A stretch of 64,000 bases of DNA. It comes from Alkaliphilus serpentinus. GTDB taxonomy: Bacteria > Bacillota > Clostridia > Peptostreptococcales > Natronincolaceae. Numbering within the stretch: position 1 is the stretch's first letter; every line of letters starts with the position of its first letter. Position numbers and translations under genes: made by a program. Below are positions 1 through 64,000 of the stretch, in pieces. The notes under the pieces are model-generated. The model ran no database searches, was not told the origin of the DNA, and worked only from the letters and a program-made list of their open reading frames with translations. The DNA is taken from contig NZ_WBZB01000014.1 of NCBI RefSeq assembly GCF_009017255.1, positions 1 to 64,000 on the forward strand. The letters are read 5' to 3'.

Positions 1-122
1 GAGCTTAGGATGAATTAACAAATCGGCTCCAGATATAATAAATTCAAATTCTTCGTATTTCTAAGAAAAACGGAGATATATAAAGAATAAATTTCAAAGA
101 AAGAGATAGGGAGGAGATATAT

Positions 123-2756
123 TTGAAGGATATAGAAATATTCAAAAGGGATATTAACCAGGTATTAGAAGAATTAAAGGTTGACCCAGACATCGGATTA
201 AGGGATGAGGAGATCTCCAAAAGAAGAGAAAAATATGGCGAGAATGCTCTAACTAAAAAAAAGGGCCAGTCACTGTTGATGAAGTTTATCAATCAGTTTA
301 AAAACTTTATGGTGATTATATTACTGATAGCTGCAGTAGTTTCCGGCTCCCTAGGTGAAATAAAGGATTCAATCATCATTGCCATTGTAGTAATCTTAAA
401 TGCTATTTTAGGACTCATTCAAGAAAACAAAGCAGAAAAATCCTTAGAGGCTTTGAAAAATATGACTACACCCTTAACCAAGGTAATGAGAAATAGCAAA
501 CTGATTCAGATAAAGTCTCCTGAGCTAGTACCCGGGGATATTGTCATTATCGAAAGCGGCGATTATATCCCCGCCGATGGAAGAATATTGGAGGAATCAA
601 GCTTAAAGATAGAAGAATCAGCTCTAACAGGGGAATCCCTTCCAGTTGATAAGAATACAGAAGTGCCGGAGGGAGATAAGGTTCCTTTAGGTGACAGAAA
701 AAACATGGTTTATTCCACCAGTATGGTAACCCACGGGAGGGGTAAAATTGTTGTTACCAATACAGGAATGGATACTGAAATCGGGAAAATTGCAAAGATG
801 CTTGAAGCCGAAGAAAAGGTTAAAACCCCCTTACAAATAAAGCTGGAGGAGCTAGGGAAATACTTAGGGATACTAGCCCTATCGGTATGTGTTGTGATCT
901 TCTTATTGGGTTATTTTCAAGGAAGACCGCCATTAGATATGTTTATGTTGGCTGTATCCTTGGCAGTAGCCGCAATTCCTGAGGGTTTGCCTGCAATTGT
1001 AACCATTGTACTATCCTTAGGGGTGCAAAGGATGATTAAGAAGAATGCCATTGTAAGGAGATTGCCAGCTGTTGAAACCTTAGGAACAGCATCTATTATT
1101 TGCTCCGATAAAACCGGAACCTTAACCCAAAACAAAATGACGGTAACAAAGCTATATGTCTATGACGAATTAGTAGATGCAGTAAATATCAAAGATATAA
1201 GTGATGCTACATCAAATAAAGTTGTTGAAATCGGTCTCCTCTGCAATGATGCCTCCATTTCCCAAGAAGGTGGAGAGAAGAAGGCAATTGGTGACCCCAC
1301 AGAAACAGCACTGGTGGTACTAGCCCTTCAGAAGGGGCTACTAAAGAAGGAGCAGGAGGAGCTCAAGCCTAGAGTTAACGAAATTCCCTTTGATTCTGAT
1401 AGAAAGCTGATGTCTACTATACATGAGACAGATGAGGGTTTACAGGTGTTTACTAAGGGAGCCCCCGATATTCTATTGGAGAGATGTAATAGGATTCTAA
1501 TAAATCTTGAAGTAAAACCATTAACCGATGAAATAAAGGAAAAAATCAAGGCTTCTAATATAGGGATGGCCAATGAGGCCCTAAGGGTTTTAGCCTTTGC
1601 CTTTAGAGAGATTCAAGAGGCTCCTGAAAATCCCACCTCCGACAATATAGAGAAGGACTTGGTATTCGTTGGTCTAGTAGGAATGATTGACCCCCCAAGG
1701 GAAGAGGTGAAGGAGGCAGTTAAGAAATGTAGAATGGCTGGTATAAGGCCCATTATGATCACAGGAGATTACAAGCTGACGGCCCTAACCATCGGAAAAG
1801 AGCTAGGGATCCTGGAGGAAGGAAGCTCGGCAATTGAAGGAAAAGAGCTGGATGATTTATCTGATGATGAACTGATTAAAAACATCCACAAATATTCCAT
1901 ATATGCTAGGGTTTCTCCTGAGCATAAGGTTAGAATCGTAAAGGCCTGGCAAGCCAATGGTAGAATTGTTGCAATGACAGGAGATGGAGTAAATGATGCA
2001 CCATCCCTGAAAACTGCCAATATAGGTTGTGCAATGGGTATAACAGGTACGGATGTCTCAAAGGAAGCTGCAGATATCATATTAACCGATGATAATTTTG
2101 CAACCATTGTTGCAGCGGTTGAAGAGGGTAGAAATATTTATGCCAACATTAAAAAATCTATACATTATCTATTATCCTGTAATATTGGAGAGATCGTTGC
2201 ATTGTTCATAGCCCTTGTGCTAAATATTCCTAGCCCTTTAATTCCAATACATATTTTATGGATTAATCTAGTTACCGATAGCTTACCAGCCCTATCCTTA
2301 GGGATAGATCCCCCTGAGGCAGATATTATGAGTAAAAAGCCCAGGGATCCAAAGGAAAGTATTTTTTCTGAGAAGCTTGGATTTTTTATAGGAATAAGAG
2401 GAGTAATCATTGGATTGGTAACATTAATGGCCTTTTATACTGGATGGAATCATAGTGTAGAGGTGGGAAGAACAATGGCTTTCTTATCTTTAGCCTTCGC
2501 CCAGTTTGGGAACAGCATCAGTGTAAGGTCCTTAGATAAATCTTTATTGAAGATTGGAATCTTTAGTAATAGACATTTAATTGGTGCCATCTTTATTTCT
2601 TCAGTCTTGATGCTAACTGTTTTATTTGTACCTTTCCTAAGAAATGTCTTCGATCTAGCACTATTAAACTCAAACCAATGGATGATGGTAATTCTGTATT
2701 CGTTGATTCCATTAACAGCTGGGGAGATATTAAAACAACTGGTAAAATCTAAATAA
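123..2756 (+). CDS. P-type Ca2+-transporting ATPase (type IIA)
   Basis: Membrane pump of about 877 residues, the usual length for bacterial SERCA/PMCA-like ATPases, expected to export Ca2+ using ATP. In order I see an N-terminal cation-ATPase domain, the TGES actuator motif (near 168), the TM4 motif PEGLP that forms part of the Ca2+ site, the phosphorylation motif DKTGTLT (Asp about 329), KGAPD in the nucleotide-binding domain, TGDGVNDAP (Asp about 621), and the TM6 motif NLVTDSLPA with its N..D ligands. The start is TTG, placed just after a GGGAGGAG ribosome binding site. Cytosine deaminase follows 37 bp downstream. Ca2+ is inferred from the TM4/TM6 residues; Mn2+ is possible. Confidence 0.93.
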   Translation: MKDIEIFKRDINQVLEELKVDPDIGLRDEEISKRREKYGENALTKKKGQSLLMKFINQFKNFMVIILLIAAVVSGSLGEIKDSIIIAIVVILNAILGLIQENKAEKSLEALKNMTTPLTKVMRNSKLIQIKSPELVPGDIVIIESGDYIPADGRILEESSLKIEESALTGESLPVDKNTEVPEGDKVPLGDRKNMVYSTSMVTHGRGKIVVTNTGMDTEIGKIAKMLEAEEKVKTPLQIKLEELGKYLGILALSVCVVIFLLGYFQGRPPLDMFMLAVSLAVAAIPEGLPAIVTIVLSLGVQRMIKKNAIVRRLPAVETLGTASIICSDKTGTLTQNKMTVTKLYVYDELVDAVNIKDISDATSNKVVEIGLLCNDASISQEGGEKKAIGDPTETALVVLALQKGLLKKEQEELKPRVNEIPFDSDRKLMSTIHETDEGLQVFTKGAPDILLERCNRILINLEVKPLTDEIKEKIKASNIGMANEALRVLAFAFREIQEAPENPTSDNIEKDLVFVGLVGMIDPPREEVKEAVKKCRMAGIRPIMITGDYKLTALTIGKELGILEEGSSAIEGKELDDLSDDELIKNIHKYSIYARVSPEHKVRIVKAWQANGRIVAMTGDGVNDAPSLKTANIGCAMGITGTDVSKEAADIILTDDNFATIVAAVEEGRNIYANIKKSIHYLLSCNIGEIVALFIALVLNIPSPLIPIHILWINLVTDSLPALSLGIDPPEADIMSKKPRDPKESIFSEKLGFFIGIRGVIIGLVTLMAFYTGWNHSVEVGRTMAFLSLAFAQFGNSISVRSLDKSLLKIGIFSNRHLIGAIFISSVLMLTVLFVPFLRNVFDLALLNSNQWMMVILYSLIPLTAGEILKQLVKSK

Positions 2757-2793
2757 CCTTAAACACAATAATAGTAGTTCATAGGAGGATATC

Positions 2794-4077
2794 ATGATAT
2801 ATGATTTAATCATAAAAAATGCTAAGTTAATAAATTATAATAACCTAGTGGATATAGCCATAAGTAATGGTCAGTTTAGCATAATCGGTAACAATTTAGA
2901 GCTACCCAGTAATCAAGTAATTGATGCTGAGGGCTGCCTTGTAATTCCGCCATATGTTCAATCCCATGTCCACTTAGATAGTGCCTTGACTTCAGGTGAG
3001 CCAAAATACAACCAAAGGGGAACCCTTTATGAGGGTATTGAAATATGGTCTGAAAGAAGAAAATCAATAACTAAGGAAGATATCATCACTAGAGCTACTG
3101 AAGCGATAAGATGGCATATTGGACAGGGAATTTTACATTTAAGATCCCATGTAGATATCAGTGACCCAAATTTAACTGCAGTTAAGGCATTGCTTGAGGT
3201 AAAGGAAAAAATGATGCCCTATATTACCCTGCAGTTGGTGGGATTTCCTCAAGAGGGAATTATGGACTACCCTAAAGCAGAAGAGCTTATGGAGGAGGCC
3301 TTAAAGCTGGGAATTGATGCTGTTGGAGGAGCCCCCCACTTAGAGTTTACAAGGGAGGACGGCATCGAGTCTATAAGGCGGATTTTTAAGCTTGCAGAAA
3401 AGTACGATAAATTAATTGATATTCATTGTGACGAAACAGATGATGAACAATCAAGATTTTTAGAAGTTGTAGCAGCTAACGCTATCAGAAGGGGTTTTCA
3501 TCAGCGGGTAACTGCTAGCCATACAACAGCTATGCACTCCTACAACAATCCATATGCTGCAAAGGTTTTAGGTCTTTGTAAAAAATCGAAAATCAACTTC
3601 ATAGCCAATCCCTTATCAAATATCACCCTACAGGGAAGGTTTGATACTTATCCCAAAAGAAGGGGTATAACGAGAGTAAAGGAAATTTCGGAGCTAGGGA
3701 TCAATATAAGCCTAGGACATGATAATATTATGGACCCCTTCTATGGCTTGGGTACAGGAAATATGCTTCAGGTTGCAAATATGTGTATACACATCAGCCA
3801 ACTAACAGGATTTAATGAGATAGAGAGGGTTTTTGATATGATAACCCATAATGGTGCTAAAACATTAAATATTGAAAGTAATTATGGGATAGAGATTGGA
3901 AAACCAGCAAGCTTAGTTATTTTAGATGCTATAGACCAAGTGGATGCTTTAAGGAGAATGGCAGTGGCCAAGACGGTTATAAGCAAAGGGGAGGTTGTTG
4001 CTGAAACACCTCCCCTAAGGACAACCGTTACCATCAATAAAAAAACTGAAGTGGTAAGCTACCGAAAGATTCAGTAG
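2794..4077 (+). CDS. codA: Cytosine deaminase / CodA-type amidohydrolase
   Basis: Amidohydrolase-superfamily enzyme of 427 residues, the CodA length, expected to hydrolyse cytosine to uracil and ammonia in pyrimidine salvage. Metal-binding motifs are present in family order: HVH (His58, His60), the HCDETDDEQ stretch near 211 with the third His and catalytic Glu, and GHDNIMDP near 312 carrying the last Asp. An AGGAGG site lies just before ATG. It follows the P-ATPase by 37 bp, with no clear terminator between, and is convergent with the next gene. A related substrate such as isoguanine or creatinine cannot be excluded. Confidence 0.88.
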   Translation: MIYDLIIKNAKLINYNNLVDIAISNGQFSIIGNNLELPSNQVIDAEGCLVIPPYVQSHVHLDSALTSGEPKYNQRGTLYEGIEIWSERRKSITKEDIITRATEAIRWHIGQGILHLRSHVDISDPNLTAVKALLEVKEKMMPYITLQLVGFPQEGIMDYPKAEELMEEALKLGIDAVGGAPHLEFTREDGIESIRRIFKLAEKYDKLIDIHCDETDDEQSRFLEVVAANAIRRGFHQRVTASHTTAMHSYNNPYAAKVLGLCKKSKINFIANPLSNITLQGRFDTYPKRRGITRVKEISELGINISLGHDNIMDPFYGLGTGNMLQVANMCIHISQLTGFNEIERVFDMITHNGAKTLNIESNYGIEIGKPASLVILDAIDQVDALRRMAVAKTVISKGEVVAETPPLRTTVTINKKTEVVSYRKIQ

Positions 4078-4081
4078 CCTA

Positions 4082-4774
4082 CTAAGGGAGTGGTTTTCGA
4101 ATTTCATCGCAGGCTAATCCGCAGGAACAACGCCTCAAACCTAATAATAAGGAATAAGAAGGCGGGAATTCTTCGTTAACCCTCTTAACCTCTTGGGCAA
4201 AGGCCTCTTTATCTGGAGGAACAGGCTTTAATGCATTTGCCTTCTCTTGACTATCGATGGATGCCCCTGGGGGAACAAAGCTATTTTTAGGAATGGTAAC
4301 ACCATTGGTTACAACGGAGTTTGAAGATACATACACACCTTCTTTAAGGTGGGCATTAAAAACAATAGAATTAAAGCCTATAAAGCAGTTATCCTCAATG
4401 TAACACGGCCCATGAATTGTAGAGCCATGGGCGCAGGACACACCATTTCCAATGAATATTGAATATAGCTTATTCTGTACTTTTACTCTTTCATCCTTGA
4501 GGCCATGGAGGATGACTCCATCTTGCAAATTGGTGTTTTTGCCAATATAGAAGGGATACCCTTCATCAGCTCTAATAGATACATTTGGTGCTATAAACAC
4601 ATTTTCATCTATTGTAACTGCCCCTATTATACTAGAGAAGGGTCCTACAAAGCTGGAGCTATGTATCCTTGGATAGTAAGAATAGGGAGCAAAGGAGGTT
4701 AGGGGGTTGGGGCTTATAAAGGCAGCATAAATGTTAAAGGGATAGATGCCCTGAAGGTTCATAAATCTACTCAT
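4082..4774 (-). CDS. Gamma-class carbonic-anhydrase-like hexapeptide-repeat protein
   Basis: Left-handed beta-helix protein of about 230 residues built from hexapeptide repeats. The three zinc-ligand histidines expected of a gamma carbonic anhydrase are visible: one in QDGVILHGL and two in CAHGSTIHGP, which resembles the CamH subclass. A C-terminal tail after the helix is rich in Cys (CSCGLAC). ATG at 4774 is preferred because GAGGTG lies just upstream; an upstream TTG would overlap that site. The gene converges on cytosine deaminase, whose stop is only 4 bp away. CO2 hydration is inferred; some family members are inactive or have other roles. Confidence 0.8.
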   Translation of the reverse strand: MSRFMNLQGIYPFNIYAAFISPNPLTSFAPYSYYPRIHSSSFVGPFSSIIGAVTIDENVFIAPNVSIRADEGYPFYIGKNTNLQDGVILHGLKDERVKVQNKLYSIFIGNGVSCAHGSTIHGPCYIEDNCFIGFNSIVFNAHLKEGVYVSSNSVVTNGVTIPKNSFVPPGASIDSQEKANALKPVPPDKEAFAQEVKRVNEEFPPSYSLLLGLRRCSCGLACDEIRKPLP

Positions 4775-4974
4775 AAATACACCTCGATTCAAATTAATGA
4801 TGATTATATAATATGAAGTTTAACAATTAAAGGTGAAGGATATAACCTTTAAAAGAAGGATGGTAGGCTATAGGTCTTGCAATAGATCCATAAACTGCAC
4901 CCATCTTGTATGACAATTAATGAATTCATACAAATTTGCCACATTTTCAACATAGTTATTCCAAATTCCTCTCC

Positions 4975-4980
4975 TATAAT
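4975..4980 (+). promoter_or_regulatory. Putative -10 box (TATAAT)
   Basis: A perfect TATAAT lies about 40 bp before the start of the exported coiled-coil gene. No good -35 hexamer is seen 17 bp upstream, so this could be an activator-dependent promoter, perhaps of the adjacent two-component system. Confidence 0.35.
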
Positions 4981-5020
4981 AAGGTTGTAACACAAATCAA
5001 TTTTAAAGGAGAGATGAAAT

Positions 5021-5572
5021 ATGAAAAGAATAATTGCAATGGTTTTGATGGTGTGTATAGTTGCTTTAGGAGGGGGTAGTGTATATGCCCACACTGTAGA
5101 AGAAGCGACGCCATTAGAGGAGAACCTAAATGTCTTTGAAGGAGAGGGTGGATTTAAAGGGCAGAGAGGACAAAGAAGGTTTGACATTATAAAAGAGCTA
5201 CGTGATGAAATACAGCAATTGAACCAGCTTAAAATTCAAAGATTAGAGCTAAAAATTGAAGTGACTGAAAGACAAGGTACAATTCTTGATTTAACCATTA
5301 ATGCCAGAGAAAATCAAATGAAGGAAGAGCTTCAACAGGCAAAAGAAGTAAGACAAGAGATAAAAGACATTCATGATCAGTTGAAAGAATATAGAGAAGA
5401 AGTGAAGGCGGAAGTAGAAAGCTTTAGAGAAGCTGTAAAAAATCATGAAATAGAAGAGGCAAGGGAGCACATTGAGAATATCATCAACATTAAGACCACA
5501 ATCAATAGTATGATTTCTGAAAAGATTCTTTTATTGGATGAGATCATAGAAATTTTAACTGTTGAAATTTAA
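5021..5572 (+). CDS. Exported coiled-coil protein of unknown function
   Basis: I do not recognise a named family. The 183-residue product begins with a clear signal peptide (KR, hydrophobic run, cleavage probably after VYA near residue 23). A Gly-rich linker follows, then from about residue 53 to the end an almost uninterrupted charged helical region rich in E, K, R and Q, predicted to be coiled coil. The overall design recalls the small helical Spy/CpxP-type extracytoplasmic chaperones, but no LTxxQ motif is present. Ribosome binding site AAAGGAGAG precedes ATG. A strong hairpin separates it from a response regulator/kinase pair, so it may be a target or accessory of that system. Confidence 0.7.
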   Translation: MKRIIAMVLMVCIVALGGGSVYAHTVEEATPLEENLNVFEGEGGFKGQRGQRRFDIIKELRDEIQQLNQLKIQRLELKIEVTERQGTILDLTINARENQMKEELQQAKEVRQEIKDIHDQLKEYREEVKAEVESFREAVKNHEIEEAREHIENIINIKTTINSMISEKILLLDEIIEILTVEI

Positions 5573-5611
5573 GGTAAGGATTACAGATGATCTTAAAATA
5601 AAATTATCATA

Positions 5612-5637
5612 GGAGATAGGGGAACCTATCTCCCTTT
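5612..5637 (+). terminator. Hairpin, probable weak terminator
   Basis: Nine-bp perfect stem GGAGATAGG / CCTATCTCC with a GGAA tetraloop, followed by CTTTACTT rather than a full U-run. It may attenuate transcription from the exported coiled-coil gene into the response regulator. Confidence 0.55.
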
Positions 5638-5685
5638 ACTTAAGAGGCTGGCTTTATATATAATAAACTTATAGGGGGGTGTCTG

Positions 5686-6360
5686 ATGAAGAAGATTTTC
5701 GTTGTAGAGGATGAATTTAATATTCGGGATCTTATTAAAAGGTATCTCGAAAAGGAAGGCTATAATGTTATAACCTTTCAAGATGGCACTTTAATATTAC
5801 AAGAAATCAAAAGATTGAAGCCAGATCTTTTAGTGTTGGATATAATGCTACCAGGTATTAATGGCTTAGAGCTTTGTAAGGAGATAAGAAAGGAAAGCAA
5901 TATACCCATCATATTCGTATCAGCCCGTGATGAAGAGTTTGATAGAATTTTAGGATTAGAAATTGGTGGGGATGACTATCTATCAAAGCCCTTTAGCCCA
6001 AGGGAACTGGTGGCCAGAGTTAAGAACATCTTTAGACGGTTGCAAACTGCTATTATAGAAGACAAGGAAATTGAAGTTAAGGATATTAAGCTTTTTACAA
6101 GTAGACGATATGTAGAATGTAATGGTGAAGAGATTAAGCTGTCTAATAAAGAGTATGAACTATTTGAATTTCTATGCAAACATCAAAGCATCCCCTTTAC
6201 GAGAGAGCAGCTACAGGAGAAGGTATGGGGTTATGAGTACATCTGTGATTCAAGAATTGTAGATGACCTTGTAAAACGCCTGAGGAAAAAATTAAAGGAA
6301 AAGGAATCCTTGGTAGATATCATAACTGTATGGGGATATGGGTATAAAATAGATGGCTAA
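5686..6360 (+). CDS. OmpR/PhoB-family response regulator
   Basis: Two-domain DNA-binding response regulator of 224 residues. The receiver domain shows the acidic pair (VEDE, 8-10), phospho-acceptor Asp52 in LVLDIM, the Ser of FVSA and the Lys of LSKPF. The C-terminal half is a winged helix with the typical ending VDIITVWGYGYKI. GGGGGGTG precedes ATG. The stop overlaps the start of the histidine kinase by 8 bp, so the two are translationally coupled and are certainly partners. The signal is unknown; cell-envelope stress is a guess based on the exported coiled-coil protein just upstream. Confidence 0.93.
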   Translation: MKKIFVVEDEFNIRDLIKRYLEKEGYNVITFQDGTLILQEIKRLKPDLLVLDIMLPGINGLELCKEIRKESNIPIIFVSARDEEFDRILGLEIGGDDYLSKPFSPRELVARVKNIFRRLQTAIIEDKEIEVKDIKLFTSRRYVECNGEEIKLSNKEYELFEFLCKHQSIPFTREQLQEKVWGYEYICDSRIVDDLVKRLRKKLKEKESLVDIITVWGYGYKIDG

Positions 6361-7702
6361 GAAGGGAGGAATCGGAAAAAGTCTATTGGTGTCTTATTTT
6401 ATATTACTTCTTGCCTTTATCATTGTTACGGGATTCACCTTTAATATTCTATCCAATAGGTACTTAATCAATGAAGCAAAAAAACAAATGCTGGAGGAAG
6501 GGAAGGCCATTGCCAATAAGCTAGAGGGTTGGACCTTAACGGAAATCGGGATAAGAGATCGATTAATGGCAAGACGTGAGTTGAGATTAGCCACCTCCAA
6601 CCTTGAAGCCAAAATAATTGTCATAAATAGTGAAAGAAAGGTACTATTTGCAAATATTCAAGCAGGGGACCTATCAAAATATCAAAATATTATTAATGGT
6701 GGAAGGAGAGACCGGGACTATGTAATCTCACGTGTACCTATAAATAGCGATACTGGTAAAGCTGTAGGACAAGTTATTTTAGTAACGAAAACCCAGGATA
6801 TAAAAGCTCTTAATTGGTTAATAGGTAGGGTGCAGCTATTTAGTCTTTTGATTGCGGGGATTATAGCAATAATAATGGCATTTGCCTTTGAAAATAAAAT
6901 AACCTCACCAATAAAAAAACTAACTGGCTATATGCAAGGTTTTAATATAATCAAATCAAAGGCCTTGGAAATAAAAACAGGTGATGAAATAGAAGAGCTA
7001 GCAGAAACCTTTAATGAGCTAACCAACAAGTTAAGGGAATACGACGAGAAACAGATGCGGTTTTTGCAAAATACTTCCCATGAGCTAAAGACTCCCTTAA
7101 TGTCTATACAAGGCTATGCAGAGGCCATCAAAGAGGGGATTGTAGAGGGGGATGAAATTACAAAGAGCCTTGACATCATTATTGAGGAAAGTAAGCGACT
7201 TAAAAAAACTGTGGATGAAGTGATATACTTAACTAGATTAGAGAGTACTGAGAATAGCTCCAATAGAAAGGCAATAGATTTAGGAGATTTAGTTCATCAA
7301 TCAGTTGAAAAGGTTAGGGCAATTGCTAAAGAAGGGAATATTAGTATTTATATATCTGGCCAATATCCCGTAGCCAATATAAATGGAGATGAGATTTTAA
7401 GGGCAATAGTGAACATTTTAGGTAATTCCTTAAGGTTTGCCAATAGCCGCATCGATATAGAAGGTTCCCTTCAAAAGGGTTTTGTTGAGATTACTCTTAG
7501 AGATGATGGACCAGGCTTTAAGGAAGGAGAAGAAAAGATTGTCTTTGAACGCTTCTATAAGGGTGAAAAGGGCGGCACAGGGATTGGCTTAGCCATAGTA
7601 AAGGCCATAATCGAAGGCCATGGTGGAAGTGCAAAAGCAAAAAATGTACTACCCCATGGGGCCTGCTTTATTATACAGTTGCCTATAAGGAATGATAAAT
7701 AA
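6353..7702 (+). CDS. Membrane sensor histidine kinase
   Basis: 449-residue kinase. A first transmembrane helix (about 12-32) and a second (about 160-182) bracket a small extracytoplasmic sensor region. HAMP follows, then HisKA with phospho-acceptor His243 in TSHELKTPL, then HATPase_c with the N box (ILGNSLRFA), DDGPGF (G1) and GGTGIGLAI (G2). It overlaps the response regulator by 8 bp. The sensed ligand cannot be read from the sequence. Confidence 0.93.
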   Translation: MAKKGGIGKSLLVSYFILLLAFIIVTGFTFNILSNRYLINEAKKQMLEEGKAIANKLEGWTLTEIGIRDRLMARRELRLATSNLEAKIIVINSERKVLFANIQAGDLSKYQNIINGGRRDRDYVISRVPINSDTGKAVGQVILVTKTQDIKALNWLIGRVQLFSLLIAGIIAIIMAFAFENKITSPIKKLTGYMQGFNIIKSKALEIKTGDEIEELAETFNELTNKLREYDEKQMRFLQNTSHELKTPLMSIQGYAEAIKEGIVEGDEITKSLDIIIEESKRLKKTVDEVIYLTRLESTENSSNRKAIDLGDLVHQSVEKVRAIAKEGNISIYISGQYPVANINGDEILRAIVNILGNSLRFANSRIDIEGSLQKGFVEITLRDDGPGFKEGEEKIVFERFYKGEKGGTGIGLAIVKAIIEGHGGSAKAKNVLPHGACFIIQLPIRNDK

Positions 7703-7720
7703 GTTAGTAGAAGATGAAAA

Positions 7721-7746
7721 AACCGAGACTATTCTCGGTTATTCTC
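7721..7746. terminator. Bidirectional intrinsic terminator
   Basis: Stem AACCGAGA / TCTCGGTT with a 4-nt loop between convergent genes. On the minus strand it is followed by a run of six T and must end the kynureninase operon; on the plus strand it may end the kinase operon. Confidence 0.8.
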
Positions 7747-7762
7747 TAATAATATCTTCTTT

Positions 7763-9046
7763 TTATAGAACTGTTACCCTTTTTAAGGAATAATTCTCAT
7801 AAGCCCTATCTACAATGATTCTTTCTAAAATATCAACCAAACGATAGACCTCTTCGTAAGAAACATATAGGGCTGCAGGAGCTAATCTAATGACATTTGG
7901 CTCCCGATAATCAGGAATCACACCATTATCCCTTAAAGCTAGGCTTATTCGATAGGCCTCATCATGCTCTAGGCAAACATGACCTCCTCTACGGTGATCC
8001 TCCCGGGGGTTACCAATAGAATAGCCATATTTTGATAGCTTGGTATTAATTAAGAACATTAAATATGCTGTTATATGGAGGGATTTTTTTCGTACATTCT
8101 CTATACCAACCTCGTTGAAAAGATTTAAAACCCCGTCTAAAGGTGCCATCGAGAATATATTGTGGGTTCCGAGAAGCCATCCATTGGCATCTTTATCCTG
8201 ATCAAAATCATGGCTCATTAAAAACTGACTTTCATCTTTATTTCCAAACCAACCTTTAAGGCCTGCACTTTTATGAAAGTTCTTTTTATTAATATACATC
8301 CCTGCTGTTGCTCCAGGACCAGCATTTAAGTATTTATAAGAGCACCATACAGCAAAGTCTGGATCAATTTTTTTAAAATCGTGGGGTACAGCTCCAATCG
8401 AGTGAGCCAAATCCCAACCAATAATAATCCCCCTTTTGTGGGCTTCACTAGTAATTAGCTCCATATCTAAAAGCTGTGCACTTCTGTAAAGTACTGAGGG
8501 TAATAAAATTAACGCCACATCTTCATTCATTCTTGAGATTATGTCCTCTTCAGAGATAGTACGACCATCTCTACTTTTAATCTTTGTTAAGACATCCTCA
8601 GGCTTGTACCCCTTAAGCTCAATAATACTTTTTAAAGCATAGATATCTGTTGGAAAGTTTAGTTCATCCACAACAATCTTATATCGTTCCTTTGTAGGCT
8701 GATAGAAGGTAGCTGCTGCCTGATGAATATTGGTGGTAATACTACCCATTACGATGATTTCTTCAGTATCTGCATTTATTAAAGGCTTCAGTTTTTCCGC
8801 AATAATTTTCGAAAAGCTAAAATACCGACCATTCTCAGCTCCCCAAATTTTAATTGCCTCCTTACGCCATACATTAAAAGCCTTTAATAAAGCTTCTTCG
8901 GCGTCCTTCGAGCATAACCCAAGGGAGTTTCCATCCATGTAGATTTCATCTTCATTTAAATAGAATCTATCTCTAAGGTAATGAAGAGTATCCAACCTAT
9001 CTAATTCCTTCGCAAAGTCTAATCCATCCCTAAAGCTATAGTCCAT
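7763..9046 (-). CDS. kynU: Kynureninase
   Basis: PLP-dependent enzyme of 427 residues, expected to cleave kynurenine (or 3-hydroxykynurenine) to anthranilate and alanine. The Schiff-base Lys is Lys238 in the family signature WCSYKYLNAGPG; the cofactor Asp is in GWDLAHSIG, and the N-terminal YMDGNSLG motif is present. An AGGAGGT site precedes ATG. It is second in a minus-strand operon, 33 bp after a PLP-fold/GNAT fusion. No other kynurenine-pathway gene (dioxygenase, formamidase) is in this window, so tryptophan breakdown here is inferred from this gene alone. Confidence 0.92.
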   Translation of the reverse strand: MDYSFRDGLDFAKELDRLDTLHYLRDRFYLNEDEIYMDGNSLGLCSKDAEEALLKAFNVWRKEAIKIWGAENGRYFSFSKIIAEKLKPLINADTEEIIVMGSITTNIHQAAATFYQPTKERYKIVVDELNFPTDIYALKSIIELKGYKPEDVLTKIKSRDGRTISEEDIISRMNEDVALILLPSVLYRSAQLLDMELITSEAHKRGIIIGWDLAHSIGAVPHDFKKIDPDFAVWCSYKYLNAGPGATAGMYINKKNFHKSAGLKGWFGNKDESQFLMSHDFDQDKDANGWLLGTHNIFSMAPLDGVLNLFNEVGIENVRKKSLHITAYLMFLINTKLSKYGYSIGNPREDHRRGGHVCLEHDEAYRISLALRDNGVIPDYREPNVIRLAPAALYVSYEEVYRLVDILERIIVDRAYENYSLKRVTVL

Positions 9047-9079
9047 TAATCTACCTCCTTAAAAGTTGTATACTTTTTA

Positions 9080-10462
9080 TTAACTTCTAGCTCTATGGAT
9101 CATTCTAAGATAAGATTTTTCAAAGCCCATTTTTTCATATAGCTTTATGGCCCTATTGTTATCCCGTTCTACATGAAGTGATATATTACCATTGGATAGT
9201 TCTATTGCCTTATTAAGGAGCTGTGTAGCAATACCCCTACCCTTTATTGTACGCTTTGTTGCTATATAGGCCAGGTGATATGTAGGGATGAAATTATCAA
9301 AACCCGTATTTACAACAACAGTCATTCCAGCCAATTCATTATTATAGTAGGACATTAGCACAAATCCATCCTCAAAGGCCGATTGTAGGGCATCCTTAAT
9401 CTCATATTTAGGATCTGTATATTCCATTAGCCAATGGTCTAAGAGATCTACTATCTCATCTGTAGATAAATCTACCTCATTCCTTTCAACCTTTCTAACA
9501 TCCAAGTCTATACGTCCATCATTTAATACGATGACATGGGTTCCATTTGATAACAGACCCTTTTCTGCAGATTTCATAAAGCCCGCTATGGCATAACCAT
9601 TTTCGATGCTAAACTTAATGTTCTCTAGCTTTTTAAATTTATTGGTATAGGCTATTAGTTCCTCCTCACTAATACCGATAATTTTGCCGTTTGCATCATA
9701 TATAGAGTCTAGAGCATCTTGAGCAATGGAGCTGTTAAAATTCAGCAAATGTCTATTATATTTAGTTACCTTTACGTTTTTCTGATCCTCTATGGGTAAA
9801 ACTTTGTAGCTATCCTTTTTATAAGATTCGTAAATCATATTCCCTTCGTTTATGGTACAGCTATATAAAAGAGGGAGTCTTTTAATTTTTTGATTAATCC
9901 ACAATTGTCTAAAGCCCAATGCTAAGCCTGAGGTTGAGAAGCCATAGCTCATTAAAGAAAATACTGTGTCTATATCCCCTTTAAGCTGGCTTTGAATCTC
10001 TTCTGCTATGAAGGATAATGCAGTCATATTTAAAATATTATTCTCTATACCTAGGCTAGAATTATACCAGCCCTTCTCCTCACACAATTCTCTGGAATAA
10101 ACAACACAATCTGATGGAGTATCGCCATAGCTTATTACTTCAATATTATCCCTAACATATTCCTTATTTTTTAGCTCTTTACTATTGCTGGGAAAAACAA
10201 AAACACATTTAATATCATAAAACTGAGAGATTAAGGCCAAGGATTTTGCCAAAGGACCATGGGCCCCAACACATATGGTCTTCTTATTGATTGCAAGGGC
10301 ATCTTTAATTAATAGATGGGCCAATCTGTCTATTCTTTGGCCAGAAGGATTATTTCCCTCAAGCTTTATGTATATTTTGGATATTCCCAATTCCTTTTCA
10401 AGGCCCTCTGCCCTTACCATAGGGGTTTTGCCTACCCTGTTTATAATGGTTTCCTTATTCAT
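9080..10462 (-). CDS. Fold-type II PLP-like domain lacking the PLP lysine, fused to a GNAT acetyltransferase
   Basis: 460-residue fusion. Residues 1-310 follow the threonine/cysteine synthase fold: a GKTPMV start, KLEGNNPSG (33-41) and an Ala-His-Gly-Pro loop at 67-70. In active relatives the next motif is SG(S/N)xKDR with the Schiff-base Lys; here it reads SGQRIDR, so Ile44 replaces the Lys. The usual Gly-rich phosphate loop is SYGFSTSG (172-179). Residues from about 325 form a GNAT domain with the acetyl-CoA motif IKGRGIA. ATG at 10462 follows AAGGAGG; an upstream ATG would include that site. Lyase activity is unlikely; an amino-acid-binding pseudoenzyme coupled to acetylation is inferred. 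Confidence 0.7.
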   Translation of the reverse strand: MNKETIINRVGKTPMVRAEGLEKELGISKIYIKLEGNNPSGQRIDRLAHLLIKDALAINKKTICVGAHGPLAKSLALISQFYDIKCVFVFPSNSKELKNKEYVRDNIEVISYGDTPSDCVVYSRELCEEKGWYNSSLGIENNILNMTALSFIAEEIQSQLKGDIDTVFSLMSYGFSTSGLALGFRQLWINQKIKRLPLLYSCTINEGNMIYESYKKDSYKVLPIEDQKNVKVTKYNRHLLNFNSSIAQDALDSIYDANGKIIGISEEELIAYTNKFKKLENIKFSIENGYAIAGFMKSAEKGLLSNGTHVIVLNDGRIDLDVRKVERNEVDLSTDEIVDLLDHWLMEYTDPKYEIKDALQSAFEDGFVLMSYYNNELAGMTVVVNTGFDNFIPTYHLAYIATKRTIKGRGIATQLLNKAIELSNGNISLHVERDNNRAIKLYEKMGFEKSYLRMIHRARS

Positions 10463-10700
10463 TTGTACTTCCTCCTTAAAATGTATAATTACTTGCATAT
10501 CATATTTATATCCAATTATTTGGATATTATAGAGACGAATATCTATAATATCTTGATTTTATGGTAAAAGCCTTATACAGAAGAATTATTTACCTACAGG
10601 ACTCCATTAATTTTTGTCGAATCTATACATTATGTAAACTTTCCTTATTGGAAAAAATGATAGACATCTATTGCCACAACAGAATTAGAGGAGAATCATA

Positions 10701-11453
10701 ATGAGGAGAAGACAGCTACTAACTTTATTACAGGGTGGACAGCTTATCGTTTTTTATATAACCATTTCTTATATACTTCAATCAATGGTCCCATTCTTTA
10801 TTTTTCAATATATGGCCCTAATGCTTATATTTATTTTTGTAAAATCCATCAAGGGATTTGTATTATTGATAGCCTATACTTTTGTTATGGGCACCGGTTA
10901 TTTGCTTCTAGGATTTATAAAATCCTATGGAATACTCCTTCAAGGAGAAGCCATAATATTTCATCTTGCCTTTATCATAAATGCTTCATTAATTTATACA
11001 ACAACCTATATTGCTAAGGGGTTGGAGGAGGAGAACTTAATTCTAAGAAAAAAAGTGGATGAATTAGAGGATTATGTAGGTCCATCGAATTTATTAACAA
11101 AGCAGGAATTTGAGAATAGAAGTAGTTTAATAAGGAGTGCAATGGCTAGGCGGGGAGAAGAAGGATATCAAATTATCATCTCTGTAGAAAAGATGAGTCC
11201 CTATATACAAAAATCAACCTTCAACACATTAACCAACATAGCATTAGAGGTATTTAGAAGCCAATACGACCTAGTTGGAAAATGGGATGATGATACCTTT
11301 ATTTTGCTCCTCCAAAATACTGATGAGGAGGGAATGAGGATTGCTCTTAATAGATATTTATCAAAGATCAAGCTTAAAATGGATTTAGAAGAAGAAAACC
11401 TTATAATTAAAACCCAAGAAATTGGGTCAAAGGATAAGGGGATGGCCATATGA
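10701..11453 (+). CDS. Membrane protein with degenerate GGDEF domain
   Basis: 250-residue protein with about four transmembrane helices in residues 10-105, a short coiled-coil linker and a C-terminal GGDEF-like domain. The active-site signature is lost: it reads GKWDDDTF in place of RYGGDEF. An I-site RxxD is not cleanly aligned, because RSQYD has one extra residue. So diguanylate cyclase activity is not expected, and c-di-GMP binding is possible but unproven. Its ATGA overlaps the start of a processive glycosyltransferase gene. The pairing recalls PelD-like degenerate GGDEF regulators of exopolysaccharide synthases. RBS AGAGGAG precedes ATG. Confidence 0.72.
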   Translation: MRRRQLLTLLQGGQLIVFYITISYILQSMVPFFIFQYMALMLIFIFVKSIKGFVLLIAYTFVMGTGYLLLGFIKSYGILLQGEAIIFHLAFIINASLIYTTTYIAKGLEEENLILRKKVDELEDYVGPSNLLTKQEFENRSSLIRSAMARRGEEGYQIIISVEKMSPYIQKSTFNTLTNIALEVFRSQYDLVGKWDDDTFILLLQNTDEEGMRIALNRYLSKIKLKMDLEEENLIIKTQEIGSKDKGMAI

Positions 11454-12664
11454 GTTATATATTATTAGTCAACTCCATGGTTTTTTCAAAGATTATCCTC
11501 TATTATTCCGTACTAACTATCTGCGGATTGTACTATCGCACTAGAAAAAGAGTAGTTAAGCCTTTAGTCAATTATCCAAGGGTGGATGTATTAATACCAG
11601 CCCACAACGAAGGTAGGGTTATTCAGCATACCCTAGAGGCAATGGTGGAATTAGATTACCCCGGAGAATTGTATATTTATTTATTAAATGATCATTCTCA
11701 GGATGAAACAGAGGACATTGCAGAAGCCTTTGCAAGGACATACAAGAATCTACACCATATTAGGGTTCCAAAGGGAGAACCAAAGGGTAAATCAAGGGTT
11801 TTAAACTATGGCCTTAGCATATCCAATTCAGAATATTTCGTTGTGTACGACGCCGATAATCAGCCAGAGCCACAGTCCTTAAGGCTTTTAGTTGAAGCTG
11901 CTGTCAATACTCCTAAGGCCGGCGGAGCCGTTGGATATGTAAGGACTGTTAATGAAAATAAAAATCTCCTTACTCGAATGATCTCTTTAGAGTTTCAAAT
12001 TTTTCAACTGTTAATGCAATCGGGTAGATGGTTTTTGTTTAATACTGGTTCCTTAACGGGAACCAATATGCTGGTAAAACGCTCTACCCTAGCTGAGGTA
12101 GGGGATTATGATGTTTATGCACTGGCAGAGGATGCAGAGCTGACCTTAAGAATAACCAGTAGAGGACAGCTGCTTCCCATTGTACCAGAAGCAATTACCT
12201 GGGAACAGGAGCCTGAGGAGCTGGGGGTGCTTATTAAGCAACGGACAAGATGGCTACAGGGTAATTTATATCTCTTAGAAAAGATGTTTAGCTCCTTTGA
12301 GTATTATAAGGGAAAAATGCTGGTCCATACCCTACAACAAATTTTGGTGTATATTATTTTTCTTGTATTTTTAATGATTTCCCATGGATGGTTTATAGCA
12401 GGTCTATTGGGGATTATAAGTCCTAATATTCAACTACCATTTTTACTTATTTGGTATATGTCCTATCTAGTGTATACTTGTCAGGCCTTTAGTGCTCAGG
12501 TGGTGGAGGGGACGGCCTCACCAATAAATATGCTGGTGGGGTTTATTTCGTACTTTACCTATTGTCAGCTATTTATATTTCTCTTCTTTAGAAGCTTGTT
12601 CTATTATATTAAGGCAAGGAGAAGGAAGGAAGTTATAAAATGGGATAAAACCATTCGATTTTAG
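11450..12664 (+). CDS. Processive family 2 glycosyltransferase (membrane polysaccharide synthase)
   Basis: 404-residue GT2 enzyme with an N-terminal helix, cytosolic GT-A domain and about three C-terminal membrane helices. Catalytic motifs of BcsA/HAS/PgaC-type synthases are present: PAHNEG, DADNQPE (DxD region), EDAEL (ED of the acceptor site) and QRTRW (QxxRW). It should polymerise a nucleotide sugar and help extrude the chain. It overlaps the degenerate GGDEF gene by 4 bp, so the two probably act together in c-di-GMP- or effector-responsive exopolysaccharide production. The polymer cannot be named from sequence. Confidence 0.87.
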   Translation: MSYILLVNSMVFSKIILYYSVLTICGLYYRTRKRVVKPLVNYPRVDVLIPAHNEGRVIQHTLEAMVELDYPGELYIYLLNDHSQDETEDIAEAFARTYKNLHHIRVPKGEPKGKSRVLNYGLSISNSEYFVVYDADNQPEPQSLRLLVEAAVNTPKAGGAVGYVRTVNENKNLLTRMISLEFQIFQLLMQSGRWFLFNTGSLTGTNMLVKRSTLAEVGDYDVYALAEDAELTLRITSRGQLLPIVPEAITWEQEPEELGVLIKQRTRWLQGNLYLLEKMFSSFEYYKGKMLVHTLQQILVYIIFLVFLMISHGWFIAGLLGIISPNIQLPFLLIWYMSYLVYTCQAFSAQVVEGTASPINMLVGFISYFTYCQLFIFLFFRSLFYYIKARRRKEVIKWDKTIRF

Positions 12665-12675
12665 ATTAAAGAAGA

Positions 12676-12720
12676 GGGCAGGTATTATGAGTTTTCATCA
12701 TTATACCTGCCCTTTGTTTT
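12676..12720. terminator. Bidirectional terminator
   Basis: Stem GGGCAGGTAT / ATACCTGCCC with an inner ATGA/TCAT pairing, followed by a T-rich run. It lies between the convergent glycosyltransferase and ABC-F genes. Confidence 0.85.
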
Positions 12721-12725
12721 GGGTT

Positions 12726-14315
12726 TTACCCCTTTATAGATTCCAAATACTCATCGTAGGTAATGCTTAAATCTGTCATACCTGTTGGGGTAATCTCAAT
12801 AATCCTATTGGCTATTGTTTGAATAAACTGATGGTCATGGGAGGTGAAAAGAACATTACTTTTATAATCCCTAATGCCATTGTTTAATGCCGTAATAGAT
12901 TCTAGGTCAAGATGGTTGGTGGGTTGGTCCAAAATGAGAACATTGGCGCTAGATAGCATCATTTTAGATAGCATACACCGAACCCTTTCACCTCCAGATA
13001 ATACCTTCACATGCTTTAAGGCCTCTTCTCCTGAAAAAAGCATCTTACCTAAGAAGCCCCGAATATAGGTCTCAGATTTTTCTTCCGAGAACTGTCGTAA
13101 CCAATCTACTAAACTAAGATTAACATCGTTAAAGTATTGGGAATTGTCCTTTGGGAAATAAGCCTTTGTTATGGTTACTCCCCATTTATAATATCCAGCA
13201 TCGGCCTCCAGCTCTCCAGTTAAAATCTTAAATAGGGTTGAATTGATTAATTCGTTGGAGCCTATAAAGGCAATTTTATCTCCCTTATTAACGGTAAAGC
13301 TTACATTATCAAAGATCTTTTCTCCGTCAATTGATTTGGTTAGACCCTCCACCATTAATATATCGTTACCAACCTCTCGCTCTGGCTTAAAGCCCACATA
13401 GGGGTATCGACGGTTTGATGGCTGAATATCATCCAGACTAATTTTCTCTAGGATTTTCTTTCTGGAGGTAGCCTGCTTCGATTTAGATGCATTGGCACTA
13501 AAGCGAGCTATAAACTCCTGTAGCTGCTTTACTTTCTCTTCTTTTTTTCTATTTTGGTCCTTCATCATTTGAAGGGCCAATTGGCTGGATTCATACCAGA
13601 AGTCGTAGTTTCCTGCAAATAGCTTAATCTTTCCAAAATCCACATCCGCCATATGGGTACAAACCTTATTTAAGAAGTGTCTATCATGGGATACAACAAT
13701 TACAGTACCATCAAAATTAATTAGAAATTCCTCCAACCAGCTGATGGACTTTATATCCAAATGGTTGGTGGGCTCATCTAAAATTAATATCCCTGGTTTA
13801 CCAAATAATGCCTGGGCTAGTAATACCTTCACCTTTTCTGAACCTTGCAGTTCCGACATTTTTTTATAGTGGAGATCGGTATCAATGCCTAAGCCCTGTA
13901 GCAATGAAGAAGCATCAGATTCTGCCTCCCAACCATCCAGCTCGGCAAACTCTGCCTCCAACTCTGCGGCCCTCATGCCATCCTCGTCTGAAAAATCAGC
14001 CTTTCCATATAGGGCATCCTTTTCTTTAATAATTTGGTTGAGTTTCGGGTTACCCATAATAACTGTTTCCAGAACCTCTACACCGTCATATTGATAATGG
14101 TCCTGCTTTAAAACCGATACCCTAACTCCCGAGGTTATATGAACATCCCCAGTATTTGCTTCGATTTCACCAGACAATATCTTAAGAAAAGTACTTTTTC
14201 CAGCACCATTGGCTCCAATCACACCATAGCAATTGCCAGGGGTAAACTTTAAATGAACATCTTCAAAGAGCTTTCGCTCTCCATATCTTAAGCTTAAATT
14301 TGTAACATTTATCAC
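12726..14315 (-). CDS. ABC-F family ATPase (YbiT-like)
   Basis: Cytosolic protein of 529 residues with two ABC domains and no membrane segment, as in translation-factor ABC-F proteins. The first domain has Walker A GANGAGKST, signature LQGSEKVKVLLAQA and Walker B ILILDEPTNHLD. A charged linker (about 230-300) follows. The second domain has an eroded Walker A (GSNELINST), signature LSGGERVR and a Walker B in which Glu is replaced (LILDQPTNHLD). GTG at 14315 follows GAGGAAGG at good spacing; the longer frame upstream has a non-homologous N-terminus. The substituted second site fits YbiT-like members. Ribosome rescue or regulation is inferred. Confidence 0.85.
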   Translation of the reverse strand: MINVTNLSLRYGERKLFEDVHLKFTPGNCYGVIGANGAGKSTFLKILSGEIEANTGDVHITSGVRVSVLKQDHYQYDGVEVLETVIMGNPKLNQIIKEKDALYGKADFSDEDGMRAAELEAEFAELDGWEAESDASSLLQGLGIDTDLHYKKMSELQGSEKVKVLLAQALFGKPGILILDEPTNHLDIKSISWLEEFLINFDGTVIVVSHDRHFLNKVCTHMADVDFGKIKLFAGNYDFWYESSQLALQMMKDQNRKKEEKVKQLQEFIARFSANASKSKQATSRKKILEKISLDDIQPSNRRYPYVGFKPEREVGNDILMVEGLTKSIDGEKIFDNVSFTVNKGDKIAFIGSNELINSTLFKILTGELEADAGYYKWGVTITKAYFPKDNSQYFNDVNLSLVDWLRQFSEEKSETYIRGFLGKMLFSGEEALKHVKVLSGGERVRCMLSKMMLSSANVLILDQPTNHLDLESITALNNGIRDYKSNVLFTSHDHQFIQTIANRIIEITPTGMTDLSITYDEYLESIKG

Positions 14316-14657
14316 GCCATTACCTTCCTCTACTAAAAATTCAAAAGACTGAGCCATTATATCATATATGAAAGAAATTTTCATCCAAAGAATTATTATG
14401 GGAAATTTCAAAAAAACTATCAGTAAGTTCGACATTAGCCAATAGCATAAAGGCAGCTAGAGGATTGTGGGGATAGTACCAATTGAACAATATTCCTCAG
14501 TAAGATTCAATCAGTTTACTAAGGTTTTGCATTTAAAATTAGGTATACAGCCTTCTAAAGCCATATAAAATAGTAACCTCATTCTATTTACAAGGTGTTA
14601 TTTTATATTTTGGTACAAATTTTTATTAAAATAGGTTGATAAATAACGAATACAGGT

Positions 14658-14686
14658 TGTAAGAATAAACCATAATTGCTATAATT
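14658..14686 (+). promoter_or_regulatory. Sigma-A-type promoter for the BTAD regulator
   Basis: TTGTAA, 17-bp spacer, TATAAT, about 60 bp before the BTAD regulator start. The rest of the 430-bp divergent gap (14316-14746) is AT-rich and I see no other element in it. Confidence 0.6.
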
Positions 14687-14746
14687 AAATCAAATTAGGA
14701 CTTTTATCCTATAGCTTTGCAATATTGCTGTTTAGGAGGGTGCAAA

Positions 14747-15979
14747 ATGGTACATACAAGTACATCTATTCAAAAATTAGATGAAATTGAGAGCTCTCAA
14801 TTAATAGTATATACCCTTGGTAGATTTGAAGTAAATAGAGGTCATAATAAGCTATACCAATCCTCTAGTAGATCTAGAAAGCCATGGGACTTATTTAAAT
14901 ATATGGTTACAAACAAAAACAAAAATCTTTCTTTAGAAAAAATCTTTGATAATGTATTTATGGATGAGAATTATAATAATCCTCGCAATGTATTGAAGAA
15001 CTCAGTGTATCGTCTTAGAAAACTACTGGAAGCAAAGGATAGCTTTAAATATAATTACATAATATTTAGCAACGAGTGTTATAGGCTTGATAGTAGTAAT
15101 ATTTGGATTGATGTAGATTGCTTCGAAAAGCTCATAGAAAATGCAGAACTGTTGAAGGATGTTAACCCCCAGGAGGCTATTTTGCTATACAAAGAAGCAA
15201 TAGAATTATATACAGGAGATTATTTAAATGATAATAGCAATATGGATTGGGTTATACCTAGCAGAAGCTACTATAGAAGGCTTTATCTACAATGCTGCTT
15301 AGAGTTAACTCAACTATTCGATAATGAAAAGAAATATGATGAAATTTTAAAGGTTTGTGATCAGTTTATGAAGATAGAACCCTATGAAGAAGAAATCCAT
15401 ATCTGCTTTATGGGGGCTTTGATGATGAAGGGTCAAAATAAGGAGGCCCTTAAACACTATGAATATTGTACCAGTATCTTTTACAAGGTATTTGGGATTA
15501 AACCGTCAATAAAAATGAAGCGTCTTTATGAAAGTATGAAAAAGGATTACAATGGCCAGCACCTCTTAGCAATAAAAGCAAGCCTTTCTAGTTATAGCAA
15601 ATGGTCAGGAGCTTTTTTCTGCGAGCCCCGGGTTTTTAAATCTATAATACAGCTAGAAAATAGAAAAAATGAAAGAAGTGGTGATGAAATCTATTTAGGG
15701 AGTATTATATTAAGAATCCATCAGTTCACCGATAGTAAGTATATACTTCAAATAATTGATTCTGTTAAGAAAATTATTGAAAATGATTTACGAAAGGGTG
15801 ATGCCTATACCCAATGGGCAGATAATGAATTTTTAATAATGTTTGATGGTTTAAGAAGCCAACAGATAGATAAAGCTCTAAGGCGTGTTGTTAACCATAT
15901 CGAAAGAGTTTTAAAGCTTGAGGGCATCAGAGTACATATAAAATTACTTTCACCAGAAGAATATAGGCATCTAGTATAA
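14747..15979 (+). CDS. BTAD/SARP-type transcriptional regulator with C-terminal degenerate GGDEF domain
   Basis: 410-residue regulator. Residues about 18-118 form an OmpR-like winged helix that opens with YTLGRFEV. Residues about 123-265 are a TPR-rich bacterial transcriptional activation domain. The C-terminal part (about 312-405) reads as a degenerate GGDEF domain: RKGD (349-352) sits at the inhibitory-site RxxD position, five residues before ADNEF (358-362), which replaces GGDEF. Such domains often bind c-di-GMP without making it. ATG at 14747 follows GGAGGG. It precedes, in the same direction, an operon containing two c-di-GMP riboswitches, and is therefore the likely c-di-GMP-responsive activator of that operon (inference). 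Confidence 0.75.
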   Translation: MVHTSTSIQKLDEIESSQLIVYTLGRFEVNRGHNKLYQSSSRSRKPWDLFKYMVTNKNKNLSLEKIFDNVFMDENYNNPRNVLKNSVYRLRKLLEAKDSFKYNYIIFSNECYRLDSSNIWIDVDCFEKLIENAELLKDVNPQEAILLYKEAIELYTGDYLNDNSNMDWVIPSRSYYRRLYLQCCLELTQLFDNEKKYDEILKVCDQFMKIEPYEEEIHICFMGALMMKGQNKEALKHYEYCTSIFYKVFGIKPSIKMKRLYESMKKDYNGQHLLAIKASLSSYSKWSGAFFCEPRVFKSIIQLENRKNERSGDEIYLGSIILRIHQFTDSKYILQIIDSVKKIIENDLRKGDAYTQWADNEFLIMFDGLRSQQIDKALRRVVNHIERVLKLEGIRVHIKLLSPEEYRHLV

Positions 15980-16011
15980 AGAGAAAAGTATAAAAATGAA
16001 AAAAACCATCG

Positions 16012-16045
16012 AAAAACTGTACAATTTGGTACAGTTTTTTATTTT
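16012..16045 (+). terminator. Intrinsic terminator after the BTAD regulator
   Basis: AAAACTGTAC / GTACAGTTTT stem followed by TTATTTTT. It separates the regulator from the fibre operon, which therefore needs its own promoter within 16046-16199. Confidence 0.88.
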
Positions 16046-16199
16046 TCATAAACATTGTGACTGGTTTATGACTGATATAAGACTAAGGGGTGACCGAAGA
16101 AGCTTATATTGTTAATAAGAGACTTTTAGTATAAATATCATATACAACCAATAATTAACAGTAAATGGATGGCTAAATGGCAGAGAGAGGGAGATGTCT

Positions 16200-17567
16200 A
16201 TGAGTGGTATTAATGAAAATCGTAATACTGAAAAAAATAATTTAAAGAAACTAGCATTGGTTGGTGTTAAACCCCTTTCAATTACAGTGTTAGTACTATC
16301 CTTTTCTGTATACTCTTTAGGCATACCAAAAACACAAGCTTATTTTGTGCAGGAGATTAAAAATATTAGAGCTGCCATTTTTAATATTACCGACAGCACA
16401 GAGATTATTTCAGGAAGTATCAATTTTCAAGATCATAATGCTCAATTAACGGAATTTAATGTATTTAGCTCCCATGTTGAAGAAGTCCAAAGGGAGAGAG
16501 TAGTTGGGTATTTGCTTCTCCCAGATGGTTTTAATATAAAAGACATTAATTTAGACACTTTACAGCTTAAATTAGATAGTAATGACATTAAAATCAATTC
16601 TGTAGATTATATAGGTGGTCAGCTTGTAGTTGTATTAGATAAAGATTATTTATTAAACACCTTAGGCCATGGCAATTATCCTATAACATTGGAGGGTTTA
16701 TTTAACAATGGATATTATCAGCTTAATGCTACAGGTACTCTTGAAGTTATAGACGAAGAATATTTAAAGCTTTTGGCTCGCTTAGAAGACCTAACTGAAG
16801 GAATTATTGAAGGCTTTAATAAGGCGGAAAATTTCCAAGGAATAGGCTTAGAAGAATTAGAAGAATTGGAAGCTAAGATAATGGAATATAATTCACTATC
16901 TGAAGCAGCTAATGAAGAATGGCTTGAAATGATTGAAGAGATAAAGGAAAGATATAATACCTATCTAGAGAATCTTAAGACTGCTGAAATGATAAATGCC
17001 GCTTATGAAGCATTGGATACGGCAATGGTAGCTAGAACTGATGAAGCAATTAATGATGCAATGGCATTAATAACAGCATTACCAGAGGGAAAAGAAAAAG
17101 AGCAATTAGCAAATGCAATTAATATTCTTATACAGGAGATTGCTGTCGAGGGTGAAGCACCAATAGAAGGCGAAGAACCTCCAGAAGAAGGTGAAGAGCC
17201 TCCAGAAGAAGGTGAAGAGCCCCCAGTAGAAGGCGAAGAGCCCCCAGAAGAAGGTGAAGAGCCTCCAGTAGAAGGTGAAGAGCCTCCAGTAGAAGGTGAA
17301 GAGCCCTCAGTAGAAAGTGAAGAGCCCTCAGTAGAAGGTGAAGAGCCCTCAGTAGAAGGTGAAGAGCCTCCAGTAGAGGGTGAGGAACCAACAGAGGGTG
17401 AAGACCCAGCGGATGGTGAATATCCTCCAGTAGAGGGTGAAGACCCAGTAGATGGTCAGGACCCACTAGCAGATGGTGAAGGAGAAAATACAAATCCTGT
17501 AATTAAAGATGAGGAAGAAAATTCCCTTGAAGATGGAGAGGTTACTGGTGGAGATGATACCAACTAG
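16200..17567 (+). CDS. SipW-type exported surface protein with acidic GEEPP repeat tail
   Basis: 455-residue secreted protein. Residues about 28-50 form a hydrophobic signal segment ending KTQAYF, the style of SipW-cleaved precursors. A beta-rich N-terminal domain (about 60-185) follows, then a helical region (about 190-310) with LEDLTEGIIEGF and similar stretches. From about 315 come at least ten near-identical heptads of the type GEEPP(E/V)E that decay into GEDP-type units near the C-terminus. No membrane anchor or sorting motif ends the protein. ATG at 16200 is best spaced from GAGGGAG. It starts the sipW/TasA-like operon and is probably its matrix or spacer component (inference). Confidence 0.75.
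   Translation: MSGINENRNTEKNNLKKLALVGVKPLSITVLVLSFSVYSLGIPKTQAYFVQEIKNIRAAIFNITDSTEIISGSINFQDHNAQLTEFNVFSSHVEEVQRERVVGYLLLPDGFNIKDINLDTLQLKLDSNDIKINSVDYIGGQLVVVLDKDYLLNTLGHGNYPITLEGLFNNGYYQLNATGTLEVIDEEYLKLLARLEDLTEGIIEGFNKAENFQGIGLEELEELEAKIMEYNSLSEAANEEWLEMIEEIKERYNTYLENLKTAEMINAAYEALDTAMVARTDEAINDAMALITALPEGKEKEQLANAINILIQEIAVEGEAPIEGEEPPEEGEEPPEEGEEPPVEGEEPPEEGEEPPVEGEEPPVEGEEPSVESEEPSVEGEEPSVEGEEPPVEGEEPTEGEDPADGEYPPVEGEDPVDGQDPLADGEGENTNPVIKDEEENSLEDGEVTGGDDTN
17161..17475 (+). repeat. In-frame 21-bp tandem repeat (GEEPPxE heptads)
   Basis: DNA repeats in 21-bp units close to GAAGGTGAAGAGCCTCCAGTA and encodes an extended Pro/Glu-rich stalk. Units are very similar from 17161 to about 17395 and then diverge, as expected for a tract that expands and contracts by slippage or recombination. 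Confidence 0.9.
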
Positions 17568-17616
17568 AATGAAGACTATATTGACGGATTAGCTATACAC
17601 AAAGGAGATGATGATA

Positions 17617-18201
17617 ATGGAAAACCATTCTACTGAGCTTCAAGGAGAAAATAAGGTTAGTAGTGGAACACAAAAGCTAAAGAATATTTCATCCAATATA
17701 TTAATTGGGTTATTGGCAGTAATTATAATTAGTATGCTATTCTTATTATTTCAGAGCCGTAGGACAGCTGGACCGCCAAGTATTGCAGGCCACCAGATGT
17801 ATATTGTTCTAAGTGGTAGTATGAGCCCAACTTTCAAAACCGGTAGTGTAATATTTGTTAAGGAAACAGATCCTACGGAAATAAAAGCAGAGGATGTTAT
17901 TACCTATACGGGTCATGATGGTGGTGGAATAACTACCCATAGAGTAGTGGAGGTTATTAATGAAGGCCCTCTTAAATTTAAAACAAGGGGAGATGCCAAC
18001 AATATGGATGATCCATTGCCCGTTCCAGCACAAAATGTAATGGGAGTGGTGAAGCTTTCAATCCCCTTAATCGGATACCTTTTTTCCTTTGCTAGATCAA
18101 AGGAGGGCTTTTTAATATTATTGATTGTCCCAGGAGTAATACTTATAATATCTCAGGCTAAAACTCTGATTAAGCATATAAAGGAAGCAAAAGCAGAGTA
18201 A
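17617..18201 (+). CDS. sipW: Signal peptidase I, SipW (ER/archaeal type)
   Basis: About 194 residues with an N-terminal membrane anchor (around 30-50) and a C-terminal one (around 153-175). The catalytic Ser lies in VLSGSMSPT and the general base is His in THRVVEV, replacing the Lys of typical bacterial enzymes; this marks the SipW/SEC11 class. The DD of MDDPLPV completes the motif set. SipW processes TasA/camelysin precursors, and four such precursors surround it. ATG at 17617 gives the best spacing from AAAGGAG; two other in-frame ATGs lie 6 and 9 bp upstream. Confidence 0.92.
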   Translation: MENHSTELQGENKVSSGTQKLKNISSNILIGLLAVIIISMLFLLFQSRRTAGPPSIAGHQMYIVLSGSMSPTFKTGSVIFVKETDPTEIKAEDVITYTGHDGGGITTHRVVEVINEGPLKFKTRGDANNMDDPLPVPAQNVMGVVKLSIPLIGYLFSFARSKEGFLILLIVPGVILIISQAKTLIKHIKEAKAE

Positions 18202-18240
18202 AGCTTAAGGTTTAGATCTAAATTGGTGGAGGTGAAGTCC

Positions 18241-18807
18241 TTGAAGAAGGAATTATGGATAATAATAGCAATACTGATGATTGCAGCTACATTTATATTT
18301 GGTACGACAATGGCCTATTTCACTGGTGATGCACCAATTGATGATACTCCTTTTACCTTTGGAACCTTAAATCTTGAAGCCACCAACAATAGCCAGGTGG
18401 GTGGAGAATGGATACCCGTACCAGGAGATAACGTCAAGGTGGCTGAGTGGTCATTTACTAATACTGGTACAAAGGAAGCCTATGTAAGGGCAACAATAGA
18501 GCTTCAATTGATGAACTCAGGGGAAGAAATTCAGATTAATGAGAATTCTTTCTCGTGGAGTTTGATGAGTCAGGATTGGAAAGAAGAGAAAGATAAAGAT
18601 AGTGGAGTTACATATTACTATTATACAGAGGTCATAGAACCAGATGAAACAGTAGAACTAAAATTACAGCTTGTATTAAATCAGATAAATGGAAGCATAA
18701 TGGGTGGGGAATTTCAAGTAGATATAGAGGCTTTTGCAATACAGACATCAAATCATGCAGCATATTATAAGTGGGAAACTGAAATATACGGCAGACCTGC
18801 TCAATAA
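18241..18807 (+). CDS. TasA/camelysin-type fibre protein (short form)
   Basis: 188-residue precursor with a SipW-style signal (KKELW, hydrophobic core, TMAYFTGDA). It is followed by the FTFGTLNLEA strand and a jelly-roll-like beta domain (EWSFTNTGTKEAYVRATIEL), as in the TasA/CalY family. TTG at 18241 is well spaced from GGAGGTGA; an upstream TTG overlaps the site. It is separated from sipW by only 39 bp. The first c-di-GMP-I riboswitch begins within about 10 bp of its stop, so this gene can be expressed independently of the downstream fibre genes. Confidence 0.82.
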   Translation: MKKELWIIIAILMIAATFIFGTTMAYFTGDAPIDDTPFTFGTLNLEATNNSQVGGEWIPVPGDNVKVAEWSFTNTGTKEAYVRATIELQLMNSGEEIQINENSFSWSLMSQDWKEEKDKDSGVTYYYYTEVIEPDETVELKLQLVLNQINGSIMGGEFQVDIEAFAIQTSNHAAYYKWETEIYGRPAQ

Positions 18808-18814
18808 TATAAAA

Positions 18815-18883
18815 TAGGCAAACCTGTTGAAAAACAGGGACGCAAAGCTATAGGGCCTTTCATTTGAGTGGTAGCCTAGCCGC
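18815..18883 (+). ncRNA. c-di-GMP-I (GEMM) riboswitch, copy 1
   Basis: The conserved core of the GEMM-I class is plain: GGCAAACC, a P2 hairpin CCTGTT-GAAA-AACAGG with its GAAA tetraloop, the invariant linker GGGACGCAAAGC, then TAGGGCC, the P3 arm and GGTAGCC closing with AGCC of P1. It lies in the gap between two TasA-like genes and ends 13 nt before the ribosome binding site of the next, so control of translation initiation is the simplest reading. No terminator hairpin with a U-run is visible. Confidence 0.93.
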
Positions 18884-18907
18884 AAATTTAAAAATGGAGG
18901 TGTGTAT

Positions 18908-20053
18908 GTGAGGAAAAAGATTGTATTCAGTGCTTTAACAATTGTTTTAGCAGCAGCCATGATTGTTGGTGGCACCATGGCATGGTTTACTTCATCAGTT
19001 AATGGAGGAGAGACCACCTTTACAGCTGGTACAGTACAGATTGAGGCAGGGCAAGAAATCGACATTCCAGATGATGACAATCATACTTGGATTGAAGGGG
19101 ATATCTTTCCAAGGTGGGTTGTAGCAGCTGAACAGGGTCAAAGATTTGACGGAAGTGATGTATTACCTTCTAGATCAAATCCCAATGTAGTATTAACAGA
19201 TGATAATCAGCAGGAGGGTGAAAACTTTTATAGTTTAGGCTTCGATGGATATATAGTTGTAGAATTTGATCACCTTATCTTTACAGGAGAGAAAGTTTCC
19301 ATAATTACAGTAGTTGAGGAAACCGGAGGAAGATATCCACTAGAGAAGGCAAATATTTATGTTAGTACAACAGGGAATGAAGATGATTGGGTATATATAG
19401 ATGTGGCGACCAACGATGGTACTAAAGTAGGAAATACAATAAAGAATACATTTGAGCTACCAAAGGATGTAGACTATGCAAGATACATAAAGCTAGTTGA
19501 TATTACTGATAAAGAAGATTTTAAAGATCTTTCTAATAAAGATAAAAACGCAGCTGATGGTTTTGATGTTAATGTAATTTATGTAGAGGGTGGGCTAAAA
19601 GATAAAGACCATAACTGGAATCCTGGGGATACTGCTACAAAAGAATATACCGTGGTGAATACCGGAAGTAAAGATATTCATGTGCGTGCTCAACTAATAG
19701 GCCAATGGTATCAGTATAATGAAGAAACCTATGAATGGGTTACCTATGTACCAATTCCAGATTTAGACGTTGTAGAGATTAATGTTTGTGAAGTTGAGAG
19801 TCCTGACTGGTTCTATGATGAAGCTTCTGGCTACTTCTACTATACTGGTGAATTGGCTGGAACCTATGAAAGAAGTGATGAGGATATTATTGAAGCTACA
19901 TTATGTGTTGAAATTCATATTAAAGGGGAAGAGACAGATAACCAGTACCAGGGTAAGCGATTTGTCATCTCAACAACCTTTGAGGCAATTCAGTCCTCCA
20001 ATGGAGCGGCTGAAGAACACTGGCAAGTAAATTTATATAGTTTTGATGAATAA
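18908..20053 (+). CDS. TasA/camelysin-type fibre protein (long form)
   Basis: 381-residue SipW-type precursor: RKK, hydrophobic core, GGTMAWFTSSVNGGETTFTAG, the typical cleavage and donor-strand region, then two beta-rich modules. The second module, from about 235, has WNPGDTATKEYTVVNTGSKDIHVRAQ, a repeat of the TasA/camelysin fold. GTG at 18908 follows GGAGG by 6 nt; an earlier in-frame GTG overlaps that site. Directly preceded by c-di-GMP riboswitch 1 and followed by riboswitch 2. The family polymerises into biofilm or endospore-surface fibres; that role is inferred here. Confidence 0.82.
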   Translation: MRKKIVFSALTIVLAAAMIVGGTMAWFTSSVNGGETTFTAGTVQIEAGQEIDIPDDDNHTWIEGDIFPRWVVAAEQGQRFDGSDVLPSRSNPNVVLTDDNQQEGENFYSLGFDGYIVVEFDHLIFTGEKVSIITVVEETGGRYPLEKANIYVSTTGNEDDWVYIDVATNDGTKVGNTIKNTFELPKDVDYARYIKLVDITDKEDFKDLSNKDKNAADGFDVNVIYVEGGLKDKDHNWNPGDTATKEYTVVNTGSKDIHVRAQLIGQWYQYNEETYEWVTYVPIPDLDVVEINVCEVESPDWFYDEASGYFYYTGELAGTYERSDEDIIEATLCVEIHIKGEETDNQYQGKRFVISTTFEAIQSSNGAAEEHWQVNLYSFDE

Positions 20054-20064
20054 ATCATAAAGAA

Positions 20065-20139
20065 GGGGCAAACCATTGGAAACAATGGGACGCAAAGCCA
20101 TAGGGCCTTTTAGCTTCAGCTGAATGGCAGCCGGTTGCC
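20065..20139 (+). ncRNA. c-di-GMP-I (GEMM) riboswitch, copy 2
   Basis: Second GEMM-I aptamer with closed P1 (GGCAA / TTGCC), P2 CCATTG-GAAA-CAATGG, invariant GGGACGCAAAGCC, TAGGGCC, a P3 arm and GGCAGCC. It starts 11 bp after the stop of the long TasA-like gene and lies 40 bp before the next one. P1 is followed by TTTT, so ligand-stabilised P1 could act as a weak terminator; the ribosome binding site is about 27 nt downstream. Confidence 0.94.
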
Positions 20140-20179
20140 TTTTAATAAAAAATAAAACAATAAACGGAGGGGTAAAGAA

Positions 20180-20986
20180 GTGAAAAAGAAAATTATTTAC
20201 ACGATGTTGGCTTTAACATTGGCTATCGCAATGGTAGCAGGTGGAACTATGGCTTGGTTCACCGACGAAGCAAATGCAGGGGACACTACCTTTACAGCTG
20301 GTACTTTACATGTTGGTGTTACTGAAGGATTAGATTCATTAATTACAGTTGCTCCCAATATTGACAACATGAATCCTGGTGACTCTTATGGACCGATTTC
20401 AATTGAAATAACAAACGAAGGCACTAAAAAATTAGCATGGTTTGGTAATTGGATATTCACTCCTGTTATAGAGGAGGGTACAGAGGGAGATTATACTAAA
20501 TTGTTAGATGTAATTTATATCAAGACTATGTCTATGCAAATGTTAGATGCAGATGGAAATCCTTGGACTGATGATCCATGGTATTCTGGTTATAACTTTA
20601 TTGAGAATGGTAGAGGAAACTTTGTTGGACATAACCAAAGTGAGGCTAACTTCTATAATAGTTTAGCAGATTTAAGTGAGTTTGATGTTATAACTCTACG
20701 TAACTGGAACGACAATAACTCCATGATAACATTAGCTGATTCTCCTTATGAGCATATGGGAGCCCTTATAGGAAATAGTGAAAACAAATATGTGTTAACA
20801 GTTGAGCTCGGATTCCACCAAAATGCTGGAAATGATTACCAAGGAGATGCGGCAGGTGTGGCTCCTATAAAAGTAGAATTCCAAGTAGATGCAACACAAG
20901 TACATGAAGATGCAATCAATCATATGAATGGATTAGGAACATTACATATTGGTTGGCTACAAGGTCAAATAGAGCTTCAAGAATAA
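20180..20986 (+). CDS. TasA/camelysin-type fibre protein
   Basis: 268-residue SipW-type precursor: KKKIIYT, hydrophobic core, GGTMAWFTDEANAGDTTFTAGTLHVGV. The mature part is one beta-rich domain with MNPGDSYGPISIEITNEGTKKLAWFG near 75, similar in order to the two upstream TasA-like proteins and to B. subtilis TasA. GTG start after GGAGGGG. Preceded by riboswitch 2, so its level should follow cellular c-di-GMP. It may be the major fibre subunit, since it is the cleanest match to the family (inference). Confidence 0.85.
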   Translation: MKKKIIYTMLALTLAIAMVAGGTMAWFTDEANAGDTTFTAGTLHVGVTEGLDSLITVAPNIDNMNPGDSYGPISIEITNEGTKKLAWFGNWIFTPVIEEGTEGDYTKLLDVIYIKTMSMQMLDADGNPWTDDPWYSGYNFIENGRGNFVGHNQSEANFYNSLADLSEFDVITLRNWNDNNSMITLADSPYEHMGALIGNSENKYVLTVELGFHQNAGNDYQGDAAGVAPIKVEFQVDATQVHEDAINHMNGLGTLHIGWLQGQIELQE

Positions 20987-21052
20987 TATTGTATAAAGCA
21001 AAGCTAGGTTTCTTTAATTACTAATTAGTAAGATTTCAGAGAGGGTGTTACC

Positions 21053-21862
21053 ATGAATCGTAAAATCATAAAATCCATAGCCAACATTGTAATAACGCTT
21101 CTGGTTATTACGTGTTTTACCCTAGCAATTAGATTGCAGGACACCTTTGCTCTAGAGGTAATTGGTGGGGAATATGGTCTGAAGGTTGAGCTGGCCCAAG
21201 ACAACGTTGCCACCGACAACTTAAACCCTGGAGATACAAAGGAATCCTACATGACTATATCTAATATTGGAGAGCACCCTCTACCTGTATATTTAAATAA
21301 TCGTACCATCCGAGAAACCTTTGGCAATGGTGGAGGGGATTTAAATGATAAGCTGGTTCTTACCATAACGGATCAAAATGATAAGCTGGTTTATTCTGGA
21401 ACAGTTAAGGGTTTAAATACTCCCCATTATGTTGGAAATATCCAACCCGATACCTCTGTAGCACTAGATTTCAAGGTTGATTTACCTGCCGAAGAAACTA
21501 CAAACGAGTATCAAGCGGCTTCATTGACTGTAAAATGGATTGTATCTACCACCTATAAAGCACCTACAGATAAGCCTTCTCCTCCAACTGTTATAGATAA
21601 TGCAGAAGAAGTGGAAGAGCTAGATGATGACGAAACTCCACTGGTGACAGCTAAGATAAAAGAGGAACCAGAGGTTGTAGAGGAAAAGAATGAAGAACCA
21701 GAGGAAGTAGAAGAGGTAGAAGAGGTAGAGGAAATAGAGGAAGTAGAGATACCCTCAGGGGTTACTACTCTGCCAGAAACTGGCGAAGCTTCTTCCAATC
21801 TATTCTATGGTTTAGGGATCCTGTTTATATTAGTTGGTATTTACATTAATAAAAGGTTATAA
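21053..21862 (+). CDS. LPETG cell-wall-anchored surface protein
   Basis: 269-residue exported protein: signal segment (residues about 12-34), a beta domain starting LKVELAQDNVATDNLNPGD like that of the TasA-like neighbours, a Glu/Val-rich low-complexity stalk (about 185-233), then the sortase signal LPETG, a hydrophobic helix and a KR tail. It is the last gene of the operon and probably tethers the fibres to peptidoglycan via sortase A (inference). No sortase gene is in this window. RBS GAGAGGGTG precedes ATG. Confidence 0.87.
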   Translation: MNRKIIKSIANIVITLLVITCFTLAIRLQDTFALEVIGGEYGLKVELAQDNVATDNLNPGDTKESYMTISNIGEHPLPVYLNNRTIRETFGNGGGDLNDKLVLTITDQNDKLVYSGTVKGLNTPHYVGNIQPDTSVALDFKVDLPAEETTNEYQAASLTVKWIVSTTYKAPTDKPSPPTVIDNAEEVEELDDDETPLVTAKIKEEPEVVEEKNEEPEEVEEVEEVEEIEEVEIPSGVTTLPETGEASSNLFYGLGILFILVGIYINKRL

Positions 21863-21874
21863 TCTAAAATGTAA

Positions 21875-21903
21875 AAATCGGGGTTAATCCCCGATTTTTT
21901 TTG
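21875..21903 (+). terminator. Terminator of the fibre operon
   Basis: ATCGGGG / CCCCGAT stem with a short AT-rich loop and a run of eight T after it. Confidence 0.92.
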
Positions 21904-21910
21904 TGGAGTT

Positions 21911-22474
21911 CTAAAATTTAAATATAATCCCTACAAATCCAGCAATGGCTATATAGACTATGGGATGTTTTTTAAATCTATTAATTCCATAGAGCATCAC
22001 TGCGAATAGCACCAGGGCTTTTAAATCTATTAGCTGTGAAAAATCCTTAGTAGTTTTATATAAATCAAAATTAAATAAGGATATTTTAGCCACTTGAAAA
22101 CCTGCTGCAGCGATTAATCCAACAACAGCTGGTCTAATACCATCAAAGCCAGCCCGTACTAATGGGTTTTCGTTGAACTTCATAAAGTAATGTACAATAA
22201 TGGCTATGATAATAAGGGAGGGAGCCGCCATACCAAGGGATGCAATGGCACCTCCCAAAATACCAGCGGTTTTGTAGCCCATAAAGGTGGCTGCATTAAT
22301 ACCGATAGGGCCAGGAGTTGATTCAGCAATTGCAATCATATCCAACAAATCCTGGGAGGTAATCCAACCATATTTGTCTACTAGATCATATAGAAAGGGT
22401 AGACTAACCAAGCCTCCGCCTATAGAAAAAAGACCGATCTTAAAGAACTCTAAAAATAATGTTATATAGATCAT
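21911..22474 (-). CDS. Chromate transporter family protein, second half
   Basis: 187-residue membrane protein of the CHR family, half the length of classical ChrA. It has the N-terminal signature FKIGLFSIGGGLVSLPFL, an SQDLLDMIAIAESTPGPIGINAATFMG stretch, and about six transmembrane helices. It overlaps the upstream CHR gene by 4 bp; short CHR proteins act as heterologous pairs. Chromate export is the family's named role, but in anaerobes the natural anion is uncertain. Confidence 0.85.
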   Translation of the reverse strand: MIYITLFLEFFKIGLFSIGGGLVSLPFLYDLVDKYGWITSQDLLDMIAIAESTPGPIGINAATFMGYKTAGILGGAIASLGMAAPSLIIIAIIVHYFMKFNENPLVRAGFDGIRPAVVGLIAAAGFQVAKISLFNFDLYKTTKDFSQLIDLKALVLFAVMLYGINRFKKHPIVYIAIAGFVGIIFKF

Positions 22475-23019
22475 TTAGGAGCCACCCCCTCCTTATTTTG
22501 AAGTAGGACTAAGCCCGCCAAAGCAGAAGCAATAATTACAACTATAGGTGAAATATTCGATAGAATAATTACCAAAAAGGAAATTAAAAATAAGACAAAA
22601 CCTACTTTGTTCTTTACCGACTGCTTCCACATCTTGATAACAGCATGGGCAATAAGGGCAACTACCACAACCCTGATTCCTCCAAAGGCCTGCTGAACAA
22701 CCTGATACTCTTGAAAACGATGGAAGAAGGCCGCTATTATCGTAATAATAATTATGGATGGAGAAATCATTCCTAGTGTTGAAAAAAGTCCTCCCCAATT
22801 CCCCCTACGCCTATGACCAATAAGGGTTGCTGTATTTATGGCTATAATACCAGGAACAACCTGACCTAAGGCATAGTAATCAATGATTTCAGTATCAGTA
22901 GCCCATTGTCTTTTATTAACGATTTCTTCCTGCATAATGGGTAGCATCGCATACCCCCCACCAAAGGTAAAGGCACCCATTCTAAAAAAAATCCAATATA
23001 AGTCCATTAGCTCCTTCAT
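22471..23019 (-). CDS. Chromate transporter family protein, first half
   Basis: 182-residue CHR-family membrane protein with FRMGAFTFGGGYAMLPIMQEEIV, then VVPGIIAINTATLIGHRRRG, and about six helices. It is paired and 4-bp overlapped with the following CHR gene, forming a split ChrA. The upstream region carries a GGGGGC stretch as a poorly placed ribosome binding site. Substrate uncertain as for its partner. Confidence 0.85.
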   Translation of the reverse strand: MKELMDLYWIFFRMGAFTFGGGYAMLPIMQEEIVNKRQWATDTEIIDYYALGQVVPGIIAINTATLIGHRRRGNWGGLFSTLGMISPSIIIITIIAAFFHRFQEYQVVQQAFGGIRVVVVALIAHAVIKMWKQSVKNKVGFVLFLISFLVIILSNISPIVVIIASALAGLVLLQNKEGVAPK

Positions 23020-23162
23020 GTAATGTCAACGCCCCCAGTTCAAAAAAATATTAAGTGTGTCTAAGTTTCTTAATTATTATAACATATTAGCGACTTATAA
23101 TGCGGTTTTTTTATTTTAGATAAAAAGACTGATATAAGGAAATCCTCAATCAATCTTCTATA

Positions 23163-25133
23163 TCATTGGGCAAAAACCCTTCTATAATAGTCGGTTTCTA
23201 ATATTTTGGCAGAATAATAAATTCTTTCATTAACAATGGAGGAAATCCCATTAATATAATCTTCATCAACCTCAAGACCATCATTGGGAATAAACTCCTT
23301 GGTAATAGTATTATAAAAACCCTTATCGGTGATAAAGCTTTTGCTCAGGAATATTACAAGGGGGTGATGGTTAGAAAATATATCCCTTCCCATAAGCAAT
23401 CTTGAATCATATTCAAGACCTAGTAAATTTGAAAGGGTGGGAATAATATCTAAGCTGGATGCAGGTTTATCAATAATTTCGGGTTCCATTCCCTTTGTAT
23501 ATAATAAAAAGCTGTTTTTATATAGCTCAAAGTTTCTTTCCACCTGGTGGCCCACCAGCTCATCTATAACCTCATACTCTAAACCGTAGGGATAATGATC
23601 AGAGCTTAGGGCAATGAGGGTTTTGTCAGCAATGCAAGCCTCCTCCAACTTATTCAACAAATATTCTAGGCTTTTATCTAGCTCGATTTGAGTGGCTATA
23701 TAGGCCTTTGCAGCATCGGAGTAGGGTAAGTCTGCAACCAAGCCCTTATTTTTAAGGGCCATAGCATTACCTGTAAAGTTATATTGCATATGGCCGCTTA
23801 CCGTCATGTAATAGGCATGAAAGGGTTGATTATTGATATACTCATCCACAGTTTTTTCCATCATCTCTAAATCTGATGCTGGCCATGGTGTGGAGATCTT
23901 TAGTCCATTGCCAACCCCCTTATAATCGTAACCCATATTGGGATGAGAGACATCCCTCCTATAATAGTCGTAGAAATGGTTATGATAGGCAACGGAAGTA
24001 TAGCCTAGATTTTTTAATTGATTTCCCATAGCAAAGGGCATATATTTATTCCCCGATAAATAAAAGCTCCATACTCCATTTTTTGGGATAAGGCTGGTTA
24101 GGGCAACATACTCTCCATCGGAGGTACTAACTCCCCATAAAGGGGTATAAAAATTTGCAAATTGATAGCCTTCATTATAGAGCTTATACAAGGTAGGGGT
24201 CAATTCCTTATGAATACCATAGGGAGAAAAGGACTCGGCGGTAATAAGAATTAAGTTATAGCCCTTATATTTACCCGTATAGGGATTTTTTGCTGTAGGC
24301 GCTACTTTAGAGAAGTAATTATGTAAATCTATAATGGATTTTTTGCTTTCATTTTCCATCAGCTTCTGAAAATCAATATCCATGACATTGTATTCGATTC
24401 TAACCTTCATAACATCAGTGTCATCGGGTATATTGGCTTTAGGGTCTGGTGGACTTGAATAGTAAAAGTCATAGGATGAGGCCTCCAACGCTGGTGACCA
24501 GCCAAATATTAATCGTTGAAAGTCAAGGCGCATGGTGGTCAGCAGCCCGAGATTTTCCAAAGAGAGTAGAGAATTGCTATTCTTATAATATAAATCATAG
24601 GGAGAGTTTTGATCTTTACCAATGACTTGAAGGGTTAGTAGTCCAAGAAGGTGGGAGGATATCATTGTAAAGATGAGTAGGTACCTAATCTGCTTATGAA
24701 CTCTATCATAAGGAAAGTATTTTTTACCATAGATTACAATTAAAAATACAGGTAAAAACATCAAGAAAATCCAATGAATATTATCCGTAACCTTGGCTAC
24801 AATATCCCGCCAAAATTGAAGCACTTGAAGGGAGTTGCCAAGGGAATAAAAGGTATAAAGCATCCGAAAGGTTTTGTAGTATATCAACTGGCTAGCAAAA
24901 ACAAAGGCAGTAATGCTTAATAGACCAATTAAGGAGTAATGAAGGGATTTACCTTCGAAGAAACTACCTATTAGATAAAGGATTATTCCAGCTGATATAG
25001 TAAACATAGCTAAAAAAACAAGTCCGTTGGAAAAAACCCCCCCCGTTGTAGTTACCCTTAATAAGGTTTCCATAAAAAATATTGAAAGGAATATATAGAT
25101 TAATAGGGATACCTGGTTAGTTCTTTTAAACAT
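23163..25133 (-). CDS. LtaS-like membrane sulfatase (lipoteichoic-acid-synthase family)
   Basis: 656-residue protein with about five N-terminal transmembrane helices (to residue 205) and an extracellular alkaline-phosphatase-fold domain. Metal and nucleophile motifs are visible: LILITAES (metal Glu), GVSTSDGEY (Thr nucleophile region) and LSSDHYPYG near 510. The family transfers glycerol-phosphate from phosphatidylglycerol to build lipoteichoic acid or modifies envelope polymers. GGAGGT lies 11 nt before ATG. A DUF401 gene is encoded 54 bp upstream in the same direction. The exact polymer is not deducible. Confidence 0.85.
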   Translation of the reverse strand: MFKRTNQVSLLIYIFLSIFFMETLLRVTTTGGVFSNGLVFLAMFTISAGIILYLIGSFFEGKSLHYSLIGLLSITAFVFASQLIYYKTFRMLYTFYSLGNSLQVLQFWRDIVAKVTDNIHWIFLMFLPVFLIVIYGKKYFPYDRVHKQIRYLLIFTMISSHLLGLLTLQVIGKDQNSPYDLYYKNSNSLLSLENLGLLTTMRLDFQRLIFGWSPALEASSYDFYYSSPPDPKANIPDDTDVMKVRIEYNVMDIDFQKLMENESKKSIIDLHNYFSKVAPTAKNPYTGKYKGYNLILITAESFSPYGIHKELTPTLYKLYNEGYQFANFYTPLWGVSTSDGEYVALTSLIPKNGVWSFYLSGNKYMPFAMGNQLKNLGYTSVAYHNHFYDYYRRDVSHPNMGYDYKGVGNGLKISTPWPASDLEMMEKTVDEYINNQPFHAYYMTVSGHMQYNFTGNAMALKNKGLVADLPYSDAAKAYIATQIELDKSLEYLLNKLEEACIADKTLIALSSDHYPYGLEYEVIDELVGHQVERNFELYKNSFLLYTKGMEPEIIDKPASSLDIIPTLSNLLGLEYDSRLLMGRDIFSNHHPLVIFLSKSFITDKGFYNTITKEFIPNDGLEVDEDYINGISSIVNERIYYSAKILETDYYRRVFAQ

Positions 25134-25187
25134 AGGAATAATCTACCTCCAATACTACAATAAGTATAATGCTACAGGGTAGAAATA

Positions 25188-26435
25188 TCAATTAAAAATC
25201 ATATTAATAAAATAGATAACAACCATAACACCATAGGTTAAGGGGAGAATTATAAGATAATTTTTATAAAGATCCTTAACCCTTACTTGAAAATACTCTA
25301 AGGTTAATACCTGACAAAGGTGAAGGGGTGAAATATAATAAAACAAAAAGGAGCTTGTGTAAATAAACATGGCATATAGAAGCTTTGTTTCATAATTAGG
25401 AGCTAAAGGTAAAAGCATGGGAAATAATATAGCAATACCAGGATTGGTTGAAGCTAACGGGAAGCACAATACAGCCGTTGAAAGAAATATTAAAAGCTCT
25501 ATTGGCATTCCCTGTTCTAATAAATTATTTAGAAATATAATGATTTCATCAATCTCATTAACGGTATTCTTATATAACATAATACCCACAATTGCTATCA
25601 CCATGGGTACCTTAACACCCTTATACATGGTTTTTAAGGGATGCTCCTGAAGATCATATTTTACATCCCTTCTTTTATCATACTGGTTTATACCAACACT
25701 AATAGCGATACCTACCAATAGAGATATGTGAAAGGAGACCTTAAAAGCAACAACTCCAAGTAGGCTAATCAATATGGGGGAAGCATAAAGAAGAAAATCA
25801 CTGAAGGCCTGAAAATATTGCTTGATATTTATTTTCTCTGCTTTACTTTCTTGATAATTTCTTAGATAAAAGATATAGCCAAAGACATACAGAACTATTG
25901 CTATTGGAAATTGCAGTTTGATAAAGTCTATAACCCTAAAATCTCCAATTTCTGCTGCCAATAGTATTGCTGGTGACAATGGAAAAACGAAGTACAGAGC
26001 ATGTCTAAATATAAGGTTTATAGTAGCCTTTCTATCATTGGGTATACTTAGCCTATCCCCTAGGCTTCCTACGATGGGACAAGACATTAAGGCACCACCA
26101 GATACCAAGAGGGTTCCCATAAGGGCAGGGGCAACTAAAATGGTAGCTTTGGCACTTCTAAGAATTTTTTCTAAAGCAACAATCATTCTATCCAATATCA
26201 GGTATTTATCCATCAGGTAAGCCAATATAGTAATCAAGGCTATTGTAGAGCCAAGGGATATAGTAGTGGGTTCAAGGAGGGTCTCTTTAAATATTTCTAA
26301 AAACCGAAGGAAGCTACGTCCATTTAACATGGCTAATAAAAAAGAGCCAATCGTTAAGGAATAACCGATATTCAGCTTTTTATTTACTAGGAATAAGGTT
26401 ACAAAAATAGATACTACTAGAGATAAAATTAACAT
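25188..26435 (-). CDS. DUF401 family integral membrane protein
   Basis: 415 residues and about ten hydrophobic helices, with the family pattern of two related halves and conserved stretches SGGALMSCPIVGSLGDRL and LASTNPGIAILFPMLLP. DUF401 members look like ion- or organic-anion transporters of the GntP/Na+:H+ antiporter superfamily, substrate unknown. It precedes the LtaS-like gene by 54 bp on the same strand and may be cotranscribed. Ribosome binding site is weak (GGTGATG). Confidence 0.8.
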   Translation of the reverse strand: MLILSLVVSIFVTLFLVNKKLNIGYSLTIGSFLLAMLNGRSFLRFLEIFKETLLEPTTISLGSTIALITILAYLMDKYLILDRMIVALEKILRSAKATILVAPALMGTLLVSGGALMSCPIVGSLGDRLSIPNDRKATINLIFRHALYFVFPLSPAILLAAEIGDFRVIDFIKLQFPIAIVLYVFGYIFYLRNYQESKAEKINIKQYFQAFSDFLLYASPILISLLGVVAFKVSFHISLLVGIAISVGINQYDKRRDVKYDLQEHPLKTMYKGVKVPMVIAIVGIMLYKNTVNEIDEIIIFLNNLLEQGMPIELLIFLSTAVLCFPLASTNPGIAILFPMLLPLAPNYETKLLYAMFIYTSSFLFYYISPLHLCQVLTLEYFQVRVKDLYKNYLIILPLTYGVMVVIYFINMIFN

Positions 26436-26618
26436 AGGTCATCACCATTCCATTTCATTTAAGCTATTAATAAATATATCATATTTTCCTTTACTATAAC
26501 AATATTTTTAGATTACCGAAGTAATGTATAAAAAATTCTTCATGAGGAAATAAACTAGAGGATAGAATAGGTATTTACAAGGGTATATATTATGAAAATA
26601 ATTGAAGGAGTGATTATA

Positions 26619-26936
26619 ATGGATGTAATGGAAAGGAACCTACACTACTTTATCGATAAGCATAATGATATATATGAAGCCTATGAGAATTATGGAAATA
26701 TGCTTCATGAAAAAGGAGGCCCCCTAAACGAGAAGACAAGATGGCTTATTAAGGTTGCTATTTCAGCCTGCTGCCAATATCAGTATGCTTTAAGGACCCA
26801 TATAAAAAAGGCAGTAAGGGCCGGTTGCACTAGGGAAGAGATAGAGCATGCAATACTGTTGGTGGCCCCCAGCGGAGGATTTCCTAAAATGATGGAGGCT
26901 ACTCTGATTCTAAGGGATGAGATGGGGGACAAATAG
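26619..26936 (+). CDS. Carboxymuconolactone-decarboxylase-fold protein (AhpD-like, no redox CxxC)
   Basis: 105-residue helical protein with the CMD pattern ending in THIKKAVRAGCTREEIEHAI. In AhpD the motif CxxCxxxH provides redox Cys; here the two positions are Tyr and Ala (YQYALRTH), although a CC pair sits just upstream. Peroxidase-partner chemistry as in AhpD is therefore doubtful. ATG at 26619 follows AAGGAG; upstream in-frame ATGs would include it. The gene stands alone. Confidence 0.75.
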   Translation: MDVMERNLHYFIDKHNDIYEAYENYGNMLHEKGGPLNEKTRWLIKVAISACCQYQYALRTHIKKAVRAGCTREEIEHAILLVAPSGGFPKMMEATLILRDEMGDK

Positions 26937-26972
26937 ATTATTATACATAATATGGGTTTAACCATATAAGTA

Positions 26973-27004
26973 AAGCCATGGATCAAATCGGTTATCCATG
27001 GCTT
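26973..27004. repeat. Perfect 11-bp inverted repeat
   Basis: AAGCCATGGAT / ATCCATGGCTT separated by 10 bp downstream of the CMD gene. There is no U-run immediately after it on the plus strand, so it is either a weak terminator or a protein-binding palindrome. Confidence 0.6.
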
Positions 27005-27122
27005 AAGCTATCGGTGGTTAGCAACAAGCTATGGGGTTTTTCATTATTATTCCATAATTATTCCAACAAATTTATGTATGAGAATCTTCCTTCTGATTAA
27101 AAATAATTAAGAGGTGATAATA

Positions 27123-27266
27123 ATGAAGAAATTAAAAATAAGAAGGTCAATTGACAAGAATTTTTTCAGAGAAATGAACTATGAGCTGGCTGGAGATATC
27201 GGTATACTAGATAATGAGGATATGAAAAGAAATAGGAGGTTATATACTGGAAGAAAGAAGAAATAA
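27123..27266 (+). CDS. Small basic protein, possibly related to alpha/beta-type SASP
   Basis: 47-residue protein with a strong ribosome binding site (GAGGTGA, 5 nt before ATG). It is rich in Lys/Arg and contains NYELAGDIGI, which resembles the YExAxExGI signature of clostridial small acid-soluble spore proteins. The second SASP motif (GGxMTxxM) is missing and the protein ends in GRKKK, so it may be a short or divergent member, or something else. Own transcription unit, between a palindrome and an attenuation leader. Confidence 0.5.
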   Translation: MKKLKIRRSIDKNFFREMNYELAGDIGILDNEDMKRNRRLYTGRKKK

Positions 27267-27310
27267 AGGGAAAGTGGCAAAATGTGGGCAATAGAACCCT
27301 AATACGCTGG

Positions 27311-27339
27311 TTGACAAAAGAAAGGTTTAGCTATAAAAT
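27311..27339 (+). promoter_or_regulatory. Promoter of the ABC-F attenuation leader
   Basis: Perfect TTGACA, 17-bp spacer, TAAAAT, with a leader of about 330 nt downstream before the first large reading frame. Confidence 0.7.
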
Positions 27340-27388
27340 AGCTATGCAGATATTTTAGGAGATTATCCTACTAATTGTGAGGTGTAAG

Positions 27389-27418
27389 ATGATTAAGACT
27401 TTTTTAACTAATAACTAA
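27389..27418 (+). CDS. Leader peptide MIKTFLTNN
   Basis: Nine-codon reading frame with a ribosome binding site TGAGGTG 4 nt before ATG, 50 nt after a promoter and 145 nt before a terminator hairpin. This is the arrangement of ribosome-stalling leader peptides that control antibiotic-resistance genes. Function is inferred from layout only. Confidence 0.55.
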   Translation: MIKTFLTNN

Positions 27419-27562
27419 TTGAATAGTTGCCTTAAAAAAGCCATAGGGTAGCTATGTACTTTTTTAGGGATGATAGTTAAAAAGCCTTAGTTTTTTCATA
27501 TATGTTCTAAAGAAAGTGTCTATTAAGCTTATTCAAAGCTTAGTAGCTATATATGATATAAC

Positions 27563-27595
27563 ACTGTAACCTAAGACTTTGGTTACAGTTTTTTG
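27563..27595 (+). terminator. Attenuator (intrinsic terminator) in the leader of an ABC-F stub
   Basis: ACTGTAACC / GGTTACAGT stem followed by TTTTTTG. It lies between the leader peptide and the ABC-F start. Upstream pairing CCTTAAAAAAG / CTTTTTTAGGG (about 27431-27475) offers a further alternative structure. Confidence 0.8.
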
Positions 27596-27676
27596 TTGTT
27601 GAAGAATATATTAAGAATTGTGAAATGCTTTTGTTCCTTTTGGCTATCATCTCGGAATGTAAAAGGAGATGATTTT

Positions 27677-27775
27677 ATGAATATGATCATAAATAATATT
27701 AGTAAGGATTATGAAGGCAAATTGGTATTTGAAGGGATCAGCGGTGCCACCCACAGCGGTGATAAAATCACTTAG
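27677..27775 (+). pseudogene. Truncated ABC-F resistance-type gene (first 32 codons only)
   Basis: The 32-residue product matches the first beta strands of an antibiotic-resistance-type ABC-F ATPase (ISKDYEGKLVFEGISGATHSGDKI) and stops at TAG exactly where Walker A should begin. No continuation appears in any frame before the next gene at 27863. A strong ribosome binding site (AAAGGAGATG) and the whole upstream attenuation leader are kept. Deletion of the rest of the gene is the simplest explanation. Confidence 0.7.
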
Positions 27776-27862
27776 ACTATAGAAGGAATTTCATCATAGC
27801 TAATAGAATACAATTATAGTTAAATAATATATACATGAGAAAACACAATATAGGAGGTAGCT

Positions 27863-28819
27863 ATGAATCAAAGGATAAAGGTCGGCATAATAGGCGTTGG
27901 TATAGTGGGGGAAAGGTTTATTAAAGCCCTACAAAGCCATGAAAGGGCACATATACTTGGTATATATGATACCAATGGAGAGAGGTTAAGCTACATATCT
28001 GAGAAATATCAGCTAAATACAGTAGGAGATTATAAGGAGATACTAGACGATAATGAAATTGACTTAATCTACCTTGCTGTTCCACCAAAATATCATCACC
28101 CAATAGGGATGGAAATCATAAATGCTGGAAAGCATTTTATTTGTGAAAAGCCCCTAGCAAATTCTGTAGAAGAGGCGGAGGCCATGTGGCAAGGTGCAAA
28201 GGGTAAGGGCATTGTAAATGCAATAAACTTCCCAACGGTGTATACATCCGCCTTTAAAAAAATGAAAGCCCTTTTAGAGGAAGGTTATATAGGCCATTTG
28301 AGAAGGGTAGAGTTAAAGGGATATTTTCAACAGTGGCCCCGTTTTTGGCAACAAACGGATTGGATAGCTACAAGGGAGCAGGGGGGCTTCGTGAGAGAGG
28401 TATTTACCCACTATGCCCAAATCCTCCAAAGCCTTTATGGTAGAATGGAAAATATCCATTCTACCATAGAGTATCCTAAAGATCCTCTAAAATCAGAAGA
28501 CGGAATTGTGGCAACGGCTTCTTTTAAGGATGGAACTAGGGTGTTAATTAATGGATTATCGGATATAGGAATGAAGGATCATCTAGCACTAACCCTATAT
28601 GGATCTAAAGGAGTGATATCCTTAGAGAACTGGAGGGAGCTATGGCTGTCCAGCAATGAAGGAGGGCCAAACCGACTGGATATTGAGGATAATAATCATT
28701 TAGTAGAGCTAATAGATGAGGTTTTTAAGGCCATAGACCAAAAGCCTTCCCATGTTGTAAGCTTTGAAGAAGGCTATCATGCCCAAATTGTGATAGAAAA
28801 GTTATTAGGCAACTATTAA
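27863..28819 (+). CDS. Gfo/Idh/MocA family NAD(P)-dependent oxidoreductase
   Basis: 318-residue dehydrogenase with an N-terminal Rossmann fold (VGIIGVGIVGERF, residues 6-18), the family EKP motif (CEKPLANSVEEAE, Lys about 96) and a C-terminal alpha/beta substrate domain. A putative catalytic His region is at REVFTHYAQ. AGGAGG precedes ATG. Probably oxidises or reduces a sugar or inositol-like substrate; no sugar-uptake genes adjoin it, so the substrate is unknown. Confidence 0.85.
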   Translation: MNQRIKVGIIGVGIVGERFIKALQSHERAHILGIYDTNGERLSYISEKYQLNTVGDYKEILDDNEIDLIYLAVPPKYHHPIGMEIINAGKHFICEKPLANSVEEAEAMWQGAKGKGIVNAINFPTVYTSAFKKMKALLEEGYIGHLRRVELKGYFQQWPRFWQQTDWIATREQGGFVREVFTHYAQILQSLYGRMENIHSTIEYPKDPLKSEDGIVATASFKDGTRVLINGLSDIGMKDHLALTLYGSKGVISLENWRELWLSSNEGGPNRLDIEDNNHLVELIDEVFKAIDQKPSHVVSFEEGYHAQIVIEKLLGNY

Positions 28820-29188
28820 AAATAGTTATAAACTTATAATAAATACTGAAAACTTAGGGGAGATAAGATAGGGAATAGCCCTGCCTTATTTAGTATATCA
28901 CTTGCTTGTTTTTAGACTGTAGGAAGGACCCCTTCCTATGGTCTTTTTCCTTTCAAAAACTATTATTGATAACCATGCTGTTTTTCTCTGCCAGTGGATA
29001 CACCTGATAGTACCACAGATTATTAGGTGAGATTTTCCACATATGTAAAGCAATCTACATATCTGATTTTATTTTTTTGGCCTTGCAAAAAAATAGTGAA
29101 ATATTCCTAGTACTTTATGTCTATTTTTAGAGGTGATGGAAAATATTTGTCGAATAATAAAGAGAACTAATCAAAAGGGGGTAAGTGA
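28820..29188. other. Intergenic region without a recognised gene
   Basis: 369 bp, AT-rich. It holds the terminator at 28914-28950. The stretch after it includes TTTTCCACATATG and several short inverted repeats, but no reading frame with a ribosome binding site and no riboswitch that I recognise. Confidence 0.6.
28914..28950 (+). terminator. Intrinsic terminator
   Basis: AGAC-TG-TAGGAAGG / CCTTCCTA-TG-GTCT stem and TTTTT; it ends the oxidoreductase transcript. Confidence 0.88.
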
Positions 29189-30684
29189 ATGAGGTACAAT
29201 AAACTAATAGCAAGTCTGGTATTAATCCTAATGCTTTTAGCTCTACCACTACAGGCCTTAGCCAGTACTCCAAGCTCATGGGCCGTAACGGAAATCGAAA
29301 AAGCCAAATCCTTTAATCTAGTTACAGAAAAGGTTTTAGAGGATTATACAAGCAATATAACGAGGGAAGAATTTGCAGAATTAGCTGTAAAGCTGTATGA
29401 ATCTCTAAAGGGTAGTAAGGCAGCTGAGGTTTTAGATAATCCCTTTAAGGATACCTCAAACCCAGAGGTTTTAAAAGCCAATAGCTTAGGGATTGTAGGA
29501 GGCAGGGGAAACGGAGTTTTTGCACCGGCTGATCCAGTAACTCGACAAGAAATTGCTGTAATGCTTAATAGAAACATTACAGCTGCTGGTATTAATGCTA
29601 CCAACACCAGTCCAGTTGGCCCCTTTGCCGATGAAAACAAGATTTCAGATTGGGCAATGGGTTCCGTAAAGCTATTAAATGGATATGGGATTATTGGAGG
29701 TGTGGGGAAAACAAAATTAACCCCCTAGGCAATACCACAAGGGAGCAGGCCATTGCCCTAGTAGTAAGAACCTATGAAAAGTTCAACACTACTATATCTA
29801 ATAGGCCCTTTGAGCCCAGCGTAATAGCCGAGGAGGCTATGCCAGCAATGGTATTTATCCAATGTTATGACATCAACGACACTCTAATAGCAACAGGAAG
29901 TGGTTTCGCAATAGACTCAAATGGTAGCATAGTAACCAACTACCATGTAGTAGAGGGTTGCAATAGAGTTACTGCTACCTTTGAAGATGGGACAATCTTA
30001 GATGTATCTAGTGTATTTAATTATGATGTAGAAAGGGATATCGCCATCCTAAAGGTAGATGGAACCAATCTCCCCACAGTTCCACTAGGAGACTCAGATA
30101 AGGTTTTAAATGGACAAAGGGTTTTAGCAATAGGCAGCCCCTTGGGACTATCTAACACAATATCAGAGGGACTGGTAAGCAGTAAAAACAGAGAGATTGA
30201 TGGACTAAGATTTATTCAAACCTCTGCTCCAATATCCGATGGCAGTAGCGGAGGAGCCTTATTAGATAGTAATGGGCAGGTTATTGGAATAACATCAGCT
30301 ATATTTGTTGAAGGACAAAACCTAAACTTAGCGATACCCATCAATGATTTGAAACCCTTATTGCAGGTTAATAGGGAATTAAGTATTGATGAAATGTATG
30401 AAGAAATTAGGCTAAGCACCCCCTTTGGGCTATTTTCGAAAACCTTGTCATCAAGGAAAATTTGGCTCTACTGGGACTTTGTTGAGGACGCCGAGTACTA
30501 TCATATATACAAAAGCTATGGAGGTTTCACTAATTATCCCTATACCTTCGCCTACAATAGTATAACAGAGGATAATGCAGTTTATTATGATGAAGAAGAC
30601 GATACATGGTCTGTATGGGCTCCCCTTTTAGTGATTGTCTCCGATAAGGATGCAGATGAGTATTATTATGAATGGATTGAGTAG
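29189..30684 (+). pseudogene. SLH-domain S1C serine protease (HtrA-like), frameshifted
   Basis: Two overlapping frames together make one exported protein. The first part (29189-29728) has a signal peptide ending ALA and one and a half to two S-layer homology modules (TREEFAELAVKLYES, TRQEIAVMLNRNI). It stops at TAG within a poly-G/A/C stretch near 29705-29728. The -1 frame continues with the next SLH motif (TREQAIALVVRTYEKF) and a trypsin-like domain. The catalytic triad is intact: His in TNYHVVEG, Asp in ERDIAILKV, Ser in ISDGSSGGALL. A single-base loss is the likely cause; sequencing error or slippage are alternatives. Confidence 0.8.
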
Positions 30685-30704
30685 TTTTAATTAAGTATAA
30701 TCAT

Positions 30705-30733
30705 AATCCACCAGCTTACTGGTGGATTTTATT
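30705..30733 (+). terminator. Intrinsic terminator
   Basis: ATCCACCAG / CTGGTGGAT stem, CTTA loop and a TTTTATTAT tail after the protease gene. Confidence 0.88.
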
Positions 30734-30845
30734 ATACAAATATTTACCTATAGAAAACCAAAATACTACAGTGTAATGATAAACAAACAGTGCTATAATG
30801 ATTGTGGAGTTTTATTATTATTAAATTTAGAGAGCTGGTGACTCT

Positions 30846-32006
30846 TTGTCTAAAGTCTTATTTCAATTCAAAAGGACTTATTTTTTGTTTTATTTTACAA
30901 TGGCTATATTTTGGGCCTTTATCGTCCCATATTTAAAAAGCCTAGGTATGAACAATACCTATATTGGAATAATTGCCTCCCTTATGATTTTATCAGGGGT
31001 GGTAGGACAATTTGTTACAGGCTACATTTGTGACGTAAAGGGGACTATTAAAAAGATTTTTATAATTTCCATGATCATTCTCAGCATAAGCATCATATTT
31101 TTCTTTCAGTCCCAGAATTCTACCTACATGATGGTGTTTATAGTTATTATAGGTTTTTTTCAATCATCCGCTATGGGACTAACAGACAGCTGGGTTTTAG
31201 AGAGTGATTCTGAGATAAAAGAAAACTTTGGAGGTATTCGGGCTTTAGGATCGGCTGGCTGGGGGATATCAGCCATATTAGTAGGATCATTAATTGACAG
31301 GATGGGCTGGGATATCATTTATGTTCTCTATGGAATTATGACCATCCTCCTTTTGGGAGCCCTCTATAATATGAAGGATGCAAAGGGTGACAAGGTTAAT
31401 TTAACTGAGGGGGTAACCTTCAAGGATATTAAAGAGCTCTTAATAAATAAAAGCTATGTACATTTATTAGTAATTCTATTTTTATTGTTTTCTGGATTAC
31501 ATGCAGCGGGAACCTTTTCACCAATTATTATACAAAATTACGGAGGTGCAAAGTTCCATGTAGGCCTGTATCTATTTGTTGCTGCAACCAGTGAAATCCC
31601 TATGCTCTTTTATGCCAAAAGGTTAAAGGTAAAATATAAGCTGACGGCATTATTAGTCTTTGCTGCATTAGCAATGGCTATAAGAATGGTTCTGGTGGCA
31701 TATAGCAATAGTATAGCAGCTGTAGTTAGTTTAGGAGCTATGCAGTTTATAACCTTTTCTATAATTGTATTTATATCTAAATATCTAATCGACGAGGTAA
31801 GTCCACCTAAGACAAAAACAATGGCCCAAATGGTTGGTATGGCCATTTACCATGGTTTGAGTGGAATTTTCTCAACCTCCTTATCGGGATGGCTTTCCGA
31901 CAACATAGGAATGAAGGGAATGCTGTTGTTTCAGGCGGGTCTATCCTTTGTGGCAATCATATTAAGCTTAAGGTATCATTATAATCGCTGGAAAATTCTT
32001 AGATAG
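30846..32006 (+). CDS. Major facilitator superfamily permease
   Basis: 386 residues with twelve predicted helices, starting at TTG after a weak GAGCTGGTGA site. A loop 2-3 motif near GYICDVKGTIKK resembles the MFS GxxxD(R/K)xGxR motif A, and the second half repeats it in GWLSDNIGMKG. The overall resemblance is to LacY/nucleoside-type sugar-proton symporters and the MFS_1-like group. Substrate unknown; no enzyme genes adjoin it. Confidence 0.82.
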   Translation: MSKVLFQFKRTYFLFYFTMAIFWAFIVPYLKSLGMNNTYIGIIASLMILSGVVGQFVTGYICDVKGTIKKIFIISMIILSISIIFFFQSQNSTYMMVFIVIIGFFQSSAMGLTDSWVLESDSEIKENFGGIRALGSAGWGISAILVGSLIDRMGWDIIYVLYGIMTILLLGALYNMKDAKGDKVNLTEGVTFKDIKELLINKSYVHLLVILFLLFSGLHAAGTFSPIIIQNYGGAKFHVGLYLFVAATSEIPMLFYAKRLKVKYKLTALLVFAALAMAIRMVLVAYSNSIAAVVSLGAMQFITFSIIVFISKYLIDEVSPPKTKTMAQMVGMAIYHGLSGIFSTSLSGWLSDNIGMKGMLLFQAGLSFVAIILSLRYHYNRWKILR

Positions 32007-32123
32007 GTGAATAAAATAAAATAAAGGCTACCCATGAGGGAAAGCCTTATTTATTTAATAGGAGCGTGTCCAGCGAAGCTGGGCATTTACTTGTTGAGAG
32101 GAGAGTTCTCTGATGTAAAATAG

Positions 32124-32348
32124 TTATTTAAACTTCGTTTCTATTGCCTTTGTTATGGGCTCCATCTTTTCTATAAGAATTTCTAAGGGGCTAGGCATTA
32201 GTTGGTATCTGTAAATTACTACAACAATTGCACTAATGAGAACTATTGTTAAATATACACTTAAAACCCCTTTGTCATCCTTGTTTAATTTAAGAAAGTC
32301 TATAACCAAAAGGATGATAAAAAACATAATAAAGATGAGGTAATCCAT
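32124..32348 (-). CDS. Small two-helix membrane protein, probable germinant-receptor D subunit
   Basis: 74 residues, two transmembrane helices (about 2-20 and 29-47) and a short charged tail. The start overlaps the GerC stop. Small two-helix D proteins of about this size are known to be encoded beside bacillary and clostridial ger operons, where they modulate receptor activity. The assignment rests on size, topology and position, not on a motif. Confidence 0.65.
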   Translation of the reverse strand: MDYLIFIMFFIILLVIDFLKLNKDDKGVLSVYLTIVLISAIVVVIYRYQLMPSPLEILIEKMEPITKAIETKFK

Positions 32349-33499
32349 TATAATCGCCCCCTATTCACATTAAGGGCAGAGTGGGTGATGGTGGCCTCAA
32401 CCTTTACAGAAATATCCGACCGTGAAAATTCTTCATTCCATTGATCCTTAATTTCCTTAAATTTTTGAGGGTGTTTTATAGAAAAGTTTCTACTAAGATT
32501 AAAGATATCAACATGATACTCCTCCTGAGCCAAAGCTATGGTTTTCGTAAGCTTATCCTCTATAGTCTGACTTAGCTGCCTTTCTACCTTCTCAATGTCT
32601 ATAGGAACTTTGGTATACATTGAAGATATCCTTTCGGCGATACTTCCCTCAACCTTTAATTCAATATCAAAGCCGATCCTTTCATCGGTATAGATGGGGT
32701 GAATCTTGGCTTTTGAGCTAAGGACTTCTATGACATATTGATCACCTGTATTACCACATTCATAGGTTATAAGCCCATTTTTAAAGTTATTGCTAATGAA
32801 GTTATAGGCTTGACCACCTTCTTCATCTAAATAGCCCACCAACCTCTGATCCTTAAATACTGCCAATTGAGTCAGCTTAAGAAAGGGAAGCTCCTCATTG
32901 GTGGCTGGAGGAAGCTTTTCTACCAAAGTAGTTACATAGTTTATAATGGGATTATTGGTTGCCTCTACTGTTTTTAAGAGGTTGGATACATAATACTTAG
33001 AGGTGGTACCGTATCCTCTAGCCAATATATTTAACCCGAGAGAGGGTACTAACCCTAAACTATTTGGGGTGTCTAGAATTTCCTTAGGGGGGAGTTTACT
33101 AATGAAAACAAAGGGCTCCATTCTAATCTCCATAACCTGAACAAAAAATCCCATAACTTGCCCTAGACCTTCCTTTGCAATAGCCTCATCTATAATAAAA
33201 ACCTGAATATGGGCTATATACAATCTTCTTTTAGCTAACCGCGCAATATTTCTTAAGGCGTCAAAAACCGATAAGCCCTCTGAAATCATAATGGTATACA
33301 CATCTCTACCCTCTGGATTTTCAGCAACGATTGCTCCAGGATTTGCTACCTGGGCTACAACGGTATAAAGACCCTCCTCTGTCTTAGATATACCCATCCC
33401 TAAAACAATCCCTAAGCTTTCAATCTCTCTTCGACTCCAGCAGGAGGAGGTAAGTAAAATACATATTAACATGATAGCCAATAGCTTCACTTTTTTCAA
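32348..33499 (-). CDS. Spore germination protein GerC (Ger(x)C lipoprotein)
   Basis: 383-residue lipoprotein: hydrophobic signal with lipobox LTSSC (Cys20), then the Ger(x)C pattern WSRREIESLGIVLGMGI and a C-terminal domain with LTKTIALAQEEYHVDIFNLSR. It forms the C subunit of a nutrient germinant receptor in the spore inner membrane. It overlaps gerA by 4 bp upstream and the small D protein downstream. Confidence 0.92.
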   Translation of the reverse strand: MKKVKLLAIMLICILLTSSCWSRREIESLGIVLGMGISKTEEGLYTVVAQVANPGAIVAENPEGRDVYTIMISEGLSVFDALRNIARLAKRRLYIAHIQVFIIDEAIAKEGLGQVMGFFVQVMEIRMEPFVFISKLPPKEILDTPNSLGLVPSLGLNILARGYGTTSKYYVSNLLKTVEATNNPIINYVTTLVEKLPPATNEELPFLKLTQLAVFKDQRLVGYLDEEGGQAYNFISNNFKNGLITYECGNTGDQYVIEVLSSKAKIHPIYTDERIGFDIELKVEGSIAERISSMYTKVPIDIEKVERQLSQTIEDKLTKTIALAQEEYHVDIFNLSRNFSIKHPQKFKEIKDQWNEEFSRSDISVKVEATITHSALNVNRGRL

Positions 33500-35136
33500 T
33501 GACCATCTCCTCCTTCCTCCATTGGTGGTTGGGGCTTTAAATGATCCTGCTTTTTAGTAAGGTTCTGTTTATTTGCAACATGACTGGATCTTTTTTTGAT
33601 AGCCCATTGGGGTAGGCGCAGGAAATAGTCCCTCATATCCTGAAGATTAGTGGGGGCGAAGGGTGCCATAAAAGGTACACCAAAAGATCTGAGGGATGAA
33701 AGGGTTAAACCAATAAATAAAAATCCTGCGATGATACCGTAAATCCCCAATAATGCTGCAAGAGTCATATTAATAAATCGTGTTAATCTAAGGCCTAGTG
33801 AGAAATTTGAAAAGGGAATGGTGAAGGAAAAGATTGCTGTTGTAGCCACAATTATTACAACGGCAGGGGAAACCAAACCAGCTTCAACAGCAGATTGGCC
33901 TATGATTAATGCACCAACAATACTTACAGCCTGACCAATATGGGTAGGGAGCCTAATCCCAGCCTCCCGTAGGGCTTCAAAGGCCATCTCCATAAAAAGG
34001 GCCTCAAAATAAGCGGGGTAGGGAACGCCAGATCTGGTACCAGCTAGGGTCAATGCCAGCCGAGTGGGCAGCATTTCCTGATGATAGGTGGTAACTGCCA
34101 CATAGATAGCCGGCAAAAACATCACCACTAAAGCCCCGAAATATCGAATTAATCTATTGAAGGTGGCAAAATAAAAATTTAAGTAATAATCCTCAGAGGT
34201 AGAAAAAAAGTCAGCCACGATAGATGGTGCCATCAAGACAAAGGGGGAACCATCATAAATTATGGCAATCCTTCCTTCCAACAGCATGGCACTTGCTCTA
34301 TCGGGTCTTTCTGTGGAAAAGTCTGCCTGAAACAGAGAAAGGGGATTATCCGTTATATAGTCTTCAATCCCACCAGTACTGGTTATACCATCTACATTCC
34401 TTCCTACATCATCTAGACGGTTTAATACTTCATCTACAATTGCAGGCTCTGCTATGGTTTTAAGGTAGGCCACCACAATATTGGATTTGGTTTCTTTACC
34501 TAATTGAAATTCCCTAATCACTAAATCCGTAGATTTTATTCTTCGGCGGATCATAGCTAAATTTACACTTGAATCCTCAACAAAACCCTGTTGGGGCCCC
34601 TTAACAACCCTCTCAGTTTGGGGCTCTGCAGATTCCTTGTTTGATCCCTTTCCTATGGCAACAGTTATTCCAGCAGGAAAACCATCCACAAAAATAATAC
34701 CATTTCCCCCTAATGCCTCTAAAACGGCGGCTTTAGCATCGTTATAGGATTCTATAGAATGGCTTGAGAGGTTTTCTTCTAAAAGGGCTTTAATATTTGC
34801 ATGAAAATAACCCAACTCCTCTGAGGATTGGTCTTTTAAACCCAACATAAGGGGGGCTAATATATTAGACTCCACCAGCTTAAGATCCACTATAGATTTA
34901 ATGAAGACTATCGCACCCTCAATACTTGGAATGGTGGGTATTTTAAAGTGTCTGATGATGATATCGTCACTGTGGGATAAAAGGGATTTTATAATATCGA
35001 TATTCTCCTTGAGGCTAAGGGTAAAACCAATCAAGCTGGCATCTTCATTAGACAAGCTTTCAGCATGATTTTGATTAATATATCCCTCGCAGGCTTTATG
35101 TAAAGACTTTCTTGATCTTTTCTTTAGCTTCTTCAT
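33496..35136 (-). CDS. Spore germination protein GerA (A subunit)
   Basis: 546 residues: a large hydrophilic N-terminal domain (SLKENIDIIKSLL onward), then four to five membrane helices with the GerA signature PAIYVAVTTYHQEMLPT, PYPAYFEALFMEMAFEALREAG and a Pro-rich hydrophilic C-tail. It starts 82 bp from the divergent GerB gene. Together with GerC, the D protein and one of two GerB permeases it should form a germinant receptor; the germinant is unknown. Confidence 0.93.
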   Translation of the reverse strand: MKKLKKRSRKSLHKACEGYINQNHAESLSNEDASLIGFTLSLKENIDIIKSLLSHSDDIIIRHFKIPTIPSIEGAIVFIKSIVDLKLVESNILAPLMLGLKDQSSEELGYFHANIKALLEENLSSHSIESYNDAKAAVLEALGGNGIIFVDGFPAGITVAIGKGSNKESAEPQTERVVKGPQQGFVEDSSVNLAMIRRRIKSTDLVIREFQLGKETKSNIVVAYLKTIAEPAIVDEVLNRLDDVGRNVDGITSTGGIEDYITDNPLSLFQADFSTERPDRASAMLLEGRIAIIYDGSPFVLMAPSIVADFFSTSEDYYLNFYFATFNRLIRYFGALVVMFLPAIYVAVTTYHQEMLPTRLALTLAGTRSGVPYPAYFEALFMEMAFEALREAGIRLPTHIGQAVSIVGALIIGQSAVEAGLVSPAVVIIVATTAIFSFTIPFSNFSLGLRLTRFINMTLAALLGIYGIIAGFLFIGLTLSSLRSFGVPFMAPFAPTNLQDMRDYFLRLPQWAIKKRSSHVANKQNLTKKQDHLKPQPPMEEGGDGH

Positions 35137-35218
35137 TCAAACGCCTCCCTTGAAGAATATTGTGTGCATTATTTAGCTGTAATATGACAAACTAGAAGAT
35201 GATGGGGAGGAGTTTTTA

Positions 35219-36328
35219 ATGGATAATATTAAGCAGAAAAATCCAATAATCATCTCTTATTGGCAAATTTTTTTATTAACCATCGCTCAAGGAGGAGGGG
35301 CCACGATTTTGAATCTTCCCGGAGTAATAGAAGCCGGTAGAAATATTTGGTTATCGAATATTCTTGCGTCTTTTATTGGTTATCTAGCAATTTATCTCCA
35401 TTATAAGCCCTTATCAGTTAGTAAAATCATTTCAATGCCTATGGTACTAACAAAATATTGGGGCCGATTTATAGGTGGAATCGTCTGCCTATATTACTTT
35501 TACTATCTGTTTATACTATGCAATCTGGTTCTTTCAGACGTTTTTTATTTTGGCAAAATCACCATGCCGGAAACACCTGGGTATATTTTTGCAATATTTT
35601 TGATGGCTCCAGCCATTTATGCAGTGAAGCTAGGTCTAGAGGCAATGTCACGGTTTCTAGAGTTTCTCATACCTCCACTTATTGGCTTATACATCTTTTT
35701 ATTTATATTAGTTATTCCAAAATTGAATTTCTCCAACCTATTACCCATAGCCTCCGATGGAATACTACCTATTCTAAGGGGAGCAATATTTAATATGAGC
35801 TTCCCCTTCGCAGATTTTTTGCCGATAGTCTTTTTTTATCAATATATAAAAGATGACATAAATAAAGATAGAAAATTTATAAAGTCTACATTTTCTGCAG
35901 TGTTTTTGATAACGGTTATGTTAACCTTTAGAGCCATTACCTCTGTAGCTGCCTTTGAGGAGGCTACCTTAAAGTCTCTAACCTTTCCTCCCTTTAACAC
36001 CATAAGAATTATTGAAGTTGGGGATGTATTAGAAAGGCTTGACGCCATCTTTATCGCAATTTTTTATGGGACCACCTTTTTTAAGTTTACATTAACCTAC
36101 TACGTAGCTTGTAAAATTGTATCTGATTATTTTAATGCTGTTGAGGTAAAAATTTTTTCTACTCCGATAGCTGTTTTAATTGGATTATCAATGCCCTTTT
36201 TAATGCCAAGCTTTAACATCATCTTAAGGACTAGCATAACGTATTTTTTTATTACATTACCATTACTGTTTATCTTACCACTACTGCTTTACGTAACAAT
36301 TAATGTTAAGGGAAATATTAAAGGGTAA
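35219..36328 (+). CDS. Spore germination permease GerB, copy 1
   Basis: 369-residue protein of the GerAB/APC amino-acid permease family with ten predicted helices, beginning ISYWQIFLLTIAQGGGATILNLPGVIEAGRN. The B subunit is the germinant-binding and transport-like part. Divergent from gerA (82 bp). About 36 bp after its stop comes a close paralogue with the same stretch FEEATLKSLTFPPFNTIRIIE in both. Confidence 0.92.
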   Translation: MDNIKQKNPIIISYWQIFLLTIAQGGGATILNLPGVIEAGRNIWLSNILASFIGYLAIYLHYKPLSVSKIISMPMVLTKYWGRFIGGIVCLYYFYYLFILCNLVLSDVFYFGKITMPETPGYIFAIFLMAPAIYAVKLGLEAMSRFLEFLIPPLIGLYIFLFILVIPKLNFSNLLPIASDGILPILRGAIFNMSFPFADFLPIVFFYQYIKDDINKDRKFIKSTFSAVFLITVMLTFRAITSVAAFEEATLKSLTFPPFNTIRIIEVGDVLERLDAIFIAIFYGTTFFKFTLTYYVACKIVSDYFNAVEVKIFSTPIAVLIGLSMPFLMPSFNIILRTSITYFFITLPLLFILPLLLYVTINVKGNIKG

Positions 36329-36364
36329 ACGTTAGAAGCTAGAGAGGGCTAGAAAGGAGGTAAT

Positions 36365-37477
36365 ATGGAAGGAGATAAAATTAAAAACAAAATCATCATT
36401 TCTAACTATCAGATTTTTTTGTTAACTATAGCCCAAGCGGGAGGAGCCAGTATTTTATACCTCCCAGGAGTAATTGAGGCTGGTAGGAATGTTTGGTTAT
36501 CTAATATTCTTGCATCCTTTGTGGGTTATTTAGTTATTTATCTACATTATAAACCTTTGTCAATCAGTAATAGCAAATCAATGCCTATGGTATTAAATAG
36601 ATATTGGGGTAGATTTATCGGTGGATTGGCTAATTTATATTACCTGGCTTTCTTCTTTATTTTATCCAACCTAATCCTATCGGATGTTTATTACTTTGGA
36701 AAGATTACGATGCCAGAGACTCCTGGACACATTTTTCTAATCTTTTTAATAGCCCCAGCCATCTATGCTGTTAAGCTGGGGATAGAAATTATTTCTAGGT
36801 TTCTCCAATTGCTTCTCCCCCTTCTGATTATTCTATATTCACTGCTTTTTGCTTTTGCAATACCTAAACTAGATTTTTCCAATCTATTACCCGTTGCTGC
36901 TGATGGAATCATGCCCATTATCGGAGGGGCAATCCCTAATATGAATTTCCCCTATGCTCAAATACTGCCTATCGTATTTTTTTATCAGTATACCAGCAAA
37001 GCCGCTGATAATGGTGACAAGTTTACTAAATACACCTTTGCTGGGATATTTATGGCAACATTACTATTATCATTTAGAGGGATAGCTTCTATTTCAGCAT
37101 ATGAGGAGGCTACTTTAAAATCATTAACCTTCCCGCCCTTTAACACAATTAGAATTATTGAGGTTGGGGATGTGTTGGAGAGACTGGATGCTGTCTTCAT
37201 AGGGGTTTTTTACGCCACCACCTTTTATAAATTTACCATTACCTATTATGCAATGTGTAAAATTGTATCAGAATATTTTCATGCTAATGATGCCCAAACC
37301 TTTTCAGTACCTATAGCCGCATTAATTGGTTTATCTATGACCTTTTTTATACCTACATTTAATATGATTTCAGTGGCCATTATACCTTACTTAGTGCTGT
37401 TTATTCCTTTATTATTCATCATGCCTATATTGTTGTACATAACAGTTAGGGTTCATAAGGAGGATGGGAAATCATAA
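36365..37477 (+). CDS. Spore germination permease GerB, copy 2
   Basis: 370 residues, ten helices, closely similar over the whole length to the preceding GerB copy; the stretch LTFPPFNTIRIIEVGDVLERLDA is essentially identical. It is a tandem duplicate, which may let one A/C pair use two B subunits with different germinant specificity (inference). AAAGGAGG precedes ATG. Confidence 0.92.
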   Translation: MEGDKIKNKIIISNYQIFLLTIAQAGGASILYLPGVIEAGRNVWLSNILASFVGYLVIYLHYKPLSISNSKSMPMVLNRYWGRFIGGLANLYYLAFFFILSNLILSDVYYFGKITMPETPGHIFLIFLIAPAIYAVKLGIEIISRFLQLLLPLLIILYSLLFAFAIPKLDFSNLLPVAADGIMPIIGGAIPNMNFPYAQILPIVFFYQYTSKAADNGDKFTKYTFAGIFMATLLLSFRGIASISAYEEATLKSLTFPPFNTIRIIEVGDVLERLDAVFIGVFYATTFYKFTITYYAMCKIVSEYFHANDAQTFSVPIAALIGLSMTFFIPTFNMISVAIIPYLVLFIPLLFIMPILLYITVRVHKEDGKS

Positions 37478-37705
37478 TCTATTTAACTACTAAGGGTAAT
37501 GAGAGTAGGGTTATTACTTTTTAAGGATTGACACCTCCTTATACAGAGTTATATATGGTTGAGAAGTACTAAATATAGCTTTTATTTGGTAAGAGCCGTT
37601 ATAGAGTTAATATGTAGAGCTATAGGGTTTATCATGATATAATGGTTGAATTGATAAAAATACTATTTTCAGAATGATTGATATATGATAATATAGAACC
37701 AAATC

Positions 37706-37741
37706 GGTAACGGTACCAGTAACGTTATTGGTAACGTTACC
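37706..37741. promoter_or_regulatory. Cluster of three overlapping LacI-type operators
   Basis: Three palindromes abut: GGTAACGGTACC (37706-37717), CCAGTAACGTTATTGG (37716-37731) and the perfect GGTAACGTTACC (37730-37741). They share the central TAACGTTA core typical of LacI/GalR regulators and lie just before the regulator's own ATG at 37763, so autoregulation is very likely. Confidence 0.8.
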
Positions 37742-37762
37742 ATCAGTAGAGGGAGGGACATT

Positions 37763-38803
37763 ATGAATATAAAAGACATAGCTGCTGCAGCGGGGGTGGC
37801 AGTAAGTACTGTTTCTAGAGTCATTAATAATCATCCCGATGTAAATGAAGCTACAAGAAAAAAGGTACTAGAGATTATTGAAGACCTAAACTATGTACCT
37901 AACAACAGTGCTCGAAATCTAAAAAGAATAGTATCCAATAACATTGGAATTTTTGTAAAGGGAATATATAATCCTTATTTTGCAAAAATGATTCAAGAAA
38001 TCGGGCAGGGGATTAATAGCATAGGATATTCCATCATTACCCACTACAACCCTGATGATGCCAATGATTCGGCAGCTATAATAGAATTTATAAAGGAAAA
38101 AAGATTAAGAGCCTTGGTTTGTTTGGGGGGAGAATTTGAAGATTTAACTGATGATTTATTAAAGGAGGTGGAGGTACCCATCCTATTTATATCCTCAATA
38201 GTCAGCAGCTCTATAGATGAAAGCTTATACTCTAGCTTCGCTATTGATAATATATCAGCTGCCTATGAAGCTGTTAATTATCTATGCCGTTTAGGACATA
38301 GCAAGATAGGAATTATAACCTCAGGGTCTAATGACAATAGAATTGGAGGGCTTAGATTTAGAGGTTATTTAAAGGCTTTAGAAGTGAATGAAATTACCTA
38401 TCATCCAGATTATCTTGAGTATGGCTTGTATACTTTCGAGGAGGCCTATAGGGCTATGAATAAGTTGCTTGATAAAAAACTAGAGCTAACGGCCATTTTC
38501 GCTATATCAGATATCATGGCAATTGGTGCAGCCAAGGCCATATTAGATAGAGGGCTAAGAATTCCAGAAGATATTTCAGTGATGGGCTTCGATGATATTG
38601 ATTATTCAGCCTATTTTCACCCATCCATAACCACTGTAAATCAAATGGAGGGGGAGATAATCCATAGGAGTGTTATTCTATTGAAGGACTTAATCAACAA
38701 GGAAGGTAACCATCAACATGTTAGAATTCCCACTAAAATAATAGATAGACAGTCCTGTAGACAAATTAGAAGGTTTAAAAAGTCTGAAGATCTATTGTTT
38801 TAG
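37763..38803 (+). CDS. LacI-family transcriptional regulator
   Basis: 346 residues: an N-terminal helix-turn-helix (MNIKDIAAAAGVAVSTVSRVINNHPDV), the hinge helix NNSARNLKR near 50-58, and a periplasmic-binding-protein-like effector domain ending in VMGFDDIDYSAYFHPSITTV. RBS GGGAGGG precedes ATG. Three overlapping operators lie in its leader. The next gene is glycogen phosphorylase (109 bp downstream), so a maltodextrin or glucose-derived effector is plausible (MalR-like), not proven. Confidence 0.92.
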   Translation: MNIKDIAAAAGVAVSTVSRVINNHPDVNEATRKKVLEIIEDLNYVPNNSARNLKRIVSNNIGIFVKGIYNPYFAKMIQEIGQGINSIGYSIITHYNPDDANDSAAIIEFIKEKRLRALVCLGGEFEDLTDDLLKEVEVPILFISSIVSSSIDESLYSSFAIDNISAAYEAVNYLCRLGHSKIGIITSGSNDNRIGGLRFRGYLKALEVNEITYHPDYLEYGLYTFEEAYRAMNKLLDKKLELTAIFAISDIMAIGAAKAILDRGLRIPEDISVMGFDDIDYSAYFHPSITTVNQMEGEIIHRSVILLKDLINKEGNHQHVRIPTKIIDRQSCRQIRRFKKSEDLLF

Positions 38804-38911
38804 TAAAAGTTAAATTCATTTAACAGTCTTAAGGGTTTAGTAGTTTCTTAAGAATATGAGTCGTGAGGTAAAAAGATATTCATCATACTTTTAAAGGTGG
38901 GAGAGGATAAA

Positions 38912-41284
38912 ATGATTAACAAAAAAAGATTTATTGATACCGCAGAACTATTAGTCAAGGTTAACTATGGTAAAACCTTGGCAAAGGCAACACCGCCAGA
39001 AAAATATTATGCCATATCTAGGGCGATTTTGGAGCAGTTGATTGAAAATTGGAGTGGGACTACTGAAGCCTATTCACTGGGTAAGGAAGCTTATTACTTA
39101 TCTGCAGAATTTTTAATGGGGAGGGCCTTTAGCAATAATTTAATAAACTTAGGGATTTACAATGATATACAGGATTATTTAAAGGAGATAAATATCGATA
39201 TTAACGCTATAGAAGAGGCTGAGGCAGATGCTGCATTGGGGAATGGAGGCTTGGGTAGGTTAGCTGCTTGTTTTCTGGACTCCTGTGCTACCTTGAATTT
39301 TCCCGTTACTGGCTATGGTATCTACTACAACTACGGAATCTTCAAACAGACCTTTTCCGATGGCTTTCAAATTGAAGAGGCGGATACTTGGTTAAAGGAC
39401 GGAAACCCTTGGGGTATCAGAAAAGAAGGAGAATCGGTTGTAGTAGAATTTTCTGATCAAAGGGTTAGGGCCGTTCCCTATGATTTGCCGATAGTAGGGT
39501 ATGAAACAAAAAATATCAATACCCTAAGATTATGGCAAGCAGAAGCTTTAGAGGACTTTAACTATACATTATTTAATGATCAAAAATACCATGAAGCTGT
39601 TGCAGAAAAAAATAGAGCTGAGGATATCTCCAGGGTACTATACCCCAACGATTCCACTGAGGAAGGTAAGATTCTTAGGTTAAAACAACAATACTTCTTT
39701 GTGTCGGCATCCCTTAAAGATATCGTTAAAAAGTACAAAAGAACTAAGGGGGATGACTTTTCACAGTTCCATTTAAATACTGCAATTCAGCTGAATGATA
39801 CTCATCCTGTTGTAGCAATTCCGGAGCTACTTCGCATACTAATGGAAGAAGACTTAAGCTTTAAAGTAGCATGGGGAATCTGTCAAAAAACCTTTGCATA
39901 CACCAATCATACTATTTTGGCAGAAGCCTTGGAGCAGTGGGACTGTGGTTTATTTGAAAGAATATTGCCTAGAATCTATTCCACCATTAAGTTGATTGAT
40001 AAGGAACTTTTAAAAGACCTTAGTAGTATGGGTTACCCTTCTGAGAAAATAAAAGATATGCAGATTATCTCTAATAATCGTATTAGAATGGCCTTTCTAG
40101 CCATATATGGAAACCATACCACCAATGGTGTGGCGGCCCTTCACACTGAGATACTAAAAAATCAGGAGCTAAGTAATTGGTATAATCTTTATCCAGAAAG
40201 ATTCCAGAATAAAACCAATGGTATTACCCCTAGAAGGTGGTTGGCATTAAGCAATCGAGAGTTAACCCAGTTTATAATAAGCCTTATGGGAGATTCTAAC
40301 TGGCTAAAGGATCTAGAAAGGCTAAAATCTTTAGAAACCCTTAAAAATCACGAAGATATTTTGGATGCTTTTATGGAAATCAAAGAAGATAAGAAGCGAC
40401 AGTTGTCAGAGTACATTCTACAGGAAGAGGGCATTGGTATCGATACCAATTTTATTTTTGATATTCAAATCAAACGGTTGCATGAATATAAAAGACAGCT
40501 TCTAAATGCTTTTCATATTTTAGATTTATATTATAGAATCAAAGAAAACCCCAAAATGGATTTAGCTCCTCGGGCTTTTATTTTTGGAGCTAAGGCTGCG
40601 CCAGGTTATTTCAGAGCTAAGGGGATCATTAAATTCATCAATGAAATTGCAGGCCTCATTAATAATGACCCAGAGGTTCAGGATAAGCTGAGGGTAGTAT
40701 TTGTTCAGAATTATAGAGTAACCTATGCTGAGAAGCTTTTCCCGGCAGCAGACGTTTCTGAACAAATTTCAACGGCTGGCAAAGAAGCATCAGGAACTGG
40801 AAACATGAAGTTTATGCTGAATGGAACCCCAACGCTAGGAACCCCAGATGGGGCCAACGTAGAGATTGTTGAAGAGGCAGGAGAAGACAATAACTTTATA
40901 TTTGGGGCTAGGGTTGAGGAGTTAGATGAAATAAAGGATACTTATGATCCAATATACTTTTACGAGAATGTACAGGGCTTAAAGAGGGTGGTTGACTCAT
41001 TGATTGATGGAACCTTTGATGATGGTGGAACCGGTATGTTTCTTGAACTATACAATAGCCTTTTAAAGGGAGCCAGCTGGCATTCTCCTGACCATTACTT
41101 TATATTAAAGGACTTTGATGATTATCGAAGGGCCCAGATGGATATCGATAAGGACTTTAGAAATAAAAGAGGATGGGCTAAAAAATGCTGGATAAATCTA
41201 TGCAATGCAGGAAAGTTTAGCTCTGATAGAACCATTAGGGAATATGCAAGGGATATATGGAATATTCGTGAGGTTACAATATAA
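38912..41284 (+). CDS. glgP: Glycogen/maltodextrin phosphorylase
   Basis: 790-residue GT35 enzyme, the family length, that releases glucose-1-phosphate from alpha-1,4-glucans. Visible motifs are GNGGLGRLAACFLDS near 110, the PLP-binding EASGTGNMKFMLNG with its Lys, and GTPDGANVEI. ATG at 38912 follows GGGAGAGG; an upstream GTG lies within that site. It stands behind the LacI regulator and is ended by a strong terminator. The other glycogen genes are not in this window, so cytosolic glycogen and maltodextrin are both possible substrates. Confidence 0.93.
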   Translation: MINKKRFIDTAELLVKVNYGKTLAKATPPEKYYAISRAILEQLIENWSGTTEAYSLGKEAYYLSAEFLMGRAFSNNLINLGIYNDIQDYLKEINIDINAIEEAEADAALGNGGLGRLAACFLDSCATLNFPVTGYGIYYNYGIFKQTFSDGFQIEEADTWLKDGNPWGIRKEGESVVVEFSDQRVRAVPYDLPIVGYETKNINTLRLWQAEALEDFNYTLFNDQKYHEAVAEKNRAEDISRVLYPNDSTEEGKILRLKQQYFFVSASLKDIVKKYKRTKGDDFSQFHLNTAIQLNDTHPVVAIPELLRILMEEDLSFKVAWGICQKTFAYTNHTILAEALEQWDCGLFERILPRIYSTIKLIDKELLKDLSSMGYPSEKIKDMQIISNNRIRMAFLAIYGNHTTNGVAALHTEILKNQELSNWYNLYPERFQNKTNGITPRRWLALSNRELTQFIISLMGDSNWLKDLERLKSLETLKNHEDILDAFMEIKEDKKRQLSEYILQEEGIGIDTNFIFDIQIKRLHEYKRQLLNAFHILDLYYRIKENPKMDLAPRAFIFGAKAAPGYFRAKGIIKFINEIAGLINNDPEVQDKLRVVFVQNYRVTYAEKLFPAADVSEQISTAGKEASGTGNMKFMLNGTPTLGTPDGANVEIVEEAGEDNNFIFGARVEELDEIKDTYDPIYFYENVQGLKRVVDSLIDGTFDDGGTGMFLELYNSLLKGASWHSPDHYFILKDFDDYRRAQMDIDKDFRNKRGWAKKCWINLCNAGKFSSDRTIREYARDIWNIREVTI

Positions 41285-41288
41285 CAGA

Positions 41289-41338
41289 ATGACAAAGGGC
41301 AGTTGGTGTTATATAACCTCCACTGCCCCTTGTCATTT
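41289..41338 (+). terminator. Intrinsic terminator after glgP
   Basis: Long stem AATGACAAAGGGCAGT-TGG / CCACTGCCCCTTGTCATT with a single mismatch and an AT-rich tail. Confidence 0.85.
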
Positions 41339-41416
41339 AATAGGAAAGTTCTTATTGTCCTCAATTAAGTGGGAAAAGCATTTTACCGATAGAGAATTAG
41401 TGTATAAATGCTTTTG

Positions 41417-42283
41417 TTATGGATGGGGATATGGCTCTAGTTCCACGACGCAATGCTTAATATCTTCAATCTCCTCTTCTATGGCATTGTGGACACTGGT
41501 GGCAATCCTACAGCCATCTTCAATAGAAAGACTCCCGTCAACACTAATCAAGATATCTGCATAGAGCTTATTCCCAAAGATTCTGGTTTTTAATTTAACA
41601 GACTCCACGCCGTCTATTCCATAAGCGATTCGGGTGATATTTTCAACAACCCTTTCATCGGCGGCATGATCCACCAGTTCTTCGATGGCCTTAAGATAAA
41701 ACTCTACACCAACTTTAATAATTAATAGACTAACCAGTAGTCCTGCTAAAGGGTCTAGTATTCTTATGCCCATCCTTGCTCCCCAAATACCGATGAAGGC
41801 TCCTATGGATGATAAAGAATCAGAACGATGATGCCATGCATCAGCTTCCATGGCAATGCTTTTAATTTTTTTAGCAATATGCTTGGTGTAATGATACATG
41901 AACTCTTTAAAAACAATGGAAACCCCCGCTGCAACTAAAGCGATTTTTCCAGGGGAAGAATAATCGTTATGGATGATAGACTTTATGGCGTTATAACCAA
42001 TGGCAATGCCGGTAAGGATTAGAATTGCACTCATTACCTTAGCTATTATTGGTTCGTACTTTTCGTGACCATAGGGGTGACATTGGTCAGCTTCCTTATT
42101 GGATAGCTTTAACCCTAAAAGAACCCCAGCTGTTGTTAGTATATCGGCTAAGCTGTGGAAGGCATCTGCCAACATTGCGCTACTTTTTCCAACTATAGCT
42201 GCAATGATTTTAAAGATGCATAAAAAAAAATTGGCAGTAATGGTTATATGGGATGCTCTCCTTCCGATTTTTACTCTATCCAT
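41417..42283 (-). CDS. Cation diffusion facilitator family transporter
   Basis: 288 residues with six helices and a cytosolic C-terminal domain. Helix 2 has the metal site (LADAFHSLADIL, Asp/His/Asp) and helix 5 has EADAWHHRSDSLSS, a DxxxHHRxD variant; the ending HCVVELEPYPHP is typical. It should export Zn2+, Fe2+, Co2+ or Mn2+ in exchange for protons. ATG at 42283 follows GAGAGGTG; a longer frame upstream is unlikely. Stands alone. Confidence 0.9.
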   Translation of the reverse strand: MDRVKIGRRASHITITANFFLCIFKIIAAIVGKSSAMLADAFHSLADILTTAGVLLGLKLSNKEADQCHPYGHEKYEPIIAKVMSAILILTGIAIGYNAIKSIIHNDYSSPGKIALVAAGVSIVFKEFMYHYTKHIAKKIKSIAMEADAWHHRSDSLSSIGAFIGIWGARMGIRILDPLAGLLVSLLIIKVGVEFYLKAIEELVDHAADERVVENITRIAYGIDGVESVKLKTRIFGNKLYADILISVDGSLSIEDGCRIATSVHNAIEEEIEDIKHCVVELEPYPHP

Positions 42284-42562
42284 AGTACACCTCTCAAATG
42301 AAAATATTATATACACTATTATATTAATTAGATACAGAAAATGCAACTAATATATTGGATATATTTACTAATCTGTATTATCAATTGAAAATGAGTTATA
42401 AACCTAGCTAGAAATGAATTTCAATAATAGTAGAAAATTCTATCGTTTTACGCCTTGAATGAAGGGTATTATTAAATAGGGTAGAATACTAAATACTATA
42501 TGAATATAACTTCTTACAATAGGTAGATTGTATTATAATCAAGAAAACGGAGGGCAAAATAT

Positions 42563-43318
42563 ATGAAGCTGGTATCATGGAATGTTAACGGAATTAGAGC
42601 GTGTATAAATAAGGGCTTTATGGATTACTTTAATGAGGTTGATGCAGATGTATTCTGTCTACAGGAGACAAAGCTACAGGAGGGGCAAATCAGCCTAGAG
42701 CTTGAAGGATATTACCAATACTGGCACTATGCTGTTAAGAAGGGCTACTCCGGTACGGCGATATTTACCAAGAAAAAACCCTTATCAGTACAGCATGATA
42801 TTGGCGTTGAAGAGCATGGACAAGAAGGTAGGGTTCTTACCTTAGAGTTTGAGAATTTTTATATGGTTAATGCCTATGTTCCTAATGCTCAAAGGGGTTT
42901 AGCTAGGCTAGATTATAGAATGAAATGGCAGGAGGATTTTAAGAGCTTTTTACTTGCTCTGAATAAGGAAAAACCAGTAATATTGTGTGGAGATTTAAAT
43001 GTGGCCCATAATGAAATTGACCTGAAGAACCCTAAAACCAATAGAAAGAATGCAGGATTTACAGATGAGGAACGAGAAAAGATGACCGAGCTTTTGAGCT
43101 TTGGATTTGTAGATTCCTTTAGATACTTGTATCCTGATAAGGTGGATGCCTATACATGGTGGTCCTACATGGGAAGCGCTAGAGAAAAGAATGTTGGTTG
43201 GAGAATTGATTATTTTGTAGTATCCGATAGCATAAAGGATAAAATTCAAGATTCAATTATTCATCCTCATGTGTTGGGAAGTGACCACTGTCCAGTGGTA
43301 CTGGATATATCAATATAA
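42563..43318 (+). CDS. xth: Exodeoxyribonuclease III / AP endonuclease
   Basis: 251-residue EEP-family nuclease acting in base-excision repair at abasic sites. Order of motifs: SWNVNGIRA, LQETKL (metal Glu), YVPNAQRG, GDLNVAHNEID, WSYMGSAREKNVGWRIDYF and GSDHCPVVLDI with the catalytic His. RBS ACGGAGGG precedes ATG. Monocistronic, followed by a terminator. Confidence 0.95.
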   Translation: MKLVSWNVNGIRACINKGFMDYFNEVDADVFCLQETKLQEGQISLELEGYYQYWHYAVKKGYSGTAIFTKKKPLSVQHDIGVEEHGQEGRVLTLEFENFYMVNAYVPNAQRGLARLDYRMKWQEDFKSFLLALNKEKPVILCGDLNVAHNEIDLKNPKTNRKNAGFTDEEREKMTELLSFGFVDSFRYLYPDKVDAYTWWSYMGSAREKNVGWRIDYFVVSDSIKDKIQDSIIHPHVLGSDHCPVVLDISI

Positions 43319-43322
43319 ATTG

Positions 43323-43350
43323 AAAGGCCTTCATCGAGGCCTTTTAATTT
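43323..43350 (+). terminator. Intrinsic terminator after xth
   Basis: AAAGGCCT / AGGCCTTTT stem with a 6-nt loop and an AATTTAT tail. Confidence 0.8.
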
Positions 43351-43385
43351 ATATTGCTTCTTGAATTTTCAACTCTCGATTTCTT

Positions 43386-44021
43386 CTATCTTCTTGTTGT
43401 TACATTGGATTTAAGATTATTAAACATTTTATTTATTTGAGGTACTAGAACAATAGCTGCACAAATTAGGATATCCGCCAACATAAAGCTTCCATTATAA
43501 ACTAGAGAATAGATAGCAACGGGGGTTCCTTCTGGAGCATATTCAGAGAAGAATATAATTCCAGATAGAAAGTGCATTATGAATTTGCCAAATCCTGCTA
43601 TAAAGGTGGCTGCTAATAGGTTTTTTCTAAATAGACCTGCCAAGCCTAATAAGCTAAAGGCAATGGGGTAATCCAATAAAAATTGGGCCCAGTGAACAAC
43701 ATAACCATCTTGCATGTATTGTAACAACCCATAGGCAAACCCGGCAATAATCCCTGGAATAGGTCCAAACATTACTGAAAATATAATCATTGGCAGCATG
43801 CTGGCTGGAGTTACTGTGCCTCCTTGAGGAAGTCTATAAAGCCTAACGTAGGATAGTATAAAGGCTAGAGCAATGGCAGCACTGCCGTAGACCATCATTT
43901 GAGTGGTGATTTTAACCTCTTTGCTCTTTTTAATAAAGATCATTCCGCCAATTCCAATGATACCCAGTAACACCAATATAGAAATAGTGGTAGGGGTAAA
44001 TTCTAAAAGCTTTTCAAACAC
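43386..44021 (-). CDS. thiT: Energy-coupling-factor thiamine transporter, ThiT
   Basis: 211-residue integral membrane S-component with about six helices: AAIALAFILSYVRLYRLPQGGTVTPASMLPMIIFSVMFGP (the ThiT/YuaJ signature) and YMQDGYVVHWAQFLLDYPIAF. It binds thiamine with high affinity and is powered by a shared EcfAA'T module, not in this window. GTG start after AGGAGG. A TPP riboswitch precedes it, followed by a terminator, confirming the thiamine link. Confidence 0.95.
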   Translation of the reverse strand: MFEKLLEFTPTTISILVLLGIIGIGGMIFIKKSKEVKITTQMMVYGSAAIALAFILSYVRLYRLPQGGTVTPASMLPMIIFSVMFGPIPGIIAGFAYGLLQYMQDGYVVHWAQFLLDYPIAFSLLGLAGLFRKNLLAATFIAGFGKFIMHFLSGIIFFSEYAPEGTPVAIYSLVYNGSFMLADILICAAIVLVPQINKMFNNLKSNVTTRR

Positions 44022-44066
44022 GTTAATTCCTCCTATATTATTAATTTATTTATCACTAGTTTAACA

Positions 44067-44100
44067 ATAAAAAAAACATGAAAAGGAGCCTTTTCATGTT
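44067..44100 (-). terminator. TPP-riboswitch-controlled terminator
   Basis: Minus-strand stem AACATGAAAAGG / CCTTTTCATGTT with a 2-nt centre and eight T after it, placed between the TPP aptamer and thiT; premature termination when TPP is bound. Confidence 0.9.
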
Positions 44101-44104
44101 TATA

Positions 44105-44190
44105 TCATGTTAGCTTCCCTACGCAGGCATTAACCTACAGGTTCAAAGGGTCGGACATGGTCCTCTCAGCACAAGGCACCCCTAGCGATA
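44105..44190 (-). ncRNA. TPP (THI-element) riboswitch
   Basis: On the minus strand the class signature is complete: AGGGGTGCC, GCTGAGAGG, ACCCTTTGAACCTG and the 3' part GGTTAATGCCTGCGTAGGGAAGC. It precedes the terminator at 44067-44100 and thiT, so excess TPP should stop thiT transcription. Confidence 0.97.
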
Positions 44191-44442
44191 AATATTGCTT
44201 TATTATATTATAGCATAATTATTGTAAATATAATACTATAGTATAAAAAAAGTCCCTAATTCTTTGGCGGTTAAGGTCTATTAGAGGAAGATTATACCCA
44301 CAACATTTATCAAAAAGATCATTTTTGTTTTATGTTATCCATGGTATATTAAAAACAAGTATAAATATATAGGGTTAAGGGAAAAAATCCATATATAAGA
44401 GAGTAGTAGAAGGGTATTAATTATATATCAGGAGGTGCTTAA

Positions 44443-45393
44443 ATGAAAAAGATATTAGTAACAGGTGCTTTAGGTCAAATAGGAACAGAATTGGTTGTAA
44501 AACTAAGGGAGCAATACGGAGTTGACAATATTATTGCTACCAACAGGAGCAGGTATGAGGGCCATCCTGTTGTAGAAGGGGGAACATTTGAGCTTTTGGA
44601 TGTAACGGATGAAAAGGGGGTTTTTGAGATCGCCAAGAAGTATGATGTGGATACCATCATCCATATGGCAGCTCTATTATCAGCAACTGCTGAAAAAAAT
44701 CCTAAGCTGGCTTGGGATATTAATATGGGGGGGTTGATGAATACCCTAGAGGTGGCTAGAGAATTGAATTGCAAGTTCTTTACCCCTAGCTCAATAGGAG
44801 CCTTTGGCCCAACGTCACCAAAGGATAATACACCCCAAGACACTATTCAACGGCCTACAACTATGTATGGAGTAAATAAGGTTTCTGGGGAGCTGCTATG
44901 TGATTACTACTACCATAAATTTGGTGTAGATACTAGAGGGGTTCGTTTCCCGGGTTTGATTTCCTATGCCCAGGCCCCAGGTGGAGGTACAACTGATTAT
45001 GCAGTACATATCTATTACGACGCCTTGAAGCTTGGGAAATACACCAGCTATATAGCAAAGGGAACCTATATGGACATGATGTATATGCCAGATGCAGTAA
45101 AGGCTATAATCGATTTAATGGAGGCAGACCCATCAAAGCTAAAGCATCGTAACGCCTTTAATGTAACAGCCATGAGCTTTGACCCAGAAGAAATAGCAGC
45201 AGAAATTAAAAAACATATACCCACCTTTACAATTGATTATGATGTAGATCCAGTAAGACAGACAATAGCAGATAGCTGGCCCAACTCCATAGACCCAACA
45301 GCAGCAAAGGAGGAATGGGGCTTTAGTGTAGAATATGACCTAGCTAGAATGACAGAGGATATGTTAGCTAAGCTTAAGGAAAAGGGAATATAA
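44443..45393 (+). CDS. NAD-dependent epimerase-type L-threonine 3-dehydrogenase
   Basis: 316-residue extended short-chain dehydrogenase: [12 protein letters not shown] (Rossmann GxxGxxG), and YGVNKVSGE with the catalytic Tyr and Lys. [14 protein letters not shown] and [14 protein letters not shown] are as in the bacterial and vertebrate short-chain threonine dehydrogenases that convert L-threonine to 2-amino-3-ketobutyrate. No 2-amino-3-ketobutyrate CoA ligase adjoins it here. AGGAGG precedes ATG. Terminator follows. Confidence 0.9.
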
Positions 45394-45403
45394 GAAAAAG
45401 ATT

Positions 45404-45432
45404 AGACCTTCTTTACGAGAAGGTCTTTTTTG
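45404..45432 (+). terminator. Intrinsic terminator
   Basis: AGACCTTCT / AGAAGGTCT stem followed by TTTTTG after the threonine-dehydrogenase-like gene. Confidence 0.93.
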
Positions 45433-45631
45433 TGAAGCAATACATATGTTAAAAATGATCAACTTTTACATTTTAATAAACAATGGGTAAAATTTTTCTT
45501 ATAGTACATTGATTAGTGAGGCCTTTTCATTAGAGGAGCTACAACAGAATTTGCAAATGATAACAGTGCCTTTCTTCTTAATGACCACACTTATGAGGAA
45601 CGGGCTAAAAACTATGATTTTGTCCGTTCCT

Positions 45632-46204
45632 TTATTGATCTTCAAGATAATGAAATCTTATTTCTGCATTAAGCAATCTCTCGTATGTTTTATATTCTTC
45701 TAAAACCTCTCTTCTTGTAATAAAAATGCTTGTGAAAAATTCCCATAGAAAGACCCAACCCCCTATAAAAATTCCTTCAAAAAGAACCTTTAAAAGAATA
45801 GTAGATTTGCTACCACTATAAAAATACCCAATGGTTAAAAAAAGAACAGAAAACAATAAATAAGAAACAATCCTTTGCTCCAGATTGCTTTTAACCTTGT
45901 TTTGTCTAGCTATAGCATAGCTATAGAAATTCCGATAGGCAGAAATTAAGGACCTTTCCTTTAGGTGATTCTGCTTAGAAAGGGGAATGTACAATAGAAT
46001 ACAAATATTAAACCTTAGAGGGATATCTTCTGAGGAATTCACAATAAAATCATTAAATTCATCTTCAATATCCCTCTTTTTAAAGGGAGAAGGGTCCCAA
46101 TCATCATAAATATCATTATAATCATCAAGGGAAACTTCAATTAAATACTTATTGGTTGACTCTTCATACTTATAGAGTCGTTGATAATATTTTTTCTTTC
46201 TCAT
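45632..46204 (-). CDS. Two-helix membrane protein of unknown function
   Basis: 190 residues. The N-terminal half is hydrophilic and acidic with a Tyr-rich start (RKKKYYQRLYKYEEST). Two hydrophobic helices sit at about 118-136 and 139-161, followed by a conserved-looking cytosolic tail (FITRREVLEEYKTYERLLNAEIRFHYLEDQ). No family recognised. ATG at 46204 follows AAAGGTGA. Its 3' end overlaps an uncertain reading frame on the plus strand. Confidence 0.6.
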   Translation of the reverse strand: MRKKKYYQRLYKYEESTNKYLIEVSLDDYNDIYDDWDPSPFKKRDIEDEFNDFIVNSSEDIPLRFNICILLYIPLSKQNHLKERSLISAYRNFYSYAIARQNKVKSNLEQRIVSYLLFSVLFLTIGYFYSGSKSTILLKVLFEGIFIGGWVFLWEFFTSIFITRREVLEEYKTYERLLNAEIRFHYLEDQ

Positions 46205-46597
46205 AATATCACCTTTATAAATTATCATTTTTATACATTCTTAAATTCTTTTTAAGCCCTACATCCTATCTGATGAAAGAGCAATTTTTGAAAAAAAATA
46301 TAGCACTTAAAGAAAAATCTTATTGTTTAATCTAACTTATACTGTAATTAGTAGTTTTTATCTTTAGGGTTTATTTATCCACCTAAAATATTGTTAAAGA
46401 AATGCTGCTTAAAACCGATGCTGTCTGTGTGATTTTACAAACATAGGACGATACCTTTATTATCAGGAAATAAAATTTCGTAGCTACAAAACTTTCCCTT
46501 AGAGTATTATATTCAGTTTTTAAAGAGGGTAATGTTTAAAGGGTTTTAAAAATACAATTTACTACAAGATCATTAATCAATTTAAGGAGGTATAAAG
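46205..46597. other. Intergenic region, no recognised element
   Basis: 393 bp between divergent genes. AT-rich, with no convincing ribosome binding site or hairpin with a U-run; I see no riboswitch. It must hold the promoters of both flanking genes. Confidence 0.5.
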
Positions 46598-47071
46598 ATG
46601 TCAAATGTTAAAACGGTGGAGCCTCATAAATCTTCATTGGGTATGGATGCTAACATAGCTGTTCTTATTACCTATTTAGGTGGGGTTGTTATTGGTTGGT
46701 TACCAGCCATTGGCTATGTATCATGGTTAGTACCACTAATTATATTCATATTAGAAAAGGAAAGTGATTTTGTTCGTTTCCATTCAATGCAAAGCTTGAT
46801 TTTAAATGCTGTAGGAGCGTTATTAGGACTTATAATTGTTATTTTTTCAGGAGCTATTGCAACAACCTTCTTTTACTCCCCAGCTGCAGGCTTAGGGTTT
46901 TTGGGAATTTTAAGCTTACTTACAACAATTATTTCTATTGTAATTCTAGTATTTGCTATATTGGCTGTAATCAATGGTTTCAAATACAAAGAATACAAAA
47001 TACCAGTTATAGGTAATTTGGCAGAAAAATTATCTGTCAAATTTAAAGGTGTTACTGGTAAATCCGAATAA
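46598..47071 (+). CDS. DUF4870/Tic20-like small membrane protein
   Basis: 157 residues with about four helices: the family opening (MDANIAVLITYLGGVVIGWLP), VRFHSMQSL in the loop, and a helical C-terminal part. Members are widespread in Firmicutes and of unknown function. AAGGAGG lies 7 nt before ATG. Monocistronic, ended by a terminator. Confidence 0.82.
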   Translation: MSNVKTVEPHKSSLGMDANIAVLITYLGGVVIGWLPAIGYVSWLVPLIIFILEKESDFVRFHSMQSLILNAVGALLGLIIVIFSGAIATTFFYSPAAGLGFLGILSLLTTIISIVILVFAILAVINGFKYKEYKIPVIGNLAEKLSVKFKGVTGKSE

Positions 47072-47089
47072 TGATTAGATTAGTTAAGT

Positions 47090-47120
47090 AGGGGGCGGCT
47101 AGCCATCCCCTGCTTTTTTA
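47090..47120 (+). terminator. Intrinsic terminator
   Basis: GGGG-C-GGC-TA-GCC-AT-CCCC stem and TGCTTTTTTA after the DUF4870 gene. Confidence 0.8.
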
Positions 47121-47325
47121 TGATAAGGAAAAGGTTGACGGAACCCATAATCAATTTTTGAATGTCCCTGTTGAAGGGTTCTTACTATTAGCTATGTTAA
47201 TAAAATACCAATTGTTGAACTGCTGAAGGATATACATTATCATAAACATAAGATAAAACACGGCACAAGAAATCTCATGGATAAACAATTCAATAACTTA
47301 GTATTAATTGAAATGAGGGATGTAA

Positions 47326-48699
47326 ATGAGAGTAGCAGTTATTGGAGGAGGCCCCGGGGGATATATTGCTGCAATAAAGGCAGCTATGCTAGGGGCAGAA
47401 GTAACTTTATTAGAAAAGGCTAAGGTGGGGGGCACATGCCTTAATGCAGGTTGTATCCCTACAAAAGCCCTATTAGCCTCAGCTGAAAAGCTAAATGCCA
47501 TTAAGGAAGCCGAGGAATTTGGCATAAGTATAGATGGCAAAGTAAATGTAAATTTTGAGGTTATGATGGAACGTAAGGACAAAACCATAGAGCAGATGGT
47601 TAAGGGAATTAAATTTTTATTAGAGAAAAGAAAAGTTCGCCTACTAAATGGATTTGGTAAATTGGTAGAGAAGAATAAAATTGAAGTTCAATTAAATGAT
47701 GGCTCATTAGAAATTATAGAAGCTGATAAAATCATATTGGCCACTGGATCAGTACCCATAATTCCACCCCTCTTCCCCTATGATGGAAATAAGGTCATTA
47801 CAAGTAATGAAGCACTGTTTTTAAAGGAAATGCCAGAATCCTTAATAATAGTTGGTGGGGGAGTTATAGGCTGTGAGTTCGGTCAGTTCTTTAACAAGTT
47901 GGGAACTAAGGTTACGGTAATTGAAATGGCTGAGCAGTTGCTTCCTCCAGAGGATAAAGATACAGCTAAACAACTGGAAAGGGCCTTTAAAAAAGATAAA
48001 ATTAAAGTTATGACTAATGCAAAAATAGTGAAGTGTGAAGTAATAGACAATCAAGTAGTCGCCACTCTAGAAGATGGAAAGGTACTAACTGCTGAAAAAA
48101 TCCTGATCTCAGTAGGAAGAAAGCCATATTTAGAGGATCTTGGGGTGGAAGATATAGGAATTCACACAAGTTTCGGCAAGATTATTGTAAACGATAAGAT
48201 GGAAACCAATATTGAAGGAGTTTATGGAATTGGGGATATTATTAATAGCCCCTTTTTGGCTCATGTTGCCACAAAAGAAGGAACAATAGCTGCAGAGAAT
48301 GCTATGGGACTTAATAAAAAAATTAACTATAAGGCTATACCAAGATGTGTATATACAGATCCAGAGGTTGCATCTGTGGGGTTAACAGAAAAAGAAGCAA
48401 CCGCTAAGGGGATCCAATATAATAGGGGACAATTTGATTTTCGAGCCTTAGGCAAAGCCCAGGTTATAGGTAGATATCAAGGATTTATTAAGATAATTGT
48501 AGATGCTGAAGATAAGATCATTGGTGCTGCCATAGTAGGGCCCCATGCAACGGACCTATTGGCGGAGCTTACATTGGCAGTTCATTTAGGAATTACAGCC
48601 CAAGATATGGGAGAGGTAATTCATCCTCATCCAACCTTAACGGAAGGTATCATGGAAGCCCTCCATGATGTTCATAAGAGTTGTCTGCATTCAGTATAG
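47326..48699 (+). CDS. lpdA: Dihydrolipoamide dehydrogenase
   Basis: 457-residue FAD/NAD flavoprotein: GGGPGGYIAAIKAA (FAD), redox-active GGTCLNAGCIPTKAL (Cys-x4-Cys), GGGVIGCEFGQFF (NAD) and the ending HPHPTLTEGI with the catalytic His-Glu pair. It reoxidises lipoyl groups in 2-oxoacid dehydrogenase or glycine-cleavage complexes, none of which is encoded nearby. A RidA gene follows 116 bp downstream. Unlike some clostridial forms, it has no N-terminal lipoyl domain. Confidence 0.94.
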   Translation: MRVAVIGGGPGGYIAAIKAAMLGAEVTLLEKAKVGGTCLNAGCIPTKALLASAEKLNAIKEAEEFGISIDGKVNVNFEVMMERKDKTIEQMVKGIKFLLEKRKVRLLNGFGKLVEKNKIEVQLNDGSLEIIEADKIILATGSVPIIPPLFPYDGNKVITSNEALFLKEMPESLIIVGGGVIGCEFGQFFNKLGTKVTVIEMAEQLLPPEDKDTAKQLERAFKKDKIKVMTNAKIVKCEVIDNQVVATLEDGKVLTAEKILISVGRKPYLEDLGVEDIGIHTSFGKIIVNDKMETNIEGVYGIGDIINSPFLAHVATKEGTIAAENAMGLNKKINYKAIPRCVYTDPEVASVGLTEKEATAKGIQYNRGQFDFRALGKAQVIGRYQGFIKIIVDAEDKIIGAAIVGPHATDLLAELTLAVHLGITAQDMGEVIHPHPTLTEGIMEALHDVHKSCLHSV

Positions 48700-48815
48700 A
48701 AAAATAGAAAGATTAAATATAAGCAAAAAATTGATATGATATGGACTTATCTAGAAGGGAATAATGCCTCTATGAAGAATACTAGAAATAAAACATGATA
48801 GAGGAGAGAGGAACA

Positions 48816-49202
48816 ATGACAAGAAAGGCATATAACTCTAAGGATGCTGCAACTGTAGGCCCTTATTCCCATGCTGTTGAGGCCAATGACACCATTTATT
48901 TTTCCGGTCAAACACCTATTGATTCAAAAACAGGGCAATTGGTTGAAGGAGATATCAAAAAACAAACCCAGCAATGTTTTGATAATCTTTTTAAGGTTCT
49001 TGCTGAAGCAGGCCTAGATAGAAACGATGTTATAAAGGTGAATGTCTTCTTAACCCATATGGATAACTTTAAAGATATGAATGAGGTTTATGAAAAACAA
49101 TTTAGCAGGCCTTTTCCAGCCAGAACTACAATTGGTGTAGCAGAGCTTCCATTGGGTGCTGCCGTTGAAATTGAAATGATAGCCCAAAAACAGAAGAAGT
49201 AG
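48816..49202 (+). CDS. ridA: RidA family enamine/imine deaminase
   Basis: 128 residues with the YjgF/RidA pattern: GPYSHAVEANDTIYFSGQTPID, Arg in RPFPARTTIGVAELPLGAAVEIE. It hydrolyses reactive enamines and imines made by PLP enzymes such as threonine dehydratase. ATG at 48816 follows AGGAGAGAGG; an upstream ATG would contain that site. Ended by a strong terminator. Confidence 0.93.
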   Translation: MTRKAYNSKDAATVGPYSHAVEANDTIYFSGQTPIDSKTGQLVEGDIKKQTQQCFDNLFKVLAEAGLDRNDVIKVNVFLTHMDNFKDMNEVYEKQFSRPFPARTTIGVAELPLGAAVEIEMIAQKQKK

Positions 49203-49222
49203 TTATATCGTCAATACATAAG

Positions 49223-49258
49223 AACCACTCAAGGAAACCATCTTGGGTGGTTTTTATT
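49223..49258 (+). terminator. Intrinsic terminator after ridA
   Basis: AACCACTCAAG / CTTGGGTGGTT stem and TTTATTATTT tail. Confidence 0.88.
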
Positions 49259-49472
49259 ATTTAACAATTAACCATGAAATCTCTTCTGAAAAAAAGGCAG
49301 TAGAAGAATTATAAAATGACAATTTGAGAAAAACATCAAATTTTTACCATGATATAAGTGGTATCGAAGCATGGAAAAAAACAAGTGGTGATGTTATTGA
49401 ATTTGGCTATGAGTTATATTGATGGGGAGGCAACTTATAGCGAGGGCAACTAATTATTAACTGTATAAGAAG

Positions 49473-50576
49473 CTAGAAATTCCCCAGGGGGAATTTACTA
49501 GCTTCCTTTTCTAAGCGTTTAAAAATAGATGAAACACCCCTCCACCAATTCTGATCCTCTGCATATCTTCTGTTAATCCATTGAAAAGGATCTTTACCTT
49601 CAGGTCTATCTACTGATGAATTGATAACTGTTCGAGCAGCAATTCGTGTAGAATCAATGATATCAGTATTATAGGTTTGCCAGCTATTATAAACATTATA
49701 GGGATTATTGGCGATTTTTAGAGCCTGTGGGTGATTTCTTGGAACAAATCCCTGCTCATGGCCAGCTATGGCAAATAAAACTAAGGGGTTAAGATGAAAT
49801 TCTTTAGCTACATTCATGACAGATGAAAAGTAAGGCTCATCGGCAAGGATGGAGTTTCTCTGGTTTAAGTATCCAATAAGCCCATCAACATTAATTGATC
49901 TATAATGGAAGTAATGGGGTAAATGGGGATGAATACTTGAAGTCATCATCTCCACATGAATACTGCTAGCAAAATCCTCTGCTAAAGCCTTGTTCACTTT
50001 TGATTTATGAAGAAAGACTGTAAAAACACTCATTAATATAAGTAATATACACCCCACAGAAACTTTGTTAATAGCCATAAGCTTCTTCATATCTCTCCCT
50101 AAATCTTTATCATCAATGGAAGAAATCTCTTCACCTAAGTCTACGATTTTCTCAGCAAACTCTTCTTCCTTACCTATGGTAAGATCTTCATTTTTATGCA
50201 TTGTATAGTTTTTGAAGGTATCAATATTAATTGGTTTGTTTAGGTGGGAATTTGTCCATGTATAGAAACTATCAATTAACTGAGGGTCAGATTCAATAAG
50301 ATTTAGAGAGGCTTCGAAAATATCATACATAGAAATACCCTCAGGCCTTGATAAGAAACCACCTTGTAATATTTTTTTAACAATCTGTGAGCGACATTTT
50401 TCAGGATAGGTTGACAGGCTTTCATTAATTAACTTATGTATTGTATTTGCTAAAACCTTAGCTCTTTTTCCTGGATTATAATGGGGGTATTTTTCTTTAA
50501 TAAACAGATTTAGACTATTAATGTCTCTTTTATTTAATATCTTTATCCCCTTAAGTTCTGTAGAAAAATCCTCCAT
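49473..50576 (-). CDS. Single-pass membrane protein with extracytoplasmic lysozyme-like domain
   Basis: About 367 residues. A cytosolic helical N-terminal part (to about 170) is followed by one transmembrane helix (about 172-192), then an outer domain from about 225. It carries FHLNPLVLFAIAGHEQGFVPR and later NPYNVYNSWQTYNTDIIDSTRIAARTV. The Glu after GH matches the catalytic Glu of the lysozyme/glucosaminidase fold, so peptidoglycan cleavage is inferred. The start is uncertain: ATG 50576 or TTG 50591. A palindrome AGCTAG-AATTCCCC / GGGGAATT-CTAGCT spans its last codons and may end the transcript. Confidence 0.65.
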   Translation of the reverse strand: MEDFSTELKGIKILNKRDINSLNLFIKEKYPHYNPGKRAKVLANTIHKLINESLSTYPEKCRSQIVKKILQGGFLSRPEGISMYDIFEASLNLIESDPQLIDSFYTWTNSHLNKPINIDTFKNYTMHKNEDLTIGKEEEFAEKIVDLGEEISSIDDKDLGRDMKKLMAINKVSVGCILLILMSVFTVFLHKSKVNKALAEDFASSIHVEMMTSSIHPHLPHYFHYRSINVDGLIGYLNQRNSILADEPYFSSVMNVAKEFHLNPLVLFAIAGHEQGFVPRNHPQALKIANNPYNVYNSWQTYNTDIIDSTRIAARTVINSSVDRPEGKDPFQWINRRYAEDQNWWRGVSSIFKRLEKEASKFPLGNF

Positions 50577-50864
50577 TTTTTCACATCCCAAATATTATAT
50601 GAATATTTATATTATAGCCTAATATTCAGTAGATTTCTATAGAAGAGCTTTTAAACAAGATAAAATCCCCCCTTTTAACGATTTTCTATATTATACCATT
50701 TTACTTACTTGCACATAAAGGGTTTTGAAAATTTTGAATATTATTTAAATAATAATTATTTATAAAAGTATTTGAAGGAAATACGCGGATTATGTCGAAA
50801 TACCATTCTATGTGTTTCATCGATGGACATATTTAGTAACTCAGAGAGGATATTGGTGATAAAA

Positions 50865-53414
50865 ATGCGGAGAATGTTTAAACGCTTTTATGGAATTCTT
50901 ATACTAATAATTTTTATGATGTCTACTTTAGCATACATGCAATTTCGATATGTAGAAGGAATTATAAAGGATGATATAAGAGTAATCACTAATTTGTCCT
51001 TAAGGAATTTAGAAACAGAGATTAATCACTGGATTAATAGAAAATTAAATGTAATACAGGAAGCGGGAAATTTTATTGAAGTAGGTTCCCCGACCAATAC
51101 AGAAATTTTATCTTATTTAAAGGGGAAGCTTAAGGAATATAATAGCTTTTCTTCAATATACTACGGTACTAAGGATAATGTTATGATCAACGCCAGCGGT
51201 TGGATTCCACCGGCAGGCTTTGATCTTAGAGAAAGACCTTGGTATATGATGGCAAAAGGACAGAAGGAAGTTATTATAACAGATGTTTTCCTAAATGCCA
51301 GCAAAGATGATTTGGTATCTACAATTGCTAAACCTGTATATAATCAAAAGCAGGAATTAATCGGTGTTGTTGGAGGAGATATTTCCATCAAGACAGTAGT
51401 AGCTATGGTAGGTGAGTACAAGTTAGGTAGAAATGGAGAATCTTTTCTACTCAATAAAAATGGAGAGCTTTTGGCCCACTCCACTTTAACAGATATGAAT
51501 AACCTAAATATATCTATACCCACTGATGAGTATCTACCTCTTATTGAAAAAATAATTGAAGGTGGTACTGGGTTTGAGACGACAAACAAGGGGACCCTAG
51601 AAGGTTATTTAACATATACACCTATTGAAAATACTCAATGGATTTTAGCAAGCTTTACCACCGTTAGAGACTTCTATGCAGCTTCACAGCAATTAACCAT
51701 TGGTTTTATCCTGGTGGCCATATTATCTTTGCTTATTTTTTATGTATTCTTATTGTTTTTGAAGAAGTCTATTATCAAGCCACTAATAACCCTTGAGAAT
51801 AGTGTTAGCAATATTGATATAGAGGAGGATATCACCTATAGAATTGATATCCTTGATAATGGCAGAAGTGAGTTCAGAAGTTTAGTTGATAAAATAAACG
51901 CTTTGTTAGATAAAATTGAGGCCTATTTTTTTGAGATCCGGAACGATAAGGAAGAGCTTCAAATGATCAACGAAGAGCTTGAAGCTTCATTAGAGCAAAT
52001 GATCGCAGCCGAAGAAGAAATTATGAGGCAAAAGAAGTACTTCGAGGCCTTGTTTACCAACTCATCCGATGGTATAGTTCTATTAAATCAATCCCACCAT
52101 ATAATTGATTTAAATCAGCGTTTTACAGATATTTTTGGTTATAAGATTGATGAGATTAAGGGTAAGGAGTTAGACAGTATAATAGCAAAAAAAGAAATTT
52201 TTTCAGAGGCTAATGGTCTTACCCACAACCTTTTAGAAGGGCAGGTTGTTTCTAAAGAGTCCATAAGATACAGGAAAAACAATGAGCCAATAGATGTTTT
52301 AATTAAAGGAGTACCCATTCTATATGAAGGACATGTGGTAGGGGGGTATGGAATATACACAGACATTTCTGAAAGAAAGAAATCTGAGAGGGAAATCCTA
52401 TATATTAGCTATCATGATCGTCTAACTGGATTATATAATAGAACCTACTTTGAAGGAGAGCTTAAAAAGGTTGAAAAGGAAGGGTTCTTACCAATTAGCA
52501 TTATTATGGGGGATGTCAATGGTTTAAAGATGTCTAATGATGCCTTTGGACATGATGAAGGTGATAGGTTACTGCGATGCATTGCTGAAATACTGAATTC
52601 GGTATGTACAAATGATGCAATTCCAGCCAGAATAGGTGGAGATGAGTTTGCAATAATTCTTACCAATACCGATGAGAAAGAGGGTCTACTCATTTGCAAT
52701 GAGATTAAGAAACGTTGTACCGAAGATTCCATAGGAACATTACAACTAAGTCTCTCCCTTGGGTTGGCAACTATGTATAGTATTGAAGAGGATTTAGAAG
52801 AAACCTATAAGCTGGCGGAAAATAGGATGTATGATAATAAGCTTTTGGAGAGTAAGAGCACTAGAAGCTCAATCATTGCATCTCTTCTAAAATCTCTAGA
52901 GGAGAAAACCCATGAAACTGAGGAACATAGCAGCAGGATGATGGAACTGGGTTTACTGTTAGGGAAAAAGCTGGAGCTAAATGATAGTCAGCTAAATGAG
53001 TTAAGGCTTTTAGCTGCCCTCCATGATATAGGGAAAATAGCCATTCCAGACCATATATTAGATAAAGAGGGTCCATTAACAGAAGAAGAATGGAATATAA
53101 TGAGGAAGCATAGCGAAATAGGATATCGTATTGCTAGTGCTACTCCAGAACTTGCTAATATCGCAGAGGCTATTTTACACCATCACGAGCGATGGGATGG
53201 CAAGGGATATCCTTATAGCTTAGAAGGGGATAAAATCCCCCTAAGTGCAAGGGTGATTGCTGTTGTAGATGCCTATGATGCAATGACCAGTGATCGGCCC
53301 TATAGAAGGGCAATGGAATCGGAGGCGGCTATTCTAGAATTATCCAAAGGAAGAGGAAAACAGTTTGACCCACTAATAGTGGATATGTTTTTAGAGGTGA
53401 TTAAGGATCAATGA
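50865..53414 (+). CDS. Cache-PAS-GGDEF-HD-GYP bifunctional c-di-GMP protein
   Basis: 849 residues. Membrane helices near 12-30 and 273-297 bracket a dCache sensor. A HAMP-like stretch and a coiled coil follow, then PAS (about 395-500), GGDEF (intact ARIGGDEFAII, near 591) and HD-GYP with the diad at His720/Asp721 (LHDIGKIAI) plus HHERWDGKGYP. Both synthase and phosphodiesterase sites look complete; the GGDEF I-site (RxxD) is absent (CTND). So it may make or degrade c-di-GMP in response to an outside ligand. ATG at 50865 follows GGTGATAAAA; a longer frame upstream lacks a ribosome binding site. Confidence 0.9.
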   Translation: MRRMFKRFYGILILIIFMMSTLAYMQFRYVEGIIKDDIRVITNLSLRNLETEINHWINRKLNVIQEAGNFIEVGSPTNTEILSYLKGKLKEYNSFSSIYYGTKDNVMINASGWIPPAGFDLRERPWYMMAKGQKEVIITDVFLNASKDDLVSTIAKPVYNQKQELIGVVGGDISIKTVVAMVGEYKLGRNGESFLLNKNGELLAHSTLTDMNNLNISIPTDEYLPLIEKIIEGGTGFETTNKGTLEGYLTYTPIENTQWILASFTTVRDFYAASQQLTIGFILVAILSLLIFYVFLLFLKKSIIKPLITLENSVSNIDIEEDITYRIDILDNGRSEFRSLVDKINALLDKIEAYFFEIRNDKEELQMINEELEASLEQMIAAEEEIMRQKKYFEALFTNSSDGIVLLNQSHHIIDLNQRFTDIFGYKIDEIKGKELDSIIAKKEIFSEANGLTHNLLEGQVVSKESIRYRKNNEPIDVLIKGVPILYEGHVVGGYGIYTDISERKKSEREILYISYHDRLTGLYNRTYFEGELKKVEKEGFLPISIIMGDVNGLKMSNDAFGHDEGDRLLRCIAEILNSVCTNDAIPARIGGDEFAIILTNTDEKEGLLICNEIKKRCTEDSIGTLQLSLSLGLATMYSIEEDLEETYKLAENRMYDNKLLESKSTRSSIIASLLKSLEEKTHETEEHSSRMMELGLLLGKKLELNDSQLNELRLLAALHDIGKIAIPDHILDKEGPLTEEEWNIMRKHSEIGYRIASATPELANIAEAILHHHERWDGKGYPYSLEGDKIPLSARVIAVVDAYDAMTSDRPYRRAMESEAAILELSKGRGKQFDPLIVDMFLEVIKDQ

Positions 53415-53422
53415 TTAAACAA

Positions 53423-53442
53423 AAGAGCCTAAAGGGCTTTTA
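53423..53442 (+). terminator. Short terminator-like hairpin
   Basis: AAGAGCC / GGGCTTTT stem-loop just after the GGDEF/HD-GYP gene. Confidence 0.55.
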
Positions 53443-53476
53443 GACTGATGAAAAACCATCATCTACATCGTTACCT

Positions 53477-53531
53477 AGAAAAGTCAGCATTCTCACGTAT
53501 TTCTGTATACGCTACAATGGCTGACTTTTCT
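53477..53531. repeat. Long imperfect hairpin element
   Basis: A perfect 12-bp outer stem AGAAAAGTCAGC / GCTGACTTTTCT encloses an inner stem CGTAT / ATACG. It has no coding role and lies well past the upstream terminator. It could be an intergenic repeat (REP-like), a remnant end of a mobile element or a small RNA; the sequence alone does not decide. Confidence 0.5.
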
Positions 53532-53667
53532 TGCGCCTCCCATCTGATAGCTTTTGAACAGTCTAAACTATGAATACTGGGGGAGTTTAATTGCCAATGG
53601 TTTTATACCTTTATTCATTACCAATTCCTATGAGATAATTAATTAGATGGTAAAGGAGGTTGTTAAG

Positions 53668-54630
53668 ATGTTTACTATAGTTGATAATCAAGATAAGAAT
53701 ATGAAGTTTAAAAGGCTTTTTGTCAAAGCTGAAGAGGAGTTTATATCAATGCTTCCCTTTGAGAAGAAACCCTTTCACGATTTTGAAAGGTATATCACCA
53801 ATACAAGTAATGAGAAGCACTTCTTCCATAGTAGCTTTATGGCAATAGATGAGATGGATGAAGACTATTGCTTATATCATTTCTACTATCTAAATGAAGG
53901 GGATGATACCCTACGAACTACATTAATACTACCATCAAACTGGGATAGAAGATTTGAGATATTGGAAAAATCAATTAAAAACCTAAAGGAATGGCTTAAA
54001 AATCAAGATCATATTAAGAGGCTATTGGTGCAGTCCTTAGAAATGGGAAAAGTAGAGTATTATCCAACACTATCCCATTATATCATTCCAGTTCTTATAA
54101 AGGCAGGCTTTAATCCTGACTATAGAATGTATATGAAATGGAGGGAAGGAACCCTATCAGTGAATAGTACATTGCCAGAAGGTTTTTCTGTGACGGGATA
54201 CGATGAGAAAATGAAGAAAGAAATAATCGAGTTTTATACAACTAACACCTTTGAAGGATATTTCTCTACAATGGTGGGGGAAGAACTATTGCAGCAATTT
54301 AGCGAAGAAGCTTTTAGAAGAACTGCAAGATTTATCCTTGATAAGGAGCAAAAGATAGTAGGAGGCCTATTTGCTGTCTTAGATTCATCTGAAGATGTAA
54401 TGGTTGGTAATAAAATCTGGTTTGAGGACTTAGCCATCCTAAAGGAATACAATGATTTAGGTTTAGATTCATATTTGGTTAGCAAGGTCCTTAGAGCTGT
54501 TACAGAAAAGTATCCCAATGTAGATACATACACCTATGCATCCCGTAAAGCTAAAAAAACCGTTAAAGCATTTAAGTCTAATAATTTTAATGGCTTTGAG
54601 TTTTGGGTAGATATGGTTTTTAATAAGTAA
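53668..54630 (+). CDS. GNAT family acetyltransferase
   Basis: 320 residues. The C-terminal half has the GNAT fold: EDLAILKEYNDLGLDSYLVSKVLRAV in place of the canonical R/Q-x-x-G-x-G/A motif, and TYASRKAKKTVKAFKSNNFNGF, the usual beta6/beta7 ending. The N-terminal 160 residues are unassigned, perhaps an inactive GNAT repeat. AAAGGAGG lies before ATG 53668; an earlier ATG encloses it. Substrate unknown. Confidence 0.7.
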   Translation: MFTIVDNQDKNMKFKRLFVKAEEEFISMLPFEKKPFHDFERYITNTSNEKHFFHSSFMAIDEMDEDYCLYHFYYLNEGDDTLRTTLILPSNWDRRFEILEKSIKNLKEWLKNQDHIKRLLVQSLEMGKVEYYPTLSHYIIPVLIKAGFNPDYRMYMKWREGTLSVNSTLPEGFSVTGYDEKMKKEIIEFYTTNTFEGYFSTMVGEELLQQFSEEAFRRTARFILDKEQKIVGGLFAVLDSSEDVMVGNKIWFEDLAILKEYNDLGLDSYLVSKVLRAVTEKYPNVDTYTYASRKAKKTVKAFKSNNFNGFEFWVDMVFNK

Positions 54631-54657
54631 TATCTTTCCAAAAAGGGGGGGGTCTAT

Positions 54658-54936
54658 TTGAGATATAAAAATGGAAGGGATCTATTTCCTCCAGAGCTAT
54701 TAAAGGAAATACAAAAATATGTTCAGGGGGAAAAGGTTTATATACCCCAAACTGATGAGAATCGAGCAGGCTGGGGGGAAAAGAGTGGCGGTCGGATTGA
54801 AATATCCTTTAGGAATGGAGAGATTGTAAAAAAGTACAATGAGGGTTTTTCAATAGAAGACTTAGGAGACCTTTTTTGCCTAAGCACAGAAACCATTAGA
54901 AAAATCATCTATAAAAATAAAAAAAGCGAGGATTAA
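54658..54936 (+). CDS. CD3324-like small DNA-binding protein
   Basis: 92 residues: N-terminal LPPELLKEIQKYVQGEKVYIPQ-type motif seen in Mor/CD3324 family proteins, and a C-terminal helix-turn-helix (SIEDLGDLFCLSTETIRKII). TTG start after GGGGGGG. It is followed 5 bp downstream by a zinc-ribbon protein, so the pair is one operon. Probably a regulator; targets unknown. Confidence 0.72.
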   Translation: MRYKNGRDLFPPELLKEIQKYVQGEKVYIPQTDENRAGWGEKSGGRIEISFRNGEIVKKYNEGFSIEDLGDLFCLSTETIRKIIYKNKKSED

Positions 54937-54941
54937 AATAT

Positions 54942-55109
54942 ATGGCATCAAAAAATCATAGAGGTAAAACATTATGGAAGCTTCCTTCTAGAGGTAGAGG
55001 AACCTGTCCATTATGTAATAGAACCAGGATTAAATTATTATATGAAATTGTTACCGAAGATGGTAGCATGGAAAAGGTATGTAAGGAATGTAGTAAGAGA
55101 AAAGCATAA
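54942..55109 (+). CDS. 55-aa zinc-ribbon protein
   Basis: Small basic protein with two CxxC knuckles (CPLC at 22-25, CKEC at 47-50) in a treble-clef or ribbon arrangement and a Lys/Arg-rich N-terminus (ASKNHRGKTLWKLPSRGRG). No family recognised; nucleic-acid or ribosome binding is plausible. It starts 5 bp after the DNA-binding gene and has no clear ribosome binding site of its own, so it is probably translationally coupled. A strong terminator follows. Confidence 0.72.
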   Translation: MASKNHRGKTLWKLPSRGRGTCPLCNRTRIKLLYEIVTEDGSMEKVCKECSKRKA

Positions 55110-55118
55110 AATGTTTAA

Positions 55119-55148
55119 AGGGGCTCAAATAAGCCCCTGTTTTATTTT
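55119..55148 (+). terminator. Intrinsic terminator
   Basis: AGGGGCT / AGCCCCT stem with a CAAATA loop and TGTTTTATTTTA tail. It insulates the following selenoprotein gene. Confidence 0.88.
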
Positions 55149-55217
55149 ATTGGAAACCTTTTTTATTAAATGATTATTATATATTAAGATCAATATCCAT
55201 ATTGGAGGAAATAAAAA

Positions 55218-55466
55218 ATGGACCCAATAAATGAAACCTGCCAGATAATTAAAGATAAAGGTTATAAAGGTATCACCATTGAAGCTTCAACTGGGAATAA
55301 CTGCTGAGGTACCTACATCACTCCAGTTTTAGTGATGGAGGTACCTTCGGAGAAGGACAATTATTATTTCTACAGTATAAATCCAATAGGAATTTATGTA
55401 GATAAGAGAATAGGCTACTCTAGTGAGTTACTATGGATTTTGCTTAAGGATTTTTTAAATGAATAA
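55218..55466 (+). CDS. Selenoprotein with CU motif (HesB/IscA-like small protein), UGA read as selenocysteine
   Basis: 82-residue frame with one in-frame TGA (55305-55307, residue 30) and a TAA end. GGAGGA lies 8 nt before ATG. The product reads GITIEASTGNNC-U-GTYITPVLVMEVPSEK, then NYYFYSINPIGIYVDKRIGYSSELLWILLKDFLNE; Cys29-Sec30-Gly31 sits at the position of the CxG loop in HesB/IscA-like folds. Coding flavour continues without break through the TGA, and a bacterial SECIS hairpin starts right after it. I recall a clostridial 'CC/Se motif' seleno/Cys protein group of this kind but cannot confirm membership. Redox or iron-sulfur handling is inferred. Confidence 0.8.
55308..55345 (+). promoter_or_regulatory. 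Bacterial SECIS element
   Basis: Directly after the UGA: 7-bp stem GGTACCT / AGGTACC, one A-G mismatch, 7-bp stem CATCACT / AGTGATG, and an 8-nt apical loop CCAGUUUU. The loop G-U lies at positions 22-23 counting the U of UGA as 1, close to the G23-U24 of E. coli fdhF. SelB binding is inferred. Confidence 0.85.
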
Positions 55467-55516
55467 AGGAATATTTTCCATGAGTAGGATACTTATAAAC
55501 TGGTAAATATAATTTT

Positions 55517-55617
55517 GTAGGGTACGTACCCGGTGGGACTAGGATTTTGTGTGGGTAGCTTTTTAAGATGCTCTGTGTAAATCGAAGGTGCCATCACAAT
55601 ACGTACCCTACTGATTT
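55517..55617 (+). ncRNA. Unassigned structured element
   Basis: Outer 11-12-bp stem GTAGGGTACGT / ACGTACCCTAC (55517-55527 and 55601-55611), inner pairing TTGTG / CACAA, and a T-rich end (TTTTTT 55615-55620), just before a DUF421 gene. The left arm also holds the self-palindrome GGGTACGTACCC. It may be an orphan riboswitch or leader RNA, or a short MITE. It matches no riboswitch class I know. Confidence 0.5.
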
Positions 55618-55638
55618 TTTATAAAGGAATGATTTTCT

Positions 55639-56087
55639 ATGATTATAAGCTTTAATACAGATTTGGTATGGAAGTCGTTACTTTTAGTAGCTTCTGGAAT
55701 GTTTTTACTTAGGGTTTCAGGAAGAAAATCCATTTCACAGATGACAATAGCTCAAACAATCATCATGATCTCAATAGGATCCATTATTATTCAACCAATA
55801 ATTGAAAAGAGTATAACCAGAACAGTTGTTGCAGCTACAATCTTTATACTATTCTTAATCCTTGTAGAATATTTACAAATGAAATTTAATTTCTTTGAAA
55901 ATCTTTTGATGGGGAAGGCCAGAGTTGTAATTCAAGATGGACAACTGGTTCCAGAAAATATGCGTAAAATGCGGTTTAGGTAGATCTAACAATCAGAAAG
56001 GGCTGGGATAAACCCTATAGCTCTCCAAGCCAACAGCTTTCTGAAGTTTATGATCAATCAAGGGATGTTATGAATGCAAGGGTATAG
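55639..56087 (+). pseudogene. DUF421 (YetF-like) membrane protein, frameshifted
   Basis: The first 114 codons (to 55983) encode the N-terminal part typical of DUF421: three helices, GRKSISQMTIAQTIIMISIGSIIIQP, and KARVVIQDGQLVPENMRKMRF. Family members continue for about 100 more residues with a soluble domain starting VDDL. Here translation stops at TAG after RFR, whereas the +2 frame continues VDLTIRKGWDKPYSS to 56087. The C-terminal domain is therefore lost or fragmented. No ribosome binding site better than AAAGGA. Confidence 0.6.
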
Positions 56088-56099
56088 GAAATAGTTAAG

Positions 56100-56120
56100 G
56101 AGTCCATTTGGACTCTTTTT
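56100..56120 (+). terminator. Intrinsic terminator
   Basis: GAGTCC-ATTT-GGACTC stem followed by TTTTTAAATT. Confidence 0.85.
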
Positions 56121-56187
56121 AAATTGATTTTTTTTTTATAAATGAAGTATGGTAATGTATAATTAGAATAAATTCGGGGGTGGTATG

Positions 56188-57441
56188 ATGTATTTAATTA
56201 GGGAGTTAAGGGAGAAGAAGGAGTTTGAAGATTTCTGCAATATTGTCGTTCATGCTTATCCAGGCTTCAAGATCGAGACGGAGGAACAAAGGAACAAATT
56301 TGTTGAGTATTCTATGAAGCTAAAGGAAGACAATGAAAACATTACTACATATGGTTTATTTAAGGATGAAATACTCATAGGTGGAATGAGATTTTTTAAC
56401 TTTTATATGAAGCTCCTTACACAACATATAAAAGTGGGAGGCTTGGGTCTGGTGGCGGTGGACTTCCTCCATAAAAAGGAGAAGATTGCCAAAGCTATTG
56501 TGGAGGGTTTTATTAATGAGTATAAATCTAAGGGTGTTAATATGGTTGCATTATATCCCTTTAGACCTGATTTCTATAAAAAGATGGGCTTTGGCTTTGG
56601 GGCAAGTATGCACCAATATAAAGTAAAGCCCTCAAATCTTCCAAAGGGGCCTTCCAAATCCAATGTTTTCTTTATTCATGAGGAGGAAGGGGATATGGTT
56701 CTTGAATGCTACAATAGGGCCTATAATGAAACCAATGGATTAATGGAAAAGGAATTGGAGGATTTTACAAAACTATTAAAAAGGCCCCGAACAAGTATCG
56801 TGGCATATAAAAGAAATGAAATGATTGATGGATATATCATTTATGAGGTTAAACCCCATGATGAGAACTTTTTAATTTCAGATATTATTGTCAGCCACAT
56901 GATCTATCACAGTCAAGAGGCCTTAATGGAGCTAATGACCTTTTTAAATAGCCAAAGTGATCAAATTAGACAAATCATCTTTAATCTACAGGACCCAAAT
57001 TTTAGGTTTATACTAGAGGATCCCACCAATGGCTCCAATAATGTGCTAGTGCCTGTACATCATGAAGGAAGTGTAGAGGGAACGGGAATAATGTATCGGG
57101 TAGTAGATATTGATGGAATATTTAAAGATTTAGCTAACCATAATTTTAATAATGTAGATTGTAAAATTAAGCTGATAATAAGAGATACCCTTGTAGCTTC
57201 CAATAATAAAAGTATTGTTGTGGAGTTTATTAAGGGTAAAGCAATGTTAAGGAATACTGGTGATTATGAGGTAGAGGTATCAATGGATATAGCCAATTTT
57301 TCTTCTTTACTCACGGCCTCAGTAGATTTTAAGAGTCTGTACAAGTATGGTAGAGCTACCTTGACTCATAAGGAATATTTAAATAAAGTCAATGAAATTT
57401 TTTACTTCCCTGATAAACCCATCTGTTTAACGATGTTTTAG
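56188..57441 (+). CDS. Eis-like GNAT acetyltransferase with SCP2-like C-terminal domain
   Basis: 417 residues in the order of enhanced-intracellular-survival-type acetyltransferases. First comes a GNAT domain (LGLVAVDFLHKKEKIAKAIVEGFI, YPFRPDFYKKMGFGF), then a second degenerate GNAT module, then a C-terminal SCP2-like domain (DYEVEVSMDIANFSSLLTASVDFKSLYKYGRA) ending at the free carboxyl terminus used as catalytic base (here TMF). Two ATGs adjoin; the second is better spaced from GGGGGTGG. Aminoglycoside or peptide acetylation is possible but unproven. Confidence 0.78.
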   Translation: MYLIRELREKKEFEDFCNIVVHAYPGFKIETEEQRNKFVEYSMKLKEDNENITTYGLFKDEILIGGMRFFNFYMKLLTQHIKVGGLGLVAVDFLHKKEKIAKAIVEGFINEYKSKGVNMVALYPFRPDFYKKMGFGFGASMHQYKVKPSNLPKGPSKSNVFFIHEEEGDMVLECYNRAYNETNGLMEKELEDFTKLLKRPRTSIVAYKRNEMIDGYIIYEVKPHDENFLISDIIVSHMIYHSQEALMELMTFLNSQSDQIRQIIFNLQDPNFRFILEDPTNGSNNVLVPVHHEGSVEGTGIMYRVVDIDGIFKDLANHNFNNVDCKIKLIIRDTLVASNNKSIVVEFIKGKAMLRNTGDYEVEVSMDIANFSSLLTASVDFKSLYKYGRATLTHKEYLNKVNEIFYFPDKPICLTMF

Positions 57442-57487
57442 TGATATATTTTAGATTTTTGGGGTATAAAATTATATTAAGAACAAA

Positions 57488-57515
57488 AACCTCTTCAATA
57501 GGAAGAGGTTTTTCT
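57488..57515 (+). terminator. Intrinsic terminator
   Basis: AACCTCTTC / GAAGAGGTT stem and TTTCTTTAAAA, just upstream of the GNAT-nitrilase gene. Confidence 0.88.
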
Positions 57516-57532
57516 TTAAAAAGGGAGTGTTG

Positions 57533-59080
57533 ATGATGTCGGATATCGATTTGACAAAGTTTGAAAAGAAATTAGTATTAAGAGAGATTCAGAAGGCGGA
57601 TATTGAAGATATCATAGCCTTGCAAAAAAATTGCTTTCCCAATATGAAACCATGGGAAAAACAACAGTTGGAAAGTCATATAAACATATTTCCTCAAGGA
57701 CAAATATGTATTGAATATGATGGTGAAATTATCGGATCTGCATCCAGTTTGGTTATTAATTTTGACGAGTATGATGATCAACATACCTGGGAAGAGATAA
57801 CAGATGGAGGATATATAACCAATCATGATCCAGAAGGCTATAATCTATACGGTATAGAGGTGATGGTTCATCCAAAGTTTCGGAACATGAAAATTGGAAG
57901 GAGATTATATGAGGCCCGCAAGGAGATTGCTCAAAGGCTTAATTTAAAAAGTATTATTATAGGGGGTAGAATACCCAATTATCATAAACATGCCCAAGAG
58001 CTAACTCCAGAGGAGTATGTAAAGGAGGTTGTAAATCATAATATTTATGATCCTATCATAACCTTCCAGAGGAGAAACGGCTTTATCTTAAAACGAATAA
58101 ATAAAAAGTATTTACCGGAAGATAAAGCATCCCTACAATATGCCACTCTAATGGAATGGTATAACATAGATTATCAACCCTCATCAAAAAGGCATTTTAA
58201 AACGGCTTTTCCCGTTAGAATATCGGTAATACAATATATGATGAAGGCGATATCCTCCTTTCAAGAATTTGCTAATCAATGTGAGTATTTTGTAGATGTG
58301 GCCTCCAATTATAAATCGGATTTTGTGGTTTTTCCAGAAATTTTTACTACTCAGCTGCTGTCCTTTTTAGATGAGAAAACCCCAAGCAGGGCAATACGAA
58401 GGTTAACGGATTTTACAGAGGATTACATAAAGATATTCACAGAATTCGCTGTTAAGTACAATGTAAATATAGTTGGTGGATCTCATTTTGTTGAAGAGAA
58501 GGACAAAATTTATAATATAGCCTATCTTTTTAGAAGGGATGGTACCATAGAAAAGCAGTATAAGCTTCACATAACCCCCAATGAGAAAAAATGGTGGGGG
58601 ATCTCTGAGGGTAATGAAATAAGAGTTTTCGATACTGACTGCGGTAAAGTAGCCATCCTTATCTGCTATGATATTGAATTCCCGGAGGTTTCTAGGATTG
58701 TAGCTGAAAAGGGTGCCAATATCATTTTTACTCCTTTCTGTACTGATGAAAGACAAGGTTATCTAAGGGTAAGATATTGTGCTCAGGCAAGGGCCATAGA
58801 AAATCAAATTTATACAGTAATTGCCGGAACCGTGGGAAATTTAACTCAGGTAGAAAATATGGACGTTCAATATGCTCAATCTGCAATATTTACACCATCA
58901 GACTTTTCCTTCCCCAGAGACGGAATTATGGGAGAGTGTAGCCCCAATATTGAGATGGTGGTAGTGGGAGACCTAGACTTAGAGATTCTAAGACGTTCAA
59001 GAAGGGCTGGAACAGTAACCCTTCTAAAGAATAGAAGAAAGGATTTATATGACATTGTTGAAAAGCCTACAAATTGTTAG
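57533..59080 (+). CDS. GNAT-carbon-nitrogen hydrolase fusion
   Basis: 515 residues. The N-terminal GNAT domain (about 10-205) carries VHPKFRNMKIGRRLYE. The C-terminal nitrilase-superfamily domain (about 220-510) has the catalytic triad Glu (VVFPEIFT), Lys (YKLHITPNE) and Cys (LICYDIEFPE). The same fusion is known from Bacillus YhcX-like proteins. The GNAT may acetylate what the amidase hydrolyses, but no substrate is indicated. Start chosen from ATG 57533 or 57536 after GGGAG. No partner genes adjoin. Confidence 0.88.
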   Translation: MMSDIDLTKFEKKLVLREIQKADIEDIIALQKNCFPNMKPWEKQQLESHINIFPQGQICIEYDGEIIGSASSLVINFDEYDDQHTWEEITDGGYITNHDPEGYNLYGIEVMVHPKFRNMKIGRRLYEARKEIAQRLNLKSIIIGGRIPNYHKHAQELTPEEYVKEVVNHNIYDPIITFQRRNGFILKRINKKYLPEDKASLQYATLMEWYNIDYQPSSKRHFKTAFPVRISVIQYMMKAISSFQEFANQCEYFVDVASNYKSDFVVFPEIFTTQLLSFLDEKTPSRAIRRLTDFTEDYIKIFTEFAVKYNVNIVGGSHFVEEKDKIYNIAYLFRRDGTIEKQYKLHITPNEKKWWGISEGNEIRVFDTDCGKVAILICYDIEFPEVSRIVAEKGANIIFTPFCTDERQGYLRVRYCAQARAIENQIYTVIAGTVGNLTQVENMDVQYAQSAIFTPSDFSFPRDGIMGECSPNIEMVVVGDLDLEILRRSRRAGTVTLLKNRRKDLYDIVEKPTNC

Positions 59081-59128
59081 GTGTGAGTCGAGATGCTAAC
59101 CACCTAGAGTAAACTTAAAAATCCATAA

Positions 59129-59269
59129 AGGGTTTATTCCGAAAAAGAAGTGAACTTAATTATTGCAGATTTTCATGATGATTTTTGTACCATAAGAAGG
59201 GAAATGGTGGCAAAAAAGATTTTTGAAAGAGATAGTGGCTTTTATAAAATACGATCAAGCACATTATAA
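59129..59269 (+). pseudogene. DUF2087 C-terminal fragment
   Basis: 46 codons preceded by a stop and lacking a start with a ribosome binding site. They read YSEKEVNLIIADFHDDFCTIRREMVAKKIFERDSGFYKI, which is the hallmark end of DUF2087 (EKEVN...F..D..T.RR.L...G...R..G.Y). The N-terminal part is gone. A perfect terminator follows at 59285-59310, as for a formerly complete gene. Confidence 0.65.
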
Positions 59270-59284
59270 ATTTTGTAAAACTTT

Positions 59285-59310
59285 AGCTGGCAGCTGGCCA
59301 GCTTTTTTCT
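59285..59310 (+). terminator. Intrinsic terminator
   Basis: AGCTGGC / GCCAGCT with a 5-nt loop and TTTTTTCTTTT after it. Confidence 0.85.
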
Positions 59311-59523
59311 TTTAGGATGGAAACATGTGGTATAACCCTGCATAATAGTAGACTAAGGGGGCATTAACAACCTGTTGAAGCAGGAGGTGATAATGGATTT
59401 TTTAGTTTGTTTCTAATTTCCTATTGATAAGATTGACGATAAATATTATGATAAACATGAGGAGATTTCCACTTAAAGAGGTGACATAAGGAATATAGTA
59501 AACAATAGGAAGGGAGCATCATG

Positions 59524-59970
59524 ATGAATATCTCTTTTTTTCTTACGCCTAAAAAAGATGTAGTTTGTGGATTGGTAACTTCAACTATGAGACAGATTAT
59601 TGAGAAAATGGAATATCACAGATATACGGCTATACCCTTATTAGATGAGGAAGGTAAATATGTTGGAACTATAACAGAGGGGGATTTACTCTGGAAGTTA
59701 AAGGCAGATAACTGCTATGATTCAAAAAAACTCGAGAATATATCCTTAAGGGATGTACCTAGACATATAACAAATGTTCCAGTATCCATAGAGGCAAACA
59801 TTGAGGATTTAATACTTGCATCAACTACTCAAAATTTCGTCCCTGTAGTGGATGATCAAGGAATATTTATAGGAATTATTAAAAGAAGTGACATAATTAC
59901 CTATTGCTATCAATTAATTGAAGGTCAAGGCTTGATGGGTAAAAAAACATCATTAAGGGCAGGGGCGTAA
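59524..59970 (+). CDS. CBS-domain pair protein
   Basis: 148 residues that are almost only two CBS motifs (MRQIIEKMEYHRYTAIPLLDEEGKYVGTITEGDLLW and IEANIEDLILASTTQNFVPVVDDQGIFIGIIKRSDII). Such stand-alone Bateman modules bind adenosine nucleotides and act as energy or second-messenger sensors. Two ATGs adjoin after GGGAG. Ended by a terminator; partner unknown. Confidence 0.87.
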   Translation: MNISFFLTPKKDVVCGLVTSTMRQIIEKMEYHRYTAIPLLDEEGKYVGTITEGDLLWKLKADNCYDSKKLENISLRDVPRHITNVPVSIEANIEDLILASTTQNFVPVVDDQGIFIGIIKRSDIITYCYQLIEGQGLMGKKTSLRAGA

Positions 59971-59988
59971 AAACCTCTGCTTTTTTGT
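59957..59988 (+). terminator. Intrinsic terminator
   Basis: GCAGGGG / CCTCTGC stem and TTTTTTG after the CBS gene. Confidence 0.88.
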
Positions 59989-60077
59989 TTCATAAATTCC
60001 TTTAAACTTTTCTCATTTATTAACGTATACATAGGTGAGATTAATATATTCAATAGAGGGTAGGGAAGGTGATCTTC

Positions 60078-61364
60078 GTGAAGGCGATGATTGAAGATAG
60101 AGAAAATATCATTCAGTGGCAGGCAGATCCTGAATTTGATATAGAAGACTTAAAGGAGATAAGCTTAAAATTATGGTGGCAATCAGTAACGGAATATCCA
60201 ACCTTTATAAAAAAAATATCCTTAAAGGATAAAAGGAACAATGAGAAAAGGGTTGAGGAATTTAGAAAAAAGTTAGAGAAACGACTAGAGGCTCTAACGG
60301 AAGAGAAAAAGAAAAATGAAGAATGGAGCAAGGAAATTATACAACTAATTAAAGAACTAGAAGTCTCCATAATAGGCTATGAAAATAGCTGTATTGACTT
60401 TTTTTCTCGAAGGGGCTATTCCGAGGTAACAGAGGACTTCCTTAACGCAGTTAAAGAATTTGATAATCGAATAAATCCCATGGATATATTTCAAGCTATA
60501 AGAAATGTATGGATTATGAATAGTATACAAATTCTTTTTGATCTAGAGGTTAGACTAACCCCTGCTATTTTTGGATATAGCATGTTGTACCCCTACAGCG
60601 ATAATTACCTAGATAATGAAGTCATAAAAAAAGAGGATAAGGTAGAGTTTAACAATCGGTTTCGACAGGTTTTAACAGGAGATAAGCTATGTGCCAATAA
60701 TGATCTTGAAGGATGTATCTTTAGGCTGGTAGAAAAAATTGAGGAGCAGTTTCCTAGACGTAGATTTGAAGGGGTTTATAATAGCCTGTTGGCCATTCAT
60801 ACCGGCCAAGAAAAAAGCCTTATTCAGCAGAAGAGTTTATCCCTTCCCTATGAAAGGGATATTATGGGTATTAGCTTCGAAAAGGGTGGTTCTTCCGTCC
60901 TTGCCGATGGTTATTTAGTCAAAGGAAGTCTCACAAGGGAAGAAGAAATCTTTACCTTTGCCTATGGAACCTTTCTTCAGATCATTGATGATTTACAGGA
61001 TGTAGAGGAGGATATGAAAAATGGTCATATGACCATCTTTTCTCAGGTAGCAGGGAAATGGCCCCTAGATCCTCTGGTAAATAAATTATTTTGGTATATA
61101 GAGAAGGTTCTGGGTTCCTTTTATATCAATGAAGGAAAAGATAAGGAAATGCTAAAGAATGTGATTAGAGAAAGCTGTAGGACTATGATTATGGAGGCAA
61201 TCTCCACGAATAAAAGGTTCTTTTCAAAAAAGTATCTCAAAGATATTGAAGAATATTCTATGCTAAGATTAACTTATTTTAGAAAACTAAAGAAGAAGTT
61301 TAGCAAAAGCTTTTCATCAAAGGATATAAACCATATATGTCAAGCCTTAGGCAATAACAGATAA
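60078..61364 (+). CDS. Putative class I isoprenoid-synthase-fold protein
   Basis: 428 residues, all-helical. Residues about 165-330 carry features of class I terpene/prenyl synthases: YPYSDNYLDNE resembles a first Asp-rich DxxxD motif and GTFLQIIDDLQDVEEDM resembles the second (QxxDDxxD). Preceded by a 100-residue charged coiled coil (KKLEKRLEALTEEKKKNEEW). GTG at 60078 is well spaced from AAGGTGA. Stands beside plsY (convergent), with no isoprenoid pathway gene near. Substrate unknown; assignment rests on the two motifs and helix content. Confidence 0.5.
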   Translation: MKAMIEDRENIIQWQADPEFDIEDLKEISLKLWWQSVTEYPTFIKKISLKDKRNNEKRVEEFRKKLEKRLEALTEEKKKNEEWSKEIIQLIKELEVSIIGYENSCIDFFSRRGYSEVTEDFLNAVKEFDNRINPMDIFQAIRNVWIMNSIQILFDLEVRLTPAIFGYSMLYPYSDNYLDNEVIKKEDKVEFNNRFRQVLTGDKLCANNDLEGCIFRLVEKIEEQFPRRRFEGVYNSLLAIHTGQEKSLIQQKSLSLPYERDIMGISFEKGGSSVLADGYLVKGSLTREEEIFTFAYGTFLQIIDDLQDVEEDMKNGHMTIFSQVAGKWPLDPLVNKLFWYIEKVLGSFYINEGKDKEMLKNVIRESCRTMIMEAISTNKRFFSKKYLKDIEEYSMLRLTYFRKLKKKFSKSFSSKDINHICQALGNNR

Positions 61365-61365
61365 A

Positions 61366-61989
61366 CTAGATTTTTTTAAAGGTTTTCCTTAGGCCTGTTT
61401 CTTTTCCTAGCCTAATTTTTTCTATATTAGGGATATGTTTATAGATGGACATACAAGCCAATAAGAGGGTTATAGTAACTACCCCTGCATCATATTTGTA
61501 GTATATTGCAGAAAAGAAAAAACTCAATACTAGAGCTATTGTTCCCAATGCTATATAATCGGTAAGGATTGTTACTACTAATATAGCCAGTATCCCAATT
61601 ATGGCAATTCTATAGTCCAGGGCAAGAAGAAGGCCCACCAAAGAGGCAGTACCTTTACCACCCTTAAACTCCATGTAAAAGGGATGATTGTGGCCCAGAA
61701 TAACAAAAAGTCCATTGAAAAGGAGAAAGAAGGGAAGCTGATCCCCTAGAACATCACTAAAAAGGCTTTTAATTAAAAATAGGGAAAAAAACCCCTTTCC
61801 AATATCAATTAAAGCTACTACAACTCCAAACTTCCATCCCAGCAATATTACTGCGTTTGATGCTCCGGAATTGCCACTGCCCCCCTTTCTGATATCAATG
61901 TTTTTGATTACTTTACCCAAAATATAGGCGGGCTGAAGGGAACCAATAAAATAGCCGCTGGCTATAGCAAATATAATGGCAGTTAACAT
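61366..61989 (-). CDS. plsY: Acyl-phosphate:glycerol-3-phosphate acyltransferase
   Basis: 207-residue integral membrane enzyme, first acylation step of phospholipid synthesis. PlsY signatures are visible: GYFIGSLQPAYILGK, RKGGSGNSGASNA and GHNHPFYMEFKGGKGTASLVG. Its stop lies 1 bp from the stop of the convergent isoprenoid-like gene. Ribosome binding site AAGGAAG. Confidence 0.92.
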   Translation of the reverse strand: MLTAIIFAIASGYFIGSLQPAYILGKVIKNIDIRKGGSGNSGASNAVILLGWKFGVVVALIDIGKGFFSLFLIKSLFSDVLGDQLPFFLLFNGLFVILGHNHPFYMEFKGGKGTASLVGLLLALDYRIAIIGILAILVVTILTDYIALGTIALVLSFFFSAIYYKYDAGVVTITLLLACMSIYKHIPNIEKIRLGKETGLRKTFKKI

Positions 61990-62088
61990 ATATGCTTCCT
62001 TCCTTCTACTTATTTAATAAAATTCTTATTAACATCTTTTCTTGATTATACTAAAATGGGAGTAGGATGTCGATACAATGGATAATCA

Positions 62089-62127
62089 AAAAGCAAGGAT
62101 AGGAGAGTATTCTTAATCCTTGCTTTT
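62089..62127. terminator. Bidirectional terminator
   Basis: AAAAGCAAGGAT / ATCCTTGCTTTT stem downstream of the second ABC-F gene. Confidence 0.85.
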
Positions 62128-62132
62128 GTAAA

Positions 62133-63689
62133 TCATACTATTTTAGTGGTCCAGTTTTCACAGTTCCATACATCCGATACAATGTCTATATAGAATTCAG
62201 GCTCATGACAAATTAATAAGATACTACCCTTATACTCCTTTAGTGCCCTTTTCAATTCATCCTTTGCATCCACATCTAAATGGTTGGTGGGCTCATCCAG
62301 TACAAGGAGATTGGTTTCTTTATTGATTAATTTACATAATCGCACCTTCGATTGCTCTCCACCACTTAAAACGACAACTTTACTTTCTATATGCTTGGTG
62401 GTTAAACCACATTTAGCTAAAGCCGCCCTTACTTGATATTGGGTATAGGATGGGAAGTCCTGCCAAACCTCTTCAATACAGGTTTTATAATTGGCCTCCG
62501 TAACCTCCTGCTGAAAATATCCGATGTGAAGATAGTCTCCAAGCTCTACCGAACCACCAAGACCAGTAATCTCACCTAAAATACTTCTTAGGAGGGTTGT
62601 TTTACCAAGACCATTGGCTCCTACCAATGCAATCTTTTGTCCCCTCTCCATAGTAAGGTTTAGGGGCTTAGATAAAGGCTCCTCATAACCGATTACAAGG
62701 TCCTTAGTCTGAAACACCAGCTTGCCAGATACCCTTGCTTCTTTAAAATTAAACTCTGGCTTCGGCTTTTCTTTAGCAAGCTCTATTACATCCATTTTAT
62801 CAAGCTTCTTTTGTCGAGACATGGCCATATTCCGGGTAGCCACTCTAGCTTTATTTCTAGCAACAAAATCCTTTAGCTCTTCAATTTCCTGCTGCTGTTT
62901 TCTATAGGCAGATTCCAACTGCTGCTTCTTAGCATCATAAACATTTAGAAAATTATCATAATCCCCCACATACCGATTAAGCTCTTGATTTTCCATGTGG
63001 TATATTAAGTTTATTACGCTGTTTAAGAAGGGTATGTCATGGGATATTAAAATAAAAGCATTTTCGTAGCCTTGAAGGTAACGCTTCAACCATTCAATAT
63101 GCTGCTCATCCAAGTAGTTGGTAGGCTCATCCAGTAATAGGATATCGGGTTTTTCCAATAGCAGCTTTGCCAGTAGTATTTTTGTTCTCTGACCACCACT
63201 TAGGTCGTGAACATCCTTTTCTAAGCCTATTTCATCCAGGCCTAGACCCTTTGCCACCTCTTCAACCTTAGCATCAATAACATAGAAATCATTATTTGTT
63301 AAGGTATCCTGAATAGTGCCCATATCCTCTAATAGAACCTCTAGCTCTTCTGGAGAGGCTTCAGCCATCCTTTCACAAATATGATTCATTTCAGCCTCCA
63401 TATCAAAGAGATATTTAAAGGCAGTTTTCAAGGCATCCCTAATGGTCATACCCTTTTCCAGACTGGTATGCTGATCTAAATAACCAACCCTTACATTCTT
63501 AGCCCATTCAATTTGACCCTCGTCTGGCTCAAACTTACCTGTAACAATGTTCATAAAGGTAGACTTTCCTTCGCCATTGGCACCAATGAGGCCAATATGC
63601 TCCCCCTTTAATAAACGAAAGGATACGTTATTAAAAATTGCTCTGTCACCAAAGCCATGACTCAAATTCTTTACAGTTAAAATACTCAT
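62133..63689 (-). CDS. ABC-F family ATPase
   Basis: 518 residues with two intact ABC domains: Walker A GANGEGKST and GANGLGKTT, signatures LSGGQRTKI and LSGGEQSKV, and Walker B LLLDEPTNYLD and LVLDEPTNHLD. A linker rich in Lys/Gln and Glu lies at about 235-305. ABC-F proteins act on ribosomes, as translation factors or antibiotic-resistance factors. No leader peptide or attenuator was seen upstream, so a housekeeping role is favoured. AAAGGAGA precedes ATG. Confidence 0.9.
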   Translation of the reverse strand: MSILTVKNLSHGFGDRAIFNNVSFRLLKGEHIGLIGANGEGKSTFMNIVTGKFEPDEGQIEWAKNVRVGYLDQHTSLEKGMTIRDALKTAFKYLFDMEAEMNHICERMAEASPEELEVLLEDMGTIQDTLTNNDFYVIDAKVEEVAKGLGLDEIGLEKDVHDLSGGQRTKILLAKLLLEKPDILLLDEPTNYLDEQHIEWLKRYLQGYENAFILISHDIPFLNSVINLIYHMENQELNRYVGDYDNFLNVYDAKKQQLESAYRKQQQEIEELKDFVARNKARVATRNMAMSRQKKLDKMDVIELAKEKPKPEFNFKEARVSGKLVFQTKDLVIGYEEPLSKPLNLTMERGQKIALVGANGLGKTTLLRSILGEITGLGGSVELGDYLHIGYFQQEVTEANYKTCIEEVWQDFPSYTQYQVRAALAKCGLTTKHIESKVVVLSGGEQSKVRLCKLINKETNLLVLDEPTNHLDVDAKDELKRALKEYKGSILLICHEPEFYIDIVSDVWNCENWTTKIV

Positions 63690-63859
63690 GTATATCTCCT
63701 TTCACCCGCTGTTTCCTATAAGAATCCTCTAAAAATCTATATAAAGCCCTTTGGCATAAAACACACACATAATAGATTATATATTAGATTTTAAAAGTAT
63801 GAAAGAGATATTTTATCGAGCAGTTAGGAAACTTATGGGGAAGAAAAGGATTCTCTTTA

Positions 63860-64000
63860 TTAGTCAATAATTGTAAGCTCCTTAGTATAGTTATTTAAAA
63901 CCTCACAGCCGTCCTCTGTTACCAGAACCAAATCTTCAATCCGAACCCCTACTTTATTAGGAAGGTAGATGCCGGGTTCAATGGAAAAAATCATTCCTGC
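63860..64000 (-). CDS. M24 family Xaa-Pro aminopeptidase, C-terminal fragment (runs off the window)
   Basis: The 46 visible residues are the typical end of creatinase/prolidase-fold peptidases: [21 protein letters not shown], including the EPGIY metal-ligand Glu and the GVRIED region with the last Glu ligand. The N-terminal part is beyond position 64000. Complete function (Xaa-Pro aminopeptidase or dipeptidase) cannot be read from this end. Confidence 0.85.

Follow-up and report, generated by a model that had tools for sequence, protein, structure and literature searches.

When an open reading frame is interrupted by an in-frame UGA, it has to be asked whether the codon ends a short peptide or is read as selenocysteine (Sec), and this question is raised by positions 55218-55466 on the forward strand of the 64,000-nucleotide stretch of Alkaliphilus serpentinus DNA analysed here (the window). 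The layout of the locus comprises a ribosome-binding-site-like GGAGGA (55204-55209, forward strand) located 8 nt 5' of the ATG at 55218, 28 more codons, the UGA as codon 30 (55305-55307, forward strand), 52 open codons and a TAA at 55464-55466, that is, 82 codons plus the stop. Translated with UGA as Sec, the product reads MDPINETCQIIKDKGYKGITIEASTGNNCUGTYITPVLVMEVPSEKDNYYFYSINPIGIYVDKRIGYSSELLWILLKDFLNE, with a C29-U30 pair and with no cysteine after residue 30. The original prediction had proposed just such a single 82-residue frame, with a coding downstream half closed by a proper TAA and hidden from standard gene calling, and all of this is borne out by direct reading and translation: the last 52 codons align in frame with relatives, and the gene is missing from the ordinary list of open reading frames of at least 60 codons. 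On its own the open frame is weak evidence, as the local base composition gives a run of 52 open codons a chance of about 1%; it is the alignment of both UGA flanks in one frame with relatives that places the frame beyond chance.

A protein search of 60 genomes, the source genome included, gave a match in 15, and a profile search of 20 genomes of the source's taxonomic family gave a match in 14; Alkaliphilus transvaalensis, an uncultured Alkaliphilus, A. peptidifermentans and A. pronyensis are among the genomes with matches, and a contig scan returned 11 named loci. In the source genome the gene at 55218 is the sole copy found. All 17 homologous loci apart from it carry Sec or Cys in the motif, in the form of C-U (12 loci), CxxU (one) or Cys-Cys (four), with UGA in 13 of them, and the recurrence of the same in-frame UGA in other genomes makes a sequencing error at 55305 unlikely. 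By all tests made, the source cell would also be able to decode UGA. Its genome holds the complete Sec machinery, with tRNA-Sec (selC) at 72.7 bits against a gathering score of 47, selA at 628.9 against a cut-off of 267.9, selB at 378.9 against 242.25 and selD, which has one in-frame UGA of its own, at 408 against 125; selA, selB and selD lie on one contig, within about 6 kb. A classical HesB-like gene elsewhere in the same genome (G000:C78:50043-50294, L112) has one in-frame UGA and reads UGGP. Three findings had been named beforehand as fatal to the original prediction, namely a genome devoid of selA, selB, selC and selD, the lack of any homologue with Cys or Sec aligned to residue 30, and a sequencing error at 55305-55307, and none of them came true. 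Judged from its sequence, 55218-55466 is with high probability a real selenoprotein gene; beyond the gene, the conserved UGA and the machinery, all computed here, we infer that the UGA is actually decoded. The joint claim that the locus is a decoded selenoprotein of the CC/Se family with an IscA/HesB-like fold is given a probability of about 0.88.

With regard to the family, the 55218 protein is matched over residues 11-80 by NF041239 (NCBIfam "CC/Se motif family (seleno)protein") with 31.5 bits (E 1.4e-7), below the curated cut-off of 40 bits, and it shares ancestry with members and carries its Cys/Sec pair where theirs is conserved. No match was found in Pfam at E up to 1, nor in plasmid and phage collections at E up to 0.01. 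Sequence comparison marks the protein as a divergent relative of NF041239 and not as a member by the curated rule; the earlier guess of a CC/Se-type small protein stands as regards the sequence family and falls short at its cut-off. The family is common, with matches at E up to 1e-5 in 89 of 398 genomes of the phylum. In a 96-row tree the protein falls inside a clade of nine C-U rows (support 98/93), all from the source's taxonomic family, and constitutes its most divergent member, with the longest end branch (1.25). Scanned singly, five of the other eight rows pass the cut-off of 40 bits (L021 (as L094), L023 (as L095), L025, L027 and L028), and L022, L030 (as L096) and L031 (as L097) lie below it. 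The identity of the 55218 protein to 16 aligned relatives is at most 35%; it lacks the PSVxxGKP core and retains the C-U pair as well as P43, which is invariant in the alignment.

The likeness to NF041239 resides in the sequence over residues 11-80, the place of the motif and the small size, whereas the differences, apart from the score, lie in the absence of the C-terminal strands and in the order of the pair, since Sec comes second here (C-U) and, by inspection, first in U-first members (U-A, U-C). In Table 1 of PMC13188914 the entry for the NF041239 family is a hypothetical protein of Moorella thermoacetica, a prediction with one Sec and the motif CxxU. This is the sole paper naming NF041239 that was found in the open literature searched, and the accessible parts of PMC1794560, PMC2398784, PMC5029168 and PMC12013277 do not mention the CC/Se family by name. 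A vicinal Cys-Sec pair is also shared with SaoL, SaoC and KCU-star, the other selenoprotein families given with a CU motif in Table 1 of PMC13188914, and it is by that listing, not by sequence, that these are set apart as families. What the gene at 55218 adds to the known but uncharacterised CC/Se family is a new C-U variant, a divergent one whose fold is predicted to be IscA-like.

As for this fold, the AlphaFold2 models of the 55218 protein and of the full-length relative L098 both have a mean pLDDT of 89.0, and for both the top Foldseek row is IscA, at weak E values (0.02 and 0.004, respectively). Under a structure aligner for which a Z under 8 may reflect just a common arrangement, the 55218 model aligns to IscA with Z 5.3 (rmsd 3.0, 72 aligned) and to SufA with Z 5.1, its IscA-like rows spanning 5.3 to 3.3, ahead of a double-stranded-RNA-binding domain that comes first among the unrelated rows at 2.9; L098 aligns to IscA with Z 8.5 (rmsd 3.2, 89 aligned), with IscA-like rows down to 4.8 and the first unrelated one at 3.4. 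The modest Z values are backed by profile comparison with 13 HesB-like proteins, which gives a probability of 96.6 (E 6.9e-10) for 22 family rows and of 89.6 (E 1.9e-6) for a 12-row alignment headed by the 55218 protein; no PDB sequence was matched in a profile search at E up to 1. The predicted models point to an IscA/HesB-like fold of a helix, four strands and a helix, the 55218 model ending before the last strands of the IscA-like fold. The original prediction of a HesB/IscA-like protein therefore holds for the predicted fold and not for the classical HesB-like selenoprotein, which the genome has elsewhere. In comparison with the HesB-like selenoprotein TIGR01911 and Pfam Fe-S_biosyn (IscA, SufA, HesB), the Sec/Cys lies in or beside the HesB Sec position (the two are aligned in one profile comparison and two residues apart in another). 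By profile, however, the relationship is a distant one, and the protein has neither the C-terminal cysteines nor a Pfam match nor the UxGP motif given for TIGR01911 in Table 1 of PMC13188914, reading CUGTYITP instead.

A further question is whether the UGA is accompanied by a SECIS element. A candidate hairpin extends from the UGA onwards (55306-55347, forward strand) with 9 + 7 base pairs and an 8-nt loop, CCAGUUUU, and its energy of -25.9 kcal/mol corresponds to z -4.8 against dinucleotide shuffles; compared with synonymous recodings, the gene's hairpin scores -23.1 against -10.2 +/- 3.5 (z -3.74), with 0 of 500 recodings as low. The bSECIS model, as laid out in the accessible part of PMC13188914, calls for a loop of 3-9 nt, a stem of 4-16 bp, an energy of at most -7.5 kcal/mol, a G in the first two loop positions and a distance of 16-37 nt from the UGA, and is failed by a subset of selenoprotein genes. 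Measured against the rules given there, the hairpin conforms in loop length, upper stem and energy and breaks two others, as a G is missing from the first two positions of its apical loop and 15 nt separate this loop from the UGA. Of the SECIS originally placed directly after the UGA, the stable hairpin is present and the agreement with the model is incomplete. An alternative fold in the family's register satisfies the G and spacing rules, with a 10-nt loop and a weak energy of -6.2 kcal/mol. An Rfam search of 55100-55700 returned nothing near a gathering score.

The relatives give a mixed picture. The same recoding test on 13 of them yields -2.9 for L025, -2.1 for L030, -1.9 for L037, -1.6 for L023 and -1.0 to +0.9 for the other nine, so that the hairpin energy of most does not stand out, which counts against the SECIS reading. 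A test of the best uninterrupted stem under synonymous codons gave P 0.17 for the 55218 gene against a flawed null, and was set aside because the codon frequencies had been pooled from the family itself, which carries the SECIS bias. With near-copies removed beforehand, a family-wide stem is seen at a fixed distance after the UGA, lying mostly in the P-[SAT]-V codons and showing substitutions in both partners of pairs. The paired share of cells amounts to 0.75 in 36 U-first rows, 0.76 in 15 C-U rows (55218 included, the innermost and outermost pairs each pairing in just 6 of the 15) and 1.00 in 6 U-U rows, of which one has a three-base shift, against 0.29-0.54 when the register is slid. As one part of a wider reading of the family taken up below, the SECIS-like hairpin of the 55218 gene would have moved to a new register, and this shift may have released the PSVxxGKP codons to drift.

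From its surroundings, the 55218 gene looks like a single-gene unit, since a terminator-like hairpin with a T-rich tail (55119-55148, hairpin 55119-55138, forward strand) separates it from the preceding gene and is followed by a weak promoter-like match at 55151-55180. The former is a consensus match, one being found against a mean of 0.3 in shuffles; promoter-like matches number two against a mean of 4.2 in shuffles, hence are no evidence. Both here and in A. pronyensis, the C-U gene is flanked by a 372-aa gene upstream (43% identity) and by plsY downstream (57%), with sensor-type genes in between that are weakly alike (21% over 278 residues), and part of the 372-aa gene also lies near the A. 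peptidifermentans copy (33%). Two downstream regulatory genes are common to L094 and L095, and to these only. No operon partner shared by the compared C-U clade loci was found, and thus function is not readable from context. On the downstream side, a long hairpin with perfect 12-bp ends (GTAGGGTACGTA / TACGTACCCTAC) followed by a T-run occupies 55517-55611 (-39.3 kcal/mol, z -4.5); it occurs in one copy in the genome and could be an odd terminator or another RNA. The neighbouring DUF421/YetF-like gene at 55639-55983 ends after 114 codons and looks disrupted, with a PF04239 match confined to the initial 33 of that model's 129 positions (23.5 bits, the cut-off being 23.6) and another frame open beyond the stop. 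Across the whole window, an Rfam search found two c-di-GMP-I riboswitches and one TPP riboswitch (18807-18887, 20057-20142 and 44099-44193) and no other matches.

Within the family at large, the pair appears in several forms. The distinct family stretches found number 98, or 97 once a HesB row is left out; they are an uneven sample and include one fragment. Of the 97, 22 carry U-C, 20 CxxU, 18 C-U, 17 C-C, 11 U-A, 8 U-U and one something else. Counted back by inspection from the conserved Pro, Sec is at a distance of seven residues in most U-first members and of six in the C-U clade, so its position is shifted by one within the pair. In the tree, C-C rows are interspersed with C-U rows, from which it follows that Sec and Cys have been exchanged for one another. 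Tandem CC/Se genes, one Cys-Cys and one Cys-Sec and sisters in the tree, occur at L098:5672-6261 in a Thermoanaerobacteraceae MAG.

The Sec-Sec form is encoded by an in-frame TGATGA at the pair. Within the same phylum, 11 genomes carry it at 12 loci (L121-L128, L164, L167, L168 and L175; eight found first, four more later), 8 of 22 genomes having it in one search and 2 of 4 in another; the eight Sec-Sec rows in the tree form one clade (99/96). The second UGA is followed in 12/12 loci by a seven-pair stem, G-U allowed, which occurs in eight different sequences, one of them shifted by three bases, and which covaries. An aldehyde:ferredoxin oxidoreductase gene lies just upstream in 9 of the 12 loci (in L123 a distant one, 30% identity), a ThiS-like gene is present in 8 and a [FeFe]-hydrogenase-like gene lies downstream in 5, the names being those of Pfam and NCBIfam for L125. 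Such neighbours were not found within 3 kb on each side of L121 and L122 or within 1.5 kb of L175, and the surroundings of L164, L167 and L168 were read over 1.5 kb only. These genes mostly stand beside aldehyde:ferredoxin oxidoreductase and a ThiS-like sulfur carrier, and this placement suggests that the role of the CC/Se family may be to handle sulfur or selenium on behalf of cofactors or redox enzymes. In another sister branch, GCSSUG/GCSTUG (L099, L103, L104, L130 and L132), the gene lies 12-54 bp downstream of one from the sodium:dicarboxylate symporter family at all five fetched loci and is itself followed by the gene of a PLP-dependent enzyme in three (Pfam names from L099 alone), which may stand for cystine uptake and cysteine synthase, respectively. 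Both contexts would fit, rather than prove, the handling of sulfur or selenium.

Two explanations would deny the 55218 locus a working selenoprotein. In one of them the UGA is a true stop, so that 55218-55307 forms a small peptide gene and the remainder is chance or a separate frame, and it draws on the facts that UGA stops by default, that the hairpin is not a textbook SECIS and that such a frame length stays open, if rarely, by chance. Relatives from several genera nevertheless match the downstream half in that very frame, and Cys-Cys takes the place of the stop in 4 of the 17 homologous loci; by these homologues the explanation appears already largely refuted, and we regard it as extremely improbable. 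Alternatively, the gene could be a decaying copy, descended from a working CC/Se selenoprotein gene and no longer needed, in which the UGA mostly ends a 29-residue stub. Its divergence, with the longest branch of the clade, and the loss of the PSVxxGKP core make relaxed selection possible, and a non-canonical SECIS and the truncated DUF421-like gene next to it point the same way. Decay is at odds, however, with the intact start, ribosome-binding-like site, length and final stop, with the retention of P43 and of the C-U pair, with a hairpin far more stable than synonymous recodings, with a confident AlphaFold2 fold and with the gene being the sole copy found in the genome, and we consider it quite improbable.

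Under the preferred reading of a decoded selenoprotein, SelB with Sec-tRNA-Sec would read the UGA at 55305 of this free-standing gene as selenocysteine, and the hairpin just downstream would assist the insertion. The product would be an 82-residue IscA/HesB-like protein within the clade of C-U proteins of Alkaliphilus relatives, a divergent CC/Se branch, in which the C-terminal cysteines of A-type carriers are gone and a vicinal Cys-Sec pair is left in or near the turn of the first IscA/HesB cysteine. Cys29-Sec30 could then cycle between selenol/thiol and a reversible selenenyl-sulfide, and the pair might reduce or relay small sulfur or selenium species, or else hold a thiophilic (soft) metal. 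The relationship and the fold similarity were computed here, and from there onwards the entire biochemical role is what we infer; taken alone, the redox/sulfur role is put forward tentatively. A different role for the same protein would be that of an A-type Fe-S carrier (IscA/HesB proper) with Sec in place of a cluster ligand, as the fold and profile similarity to IscA, SufA and HesB-like proteins might suggest, together with the Fe-S_biosyn matches that 6 of the 22 family rows give when E up to 1 is allowed (the best reaching 24.4 bits, with the cut-off at 26.3). The C-terminal cysteine ligands of IscA form a CxC. The 55218 protein, by contrast, has no cysteine after residue 30 and thus no such ligands, lies outside the Fe-S_biosyn cut-off with no Pfam match at E up to 1, and comes from a genome with a separate HesB-like selenoprotein gene, all of which makes a carrier role unlikely.

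What the locus means can be considered for the gene itself and for its family. Gene callers stopping at UGA would miss it, and as the curated family model also scores it below cut-off, the 55218 selenoprotein would probably be left unannotated. The IscA-like fold offers a structural reading of a family for which Table 1 of PMC13188914, a 2026 review, has no more than the label hypothetical protein. For the family we somewhat favour a reading in which CC/Se proteins are an IscA-fold platform whose active pair comes naturally in the four forms Cys-Cys, Sec-Cys, Cys-Sec (as at 55218) and Sec-Sec, the 55218 hairpin having changed register and the Sec-Sec branch having two adjacent UGA codons decoded in a row, seemingly with one SECIS. 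One paper reportedly concerns tandem UGA codons in a viral gene. The accessible part of PMC7539508 describes algal PDI_e as the first selenoprotein with two consecutive Sec; in the open literature searched, this algal protein was the sole selenoprotein case and no report of adjacent Sec-Sec in bacteria was found, and the motif is absent from the motif column of Table 1 of PMC13188914, where some entries have no motif. If the adjacent UGA codons of the tandem genes are decoded, bacteria would offer an instance of Sec being inserted twice in succession. Since a single small fold occurs naturally with Cys-Cys, Sec-Cys, Cys-Sec and Sec-Sec, the reason for placing Sec at one or the other position becomes directly testable.
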